Shown piece by piece: positions 1 to 32,417 of a stretch of 32,417 nucleotides of DNA. This stretch comes from Hyphomicrobiales bacterium (lineage in GTDB: Bacteria > Pseudomonadota > Alphaproteobacteria > Rhizobiales > WTKA01). The translations under genes were made by a program, and so were the position numbers. Every line of letters begins with the position of its first letter. Position 1 is the first letter of the stretch. Location: NCBI GenBank assembly GCA_011524605.1, contig WTKA01000074.1:14734-47150 (forward strand), read 5' to 3'. The notes beneath the pieces are model-generated. The model did no database searches, had not been told where the DNA came from, and was given only the letters and a program-made list of their open reading frames with translations.

Positions 1-1
1 T

Positions 2-205
2 TTTGGTTTTGCTCCCTATTCAGGTGGGCCTTTAAGCTATATTGATATGATGGGTGTCGATGTTTTTGTGAAAAAATGTAAAGCTTTTGAACGCAAACAT
101 GGTAAGCGTTTTAAGCCAAATAAGCTTCTTGTTGAAATGGCAAAAAATAACGAAACATTCTACGGTCGTTTCAATCCCCATGCAGCCCTTGAAGCTGCGG
201 AGTAA
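2..205 (+). CDS. 3-hydroxyacyl-CoA dehydrogenase / FadB-FadJ-type fatty oxidation protein, C-terminal fragment (5' truncated by window)
   Basis: Hand translation in the open frame from nt 2 to TAA 203-205: FGFAPYSGGPLSYIDMMGVDVFVKKCKAFERKHGKRFKPNKLLVEMAKNNETFYGRFNPHAALEAAE*. GFxPxxGGPLxYxD plus 'G.RF.P..LL..MA' is typical of the FadB/FadJ C-terminus. Confidence 0.75.
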   Translation, partial: FGFAPYSGGPLSYIDMMGVDVFVKKCKAFERKHGKRFKPNKLLVEMAKNNETFYGRFNPHAALEAAE

Positions 206-227
206 TTTTTTGTAGTTTATTAGGGAT

Positions 228-281
228 TATCCCAGCCTTATTGTTTGGAAATTTTATTTTTATATCAGCTGGTTGGGATTG
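228..281 (+). terminator. possible stem-loop downstream of the fad gene
   Basis: Imperfect arms atcccagcc / ggttgggat with a long AT-rich loop, just after the TAA at 205. Confidence 0.3.
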
Positions 282-304
282 ATTGTTCCAATAAAATATT
301 GAGG

Positions 305-346
305 CTATAGCCTAAGATTGATATGAGAGAATTTCTTAGGCTATAG
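305..346. repeat. inverted repeat / hairpin
   Basis: Perfect 12-bp arms ctatagcctaag (305-316) and cttaggctatag (335-346). Confidence 0.7.
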
Positions 347-350
347 TTGC

Positions 351-390
351 AAAACGCTCTATATTTTCCTACCGATATAGAGCGTTTTTT
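351..390 (-). terminator. Rho-independent terminator (probably bidirectional) at the 3' end of the 315-aa membrane protein gene
   Basis: Perfect arms aaacgctctatat (352-364) / atatagagcgttt (375-387), flanked by an A-run on one side and a T-run on the other. Overlaps the stop codon end at 389. Confidence 0.7.
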
Positions 391-1336
391 ATGCTTTAAA
401 TCTTTTTGTTTCATGTTCGCCCATGAAATATCCCCCCATAATTTCTATAAAATGAAATGTGCCAAAGCGGCCTTTAAGCATCCATCCTATGCCAAAACTG
501 ATTAAAATGATGGCTTCAATGATGAAAGTGAAGTTGAATAGGTTTGGAATAAAGCTAGGCAATAGGTTTAGTCTTGCTAAAATTGCCCATATAAATGTTG
601 CGCTAATGATCGCTGATAATATCTTATAAAGCTTATTACGACGGCGTTTCATTTGTCTATTATGTTCAGTTGATTGATCTTCTTTCGTCCAGCGGGTAAA
701 GACAAATGCAATATGCAATAAAAGGCAAAACATGAAAATGAAAGCGCTAATGAGATGGACAGTGCCAGAACTTGGAAATTGTAGAAATAAAGCGTCAACA
801 TCTTTAATATTTTGCACATGATTTAAAACACAAGTCATAACATCCTTAATGCCATTGCAGCCACTATTGGTAAAATCAACAAAAAGCCTCAATTCTCCAG
901 TTGCCGTTTCACATCCCATGCCGCTGGTGGGAAAGAGCGCAATGCCAAGGGCAAAAACGCCTGTAATTGTTGCTAAATTGGCTTCAGCCCGACATTGGCC
1001 TTGATAGGTAAATAAATAAAGCCCAACAAAAACGAGGGATCCAACAAAGACCTCCCCCCAAAATTGCTCATAATAAAAATGGCTTAAAGACTCATGGAAA
1101 CAAACATCCATGCCGCCTAAAGGCTTGCTGAGTTGGGAAGCAAGAAACATTAAGATAGGCAGCATGAAGGCCACTATACCAATTAAAAAAGCGGAACGCT
1201 TTTGTTGTGACCAAAGATGACTATTATCATAATAGATATAATCAGGCTCTGGTTGATAACGGTTTTTGCTAAATTGGAAAGGATTAACACCCCAATAGTA
1301 AAGGCGGCTCCCTTTTTGCTTATTTTGATTGTTCAT
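389..1336 (-). CDS. multi-pass integral membrane protein of unknown function
   Basis: 315-aa ORF with several hydrophobic helices and 'SLSHFYYEQFWGEVFVGSLVFVGLYLFTYQG', resembling a widespread 'SxSHYYYT..RDVFVG' membrane protein family. No catalytic motif recognised. Confidence 0.75.
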   Translation of the reverse strand: MNNQNKQKGSRLYYWGVNPFQFSKNRYQPEPDYIYYDNSHLWSQQKRSAFLIGIVAFMLPILMFLASQLSKPLGGMDVCFHESLSHFYYEQFWGEVFVGSLVFVGLYLFTYQGQCRAEANLATITGVFALGIALFPTSGMGCETATGELRLFVDFTNSGCNGIKDVMTCVLNHVQNIKDVDALFLQFPSSGTVHLISAFIFMFCLLLHIAFVFTRWTKEDQSTEHNRQMKRRRNKLYKILSAIISATFIWAILARLNLLPSFIPNLFNFTFIIEAIILISFGIGWMLKGRFGTFHFIEIMGGYFMGEHETKRFKA

Positions 1337-1482
1337 AATATGAAGCTTTCCTTAAATATATAATTTAGAAAAATATACTTAAAGTAATTTTTTAAAAAAA
1401 TATATCTTTTAAGAGAGTTGCGCCTCATTTTCCCTTAGGGATTTTGCGGGAATAGTGCTTTTAAGCCATATTAAAGCCAAAA

Positions 1483-1525
1483 ATATAGCCTGAACAATAA
1501 TCAAAATGAATTGCTCAGGCTATAT
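1483..1525 (-). terminator. hairpin downstream of acs
   Basis: Arms atatagcctgaacaat (1483-1498) / attgctcaggctatat (1510-1525), 15/16 complementary, located 3' of the acs stop on the minus strand. Confidence 0.6.
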
Positions 1526-1556
1526 GTATAAGATTAGAATAGATGCTTACTCTAAG

Positions 1557-3506
1557 TTATTTTGTCATGCGGTTAGCGATTAGATCATCAACAACGGCCG
1601 GGTCAGCTAAAGTTGATGTATCCCCTAAATTACTCAGTTCATTTTCTGCTATTTTTCGCAAGATACGGCGCATAATTTTTCCAGACCTTGTTTTTGGTAA
1701 GCCGGGAGCAAATTGAATAGCGTCCGGGGAGGCAATAGGGCCAATTTCTTGGCGCACCCAGTTGCGTAATTCTATTTTCAAATCATCAGAGGTTTCTTCC
1801 CCTGCCATTAAAGTAACATAGCAGTAAATGCCTTGTCCTTTAATATCATGGGGAAAGCCAACAACAGCCGCTTCAGAGACTTTAGGATGGGCAACAAGGG
1901 CAGATTCTACTTCAGCTGTGCCCATACGATGGCCTGAAACATTGATAACATCATCAACACGACCGGTAATCCAATGATAGCCATCCTCATCACGGCGGCA
2001 TCCGTCGCCTGTGAAATAGACCCCGTCATAGGTCGAGAAATAGGTTTGAATAAAGCGTTCATGATCACCATAAACTGTCCGCATTTGCCCCGGCCAAGAT
2101 CGCTTTAAAATGAGATTGCCTTCACAAGCCCCCTCTTTCTCATTGCCCTTATCATCAACAATCGCTGGCTCAATACCAAAAAATGGTCGTGTTGCAGACC
2201 CTGGTTTTAAATCTGTTGCCCCTGGCAATGGCGTTATTAAAATGCCGCCCGTTTCTGTTTGCCACCATGTGTCAACAATTGGGCATTTCCCGTCGCCAAC
2301 AAGGTTATAATACCATTCCCAAGCTTCTGGGTTGATCGGTTCACCAACTGACCCTAAAACTCTTAACGATTGCCGCGATGTTGACTTAACATAATCATCA
2401 CCTGCCCCCATAAGTGCCCTAATTGCTGTTGGTGCTGTGTAAAAAATATTAACATCATGCTTGTCAATCACTTGCCAAAAACGCGATGCATCAGGATAAG
2501 TAGGCACGCCTTCAAACATCAGCGTCGTTGCTCCATTGGCAAGCGGGCCATATACAATATAGCTATGACCTGTGACCCAGCCCACATCAGCGGTACACCA
2601 GTAGATGTCGCCATCATGATAGTCAAAGACATATTGATGCGTCATAGAGGCATAAACAAGATAGCCCCCTGTTGTATGCAAGACCCCTTTCGGCTTGCCT
2701 GTTGAGCCTGATGTATATAATATGAACAGAGGGTCTTCCGCATTCATTTCCTCTGCTGGGCAATCTGTTGATTGATGTGGCACGATATCGTGATAATAAA
2801 TATCACGCCCTGCTTCCATATGGACATTGCCGCCAGTCCGTTTAACAACAAGGCAATTTTTTATACGTTGGGCAACTTGTTCATCTTCCGCTGCTTTATC
2901 AAAATTTGCTTTTAACGGTACATTTTTTCCGCCGCGAACACTTTCATCAGCGGTAATAATATAATGGCTATCACAATCAATGATACGCCCTGCTAAGGCA
3001 TCTGGAGAAAAACCGCCAAACACGATTGAATGCACAGCGCCAATGCGCGTACAAGCAAGCATTGCATAGGCTGCTTCTGGGATCATAGGCATATATAATG
3101 TGACGCGATCCCCTTTTTTAACACCCATTTTCTTAAGCGCATTGGCAAGTTTGCAAACATGTTCATGAAGTTCTGCGTAGGAAATATATTGGCTCTCGTT
3201 TGGGTTATCCCCTTCCCAAATGATAGCAGTTTGGCTGCCACGATTAGCTAGGTGGCGATCAATACAATTAGAGGAAACATTTAGTGTGCCATCTTCATAC
3301 CATTTAATAGCAAGATCTTTTTTGTCATAGGAGACATTTGAAATTGTTTTATAGGGTTTAATCCAGTCTAGCCTTTGCCCTTGTTCACGCCAAAAATCAT
3401 CATTATTTTCTATGGAATATTTATAAAGATCTTGATAGGTTTTATCATCTAAATAGGCGTTATCAGCCCACGATTTTGATACTTTATATCTTTGGCTTTC
3501 GGACAT
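1557..3506 (-). CDS. acs: acetyl-CoA synthetase (AMP-forming acetate-CoA ligase)
   Basis: 649 aa; '[20 protein letters not shown]', 'WWQTETGG', '[41 protein letters not shown]' and '[11 protein letters not shown]' are diagnostic for Acs. Confidence 0.97.
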
Positions 3507-3727
3507 TTTTTCCCTCCAATTATTTTAATTATACTCTTTTTACAGGAATTGATTTGAAAATAAAATCACAACTTTCGTTGCAGTTAATTATTTTATTATT
3601 CATCAATTTTCGCTGATATTAGGCCTATCAGAAGGCATTATGTTTCTTAATATAAAATTAAGAATAAAATTCAAATTCAAAATATAGCTTTGATTTTTGC
3701 TTTACGAATCCATTTAGTTCACTTAAT

Positions 3728-3770
3728 GTTCTTTTATTGTTCCTCTTTGTTCGGGTTTGTTCCCGGGAAC
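3728..3770 (+). promoter_or_regulatory. candidate LexA/SOS-box-like operator: four phased GTTC half-sites ending in the palindrome GTTCCCGGGAAC
   Basis: GTTC at 3728, 3739, 3749 and 3759. The first pair is exactly GTTC-N7-GTTC (gttcttttattgttc, 3728-3742). gttcccgggaac (3759-3770) is a perfect 12-bp palindrome. Lies ~65-110 bp upstream of the GNAT start. Confidence 0.5.
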
Positions 3771-3836
3771 ATTGAGAGCCATAAGAAATTGGAAATTCAA
3801 ATTTTGGTCTTAACCAGATATAAAACGGAGAAACCG

Positions 3837-4325
3837 ATGTCAAATTTAGCAACTTTTCGTTTCGCACGCTTTGATGATTTTACACCGATGCTGACTTTAG
3901 CTCAAAAACTGGGTCTTCCGACTTCTCCTATTCATGATGTGATAAAAGGAGAGGGCTGTAAGGGAGATGTTTGGCTTGTTGCGGAATATGAAGGAAGCTT
4001 GTTAGCTTTTTGTCATTGCAAGCGCGCTCGTCAAGCTAATCCTTTATTGAAAATGCAAATCTTTGCTGTTGGCGATGATTGGCTTGAGCATGGTTTTGGT
4101 TGGGCTATGATGCGTTATGCAGAAGCTGTTGCAAAAACCTATGGCGCGCGATTAATTTGGCTTGATGGCGTGACAGAATATAACTGGCAGCCATGGGGAT
4201 TGCCTCACATTAGTGGGAATGAAAATATGATTTCTGAGCAGGTATATAATCCAAAAGCTGCACCTGTTCGAGAAGCGCGCTGGCATGCAACGCCAACTCA
4301 ATCAACATTGCGTGAGGCCGCTTAA
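3837..4325 (+). CDS. GNAT-like N-acetyltransferase family protein
   Basis: The track ORF opens at 3690, but the in-frame ATG at 3837 with upstream 'acggag' is the better start (MSNLATFRFARFDDFTPML...). 'VWLVAEYEGSLLAFCHCKRA' and '..GFGWAMMRYAEAVAKTYGARLIWLDG' fit a GNAT fold. Confidence 0.6.
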   Translation: MSNLATFRFARFDDFTPMLTLAQKLGLPTSPIHDVIKGEGCKGDVWLVAEYEGSLLAFCHCKRARQANPLLKMQIFAVGDDWLEHGFGWAMMRYAEAVAKTYGARLIWLDGVTEYNWQPWGLPHISGNENMISEQVYNPKAAPVREARWHATPTQSTLREAA

Positions 4326-4416
4326 TGTTTTGACATAAAAAGAGCAAAGCTGATTATTCCTTCATTGTTAAAAAGAGTATATAAGAAGAGAGTGGTAAAA
4401 TGAGTAGGGAAGAAAA

Positions 4417-5880
4417 ATGGCTGCATCTCAATATTTTAAACGTGAAGCTATTTTTTTAAATGGTAGCTGGCGGCAGGCTAATAGTAATAAAAGCATCGAT
4501 GTTTTTAATCCAGCTAACGGGCAAAAAATTGGTTATGTTCCTAATGCTGGAGAAGAAGAAACAAGAGAAGTAGTTAAGGCTGCAAAGCTGGCTTTTGAAG
4601 ACTTTCGCAAAACAACAGCATTGGAACGTGCTAATATTTTAAGAAAGCTTCATGATGAGATCATGCAAAATCAAGAGGCTCTGGCTGAATTACTTACATT
4701 AGAGCAAGGGAAGCCTTTAGCAGAGGCAAGAGCAGAGATATCTATAGCTGCCTCTTATCTTTTGTGGTTTGCAGAAGAGGCGAGAAGAGTTTTTGGCGAT
4801 TTAATCCCTTCTCCCCATTCTGGTCAAAAATTAATGGTATCAAAACAGCCCATTGGTGTTGTGGCTGCGATAACACCGTGGAATTTCCCTTTTTCAATGA
4901 TTGCCCGCAAAGTTGGCCCTGCAATTGCAGCAGGATGTAGTGTGATTGTAAAACCATCAGAATTAACACCTTTTTCTGGCCTTGCTTGGGGGGTGATTGC
5001 TGAAGATATTGGTCTGCCTAACGGGGTGATTAATATTATAACAGGGGAGGCGGAGGCCATAGGGCATGTGTTAACAAGACACCTAGATGTAAGAAAGCTA
5101 ACATTCACAGGCTCTACCCGTGTGGGAAAGCAATTGCTTGAAAAGTCAGCAAGCACAGTCAAAAAAATATCAATGGAATTGGGGGGCAATGCACCCTTTA
5201 TTGTTTTTGAAGATGCAGATTTAGATAAAGCTGTTGAAGGCGCAATAGCAGCAAAATATCGTAATAGTGGGCAAACATGCATATGTACGAACCGCTTTTA
5301 TGTTCATGCTTCCATATATGATGATTTTGTAGAAAATTTCACAAAAGAAACTAAAAAACTAAAAGTCGGCAATGGCTTTGATCTAGATATTACACAAGGC
5401 CCACTAATCAATGAAGTAGCTATTGAAAAAGCAAAGCGGTTTGTTGAGGATGCAAAGCAAAAAGGCGGTGTGATTTTAACTGGAGGCAAGCCTTATCTTC
5501 ACTCTTTGGAGACGGGTTATTTTTTTGAACCAACAGTTATCGCAAATGCAACGAAGGATATGTTGTTTTCTAAGGAAGAAATTTTTGCGCCTATTGCTCC
5601 TATTTATAAATTTGAGAGTGAAGCAGAAGTTATAGCCTTAGCGAATGATACGGATTATGGATTAGCTGCTTATTTTTATACCCAAAATCTAGGCCGCAGC
5701 TTTCGTGTCTCCGATGCTTTAGATTATGGCATGATTGGTGTTAATGCCGCAATGTTGACCAAGGTTGAGGCGCCTTTTGGGGGCGTGAAAGCATCAGGGC
5801 TTGGCAAAGAAGGTGGTTCGCAAGGGATAGATGAATATCTTGAAAGCAAATATATATGCTTAGGTGGCTTAGAGGCTTAG
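4417..5880 (+). CDS. gabD: NAD(P)-dependent succinate-semialdehyde dehydrogenase
   Basis: 487 aa aldehyde dehydrogenase; 'TPWNFPFSMIARKVGPAIAAGCSVIVKPSELTP', 'ELGGNAPFIVFEDADLDKAVEGAIAAKYRNSGQTCICTNR' and 'EAPFGGVKASGLGKEGG'. Confidence 0.92.
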   Translation: MAASQYFKREAIFLNGSWRQANSNKSIDVFNPANGQKIGYVPNAGEEETREVVKAAKLAFEDFRKTTALERANILRKLHDEIMQNQEALAELLTLEQGKPLAEARAEISIAASYLLWFAEEARRVFGDLIPSPHSGQKLMVSKQPIGVVAAITPWNFPFSMIARKVGPAIAAGCSVIVKPSELTPFSGLAWGVIAEDIGLPNGVINIITGEAEAIGHVLTRHLDVRKLTFTGSTRVGKQLLEKSASTVKKISMELGGNAPFIVFEDADLDKAVEGAIAAKYRNSGQTCICTNRFYVHASIYDDFVENFTKETKKLKVGNGFDLDITQGPLINEVAIEKAKRFVEDAKQKGGVILTGGKPYLHSLETGYFFEPTVIANATKDMLFSKEEIFAPIAPIYKFESEAEVIALANDTDYGLAAYFYTQNLGRSFRVSDALDYGMIGVNAAMLTKVEAPFGGVKASGLGKEGGSQGIDEYLESKYICLGGLEA

Positions 5881-5921
5881 AGGGCTATCACTTTAACCCT
5901 AGCTTCTATGATTTTCTATTT

Positions 5922-7283
5922 TTAATAAGCATGATTTGTATAAATATTTGAAATGTCACGCTGCCATTGATTTTCATAAAGACGTAAGAGTTTATCAGCT
6001 TCCGTTTCTTTATTTTTTACAATTTCTTTTAAATCATCGAGGAAATGCGCTTCGCTTTCCCCACGACTATCTAGATTATTGCGGCTTGTTAGGCCATGGC
6101 TTGAAATTTCCAAAATATGCTGGGCAATATCAGAGAGTTCAAATTTGCCAATTTTTGCTTTCAACCCTTTTTCGGTTACGTCGATACGTAGTTGGTTGCG
6201 TTGCTCTGCAGTCCAATTTTTTGCAACATCCCAAGCAGCATCCAAGGCCGTGTCATCATAGAGTAGGCCAACCCAAAAAGCAGGTAATGCGCATAGGCGT
6301 TTCCATGGCCCGCCATCAGCGCCGCGCATTTCCATATAGCGTTTAATGCGTGCTTCTGGGAAAATCGTTGTGAGATGGTCTGACCAATGTTGTTCTGTAA
6401 CAGGCGTTTTTTCAAAACCTGCGAGCTTGCCATTAAAAAAGTCGATAAATCGATTGCCAGTCACATCTTGATAATTGCCTTTGTCATAGATGAAATACAT
6501 AGGGACTTGCACTGCGTAATCTGTGTAGCGTTCAAAGCCAAATCCATCCTCAAACACAAAATCCAGCATGCCTGTTCTATCAGCATCTGTATCAAGCCAA
6601 GCTTGAGATCGGAGCGATAAAGCGCCGCTAGGCTTGCCCTCTTTAAAAGGAGAATTTGCAAATAAAGCAGTTGCCAAAGGCTGCAAGGCTAAAGAGGCAC
6701 GAAGTTTTTTCACCATGTCATTTTCAGAGGCAAAATCCACATTCACTTGCACGGTGCAAGTGCGATACATCATATCCAATCCCTTTTGCCCGACTTTGGG
6801 CATATAGTTCGACATGATTTTGTAGCGCCCTTTTGGCATTTTAGGGATATCTTCTCGTTTCCAGTCTGGTGTGTAGCCCATACCTAAAAAGCCAATATCT
6901 AAAGGGTCTGCAGCTTCACGAAGTTGCGCTAAATGAGTATGAACCTCAGAACATGTTTCATGTAAATTTTTTAAAGGTGCGCCTGAAAGTTCAAATTGAC
7001 CCCCTGGCTCTAAAGAGATTGCCCCGCCTGAAACAGGATCTGTTAATCCGATAATGTTCCCTGCTTCAAAAATCCCTTCCCAGCCTGTTTGCTCTTGCAT
7101 AGACTCAAGAAGCGCTTTTATGCCATTGCTGCCTTCGTAGGCGATGGGGGTATGGGCTTGGTGGCGAAAAGGAAATTTTTCATGTTCTGTACCAATGCGC
7201 CATTTTTGCTTTGGTTTACAGCCAGCTTCTAACCATTCAACAAGTTGATTTTTTGTGCTGATAATTTGCTCTTCACTTGCCAT
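5922..7283 (-). CDS. gshA: glutamate--cysteine ligase (proteobacterial/plant-type)
   Basis: 453 aa; 'WRIGTEHEKF', 'ISLEPGGQFELSGAPLKNLHETC', 'MYRTCTVQVNVDFASENDMVKKLR' and 'RYMEMRGADGGPWKRLCALPAFWVGLLYD'. Confidence 0.95.
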   Translation of the reverse strand: MASEEQIISTKNQLVEWLEAGCKPKQKWRIGTEHEKFPFRHQAHTPIAYEGSNGIKALLESMQEQTGWEGIFEAGNIIGLTDPVSGGAISLEPGGQFELSGAPLKNLHETCSEVHTHLAQLREAADPLDIGFLGMGYTPDWKREDIPKMPKGRYKIMSNYMPKVGQKGLDMMYRTCTVQVNVDFASENDMVKKLRASLALQPLATALFANSPFKEGKPSGALSLRSQAWLDTDADRTGMLDFVFEDGFGFERYTDYAVQVPMYFIYDKGNYQDVTGNRFIDFFNGKLAGFEKTPVTEQHWSDHLTTIFPEARIKRYMEMRGADGGPWKRLCALPAFWVGLLYDDTALDAAWDVAKNWTAEQRNQLRIDVTEKGLKAKIGKFELSDIAQHILEISSHGLTSRNNLDSRGESEAHFLDDLKEIVKNKETEADKLLRLYENQWQRDISNIYTNHAY

Positions 7284-7365
7284 GGTCTATTTCCTTAAAA
7301 TTTCACTTAAAGATAAGTCGTTATATTTGCCTATCATGGCTTATTTCAATGGGCAAAATATTTAT

Positions 7366-8160
7366 TTATTCAGCATTTAAATTTTGTTCAAAACAAGGTG
7401 AATACCAATCCCCTATTTCAGCTTGTATCAAGGCAAGGGCTGCAACACATGCTGTATCCGCCCTTAGAATACGAGGGCCTAGGGATATAATATTCGTTTT
7501 TTCCATTCTTAAAAGTAGATTGCGTTCATTTTGAGAAAAGCCGCCTTCAGGGCCAATGATAAGCGCTGGTGCTAGGCCTTCATTTTGAGAAAGGTTTTTA
7601 AAGCTATTATCAGTATCAGCTTTTTCATCACAAAAAAGAAAATGATGATTATCTTTTAAGTCACCAAGAATTTTTTCAAGCTTGCCCATGTCATGAACTT
7701 TAGGGATTGATAAAATACGACATTGTTCCGCCGCTTCAATGGCATAGCGTTGCCATTTTTCTGTATTAATTTTAGGAATTTGCCCATGTTGCATTTGAAC
7801 AGGATAGATATCACTTACCCCCATTTCAACAGCCTTTTGCACCTGATATTCTGCTCTTGCTGTTTTTAATGGCGCGCATATCAGAGCCAGCTTATGCGTT
7901 TTAGGTTGTTGGTCCGTATGCTCTTTTAAAAATAAAGCAATTTTTTTGTTATCGCGCGTAATTTCTGCCTTAAATGCACCATCTCTGCCATTGAAGATCG
8001 TGATCATGCTGCCCGTCTCGACACGCATCACATGGGATAAATAATGGCTGTCTTGTTTGTTTAATATAATGTTTTGCCCTTCAGACATGGGCGTATCAAT
8101 ATATTGACGAATTTCTTGACGATCAAAACGTGGCAAATTTAAAATCCTTGTTTGCATCAT
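7366..8160 (-). CDS. rsmE: 16S rRNA (uracil1498-N3)-methyltransferase RsmE
   Basis: 264 aa; 'HYLSHVMRVETG', 'KAVEMGVSDIYPVQMQHGQ', 'ALIIGPEGGFSQNE' and 'LGPRILRADTACVAALALIQ'. Confidence 0.93.
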   Translation of the reverse strand: MMQTRILNLPRFDRQEIRQYIDTPMSEGQNIILNKQDSHYLSHVMRVETGSMITIFNGRDGAFKAEITRDNKKIALFLKEHTDQQPKTHKLALICAPLKTARAEYQVQKAVEMGVSDIYPVQMQHGQIPKINTEKWQRYAIEAAEQCRILSIPKVHDMGKLEKILGDLKDNHHFLFCDEKADTDNSFKNLSQNEGLAPALIIGPEGGFSQNERNLLLRMEKTNIISLGPRILRADTACVAALALIQAEIGDWYSPCFEQNLNAE

Positions 8161-8222
8161 AAAAAATGGCTATGCATAAAGCACTTACCTCTTCTTACAA
8201 TTCCCATTGAGATAAGCCAAGG

Positions 8223-9182
8223 GTGAATATGAAACAAAAACGCGATGATATTAAGCCTGAACAATATTCAGGCATATTATATTATATGCCTTCCCCATGG
8301 CGTTCTTATGCAGAATTAATGCGGCTGGAAAAGCCCATAGGTTGGTGGCTTTTGTTGCTACCCTGTTGGTTTTCAACGCTTTTAGGCGGGCTATATAGTC
8401 AGCAAACATTTTTATCAATAATAGATGAATTGGTCTTATTTGCTTTAGGTGCAATCATTATGCGGGGGGCTGGTTGCGTTATTAATGATTTGGCAGATAG
8501 AAAATTTGATGGGCAGGTTGAGCGCACAAAAAATCGTCCCCTCCCTTCAGGTCGTGTGAAGCCTTATCAAGCTTTAATCTTCTTTATTATTTTATTATGC
8601 ATAGGTCTTTTAATTTTATTGCAATTTGATCGGCAAACGCAAATCATTACAACAGCTTCATTGATTTTAGTCATTGCCTATCCTTTTGCAAAAAGGGTGA
8701 CACATTGGCCGCAACTTATTTTAGGACTTGTTTTTAATTGGGGTGTATTTGCTGGGTGGAGCGCAATAGTTGGCGCTGATTGGTATATTGCTTTGATTTT
8801 ATACCTTGGCTGTATTGCTTGGACAATTGGCTATGACACAATTTATGCCCATCAAGATAAGGAAGACGATATTCAAATTGGCGTACGCTCAACTGCGTTG
8901 CTTTTTGGCGAGAATACAAAAAAATATATTTGTATATTTTATGCTTTATTTTCTTTTTGCATTGCAGCTAGTTTTTATTTTGCTTTATGGCATGATCTCA
9001 CTCAGTCCTATTTCCGTCTGATAGGCGTTATATTGACTTATATTTTATTTGTTGCGCATCTTAGTTGGCAAATTCGCCATATTGATATTTCAAATTCAAC
9101 TCAATGTTTGGTACTTTTTAAGTCAAATAAGCAGCTTGGGTTAATACTTTGTTTGGGATTGTGTTTGTTATATATAATGTGA
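8223..9182 (+). CDS. ubiA: 4-hydroxybenzoate octaprenyltransferase
   Basis: 319 aa; 'MRLEKPIGWWLLLLPCWF', 'GAGCVINDLADRKFDGQVERTKNRPLPSGRV' and 'GYDTIYAHQDKEDDIQIGVRSTALLFGE'. Confidence 0.95.
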   Translation: MNMKQKRDDIKPEQYSGILYYMPSPWRSYAELMRLEKPIGWWLLLLPCWFSTLLGGLYSQQTFLSIIDELVLFALGAIIMRGAGCVINDLADRKFDGQVERTKNRPLPSGRVKPYQALIFFIILLCIGLLILLQFDRQTQIITTASLILVIAYPFAKRVTHWPQLILGLVFNWGVFAGWSAIVGADWYIALILYLGCIAWTIGYDTIYAHQDKEDDIQIGVRSTALLFGENTKKYICIFYALFSFCIAASFYFALWHDLTQSYFRLIGVILTYILFVAHLSWQIRHIDISNSTQCLVLFKSNKQLGLILCLGLCLLYIM

Positions 9183-9273
9183 TTATAAGCTGTAAAATAG
9201 CATTTAACTAAATTACGGTTCACAAAAAATGATAATAGGTTTTAAATATAGCTTCGGGGTTAAAGATTGAATT

Positions 9274-9846
9274 ATGAATTCAGCTTGGGATAAAATTAGA
9301 TTTATTGCCCAGTGGGTATCAGCACCTTTGAGAACAGGCGCTATAACCCCTTCTTCAAGAGCACTTGCCCATGCTATGGTTGATAACATCCCAGAAGGTC
9401 AAGGCCCGATTATTGAGCTAGGTCCTGGAACAGGGGTTATGACGCAAGTGATGATTGATAGGGGCATTGCACCAGAGCGGATCTATTGTATTGAATATAG
9501 CGAAGAATTTGCAAAGAAATTAACAAATCAATTTCCAAAGGTGAATATCATCAATGGCGACGCTTATAACCTTGAAAATTTGCTCGGTGAGCAGTTAAGC
9601 CAAACGCCAGCGATTGCAACCATGTGTAGTCTGCCTTTATTCACGCAGTCATTAGAGCAAAGGCAGAAACTTTTTAATCAAAGTCAAAAATTATCCGTAG
9701 AAGGCTCACCCTTTATTTTATTTTCTTATGCGCATAAATCGCCAATTCCTTGCCCCTTAGGATATAAGCTTATCAAATCTCCATGGGTGAGAAAAAATAT
9801 TCCACCGGCCCGTTCTTGGACTTACACAGCATTAGAAAATCAGTAG
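9274..9846 (+). CDS. phospholipid N-methyltransferase (PmtA)-like class I SAM methyltransferase
   Basis: 190 aa; 'PLRTGAITPSSRALAHAMVDNIP...IIELGPGTGVMTQVMIDRGI' is PmtA/Ksg-like; 'HKSPIPCPLGYKL...VRKNIPPARSWTY'. Confidence 0.75.
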   Translation: MNSAWDKIRFIAQWVSAPLRTGAITPSSRALAHAMVDNIPEGQGPIIELGPGTGVMTQVMIDRGIAPERIYCIEYSEEFAKKLTNQFPKVNIINGDAYNLENLLGEQLSQTPAIATMCSLPLFTQSLEQRQKLFNQSQKLSVEGSPFILFSYAHKSPIPCPLGYKLIKSPWVRKNIPPARSWTYTALENQ

Positions 9847-9853
9847 GTAAAGC

Positions 9854-10468
9854 ATGTATGTTCTTGGCTTAACAGGCTCCATGGGAATGGGGAAAAGTAC
9901 AACAGCTGTGATGTTTAGGCAGCATAATATTCCAGTCTATGATGCAGATGATATGGTGCATCAGCTTTATCAAACATCCGCAATTCGGCCTGTTCAGGAA
10001 ATATTACCCCATGTGATTGAGAATAGCCAAATTAATCGTGATAAATTAAAGCAGCATTTAGCTGAACATCCTGGTGATCTGCAAAAAATTGAAGCGATCA
10101 TTCATCCTCTTGTTCGCAAAGCGCAATTAAATTGGATGAATATTCAGGCAATGAAAGCTGAGAGACTTGTTGTGCTAGATATTCCGCTCTTGTTTGAAAC
10201 TGGTGGTGAAAAGCTCTGTGACGCTGTCATTGTCGTAACAACAGATGAAAAAACACAAATAAAACGGATTATGCAACGCAGAAAAATGACACTAAGCGAA
10301 GTTGATATTTTACTTTCAAGACAGATGAGTGATGCTGAAAAGCGGGCTAAGGCGGATTATATTATTGATACGAGTATTTCTCTAGAGGATGCCGCAAGCC
10401 AAGTTATTGACCTCCTAAAAAAATCCGCTGATTTTGTGCCAAGCAATCGCTGGAAAGAAGCTGTTTGA
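9854..10468 (+). CDS. coaE: dephospho-CoA kinase
   Basis: 204 aa; 'MYVLGLTGSMGMGKSTTAVMFRQHNIPVYDADDMVHQLY', 'VLDIPLLFETGGEKLCDAVIVV' and 'KRAKADYIIDT'. Confidence 0.96.
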   Translation: MYVLGLTGSMGMGKSTTAVMFRQHNIPVYDADDMVHQLYQTSAIRPVQEILPHVIENSQINRDKLKQHLAEHPGDLQKIEAIIHPLVRKAQLNWMNIQAMKAERLVVLDIPLLFETGGEKLCDAVIVVTTDEKTQIKRIMQRRKMTLSEVDILLSRQMSDAEKRAKADYIIDTSISLEDAASQVIDLLKKSADFVPSNRWKEAV

Positions 10469-10554
10469 AGATTTCTTTCAAGGAAAGCCATAAAGGGACG
10501 GGCACTATTTATTGTGATATATAATAATCTGATCTGACAGGAATTTAAAGAAAT

Positions 10555-11403
10555 ATGATTGATTTTAAAATGCTGGCCGTTGATTATAAAGATCAAAATT
10601 GCGCTGAAAATTTCACTAAATCTTTGCAGGAAACAGGCTTTGCCGTTTTAAAAAATCATCCAATCTCGCCTGCATTGATTGAAGATATGTATGAAGCTTG
10701 GCAAATATTCTTTAATTCAGAGGGTAAAAATGATTATCTGTTTGATCCTCAAATACAAGATGGCTTTTTCCCTTTTCGCTCAGAAAATGCGAAAGATAAT
10801 CCTATTAAAGATCTTAAAGAATTTTACCATATCTATCCCCATGGACGCATCCCTAAAGAGATAGAAGATTTATCGCGTCAATTTTATGATGCATTAGTGT
10901 CTCTTGGCGGGGAATTATTGGCTTGGGTTGATGCTTATAGCCCATTAGATATTAAGCAAAAATATAGTATGCCCTTGGCGAAGATGATCGAGGAAAGCCC
11001 ACAATCTTTATTGCGTATTTTGCACTATCCCCCCATTTCATCCGATGAAAACGAGGTTGGTGCTGTTCGAGCAGCAGCGCATGAGGATATCAATCTTATA
11101 ACTTTATTAGTCGCGGGGAGTGAGCCAGGGCTTGAGGCGCAAGATAGTCAAGGTCATTGGCACAAAGTGCCTTGTGATAGCGGCATGATAGCGGTTAATG
11201 TTGGTGATATGCTCGAAAAAACATCAGCAGGTTTTTATCCTTCAACGACGCACCGCGTTGTTAATCCTGCTAGGCAAGATAATCGTCCACGCTATTCAAT
11301 GCCCATGTTTATTGCGCCTAGGCCTGAAGTCTTGCTTGATGAGCATTATACTGCTCAATCTTATTTAGCAGAAAGACTTGCTGAAATTGGCTTAAAAGCT
11401 TAA
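10555..11403 (+). CDS. isopenicillin N synthase-like 2-oxoglutarate/Fe(II) oxygenase
   Basis: 282 aa; HxD...H facial triad ('AAHEDINLITLLVAGSEPGLEAQ' ... 'STTHRVVNP') and 'RPRYSMPMFIAPRPEV'. Confidence 0.87.
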   Translation: MIDFKMLAVDYKDQNCAENFTKSLQETGFAVLKNHPISPALIEDMYEAWQIFFNSEGKNDYLFDPQIQDGFFPFRSENAKDNPIKDLKEFYHIYPHGRIPKEIEDLSRQFYDALVSLGGELLAWVDAYSPLDIKQKYSMPLAKMIEESPQSLLRILHYPPISSDENEVGAVRAAAHEDINLITLLVAGSEPGLEAQDSQGHWHKVPCDSGMIAVNVGDMLEKTSAGFYPSTTHRVVNPARQDNRPRYSMPMFIAPRPEVLLDEHYTAQSYLAERLAEIGLKA

Positions 11404-11431
11404 ATATAGAAAAAACTAGACAGCAGGCGTT

Positions 11432-12295
11432 ATGAGTAACCCCATTTTATTTGATAAATCCTTATTAAGGCGGCGGCTAAGCCAATTACCAAGCAGAAAA
11501 ACGCGCAATGCATTTCTTGATGAAATGATGCAAGAAGATATATTAGAACGCCTTATCTTTATTGAAAGAGAATTTGAAAAAGCCGCGCTGATATCTCCTT
11601 TTTTAGATCTGAAAACAGCTTTAAATCAGCATCCGAAAATTAAAAGCCTTATTTGCGCCGCCCCCATTATTCATTCTCAGGCTAACATTATTGCGGAAGA
11701 AGAGCTTTGGCCTTTTGCTGCTCAGTCATTGTCGCTTATAATTTCAATGCATGGGTTGGCTTGTATGAATGATTTGCCAGGCGCATTGATTCAAATGAGA
11801 CAGTCTTTAAAGCCTGATGGGCTGTTGCTTGCCGCTTTTCTTGGTGGGGATAGCCTTTATGAGCTTAGAGATGTTTTATTAGAAGCAGAAAGTGTAATAA
11901 AGGGCGGTGCTGCGATGCGCGTGCATCCCATGGTCGAGGTTAAAGAGGCTGGAGCGTTATTACAACGTGCAGGCTTTGCTCTTCCTGTTGCAGATGTGGA
12001 AACTTATAAGGTTTCTTACGATAGCCTGTTTCATTTGCTCCATGATTTGCGCTCCATGGGGCTAACAAATATTTTGAATGAGCAGGTTTCAAGCGGACTA
12101 ACGAAAAATATTCTTTTTAAAGCCGCGCAAATTTATCAAGAAAAATATGGCTTGGAGGAGCAGGGGAAGATTGCTGCTACATTTCAGGTTATTTGGCTTT
12201 CTGGCTGGTCCCCACATGAAAGTCAGCAACAGCCGTTAAAGCCAGGGTCAGCAACCCATAAGATGGCAGATTTTTTGAAGCCATCTGATGAATAA
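11432..12295 (+). CDS. class I SAM-dependent methyltransferase (BioC/NDUFAF5-like)
   Basis: 287 aa; starts 'FDKSLLRRRLSQLP', then 'LDEMMQEDILERLIFIEREFEKAALIS' and 'LKPDGLLLAAFLGGDSLYELRDVLLEAE'. Characteristic of the NDUFAF5-like branch. Confidence 0.8.
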   Translation: MSNPILFDKSLLRRRLSQLPSRKTRNAFLDEMMQEDILERLIFIEREFEKAALISPFLDLKTALNQHPKIKSLICAAPIIHSQANIIAEEELWPFAAQSLSLIISMHGLACMNDLPGALIQMRQSLKPDGLLLAAFLGGDSLYELRDVLLEAESVIKGGAAMRVHPMVEVKEAGALLQRAGFALPVADVETYKVSYDSLFHLLHDLRSMGLTNILNEQVSSGLTKNILFKAAQIYQEKYGLEEQGKIAATFQVIWLSGWSPHESQQQPLKPGSATHKMADFLKPSDE

Positions 12296-12312
12296 AAGCA
12301 ATCTGCCAAATT
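12260..12312. terminator. possible bidirectional terminator between convergent genes
   Basis: Arms tggcagatt (12264-12272) / aatctgcca (12300-12308), plus an internal alternative gatggc...gccatc. Straddles the 3' ends of the converging genes. Confidence 0.35.
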
Positions 12313-14105
12313 TAACTATTAATATGGGTTGTTGCCATTGTGTAGTAGCGGCCTTTTGCATCCATTAGATTTTGATGATTACCACTTTCAACAAGCTTTC
12401 CTTTTTCAAGCACAAAAATATTATCGGCGTTTTTGATGGTTTGCAAGCGGTGAGCAATGATTAAAACAGTGCGCTTACCATGTAAATCATCGAGTGTTTT
12501 TTGAATGATTATTTCAGTTTCATTATCAAGCGCGGAAGTTGGCTCATCTAGAAGGAGAATAGGGGCTTTAGATAGCAGAGCGCGGGCTAAAGTAATCCGT
12601 TGTCTTTGCCCCCCAGACAGGCTGTCTCCTGCTTCGCCAACAAGGGTGTTAACACCGTTCTCTAATGTTTGTACATAGCGATCCAAGGCAACCTCTTTCA
12701 AAACCTGCATTATTGCTTCATCAGAGATATTCTCTTGACCGTAGCAAATATTATCGCGAATACTCATATCAAATAAAATCGGAGATTGGGTGACTAGAGC
12801 GCTCGCAGCTCGTGAATTATGCAGGGGAAGTTGTGAAATATCCTGACCATCAATGAGAACCTGGCCCTGATCTGGATCATAAAAACGCATGATAAGATTG
12901 AATATTGTTGTTTTGCCAGAGCCTGAAGTCCCAACAAGAGCAGCGCGGCTGCCCGCTCGAATGGTTAGGGAGAGATTATTAAAAAGATTTTGATCTGCTT
13001 CATAGTCAAAGAAAATATTATTGAGCTGAATATCCCCTTTTGTGAGCTTTTTGGTGGGGAGATCAGAGTTTTCACTAACATTTGGAATTTGATCTAAAAT
13101 CGTAAAGACGCGATTAGAGGCCGAGACCCCTTCTTGCAATGATGTTTGCAAAATCGCTAAAGATTTTAAAGGTTGATATAAAAGCATGACAGCTGTTAAA
13201 AAGCCCGTAAATTCGCCTGCTGTTAAAGAGCCGTCTATCCCTTGTCTCCCTGCGATATAAATTGCTAGAGCAAGACCAAAAGCAACAATGATTTCAGTGA
13301 TGGGCGAAGAAGCAGAGCGAATTCGAATCGCATTAATGCGGTGCGTAAAAGCATCGTTGATGGCAATTGTAATGCGAGCAAGCTCAAATTTTTCCATACC
13401 ATAAGCTTTAATCACGGGGATTGCACTCATTGTTTCAGAAAGAAGTGTTGAGGTATCAGCTGTTTTTTCCATTGTTTTTTTTGTTTCTCTACGCATTTTT
13501 TTACGTTGAGTGCCAAGAAAAACAATGGCGATAGGTAGCATAATTAAAATGCTGATGGATAGCTGCCAGTTAAGATAAACCATGTTGGCGAGCAGAACGA
13601 CTACTTTTAAAAAATTTTTCCCTAAGGCGACAAGAACCCTGGCTGCACTATCGCGAATAATTTCAGTGTCATGTAAAAAACTAGATTGCAAACGGCCTGA
13701 ATGAATGCTTTGCAGCCATCTAAGATCAGCTTTAGAAATTGCTTCAAAAATTTCAATTCGAATATCAGCAACGATACGAAATGCAACATAGGCCTCGGTA
13801 TTTGTCGCAATATATTCTGATAAGGCTTTTACGCCCATAATGAGAATAATCGCCAAGGGCAAATAGGTTAAAGCGGTTGTGTTTCTTTCAACAAATAAAT
13901 CATCAGTTATGCGCTGAATCAAGAGAGGGATAGCGCTTGTGGTTAGGGCAACAAAGAGCAGGGCAGTAAAAGAAATAAATAATATTTTCTTATGCGGTAA
14001 AATATAAGATTTTACCATGCGTTTCATGATTTGTTTGCTCGATAACCTATGCACATCTAGGCTATCTTGGCGCATGATCGGGCTTTGTGAAGTCTTAGAT
14101 GTCAC
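12312..14105 (-). CDS. ABC transporter, fused permease/ATPase (MsbA-like lipid/multidrug exporter)
   Basis: 597 aa; N-terminal TMD, Walker A 'GTSGSGKTT', signature 'LSGGQRQR', Walker B 'ILLLDEPTSALD' and H-loop 'AHRL'. Confidence 0.93.
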   Translation of the reverse strand: MTSKTSQSPIMRQDSLDVHRLSSKQIMKRMVKSYILPHKKILFISFTALLFVALTTSAIPLLIQRITDDLFVERNTTALTYLPLAIILIMGVKALSEYIATNTEAYVAFRIVADIRIEIFEAISKADLRWLQSIHSGRLQSSFLHDTEIIRDSAARVLVALGKNFLKVVVLLANMVYLNWQLSISILIMLPIAIVFLGTQRKKMRRETKKTMEKTADTSTLLSETMSAIPVIKAYGMEKFELARITIAINDAFTHRINAIRIRSASSPITEIIVAFGLALAIYIAGRQGIDGSLTAGEFTGFLTAVMLLYQPLKSLAILQTSLQEGVSASNRVFTILDQIPNVSENSDLPTKKLTKGDIQLNNIFFDYEADQNLFNNLSLTIRAGSRAALVGTSGSGKTTIFNLIMRFYDPDQGQVLIDGQDISQLPLHNSRAASALVTQSPILFDMSIRDNICYGQENISDEAIMQVLKEVALDRYVQTLENGVNTLVGEAGDSLSGGQRQRITLARALLSKAPILLLDEPTSALDNETEIIIQKTLDDLHGKRTVLIIAHRLQTIKNADNIFVLEKGKLVESGNHQNLMDAKGRYYTMATTHINS

Positions 14106-14195
14106 GAAAAAACCTGCCGCTTTTAGAAATGATATGAGCCAGCCATTTTAATATATTTAATATTTAAGCATGGCTTTGGGCAGCAAAAAAGAAAT

Positions 14196-14231
14196 AGCCT
14201 GATAGCATTATCAAAAAATACTTGTCAGGCT
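14196..14231 (-). terminator. hairpin downstream of the DUF4170 gene
   Basis: Arms agcctgata (14196-14204) / tgtcaggct (14223-14231), just 3' of the minus-strand stop at 14242. Confidence 0.45.
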
Positions 14232-14241
14232 CATTGGATTA

Positions 14242-14478
14242 TCATTCTTGCTCAGCTGTTGGATCTAAATAATAATGAAGAGGCACAATAAAATAGCGCA
14301 TCATAGCATTATCCACGGTGGATTGTGCTGCAGATTTCCAAGCATCATAGGCTTGGTGATAGTCAGCAAATATTCCAATGATATCCAATTTATCAGTGTT
14401 TTTAAAATTAATATTTTCTAACTGCTCTAATTCGCCGCCAAAAACAATGTGAAGGGGTTGCGTAGATGTTTTAGACAT
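14242..14478 (-). CDS. DUF4170 domain protein
   Basis: 78 aa; 'LHIVFGGELEQLE...DKLDIIGIFADYHQAYDAWKSAAQSTVDNAMMRYFIVPLH' matches the alphaproteobacterial DUF4170 pattern. Confidence 0.85.
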   Translation of the reverse strand: MSKTSTQPLHIVFGGELEQLENINFKNTDKLDIIGIFADYHQAYDAWKSAAQSTVDNAMMRYFIVPLHYYLDPTAEQE

Positions 14479-14559
14479 GAATAAATTCCTTATAAATTTC
14501 TTATAAATTCCCTATCATATAAGATAATAATATTAGATCTGCAATCAAATAGACCATTT

Positions 14560-15177
14560 TTACTGTAAATTGCTTACAGCTGATTTGAGCTCTGCAAGGG
14601 ATATTTCAAAAGCAATTGAAATATCAGGTGATAATGAATAGGTGAAAATCGCAGATCTACCTGCAAAAAATCGATTTAAAAGATCACTCGAGAGGGGTGT
14701 TTCTGTGATGCATCCGCCAGGCCAGCATTTAATGAAAGGCGTGTCGCCAACTTCCACACCATCAATATTTAATTTAAGCTTGTTGGGTAGAAAAACACCT
14801 AAAGGTGTCGTGACACGCATAAAAAAGCTGCCGTCATCTAAAAGCCTACCAATGGTAACGCCGATGCGCGCATTTTGGCGTTCTTTATTTTGGCTTTTTT
14901 GGACAAGGGCGCAAATTTCAGCGCTTGCTCCTGTTGGTGTTTCACACATGACATCCCAAGGCCCTACTCTACTTTTTAAAATTGACTGGGCGTTTGAAAG
15001 TTGCGGGGAAATAAAAAGAGCTAAAAAGGCGATGATAAAGATGATTCTATGCGTATTTTTTTTTCTCAATAAAGGGGTGTAGATCATTTCTAGCATTATC
15101 AAATTATCCTTAATTATAATAAAGGGACTATTATTTTTGAAAAAAGAGCATCTATTTAGGATATAAAATCCTTTCAA
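14560..15177 (-). CDS. invasion-associated locus B (IalB)-like periplasmic protein
   Basis: 'SRVGPWDVMCETPTGASAEICALVQKSQNKERQNARIGVTIGRL...FMRVTTPLGVFLPNKLKLNIDG..VGDTPFIKCWPGGCITE' is the IalB pattern. The annotated N-terminus may be too long; a start near 15096 leaves a normal signal peptide. Confidence 0.85.
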   Translation of the reverse strand: MKGFYILNRCSFFKNNSPFIIIKDNLIMLEMIYTPLLRKKNTHRIIFIIAFLALFISPQLSNAQSILKSRVGPWDVMCETPTGASAEICALVQKSQNKERQNARIGVTIGRLLDDGSFFMRVTTPLGVFLPNKLKLNIDGVEVGDTPFIKCWPGGCITETPLSSDLLNRFFAGRSAIFTYSLSPDISIAFEISLAELKSAVSNLQ

Positions 15178-15417
15178 CCCGTATAATAGCTTTTTAAACT
15201 CAAAAATTTATACAATATTTAAAATATTTCTAGCCTATCTTATAAACTTCTCGTATGAGAATTAGCTATAACAATGGCAAGGTGTGACGTAAAGGCTAGT
15301 TGAAAAAATAATATTGAAGTGATAGTGATTTCTCTAATTTTGGAAATTTGTCTTTTAAATACATTGCCAAGATAAACCGCATACAGCAAATACTTGATTT
15401 GAAGGGTTCACATAAAT

Positions 15418-16329
15418 ATGTCTGCAATGACTTCCCTATTCAGAGTGGTTTTAACTGCTCTCACAATGATAACAATATTCACTGGTTTGGCATTCGCTCA
15501 AAATGTCGGTATGCCAGTTGACAAGCAAACTGGTTTCCAAACCCCTGTTACGGGTGTGATGGAATTTATCGTGGATTTTGAAGGGGCGCTCAACTATCTC
15601 ATCATCTTCATAACGCTTTTTGTCTTTGCTCTTTTAGCCTATGTGATGGTCAAGTTCAGAGCCAGTAAAAATCAAGAGCCATCTAAGCGCACGCATAATA
15701 CTTTGCTTGAAGTTGCCTGGACTGCAATTCCTGTTTTAATTTTAATGGTAATGGCTATTCCTTCATTTCAGCTGTTATGGGATCAAAAAATTACACCAGA
15801 TGGCGAGCGTGAATATGCATACGCTGGTAAACTTCCTGCACCAGAAGTAACAATTAAAGCGATTGGCATTCAATGGGCTTGGGAATTTGAATATCCAGAC
15901 GAAGAAGAGCTTGCCTTTTCATCTTATATGAAAGCAGATGATGAGCTTGAAGAGGGTGAGCCTCGTTTGTTAAGTGTTGACAATCAGGTTGTCGTACCAG
16001 TGAATACCACTGTGCGCTTGCTGGTAACTTCTTCAGATGTATTGCACGCTTTTGCAATGCCTGCTTTTGGTGTGAAGGTTGATGCTGTGCCAGGGCGTAT
16101 TAATGAAACATGGTTCAACGTTAAAAAAGAAGGCATTTACTATGGTCAATGTTCTGAAATTTGCGGTAAAGATCATGCTTTCATGCCTATAGCCGTGCGT
16201 GTAGTGTCAAAAGATATTTATAACCAGTGGCTGAATGTAGCTAAGGTTGATATTGATGAAGCTGGTACGCTTCTAAAGCAGCTTGTTGCTGAAAACCAAA
16301 TTAAAACAGAGCGTCTAGCACGCCGTTAA
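15418..16329 (+). CDS. coxB: cytochrome c oxidase subunit II (CuA-containing)
   Basis: 303 aa; signal peptide, 'TLLEVAWTAIPVLIL', 'GIQWAWEFEYPD' and CuA motif 'YGQCSEICGKDHAFMPI'. Confidence 0.96.
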   Translation: MSAMTSLFRVVLTALTMITIFTGLAFAQNVGMPVDKQTGFQTPVTGVMEFIVDFEGALNYLIIFITLFVFALLAYVMVKFRASKNQEPSKRTHNTLLEVAWTAIPVLILMVMAIPSFQLLWDQKITPDGEREYAYAGKLPAPEVTIKAIGIQWAWEFEYPDEEELAFSSYMKADDELEEGEPRLLSVDNQVVVPVNTTVRLLVTSSDVLHAFAMPAFGVKVDAVPGRINETWFNVKKEGIYYGQCSEICGKDHAFMPIAVRVVSKDIYNQWLNVAKVDIDEAGTLLKQLVAENQIKTERLARR

Positions 16330-16340
16330 TCGATAATTAA

Positions 16341-18053
<1,713 letters not shown>

Positions 18054-18060
18054 TAAGATT

Positions 18061-18100
18061 ATTAAATGCGCTGCTTTAAATATTAAGTGGCGCATTTAAT
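18061..18100 (+). terminator. intra-operon hairpin between coxA and ctaB (attenuator, terminator or stability element)
   Basis: Perfect 11-bp arms attaaatgcgc (18061-18071) / gcgcatttaat (18090-18100). Confidence 0.6.
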
Positions 18101-18122
18101 CATGAATTTATTAAGAGTAAAA

Positions 18123-19085
18123 ATGACAGAAGACGTATCCAATTCAAATAAAGATTATGTGCCGAGCTATTATCCGCAGACTTCTGGGTCAGTTGGTGAT
18201 TTTTTTGCGCTATTGAAACCGCGTGTTATGTCATTAGTTATTTTTACTGCTCTTGTGGGTATTATTTTAGCACCCCAAGATATTGACCCATTTCTTGCTT
18301 TCATTTCTATTCTTTGTATCGCTTTGGGTGCTGGCGCTTCAGGTGCATTAAATATGTGGTATGAAGCAGATATTGACGCAGTGATGAAGCGGACAGAAAA
18401 TCGCCCTATTCCAAAAGGGTTGGTAGAGCGTCGCCAAGCTTTAGCCTTTGGCTTAATATTATCTTTCTTCTCTGTTTATGTTTTAGGCTTTCTAATTAAC
18501 TGGGTTGCAGCGGGATTACTTGCCTTCACAATTTTTTTCTATGCGGTTGTTTATACAGTATGGCTTAAACCAAACACGCCGCAAAACATCGTTATTGGCG
18601 GTGCGGCGGGGGCGTTGCCGCCTGTTGTTGGCTGGGCTTCAGTGACAGCTGATGTTTCGCTTTTCCCAATCATTTTATTTGCCATTATTTTTATGTGGAC
18701 GCCACCGCATTTTTGGGCATTGGCTTTGTTTAAGCAAACAGATTATGGTCGTGCAAATATCCCCATGATGCCAAATGTACGTGGTGAGGCTTCAACGCGC
18801 AAACAAATTTTTTACTATGCCCTTTCGCTTCTTCCTTTATCTCTTATGCCAACGCTGCTTGGTTATTCTGGTGTTGTTTACGGCTTAGTGGCTACTGTTT
18901 TAAGCCTGTTATTTATTAAATATGCTTATGCGGTTTTGAAGGAAAATGAAGCAAGCAATAATCAAGCTGCAAAAGGGCTGTTTAAATATTCGCTTTTCTA
19001 TTTAGCTATCATCTTTTTATTTTTAGTATTAGATCATCTTTTCTTCCAAGAGATTGTAGATCCGCTTGTATGGAGCTTTTTTTAA
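18123..19085 (+). CDS. ctaB: protoheme IX farnesyltransferase (heme O synthase)
   Basis: '[20 protein letters not shown]', '[25 protein letters not shown]' and '[12 protein letters not shown]'. The track ORF opens at 18087, inside the hairpin; in-frame ATGs at 18102 and 18123 are more plausible starts. Confidence 0.93.
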
Positions 19086-19301
19086 ATGACTAAAGAACCT
19101 CAAACGATACAGGAATTTAATCAAAAGCGGACACACCGATCTTTTATGATTGCTTTCATTGTTATCGCGCTCGTTGTTTTTGTCTTTGCAGTTACTCTGA
19201 TTAGAGGGCCTGCTCTTATTGCAGAGCGCCCTTCTTATGGCATCGGGGGCCCTACACTCACAGAAGATAGCGTAGCTCCAGAAGCCGGGAATGGTGAATA
19301 A
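19086..19301 (+). CDS. small single-pass membrane protein in the cox cluster (CoxF-like position)
   Basis: 71 aa with one TM helix. Abuts the ctaB stop and overlaps ctaG by 1 nt (TAATG), consistent with translational coupling. Confidence 0.7.
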   Translation: MTKEPQTIQEFNQKRTHRSFMIAFIVIALVVFVFAVTLIRGPALIAERPSYGIGGPTLTEDSVAPEAGNGE

Positions 19302-19858
19302 TGTCTGAAATTCTATGTAGCCAAAATGATAATACAGCGAAAAAGCGTAAGACAGCACTTTATATTTTGCTATTTGGTATAACAATGCTCGCTATTTCTT
19401 ATGCTGCTGTCCCTTTATATGATTTATTTTGCCGTGTGACAGGCTATGGCGGCACGACATCCGTTGCTGAGGAAGCAAGCGGTGTTATATTAGATCAAAA
19501 TATAGGTGTTCGTTTTGATTCAAATACAGCTAATGGTCTTGGTTGGAATTTTAAACCTGTTACAAAAGAAGTTGATTTGAAAATTGGTGAAGTCATAACA
19601 ATTGAGTATGAAGCGACTAATCTTTCTAATGAAGTAAGTACAGGAACAGCGACCTTTAATGTGAGCCCTGAAGCGGCAGGCTATTATTTCAATAAGATTG
19701 AATGCTTTTGTTTTACAGAGCAACTGCTGCAGCCTGGTGAAACAGTTAGAATGCCTGTGAATTTTTTTGTTGATCCAGAAATTGTTGATGACATTGACGC
19801 GAATTGGATTAAAACAATAACACTCTCTTATACATTTTTCCCTAAAGATGATGTATAA
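19301..19858 (+). CDS. ctaG: cytochrome c oxidase assembly protein CtaG/Cox11
   Basis: 185 aa; 'AAVPLYDLFCRVTGYGGTT' and 'FNKIECFCFTEQLLQPGETVRMPVNFFVDPEI'. Confidence 0.95.
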   Translation: MSEILCSQNDNTAKKRKTALYILLFGITMLAISYAAVPLYDLFCRVTGYGGTTSVAEEASGVILDQNIGVRFDSNTANGLGWNFKPVTKEVDLKIGEVITIEYEATNLSNEVSTGTATFNVSPEAAGYYFNKIECFCFTEQLLQPGETVRMPVNFFVDPEIVDDIDANWIKTITLSYTFFPKDDV

Positions 19859-19922
19859 GCACATAAACAAAGCTCCTCATTGGGGTTAATAATAGTCTGC
19901 TCGTTATAACGGAGATAAAATT

Positions 19923-20801
19923 ATGGCAAGCGCGCACGAAACAAATCATGATTATCATATCGTGAACCCAAGTCCATGGCCTTTTGTTGGCTCAATGGGC
20001 GCTCTTATCATGGCAATTGGTGCTATTTTATTTATGCGTCAAACATCAGGTGCTGATTCTATAGAGATTGCAGGATATGAAGTTGCCACTTCTCCTTGGC
20101 TATTTGTTCTTGGTTTTGCAATTGTCTTAATCACAATGTTTGGCTGGTGGCGTAATGTAACCCATGAAGCTGAGGTAGAAAAAGCGCATACACCTGTGGT
20201 GCAGCTACATTTGCGTTATGGTATGATTTTATTCATTTTCTCAGAAGCAATGTTCTTTGTCGCTTGGTTCTGGGCTTATTTTGATGCCAGCCTATTTGCA
20301 GGAGAAGCGATTCAGCCATTACGGGTTGAAGCAACTGGTGGTGTATGGCCGCCCGTTGGTATTGAAACATTCGATCCTTGGCATTTGCCCTTAATGAATA
20401 CGCTTATTCTGTTAACTTCAGGTACTACAGTTACAGCGGCGCACCATTATCTTGTTGAAGGTAAAAAAGACTTATTTAAAAGATGGATGTGGGCAACAGT
20501 TGTTCTAGGTCTTATCTTCACTTACACTCAAGCGGTTGAATATCAGCATGCAACATTCGCATTTTCTGAGAATATTTACGGTGCTACATTCTTCATGGCA
20601 ACTGGTTTCCACGGCTTCCATGTTATTGTAGGCACGATATTCCTCTTCATTTGTTTAATGCGTGCTTATGCTGGTCATTTCAAGAAAGATCATCATTTTG
20701 GCTTTGAAGCAGCTGCATGGTATTGGCACTTTGTTGATGTTGTTTGGCTCTTCCTATTTGCTGTTATCTATGTTTTAGGTGCAGGGGCTAGCGCACACTA
20801 A
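19923..20801 (+). CDS. coxC: cytochrome c oxidase subunit III
   Basis: 292 aa; 'HDYHIVNPSPWPFVGSMGAL', 'RYGMILFIFSEAMFFVAWFWAYFDASL' and 'FHGFHVIVGTIFL...WYWHFVDVVWLFLF'. Confidence 0.97.
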   Translation: MASAHETNHDYHIVNPSPWPFVGSMGALIMAIGAILFMRQTSGADSIEIAGYEVATSPWLFVLGFAIVLITMFGWWRNVTHEAEVEKAHTPVVQLHLRYGMILFIFSEAMFFVAWFWAYFDASLFAGEAIQPLRVEATGGVWPPVGIETFDPWHLPLMNTLILLTSGTTVTAAHHYLVEGKKDLFKRWMWATVVLGLIFTYTQAVEYQHATFAFSENIYGATFFMATGFHGFHVIVGTIFLFICLMRAYAGHFKKDHHFGFEAAAWYWHFVDVVWLFLFAVIYVLGAGASAH

Positions 20802-20819
20802 CGAATTAAGTTGACGTTG

Positions 20820-20846
20820 AAAGGCCGGGTATATCCCGGCCTTTTT
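20820..20846 (+). terminator. Rho-independent terminator after coxC
   Basis: aaaggccggg tatat cccggccttttt: perfect 10-bp GC-rich stem followed by a T-run. Confidence 0.85.
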
Positions 20847-20863
20847 CAATTAAAGGGCATAAG

Positions 20864-21583
20864 ATGAAATATAAGCTCAATCTATTAGCAGTAATTATTT
20901 TTGGTATTACAGGCGTTGCAATTTTAATGAGCTTAGGCTTTTGGCAAATGAATCGTCTTGATTGGAAAGAGGGCTTATTAGCTGATATCCAGCTGCGCCT
21001 CTCTCAACCAGCTGAAATATATTCTCCTTTAAATAATAATCCTGATGAACTTGTTTATGGACGATATCAGGTAAAAGCACGCCCTCTAGTAGGAAAAAGC
21101 CTTTATTTCTATGGGCAAGGAAATGAAAGTCAAGGGGTAGGCTATCATATATATCATGGCTTTGAGCTTGAAACCGGCAAAGTTGCAGTTTTTCGGCTTG
21201 GTTTCCTTTCTTTTAGTGAAGTCGAAAACAGGGCTAATCCCACAAATGCAATTGATCAAGTAAACAGCTTCAAAGATTATGAAGGAGGATTTTTACCTCT
21301 ATTAAATAAAGGCTCTTTCATACCTGAAAATGACCGTGAGAAAAATGTTTGGTATTGGCACGATGTTAATGAAATTGCAGAGCATTATAATGTCGATAAA
21401 GAACAGTTATTACCGCTTACCTTTGTCCCAAAGAAGAATTTTGGTTATTCTGCATCTCCATTTCAGATCCAAATTCCAAATACGCATTTTCAATATATGC
21501 TCACATGGTTTTCTTTGAGCTTTATATGGGGGCTTATGTCAATTTTTCTTTTGATCAAGCAAATAAAACGACCAAAGGCTTGA
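20864..21583 (+). CDS. SURF1 family cytochrome oxidase biogenesis protein
   Basis: 239 aa; N-terminal TM with 'GFWQMNRLDWKEGLLADIQLRL', C-terminal TM 'NTHFQYMLTWFSLSFIWGLM', cox cluster context. Confidence 0.85.
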   Translation: MKYKLNLLAVIIFGITGVAILMSLGFWQMNRLDWKEGLLADIQLRLSQPAEIYSPLNNNPDELVYGRYQVKARPLVGKSLYFYGQGNESQGVGYHIYHGFELETGKVAVFRLGFLSFSEVENRANPTNAIDQVNSFKDYEGGFLPLLNKGSFIPENDREKNVWYWHDVNEIAEHYNVDKEQLLPLTFVPKKNFGYSASPFQIQIPNTHFQYMLTWFSLSFIWGLMSIFLLIKQIKRPKA

Positions 21584-21644
21584 CGGAATGGGGTTGAACT
21601 GCTTTTGCTATTTCTGAATTAAATTATCCTTAAAGGACAGACTG

Positions 21645-23048
21645 GTGCGTTATATATCTACACGGGGTCAATCACCTGAAATTTCTTTTGATGAAGCAGC
21701 GTTAAGAGGGCTTGCGCCTGATGGTGGGCTTTATATGCCAAAAGAATGGCCGCGTTTTTCAACAGATGACCTAATATCCATGCAAGGCTTAAGCTATGTA
21801 GAGGTAGCAAAACGTGTGATTAGGCCTTTTGTCGGTGATTCAATTGAAATATCCGTTTTAGATCGTATCATTAGAAATGCTTATTCTAAATTTTATCATC
21901 AAGCAATTTGTCCTCTAACCCAAATAGAGAGCAATGATTGGATTATGGAACAATTCCATGGCCCAACGCTTGCATTTAAAGATGTAGCCATGTGTTTTTT
22001 AGCGCCGCTATTAGATCATTTGCTTGAGGTGCGTCAATCCCGCTCAACGATCGTTGTTGCCACATCTGGTGATACGGGTAGCGCGGCCGTTGATGCTTTT
22101 AAGGGTGCGGAAAATATTGATCTTTATGTATTATTGCCCAAAGGGCGTGTGAGTGAAGTTCAGCAGCGACAGATGACCACTTCCAATGCTTCTAATGTGC
22201 ACCCGCTTTTAATTGAAGGCACTTTTGATGATTGCCAAAACCTAGTAAAATCAATGTTTTCTCACGATACCTTCAGAGAAAAGATTAAGCTTTCCGGTGT
22301 GAATTCCATTAATTGGGGGCGTATCGTAGCGCAATCCGTTTATTATGTTTATGCGGCTATTCAACTTGGAGCGCCACATAGACCTGTTAGCTTTTGTGTG
22401 CCGACAGGTAATTTTGGCAATATTTTTGCAGCCTATGTTGCAAGGCAAATGGGCATAGAAATTGAAGAGCTAATTATTGCCTCTAATCAAAATGATATTT
22501 TGCCAAGAACCCTTGAAACGGGTCGTCATGAAATGAATGGTGTGCAGCAAAGCCAATCACCATCTATGGATATTCAAATTTCCTCTAATTTTGAGCGCTT
22601 TCTATTTGAGCTTTCAGGGCGCGATGCGCATATGATCTCAGGCTTAATGAATCAATTGAAACAGTCAGGCAGTTTTAACTTGCCTGAGACTATATGGTCA
22701 AATCTGAAAAAAGAAATGAAAGCAGATCGTGCTAGTGAAGCTGAAATGGCGAAGCGTATTCAGTCTGTTTACGATAAATGTGGATATTTGCTAGACCCAC
22801 ACACAGCTGTTGGTTATGATGTTGCGATAAAACAACGAATAAAAAAGGAAACGCCACTTGTCACACTTTCTACAGCACATCCAGCCAAATTCCCAGATGC
22901 AGTAGAAAAAGCTTCAGGACAGATTCCAAATCTGCCTAATTTCCTTTCTGATTTGTATGAAAGGGAAGAGGCTTATGAAATTTTGCCGAATGCGCTAGAT
23001 GCTGTTGAAACTTATATTTTAGAAACAGCAAGGTCTATTCAAGGCTAA
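21645..23048 (+). CDS. thrC: threonine synthase (GTG start)
   Basis: 467 aa; 'MRYISTRG', 'GLAPDGGLYMP', PLP motif 'FHGPTLAFKDVAM' and 'VATSGDTGSAAVDAFKG'. GTG at 21645 preceded by 'aaaggac'. Confidence 0.96.
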   Translation: MRYISTRGQSPEISFDEAALRGLAPDGGLYMPKEWPRFSTDDLISMQGLSYVEVAKRVIRPFVGDSIEISVLDRIIRNAYSKFYHQAICPLTQIESNDWIMEQFHGPTLAFKDVAMCFLAPLLDHLLEVRQSRSTIVVATSGDTGSAAVDAFKGAENIDLYVLLPKGRVSEVQQRQMTTSNASNVHPLLIEGTFDDCQNLVKSMFSHDTFREKIKLSGVNSINWGRIVAQSVYYVYAAIQLGAPHRPVSFCVPTGNFGNIFAAYVARQMGIEIEELIIASNQNDILPRTLETGRHEMNGVQQSQSPSMDIQISSNFERFLFELSGRDAHMISGLMNQLKQSGSFNLPETIWSNLKKEMKADRASEAEMAKRIQSVYDKCGYLLDPHTAVGYDVAIKQRIKKETPLVTLSTAHPAKFPDAVEKASGQIPNLPNFLSDLYEREEAYEILPNALDAVETYILETARSIQG

Positions 23049-23090
23049 AGTTTTATTGTTGCAAGCGGACTTGAGGAGTATGATAAACTT

Positions 23091-24353
23091 ATGTCCATTG
23101 CCCTAACAACTTTAGGAAATGGCGTTCGTGTTGTAACGCATGAAATGCCAGATTTATATACAGCAAGTTTAAGCATTCAGATTAATGCTGGCTCGCGTGA
23201 TGAAAGGGCTGATCAGCACGGTCTCTCCCATTTGCTGGAGCATATGGCATTTAAGGGTACACATTCTCGTAGTGCTCTTGAAATTGTTGAGAGTATAGAA
23301 GCGGTTGGTGGCGATTTAAATGCAGCAACAAGCGTTGAAAGCACGACTTATTATGCACGCGTTTTAAAAGAAAATATTGATTTAGGCATTGATATTCTTG
23401 CTGATATTTTGGGTAATTCAAAAATTGATAGCAAAGAGCTAGAGCGCGAACAGCATGTTATTTTACAAGAAATTGGCGCAGCTCATGACACCCCCGATGA
23501 CATGGTTTTTGACCATGCACTTGAAACCGCTTTTGATGGCCAAGCAATAGGCCGCCCTATCTTAGGCACAGAGGAAGCGGTTACTGGCTTTCAAAAAGCG
23601 CATATTACAGAATATTTAGAAAGTCATTATCATGCACCTTCTATGATAATTGCAGCCTCTGGAGGGGTGAAGCATGATCAGCTTGTTGGCTATTGTGAAA
23701 ATTTATTTTCAACTTTTAAGAATTTAAGCGCGCCACAAAGAGATGTTGCTCGCTATACTGGCGGCAGCTATATTGACGATAAGCCATTAGAGCAGGTGCA
23801 CCTTATTTTAGGCTTTGAAGGTATTGCCTATCATGATGAGGATATTTATGCCGCTCAGATTTTGTCAGGTATTTTAGGCGGCGGGATGTCGTCGCGTTTA
23901 TTCCAAGAAATTCGTGAAAAGCGCGGTCTTTGCTATTCTATCTATTCTTTTCATTGGTCTTTCAGTGATACGGGTTTTTTTGGTATTTATGGGGCTACAA
24001 GTGAAGAAGATTGCCAGGAGCTTATGCCTGTTACACTTGATGTGATTAAATCTGTGCTTGACGATATTGATGAAGCGGAACTTTCAAAAACAAAAGCGCA
24101 GGTCAAAGCGGCTTTAATGATGACTTTAGAAAATAGCGCAGCCAGAGCTGATCAGCTCGCCAGACATGTACACACATTTGGTCATGTGCGGACGACTGAG
24201 GATATTTTACAGAGTGTGAATAAGGTGGGAAAAAATGAAATTATAGCGGTGGCAGAGCGGATTTTTTCATCTCCCCCTACTTTATCAGCCATTGGCCCTG
24301 TGCAAAAGTTAATGCGCGCTGATTCGATAAAAGATTATCTATCAAAGGCTTAA
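23091..24353 (+). CDS. M16 family zinc protease (mitochondrial processing peptidase-like)
   Basis: 420 aa; zinc-binding HxxEH in 'GLSHLLEHMAFKGTHSR', 'GGDLNAATSVESTTYYARVL' and 'LGGGMSSRLFQEIREKRGLCYSIY'. Confidence 0.95.
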   Translation: MSIALTTLGNGVRVVTHEMPDLYTASLSIQINAGSRDERADQHGLSHLLEHMAFKGTHSRSALEIVESIEAVGGDLNAATSVESTTYYARVLKENIDLGIDILADILGNSKIDSKELEREQHVILQEIGAAHDTPDDMVFDHALETAFDGQAIGRPILGTEEAVTGFQKAHITEYLESHYHAPSMIIAASGGVKHDQLVGYCENLFSTFKNLSAPQRDVARYTGGSYIDDKPLEQVHLILGFEGIAYHDEDIYAAQILSGILGGGMSSRLFQEIREKRGLCYSIYSFHWSFSDTGFFGIYGATSEEDCQELMPVTLDVIKSVLDDIDEAELSKTKAQVKAALMMTLENSAARADQLARHVHTFGHVRTTEDILQSVNKVGKNEIIAVAERIFSSPPTLSAIGPVQKLMRADSIKDYLSKA

Positions 24354-24403
24354 AGTTTTGCGCCATCAATTTAAAGATAAAATTATGAAATGAAAGGGCT
24401 GGC

Positions 24404-24985
24404 TTGATGTTTGCCTTTATTAAAAAATCAAGACCAGAGCGCCCCTTTTTAAATGGTCAGAGCATTTATTTAAGAAGGCCTCATGAACTGGATTTTGAAA
24501 GCTGGCAGCGCATAAGAAAAAACTCAAAGGCAGAACTCAAACCCTTTGAGCCGACTTGGCAGGATGATGAGATTGCCCTATCAGGGTTTAAACGACGTTT
24601 GAATATTTATAAAGTCCATCAATTGCGAAAAACCGGCATGAGTTTTTTTATATTTCACAAGCAAAGCCATGCTCTTTTAGGCGCAATCACCCTTTCAAAC
24701 ATCCGTTATGGCGAAGTTCAAACCGCTGCTTTAGGCTATTGGCTTGGCACAGAATATACAGGCCATGGCTATATGCGAGAAGCCTTGCTATTATTAAGTT
24801 TATATAGCTTTGAAACACTGGGATTAAACCGCTTAGAAGCTGCTTGTATTAAAGAAAATGAGCGCTCTCAAAAACTATTACAGCATATGGGGTTTACCGC
24901 TGAAGGTATTTTGCGTTCTTATTTTCGCATTAATGGCGAATGGCGTGATCATATTTTATACTCTAAATTAAAGAAGGATGTTTAG
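24404..24985 (+). CDS. GNAT N-acetyltransferase, RimJ/RimL type
   Basis: 193 aa; 'IYLRRPHELDFESWQRIR', 'LGYWLGTEYTGHGYMREALLLLSLYSFETLGLNRLEAACIKENERSQKLLQHMGFTAEGILRSYFRINGEWRDHILYS'. Confidence 0.93.
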   Translation: MMFAFIKKSRPERPFLNGQSIYLRRPHELDFESWQRIRKNSKAELKPFEPTWQDDEIALSGFKRRLNIYKVHQLRKTGMSFFIFHKQSHALLGAITLSNIRYGEVQTAALGYWLGTEYTGHGYMREALLLLSLYSFETLGLNRLEAACIKENERSQKLLQHMGFTAEGILRSYFRINGEWRDHILYSKLKKDV

Positions 24986-25147
24986 GGTTAATATTTTCTT
25001 ATAAAATATGGTTTAGTCTTTATTAAATTGCATGTTTATTTTTTGAAATTTGGATATTTCTCTTCTTTGGTAGAGGGGATCTGTCATATCCATTATTATG
25101 TAACTTAAACTGCAACGATTTAAGATTGAATTTTATAAGAGATTATC

Positions 25148-26443
25148 ATGAGGAAAATTATTGCTGCTATTAGAGTATTTGCTTTTATATCGATAGCAAT
25201 CGCTTTTTCTTCTATACTATATCTTTATTTAGGGCTAGATGTGGTTATCTCTGGCTTATCAGGCGCTTTAGCCTTTTTTCTTTTAGCTTATATTGCCGCC
25301 TCTTTCAGATATTCGAATGAATTTGAAAAGTTACGTGCGGAATTATTAGAATATCACAAGGACACTGATGAAATTATTCGTCGCATGGCCGAAATTAGAT
25401 CAGAGAATAATGATTTGAAAATACAAATCGATCAATTTGAAGATAAGCTGCTATCGTTAGAAAATCTCTACAGTAGCGATGGTAGAAATAAAAATAGCGA
25501 TAAAATTTCAAGAAAGCTTAGAGATAATGTGAAGGCTGTCATTGGTTTAAGCGCTAAGGGCGCAGAGGTTAATGTGCATGATAAACATCAAAGCTCGCCT
25601 ACAAATATATCAAGGCTCAAAGATCCGAGCGAAAAAGCTGTATTAAGTAATAATGAAGACGGTGCCGATGATCCCAAGCAAAAAATAGCTGAGCTTATGG
25701 AAAAAGGTGATGGTATTGATATTGCCTTGCAGCCTATATTAGAGATACCTCATAGGCGTTTAAAATATTATGATGTTCAGCCTCAGTTGATAGAAGAGGA
25801 TGGGCGTAAACAATGTATTTATGCGTATCGTGGAGGGCTGGATCAAGATAAAATTTATGCTGATCTGGATGCTGATTTAATCCCAAAAATTATTCATATT
25901 ACGCGTAAAGTTTGTGAAGAAATAAAAAATACAAAAGTTTTTTACCGCCTTTCATCGGCCTTTTTAGAAGACCCTGCTTATCACGCTCAGATTATAGCGG
26001 CTTTAATGGCAAATCGTATTATTGCGTCTCAGCTTATATTTAAAATTGATCATGCCACTTATAAAAATGCGACTGATAGCTCAAAGAGGTTCATGAATGA
26101 TATTTCTGATTTAGGCTATGCTATATGCCTAACGGCTATTCAAAGCTTTGATTTTGATATTGAGGATTTAGATAAGCAAAATATCAATTTTTTAAATATT
26201 CATAGCCAAGCGCTTATTGCATCAAGCGCGGATGCAAAATCACTACAACATTTTAGAGGGCTGATAGAAAATCTCAAAATGGTTGATATCAAAATAATTG
26301 CTGATCGTGTTGAAAATGAAACGAGCATTCTAGAATTATTAGATTTAGATATTAGTATTGCACAAGGTAATTATCTTGCGCCAGCTCGCCTTGTGAAGCC
26401 AGAATTGATAGAGGGCAAAGAACCAAGCTATCATACGGCCTAG
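25148..26443 (+). CDS. membrane-anchored protein with a degenerate EAL-like domain
   Basis: 431 aa; two N-terminal TM helices, a coiled coil, then 'IDIALQPILEIPHRRLKYYDVQPQL...IIADRVENETSILELLDLDISIAQGNYLAPARLV', a recognisable EAL-domain scaffold with altered signature residues. Confidence 0.75.
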   Translation: MRKIIAAIRVFAFISIAIAFSSILYLYLGLDVVISGLSGALAFFLLAYIAASFRYSNEFEKLRAELLEYHKDTDEIIRRMAEIRSENNDLKIQIDQFEDKLLSLENLYSSDGRNKNSDKISRKLRDNVKAVIGLSAKGAEVNVHDKHQSSPTNISRLKDPSEKAVLSNNEDGADDPKQKIAELMEKGDGIDIALQPILEIPHRRLKYYDVQPQLIEEDGRKQCIYAYRGGLDQDKIYADLDADLIPKIIHITRKVCEEIKNTKVFYRLSSAFLEDPAYHAQIIAALMANRIIASQLIFKIDHATYKNATDSSKRFMNDISDLGYAICLTAIQSFDFDIEDLDKQNINFLNIHSQALIASSADAKSLQHFRGLIENLKMVDIKIIADRVENETSILELLDLDISIAQGNYLAPARLVKPELIEGKEPSYHTA

Positions 26444-26538
26444 GCTCAGGACTTGATTATTTAGTCCATTCTACACCAATAGATTTATCCTATGAGCGGA
26501 CAAGAAAGCGCAGGAACTGCTGGTAATTTCAAGCTTTT
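26441..26538 (+). repeat. dispersed ~98-bp intergenic repeat, copy A
   Basis: taggctcaggacttgattatttagtccattctacaccaatag...ggtaatttcaagctttt. By hand alignment 90/98 identical to copy B (28913-29010). Its first three bases are the EAL gene stop codon. Confidence 0.9.
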
Positions 26539-26544
26539 ACGTTA

Positions 26545-27729
26545 TTATTGCTCAGATAAAGTTGCGCAAAAGTCAGTAATCTTTGAAAAATTTGTATATT
26601 TCAAACTTTTACCATCGCTTTTTTGATGCAGCTGATCATAGGCTATAAGCATTGCCGCAAGGGCGGAATTGCCAAGGGCTGGTACTGGTTTTAAGATCGC
26701 ATAGGCTTTTGTAAGCTTGTTTAATATCTCTTCATCAATGGCTTGCTTTGCATTGGGATGTAAATAATTTAATGCCGTTTTATGAACGCCATGAACAAGC
26801 TTTTGCGCATTTTCAGGCATGAAGACAAAGCGATCACTTACCTCTAAATCACGGGTAACTTTATAATATTGCTTTGATGAGTTCTCAATATCATCAGCCA
26901 CATGAATACACATTACAAGTGTTTCCAGTGCAGCTAATCGGCGTCCAAAAGAACGGTCATTACTTGCAAAATATGCCGCTTCTCCGCACGCCCATAATTT
27001 ATCGACCGTTGTTCTACCTTGCCCATCAACAACAGCACCGCCAATATGATATAAAGATTGTTCCGTTGATGGGCTCATTGCTATTTGCCCAAGGGCTGCT
27101 AATCTAGCTCCCGCACGGGCAGCTAGGGCTATACCAATACCTGTGATACCTGCTTGTTTCATATCTGCTTGAAAAAGAGAGGATATCCCGCCTGTTGCTA
27201 AGACAACAGCTTGCGCTGGAATAGTGACTTGATGCGCTGGCGTTTCTGCATGGTGTGCCATCAGGCCGGTTGCAAAGCCACCGTCAATAATAATTGTATC
27301 TGCAATATAGCCTTCAACAAAACGAATATTCTCAGTAGCGCGTGCCCTATTAAGTAGATTGCTATGAATAGTATTCACGCTGCAACTGCCTTCACAGCCA
27401 AATTCATTGAGCTTTTGTTGAGTATTCTCTAGGTTTTTATAAAGATATTGAGCATGGGGTGTGGGATCATTCGATAATTCATCTAATATCTCAGGATCAA
27501 AAGGAGAAATATTGAGATCGCTGGACGCGTAATATTCAGTGGCTATTTTTGTTGTTAATATTGTAACAGGACGAATAGGCGCCACGCAAAGCGCTGTTAA
27601 TAGGCCTGCAATGCCAGCGCCGATAACGACAACATCATCAATGCCATCAGATGGAAAGGGAGGGAGAGTGCCATAGGTCTTTTCTGTGGGCTCGAATTCT
27701 AAATCTTCATTTTCAAACAAATCAGACAC
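26545..27729 (-). CDS. FAD-dependent oxidoreductase, shortened L-aspartate oxidase (NadB)-like
   Basis: 394 aa; 'DDVVVIGAGIAGLLTALCVAP', 'AVVLATGGISSLFQ' and 'YHIGGAVVDGQGRTTVDKLWACGEAA' are NadB/succinate-dehydrogenase-flavoprotein motifs, but much of the substrate-binding region is missing. Confidence 0.75.
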   Translation of the reverse strand: MSDLFENEDLEFEPTEKTYGTLPPFPSDGIDDVVVIGAGIAGLLTALCVAPIRPVTILTTKIATEYYASSDLNISPFDPEILDELSNDPTPHAQYLYKNLENTQQKLNEFGCEGSCSVNTIHSNLLNRARATENIRFVEGYIADTIIIDGGFATGLMAHHAETPAHQVTIPAQAVVLATGGISSLFQADMKQAGITGIGIALAARAGARLAALGQIAMSPSTEQSLYHIGGAVVDGQGRTTVDKLWACGEAAYFASNDRSFGRRLAALETLVMCIHVADDIENSSKQYYKVTRDLEVSDRFVFMPENAQKLVHGVHKTALNYLHPNAKQAIDEEILNKLTKAYAILKPVPALGNSALAAMLIAYDQLHQKSDGKSLKYTNFSKITDFCATLSEQ

Positions 27730-27914
27730 AGCTCATCCTTAATCTAAAATTACCTTTTATTGATATGCTTCCCTATAAATAAAGCGGTAAAAAGTCAAAT
27801 AGAAAGCGTTTTGCTTATCCTTGCTTTTATCATATATATCATCAGGACTATGACTATTCTGTGTGGTTGGTTTGATTTAAATGGAAGACTGAGAATTAAT
27901 AGAGGATTTGTAAT

Positions 27915-28910
27915 ATGCATTTGAATATAAAACTAACAATAATAGCTAGTCTTTTATTTGCTTTTTTTCCTCTCCAAGCAGATGCTCAAGATTTACAACT
28001 TGGTTTGCCAATTCAATGTGAGCCAGAGGACGGTTGTCTCATTTGGCAATATGTAGATCAAAGTCCCGACGATAAATATTTTGATTATAAATGTAGTATT
28101 CAAAGTTATGATGGCCATAAGGGTACTGATTTTCGCGTTACCTATCCTGCCATGCAAAAAGGGGTTCCAGTGCTTGCTAGCGCTCAAGGCAAGGTATTAG
28201 GGACGCGTAATAATATGCGGGATGTTTTCGTAGATGACATTGGCGTACAGGCGGTTAATGGCAAAGAATGCGGTAATGGCCTGGTTTTAGATCATGGCAA
28301 TGGTTGGCATACGCAATATTGCCATTTAAAGCAGGGTTCTGTAATGGCAGAAACAGGGGATATTATTCAAAAAGGTCAGCAAATTGGTTTGGTTGGCCTT
28401 TCTGGTAAAACCAGCTTTCCCCATGTCCATTTTAGCGTGAAAAAAAATCAAAAAGTGGTAGATCCTTTTGATCCTGATAATGAAGCGTCCTGTAAGCCTT
28501 CATCTATCACTTTGTGGGAAGACAGAGCCCACCCAGTTTTAGCCTATCTAGAGCGCCCCATTGTTGGTATTGGTTTTAAAGGCCAGCAAATATCTATTTC
28601 AGAAGTAAGAAAAGGACTTGAAAAGGAAAGTAATGGCTCTCAGCAAGATCCAGTTATTTTACTTTATGCTGAAATCGCTAATATTCATGAAGGCGACCGT
28701 ATTCAGCTCACAATTTTTGACCCTGAGGGTAAAGTTTTTCAACAAAATATATCTAAGCCGTTTGATCGGAAAAAAGCAGTTTATCGGACATATCTTGGTA
28801 AAAAGCGTCGGGTTGCTTGGATGAAAGGCCGCTATCGAGGGGTTGTTAGCGTTAAAGCAAAGACAGGCGAAATGATTTCTACCGATAGCGCCTTTTTGCA
28901 AATTGATTAG
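27915..28910 (+). CDS. M23 family (LytM-type) peptidoglycan metallopeptidase
   Basis: 331 aa; signal peptide, 'YDGHKGTDFRV' (HxxxD), 'VLDHGNGWHTQYCHL' and 'FPHVHFSV' (HxH). Confidence 0.93.
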   Translation: MHLNIKLTIIASLLFAFFPLQADAQDLQLGLPIQCEPEDGCLIWQYVDQSPDDKYFDYKCSIQSYDGHKGTDFRVTYPAMQKGVPVLASAQGKVLGTRNNMRDVFVDDIGVQAVNGKECGNGLVLDHGNGWHTQYCHLKQGSVMAETGDIIQKGQQIGLVGLSGKTSFPHVHFSVKKNQKVVDPFDPDNEASCKPSSITLWEDRAHPVLAYLERPIVGIGFKGQQISISEVRKGLEKESNGSQQDPVILLYAEIANIHEGDRIQLTIFDPEGKVFQQNISKPFDRKKAVYRTYLGKKRRVAWMKGRYRGVVSVKAKTGEMISTDSAFLQID

Positions 28911-28912
28911 CT

Positions 28913-29016
28913 TAGGCTCAGGACTTGATTATTTAGTCCATTCTGCACCAATAGATTTACACTATGAACAGAAAAGAAAGCGCTGGAACTACTGGTAATT
29001 TCAAGCTTTTTTGACG
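28913..29016 (+). repeat. dispersed ~98-bp intergenic repeat, copy B
   Basis: taggctcaggacttgattatttagtccattctgcacc...ggtaatttcaagcttttttgacgca. Starts 2 nt after the M23 stop codon. Confidence 0.9.
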
Positions 29017-29064
29017 CATTCATGGTTTAAATATATGGTGCCCATTGGTTTAATTCAAACAGAA

Positions 29065-29514
29065 TTAAACTAAATTAATAGGCCCTGAGCCTAAGGCGCC
29101 AATGGTTATGCCTTGCGCTAAAAATACGATAAGCCAATGCCCTGCGTCTATAATTGTTAACAACCAGGGCTTCATCTGAAAGCGGTGGTTAACAGCCATA
29201 GGGGCAACAACAAAACCCGCCCAAGCAAATAAAGAGGTGATGATACCATTGAGAATTGTTATCTCTCCAATATGTTCCATTAGGCCTGCTAATGTCAAAG
29301 CAAGAACCAGCTGGGCGATGAAAGCAACAATATAAGGCATGGGAGATTGTTTAATGGCGGCGCCATTTGCATCTTTGGGTCTTATATCATTTTCTGTTAA
29401 GCCTGTAGAAGCCATCCATGGTTTAGCAAAGAGAGAATACCAAACAGCACCTATCATCATAGATAAGATAACAGCGGGCAAAATAGGAAGCAGGTTGATA
29501 CCTTCTACAATCAT
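29065..29514 (-). CDS. DUF1761 family membrane protein
   Basis: 'INLLPILPAVILSMMIGAVWYSLFAKPWMASTGLT..DI' and 'AWAGFVVAPMAVNHRFQMKPWLLTIIDAGHWLI' are typical of DUF1761. The track ORF extends to 29556; the internal Met at 29514 is the more likely start. Confidence 0.85.
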   Translation of the reverse strand: MIVEGINLLPILPAVILSMMIGAVWYSLFAKPWMASTGLTENDIRPKDANGAAIKQSPMPYIVAFIAQLVLALTLAGLMEHIGEITILNGIITSLFAWAGFVVAPMAVNHRFQMKPWLLTIIDAGHWLIVFLAQGITIGALGSGPINLV

Positions 29515-29639
29515 TTGAGAGCCTTTAATCGTAATTAATATATATTTTTTAGTCATTTATAGATATAAGAAAAATTCAATCATTCTAGGCTGAGCCTAAT
29601 GACCATAATTTTTATAGTTTAACTTAAGAGATTAATGAA

Positions 29640-30014
29640 TTGCAAGCTATACGACTTTTTATGTTATGCCTTTTCTTGTCTTCAGCGCCATATAGCCATA
29701 GTGCAGATCTTGCCTTTTGGGATGAGCTACAGGCATTATCTAAAGAAATTGGCACTATTAGCTATTTAGATGAAATTTGCTCAGACGAAGAAGAAGATCC
29801 TATTGCTTGGAAGCAGTTTTTTGACAATATACGCGCTGACCCTGTTTTGTCTCTAGTGCAGAAAAAAATATTGCTAGCAATTTATGAGGAAGCCTATATT
29901 AGCTATCAAGATAGCTATCGGCAATGCACACCAAATGCGTTAGATATATTATTAGAAAAATCTCTTATCGTTTCTAATCTTCTTCAGGAGATGGAAATTG
30001 AATATATAAATTAA
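29640..30014 (+). CDS. TIGR02301-like secreted protein (TTG start)
   Basis: 124 aa; signal peptide, then 'LQALSKEIGTISYLDEIC..EEDPIAWKQFFDNI' and 'IYEEAYISYQDSYRQCTPNALDILLEKSLIVSNLL', matching the TIGR02301 layout from memory. Confidence 0.65.
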   Translation: MQAIRLFMLCLFLSSAPYSHSADLAFWDELQALSKEIGTISYLDEICSDEEEDPIAWKQFFDNIRADPVLSLVQKKILLAIYEEAYISYQDSYRQCTPNALDILLEKSLIVSNLLQEMEIEYIN

Positions 30015-30053
30015 AATTATTTTTCGAATATTATCTGGCCTTAAAGGAAAGAA

Positions 30054-30638
30054 ATGCGTCATTTACCAAAATATCTTTCTTTAGAAGAGCAAAACCAACT
30101 TTTAGAAATGATTAGGGAAATCACAAGCGATGCACCCTTGTTCATTCCAACGATGCCGCGCTGGGGCACTGCCTTTTCTGTCAGGATGACAAATTGTGGG
30201 GATTATGGCTGGGTTGCAGATAAATCGGGTTATCGCTATCAAAGCTTTCATCCTGATACGAAAAAGCCATGGCCTAAAATCCCTACGCAATTATTAGATA
30301 TATGGCATGATTTGGTCGGGGAGCAGTGGCGCGCTGAAGCTTGTTTGATCAACTATTATGCGCCAAACGCAAAGATGGGTTTGCATCAAGATAATGATGA
30401 AGCAAATTTTGACGCACCCGTTTTATCAATCTCGCTTGGTGATGACTGTATTTTTAGGCTAGGGGGCTTGAAACGCTCAGACCCCACTCAATCTTTCACA
30501 TTAAACTCTGGCGATATTATTTTGCTAGAAAAAGAAAGCCGTTTAAAATTCCATGGTGTAGATCGCATTAAGCCAAATACATCAATGCTATTATCTAAGC
30601 CAGGACGGCTGAATTTAACAATGCGCGTGGTGAATTAG
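30054..30638 (+). CDS. alkB: alpha-ketoglutarate-dependent dioxygenase AlkB
   Basis: 194 aa; 'LINYYAPNAKMGLHQDNDEANFDAPVLSISLGDDCIFRLGG' (HxD), 'LKFHGVDRI' and RxNxTxR 'GRLNLTMRV'. Confidence 0.95.
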   Translation: MRHLPKYLSLEEQNQLLEMIREITSDAPLFIPTMPRWGTAFSVRMTNCGDYGWVADKSGYRYQSFHPDTKKPWPKIPTQLLDIWHDLVGEQWRAEACLINYYAPNAKMGLHQDNDEANFDAPVLSISLGDDCIFRLGGLKRSDPTQSFTLNSGDIILLEKESRLKFHGVDRIKPNTSMLLSKPGRLNLTMRVVN

Positions 30639-31549
30639 TAATAGTGCACTAGATTTTCTGTAATGGGGCTAATGATTTCTTTTTGATCTGTGAAGCCCAT
30701 AAATTCGCAAGTCAATTTCCATTGCTCATCGGCAAAATCAACTTCATATATATTATAGCCGCCTGCTTCTGGATCTTGGCTTTGGGGGGCACAAGAGGCA
30801 GAGCGCACCCCTATGACTGGGATGCTATGACTTTGCGAAGTTAGATGTGTGCATTGATGTCGATGATTATGGCCATATACAACTAAATGCGGGGCAAGCT
30901 CTTGCAGGGCTTCGGTCATTTGAATTTCATCGCGTAATATACGATGTTTCTTTGTTAAGCCTGCAAGGGGCGGGTGGTGGAGCATTACCAATTGAAACCA
31001 ATTTTCCTTTGAATAGCGCTTAAATAAGGCTGCAAGTCGTTCTAGCTGGGCTGCACCAATTTTCCCTTGCGCATTAAAGGGGCGTGTCGCTATGGCGCTT
31101 GAAAGGCAAAAAACCGCAATCCCTTTTTCTGGGGTATTAGGCAGCGAAATTTCATGCACGAAAGGAAAATCATCTTGTTCGCTTTGCCCTTTTATCCATG
31201 GATTCCACTGCTCAAGCACCCTATTAAGTGCGCCTGGTACATAGGCGTCATGATTGCCTGGTACAAGGGAGATATTGGCATGGCTCTCAATTTCTGAAAG
31301 CCATGTTTTTGCCCAATTAATTTCGGCTTTACTAGCAAAATTTGTTAGATCCCCTGAGCATAAAATATGATCTGGCTTTTGTGCTAGCATATGCTCTGTC
31401 ACTGTTTCTAATGCATTTTTTTGATGCACAAATTGACGGCGCTTTTTCCAAAATAAATAGCCTGTTATTCTCTTATTCAACAATTGATAAGGATATAAAT
31501 TGGGCATATGAGGCATATGTATATCTGAGATGTGAACCAAGCGGCGCAT
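30635..31549 (-). CDS. calcineurin-like metallophosphoesterase
   Basis: 304 aa; 'HISDIHMPHM', 'CSGDLTNFA', 'VPGNHDAYVPG', 'MLHHPPLAG' and 'VVYGHNHRHQ'. Overlaps the alkB 3' end by 4 nt, tail to tail. Confidence 0.93.
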   Translation of the reverse strand: MRRLVHISDIHMPHMPNLYPYQLLNKRITGYLFWKKRRQFVHQKNALETVTEHMLAQKPDHILCSGDLTNFASKAEINWAKTWLSEIESHANISLVPGNHDAYVPGALNRVLEQWNPWIKGQSEQDDFPFVHEISLPNTPEKGIAVFCLSSAIATRPFNAQGKIGAAQLERLAALFKRYSKENWFQLVMLHHPPLAGLTKKHRILRDEIQMTEALQELAPHLVVYGHNHRHQCTHLTSQSHSIPVIGVRSASCAPQSQDPEAGGYNIYEVDFADEQWKLTCEFMGFTDQKEIISPITENLVHYY

Positions 31550-31712
31550 AATATGTCCTTATCAAAAATAATAAGCGTTAATTTTTTTCTTAAAAAGATG
31601 CTTACAAAAGTGCAAACATTGAATTCAAGTAATTATAACTAAATACTGCTAAACTTATATGTAAATAATAATTTTTAGCAACCATATCAGGGAAAAATGA
31701 CTTAGCGCAATA

Positions 31713-32189
31713 ATGGAGAAAACGCGAAACCCTATCAAATGGCTTATTTTTTTGCTTGCCCGGATTTATTTTCGATTAAGCCGCGGCATGACGATGGGGG
31801 TGCGCGCTGCTGTTATCAATAGGCGCCGTGAAATTTTACTCATAACCCATACATATGCTTCGGGGTGGCAATTGCCCGGTGGGGGAGTTGAGCCTGGGGA
31901 AGCAACGCTTGATAGTTTGAAGCGTGAATTATTAGAGGAAGCAGGTGTTACTGCTATTCGCAATCCTAAGCTATTTAATATTTATAATAATTCAGCTGAT
32001 TTCCCAAGGGATCATGTCTTATTATATCTGGTAACGGATTTTGATTTAGAAGGCTTTCCTAAGCCAAATCGTGAAATTAATGGACATGGCTTTTTCCCGC
32101 TAAATGATTTGCCAGAAAACACCACAATTGGTACAAAAATGAGAATAGCAGAGCTGTTAGGAAAGCGTAAAATTTCCCAAAACTGGTAA
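31713..32189 (+). CDS. NUDIX hydrolase
   Basis: 158 aa; Nudix box 'GGGVEPGEATLDSLKRELLEEAGV' (GX5EX7REUXEEXGU). Confidence 0.95.
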   Translation: MEKTRNPIKWLIFLLARIYFRLSRGMTMGVRAAVINRRREILLITHTYASGWQLPGGGVEPGEATLDSLKRELLEEAGVTAIRNPKLFNIYNNSADFPRDHVLLYLVTDFDLEGFPKPNREINGHGFFPLNDLPENTTIGTKMRIAELLGKRKISQNW

Positions 32190-32190
32190 C

Positions 32191-32417
32191 TAGGCTCAGG
32201 ACTCAATACAATAATTGACTGCATTGGAAGAAAAATAGTTTGGTTCAAGGAGAAAAACGCAGATAATACTTTTGTATTTTCAAGGCTTTTCAACGCAGAA
32301 GCAGGCTATTTTAATCCAACCCTAAAGGGCAGCGCCTAATTTTTGTATTTATGCGTTGAAATCTCCTCATTGGCAGTTAGCCAATTCGATCAATTTCGCC
32401 TAAAACTATAAAAATTA
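32191..32417 (+). repeat. divergent copy C of the TAGGCTCAGGACT repeat running into a structured inverted-repeat element (truncated by window end)
   Basis: Starts taggctcaggact 1 nt after the NUDIX stop; shares 'tttcaag(g)ctttt..acgca' with copies A/B. Contains perfect arms tttcaacgca (32288-32297) / tgcgttgaaa (32352-32361), hairpin attggc-agtta-gccaat (32369-32385) and terminal aaactataaaaatta opposing taatttttgtattt. Confidence 0.7.

Follow-up and report, generated by a model that had tools for sequence, protein, structure and literature searches.

The repeats at the 3' ends of genes in this window (the whole stretch of 32,417 nucleotides that was analysed) derive from an element that, judged from its sequence, is a real mobile element, larger than first described, and its mobility is the secure part of the interpretation. 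Copies A and B and, more distantly, copy C are likely members or relics of one ancient MITE lineage, a reading held jointly with mobilisation by an IS427-group transposase, a cloverleaf kept at the DNA level, and survival of insertions at stop codons. The unexpected part is a predicted cloverleaf of fixed length that is conserved by fold across a bacterial class and is found neither in Rfam nor in the open-access papers searched.

The element in the window and in its genome

The features of the window are given below. Gene calls are longest open reading frames rather than an annotation.

25148-26443, + strand: EAL-domain gene (PF00563), ending on copy A
26441-26443, + strand: stop codon TAG closing the EAL gene, in which the target TA is joined to the first G of copy A
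26441-26538, + strand: copy A, a left-end relic (consensus positions 1-98, cut inside arm 1), 91% identical to consensus 1-98
26545-27729, - strand: FAD-binding oxidoreductase gene (PF00890), convergent to copy A
27915-28910, + strand: M23 peptidase gene (PF01551), upstream of copy B
28913-29093, + strand: copy B, 181 bp, with both ends and arm 1, the arm 2 region (consensus 135-235) being deleted
28913-28944, + strand: left terminal repeat of copy B (terminal stem)
28945-29041, + strand: arm 1 hairpin of copy B, 97 nt
29062-29093, - strand: right terminal repeat of copy B
29065-29556, - strand: DUF1761 gene (PF08570), in which the right end of copy B encodes the C-terminal residues LGSGPINLV
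31713-32189, + strand: NUDIX gene (PF00293), upstream of copy C
32191-32417, + strand: copy C, of a second subfamily with the same architecture, ended by the contig end, which is also the window end

The sequence-only reading had described a dispersed repeat of about 98 bp, with copies A and B equal in length, co-oriented and separated by 8 mismatches. Eight of the 98 positions do differ, and the repeat is real and genome-wide (BLAST of the genome with copy A gave 40 scored copies of the 98-bp part), but 98 bp is merely the portion common to A and B, and the intact unit measures 267-287 bp. Both copies start with TAGGCTCAGGACTTGATTATTTAGTCC. Copy B runs past 29010 and closes at 29093 with the matching inverted end ACTAAATTAATAGGCCCTGAGCCTA; it is 98.5% identical to the consensus over 1-134 and 93% over 236-280, and its fold has a z-score of -6.9. 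An inverted end was sought downstream of copy A and was absent, leaving that copy with no right end. Copy C, previously regarded as a divergent copy, belongs instead to a second subfamily that shares ends and fold; it agrees with copy A over about 14 nt and then diverges, and a full copy of its subfamily (269 bp) lies on contig C88. The reported placement of the copies was correct: the TAG of copy A is the EAL stop codon, copy B starts 2 nt past the M23 stop, copy C starts 1 nt past the NUDIX stop (32189), and A and B both lie between convergent gene pairs. An empty site was sought for A and B and none was obtained, the closest M23 relative being just 43% identical. In the DUF1761 protein, a tail encoded in the terminal repeat takes the place of the last residue (...GALS in the joined empty site, ...GALGSGPINLV with copy B), so the element ends are not all silent. 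Element copies append short tails to proteins.

The source genome is a 2.3-Mb draft of 164 contigs, 96% complete. The end motif TAGGCTCAGG occurs 150 times in it, against 0 for the reversed control, giving about 150 element ends, and full copies measure 267-287 bp. Ends paired within 420 bp in the genome stretches examined yielded 37 candidates, most of 267-287 bp, with one-arm (172-181 bp) and armless (35 bp) forms among the shorter ones. The 26 most complete copies can be aligned over their whole length, although copies within one genome are not independent. Y nearly always precedes the TA and R nearly always follows the right TA of paired elements, indicating a 2-bp TA duplication within YTAR; the target tetranucleotides were CTAG (13), TTAG (9), CTAA (9) and TTAA (5). 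Many contig ends of the draft fall inside element copies.

The element has the features by which MITEs are recognised, namely terminal inverted repeats, TA target duplication, an empty site, small size, many copies and no coding capacity, while a related autonomous element with matching ends was found in relatives and not in the same genome. The suggestion of a small non-autonomous element is thus borne out by its inverted ends, TA duplication, copy number, absence of coding capacity and autonomous relatives, and by orthologous empty sites for one copy class-wide. The MITE-1 interior was sought in other species, and the element in plasmid and viral collections, and neither search gave a match.

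Related insertion sequences and known repeat families

Elements of 843-854 bp that share the ends of the MITE occur in relatives from the same order, with an IS5-family transposase coded in two frames (PF13340, DDE_Tnp_1, NF033580); in one of them (genome G029), 22 nt at one end are the same as in the MITE end. IS427-group insertion sequences of Paracoccus are 832-865 bp long, with two overlapping ORFs and mostly a 2-bp target duplication (PMC3281130), and it is this resemblance in length, two ORFs and 2-bp duplication that places the relatives in the IS427 group. The ends and the target of the MITE (TA duplicated in YTAR) match these IS5/IS427-group elements of the same order and define its lineage, and the comparison suggests that the element is mobilised in trans by an IS427-group transposase. 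No partner transposase was found in the source genome by PF01609, protein or NF033580 search, and relatives did give positive hits; the status of 'orphan' is provisional, since a fragmented assembly could miss a multicopy insertion sequence. The ends of the copy C subfamily differ somewhat from IS427-type ends. In genome G060, a deletion derivative of 419 bp that retains remnants of a transposase has no inner fold.

The TA duplication had at first pointed to an element of IS630/Tc1 type. Correia- and RUP-type MITEs are IS630-related, duplicate TA, reach high copy number and lie between genes. The present element resembles them in its TA duplication, high copy number and intergenic location, and a preference for CTAG would also suit such an origin. 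However, Correia and RUP have other ends and no fixed-length cloverleaf, no IS630 DDE_3 domain was found in the genome, and the transposases of the autonomous elements that share the ends of the present element are of IS5/IS427 type. This origin was rejected as extremely improbable.

The IS5/IS427 insertion sequences themselves share terminal repeats, TA duplication and a CTAG-like target with the MITE, whereas the MITE is about 267 bp long, has no transposase, and has a two-arm interior that is not detectably derived from an insertion sequence. MITEPsy1 of Pseudomonas syringae, an IS5-related MITE at CTAG or YTAA sites, is alike in its relationship and CTAG-type target but differs in its length of 100 bp, 4-bp duplication and other ends, and no two-arm fold is given in its report (PMC3189936). 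REP and REPIN sequences are likewise mobile, palindromic, non-coding extragenic repeats (PMC3116915, PMC3733652). In contrast, the present element has IS427-type ends, a TA duplication and much longer arms, and its ends and duplication, as read from the sequence, argue against membership of that group. The Coxiella element QMITE2 is also a MITE, with a very stable whole-length fold predicted for its transcript; it has other ends and a 7-9-bp duplication and is described from one species, and the accessible part of its report describes neither class-wide geometry nor covariation (PMC10969869).

Fold and distribution across Alphaproteobacteria

The internal pairings noted in the 98-bp repeat are weak in the pieces, since those of A and B fold no better than chance (z -0.4 and -1.1), but strong in the whole element, the consensus folding at -94 kcal/mol (z -11.4). 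The predicted layout is a terminal stem, each strand of which is about 32 nt long, closing two arms of about 97-99 nt, with a mini-hairpin of 7-11 nt between the arms. Both strands fold strongly, and the z-score with DNA parameters is -11.1. One-arm derivatives occur in several genomes. Covariation, which had been proposed as a check, was found within the genome, across genera and in five clusters: 12 pairs changed on both sides within the genome against 6.4 in shuffles, and 0 of 500 shuffles reached 12. At one pair, the one-sided intermediates U-A, U-G and C-G are present in the source genome. Rfam gave no curated family matching the element or its cloverleaf, and a fixed cloverleaf was not found in the open-access papers searched, among which nothing relevant naming these ends or hosts appeared.

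When the two 12-base ends were sought at a spacing of 204-264 bases in 398 genomes of the order, 9 genomes yielded elements and the reversed control yielded 0. A scan of 84,980 species, in which only the two 12-base ends were specified and lengths of 252-282 were allowed, gave 79 readable elements, nearly all alphaproteobacterial. The hosts include Cohaesibacter, Brucella (ex-Ochrobactrum) species, Roseibium, Sinorhizobium, Shimia, Phaeobacter, Thalassovita, Thalassospira, Sphingomonas, Sphingobium, Sphingopyxis, Novosphingobium, Tsuneonella and others. Length was exactly 267 or 268 bp in 55 of the 79, and 76 had two arms of at least 78 nt; the terminal strand was mostly 32-33 nt and the arms mostly 95-99 nt. 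The 79 elements form 12 clusters that lack extended sequence similarity to one another. Two of these are singletons, from Acetobacter (262 bp) and Entotheonella (255 bp), which do not fold and serve as natural controls (inner z +1.0 and +0.5), whereas inner z-scores calculated without the ends run from -2.7 to -10.6 for the other ten clusters and both subfamilies of the source genome (one representative each, 20 shuffles). A 258-bp element from a Rickettsiales MAG folds with a different layout. The internal-loop motifs CGC...TTTCAAG and GACGCA are common to the arms, while the stems differ. An alignment of 8 arms across genera showed 17 covarying pairs against 9.2 shuffled, with a one-base ambiguity of register (a slide of +1 also scores), and a MAFFT alignment of 18 arms across genera recovered the basal stem alone. 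On these predicted structures, it is the fold, and not the sequence, that persists across alphaproteobacteria.

Pairing, stop codons and alternative explanations

A strong covarying fold located class-wide at stop codons might be expected of a structured RNA, such as a terminator, a 3'-end stabiliser or an sRNA, that serves host gene 3' ends and is mobile only incidentally; MITEs are also said to yield stable stem-loop transcripts (PMC10969869). If selection acted on one RNA strand, G-U pairs should exceed A-C pairs on that strand. Counted in five clusters over the pairs that the predictions for both strands share, GU:AC was 25:23, 13:9, 8:14, 8:9 and 17:13, and Watson-Crick double changes were 55/91, 29/72, 19/87, 47/102 and 9/55, respectively. 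MITE-1 alone had hinted at RNA-strand selection (28:17), but the five clusters together gave 71:68, without a strand-specific excess of G-U, although such parity would also be expected if RNA from both strands were selected. The terminator module proposed earlier is not upheld: intrinsic terminators (a G+C-rich stem with a T run) were not in excess near copies A and B (3 sites against 2.8 in shuffles), copies occur in divergent and tandem gaps as well and in both orientations, and no RNA-strand mispair signal was seen. Two of the 3 terminator-like sites are on the minus strand and coincide in part with the right end of B. With no Rfam family, and with A and B lacking much of the fold, we consider a role as structured RNA improbable. 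A somewhat better but still unlikely alternative is an ordinary MITE with arms that are inverted repeats in decay, whose similarity is preserved by template-switch correction as the DNA replicates and whose fold has no function. Covariation can arise from such correction without selection, quasi-palindrome correction yielding two-sided changes; clean deletions of arms point to hairpins that are active in replication, and the parity of G-U and A-C is compatible with it. However, a length of 267-268 bp and arms of 95-99 nt are constant across 10 sequence-unrelated folding clusters, the internal-loop motifs persist while stems change, and one-sided intermediates exist. The parity of G-U and A-C, the strong folding of both strands and of the DNA model, and the one-arm derivatives lead us to favour pairing that is probably maintained in DNA, rather than in one-strand RNA or a terminator.

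The earlier remark on stop codons was well observed and has a simple mechanism behind it. When YTAR is read in frame, its TAR is TAA or TAG, and an in-frame target is therefore only ever a stop codon. Because the first base of the element is G, TA plus G restores TAG and leaves the upstream protein unchanged. In Thalassospira lucentensis the element lies at GAC|TA, and the empty-site comparison proposed earlier succeeded for this copy: five other Thalassospira genomes have the uninterrupted site, with TAA or TAG at the insertion point in three and TGA in two. The suggested preference for stop codons does not reach significance on the source genome alone, where 6 of 24 non-coding insertions lie exactly at stops against 3.6 expected from available YTAR (p 0.16), but it holds class-wide: 63 insertions, 46 of them outside genes, include 21 at stops, about twice the 11.2 expected when target type is weighted for (p 0.0017). 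This class-wide placement is genuine. Whether it reflects survival only, with random insertion at YTAR and selection purging genes and promoters, we judge to be an even question. Gene contexts in the source genome match YTAR availability (chi-square p 0.45) and coding insertions are depleted class-wide (17 against 39 expected), as survival would have it; yet exact-stop insertions exceed other intergenic sites of the same tetranucleotide, with CTAG (odds ratio 3.7, p 0.017) and CTAA (14.5, p 0.001) enriched separately after removal of duplicates, and convergent gaps are not enriched for insertions.

In the explanation that we propose, an IS5-family transposase of the IS427 group would move the element in trans, and insertion at YTAR would duplicate TA. 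The intact unit would be a cloverleaf of about 267 nt and fixed geometry (a 32-nt stem strand, an arm of about 97 nt, a 7-11-nt mini-hairpin, a second arm of about 97 nt and a 32-nt strand), whose fold may be kept as extruded or single-stranded DNA hairpins used in the element's own mobility or replication. The insertions that survive would lie mostly between genes and precisely at stop codons, where an in-frame YTAR is a stop, the first G of the element rebuilds TAG and the protein stays intact. More tentatively, and with somewhat less than even confidence, these may be class-wide transposon parasites whose identity lies in a DNA cloverleaf of 32-97-7-97-32 nt rather than in sequence, the folded DNA being needed for mobilisation by the IS427 group or for survival of an excised or replicating intermediate, and the ends making stop codons safe sites.

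MITEs are usually regarded as what remains of insertion sequences after decay. In this lineage, the length, the fold and the size of the arms do not change between orders of Alphaproteobacteria, while the sequences of the arms diverge beyond detectable similarity; the structure itself thus appears to be constrained, probably at the DNA level. This makes possible a direct test of whether hairpin DNA helps an IS5-type element to move. The stop-codon rule, YTAR plus a first G, suggests how insertion into a dense bacterial genome may spare the upstream protein.

Solitary, flanking and adjoining ends

Approximately 47 element ends in the genome of the window (G000) belong to neither of the two subfamilies, MITE-1 and that of copy C. 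Many of these ends are single, with 10-25 nt of terminal repeat followed by unrelated DNA, and copy A, a left-end relic, is similar to them. Several of these ends (L045, L098, L099, and L104) provide stop codons. At L028, L088, and L142, a second partial end flanks the element with a 5-base spacer (TAGGCTC beside TAGGCTCAGG), as though the end of one element had served as the insertion site of a second, or excision had been imperfect. In addition, at G000:C88:5223-5772, a full MITE-1 element directly adjoins a full-length member of the copy C subfamily, with the TA common to both.

A DUF1761 protein has its C-terminus encoded by the terminal repeat at the right end of copy B:
29065-29556, minus strand, DUF1761 gene
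The protein ends in GALGSGPINLV with copy B, versus GALS in the joined empty site.

Shortened arms and copies in other genomes

A single arm was reduced to 58-64 nt in L008 (G000), L192 and L197 (both in G047), and L186 (G395). The recurrence of arms shortened to this length across unrelated genomes suggests that there is a preferred deletion point inside an arm. A BLAST comparison of the Cohaesibacter sp. MAG JAOXSG01 (G390; L188 and related loci) with the version of the element carried by that genome gave 105 matches, and forms lacking one arm were among them.

Element copies at contig ends

Many contigs of the G000 draft terminate within element copies, for example C10, C33, C40, C66, and C126, and the window end at 32417 does likewise. 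Thus, much of the fragmentation of this draft was probably caused by the element repeats.
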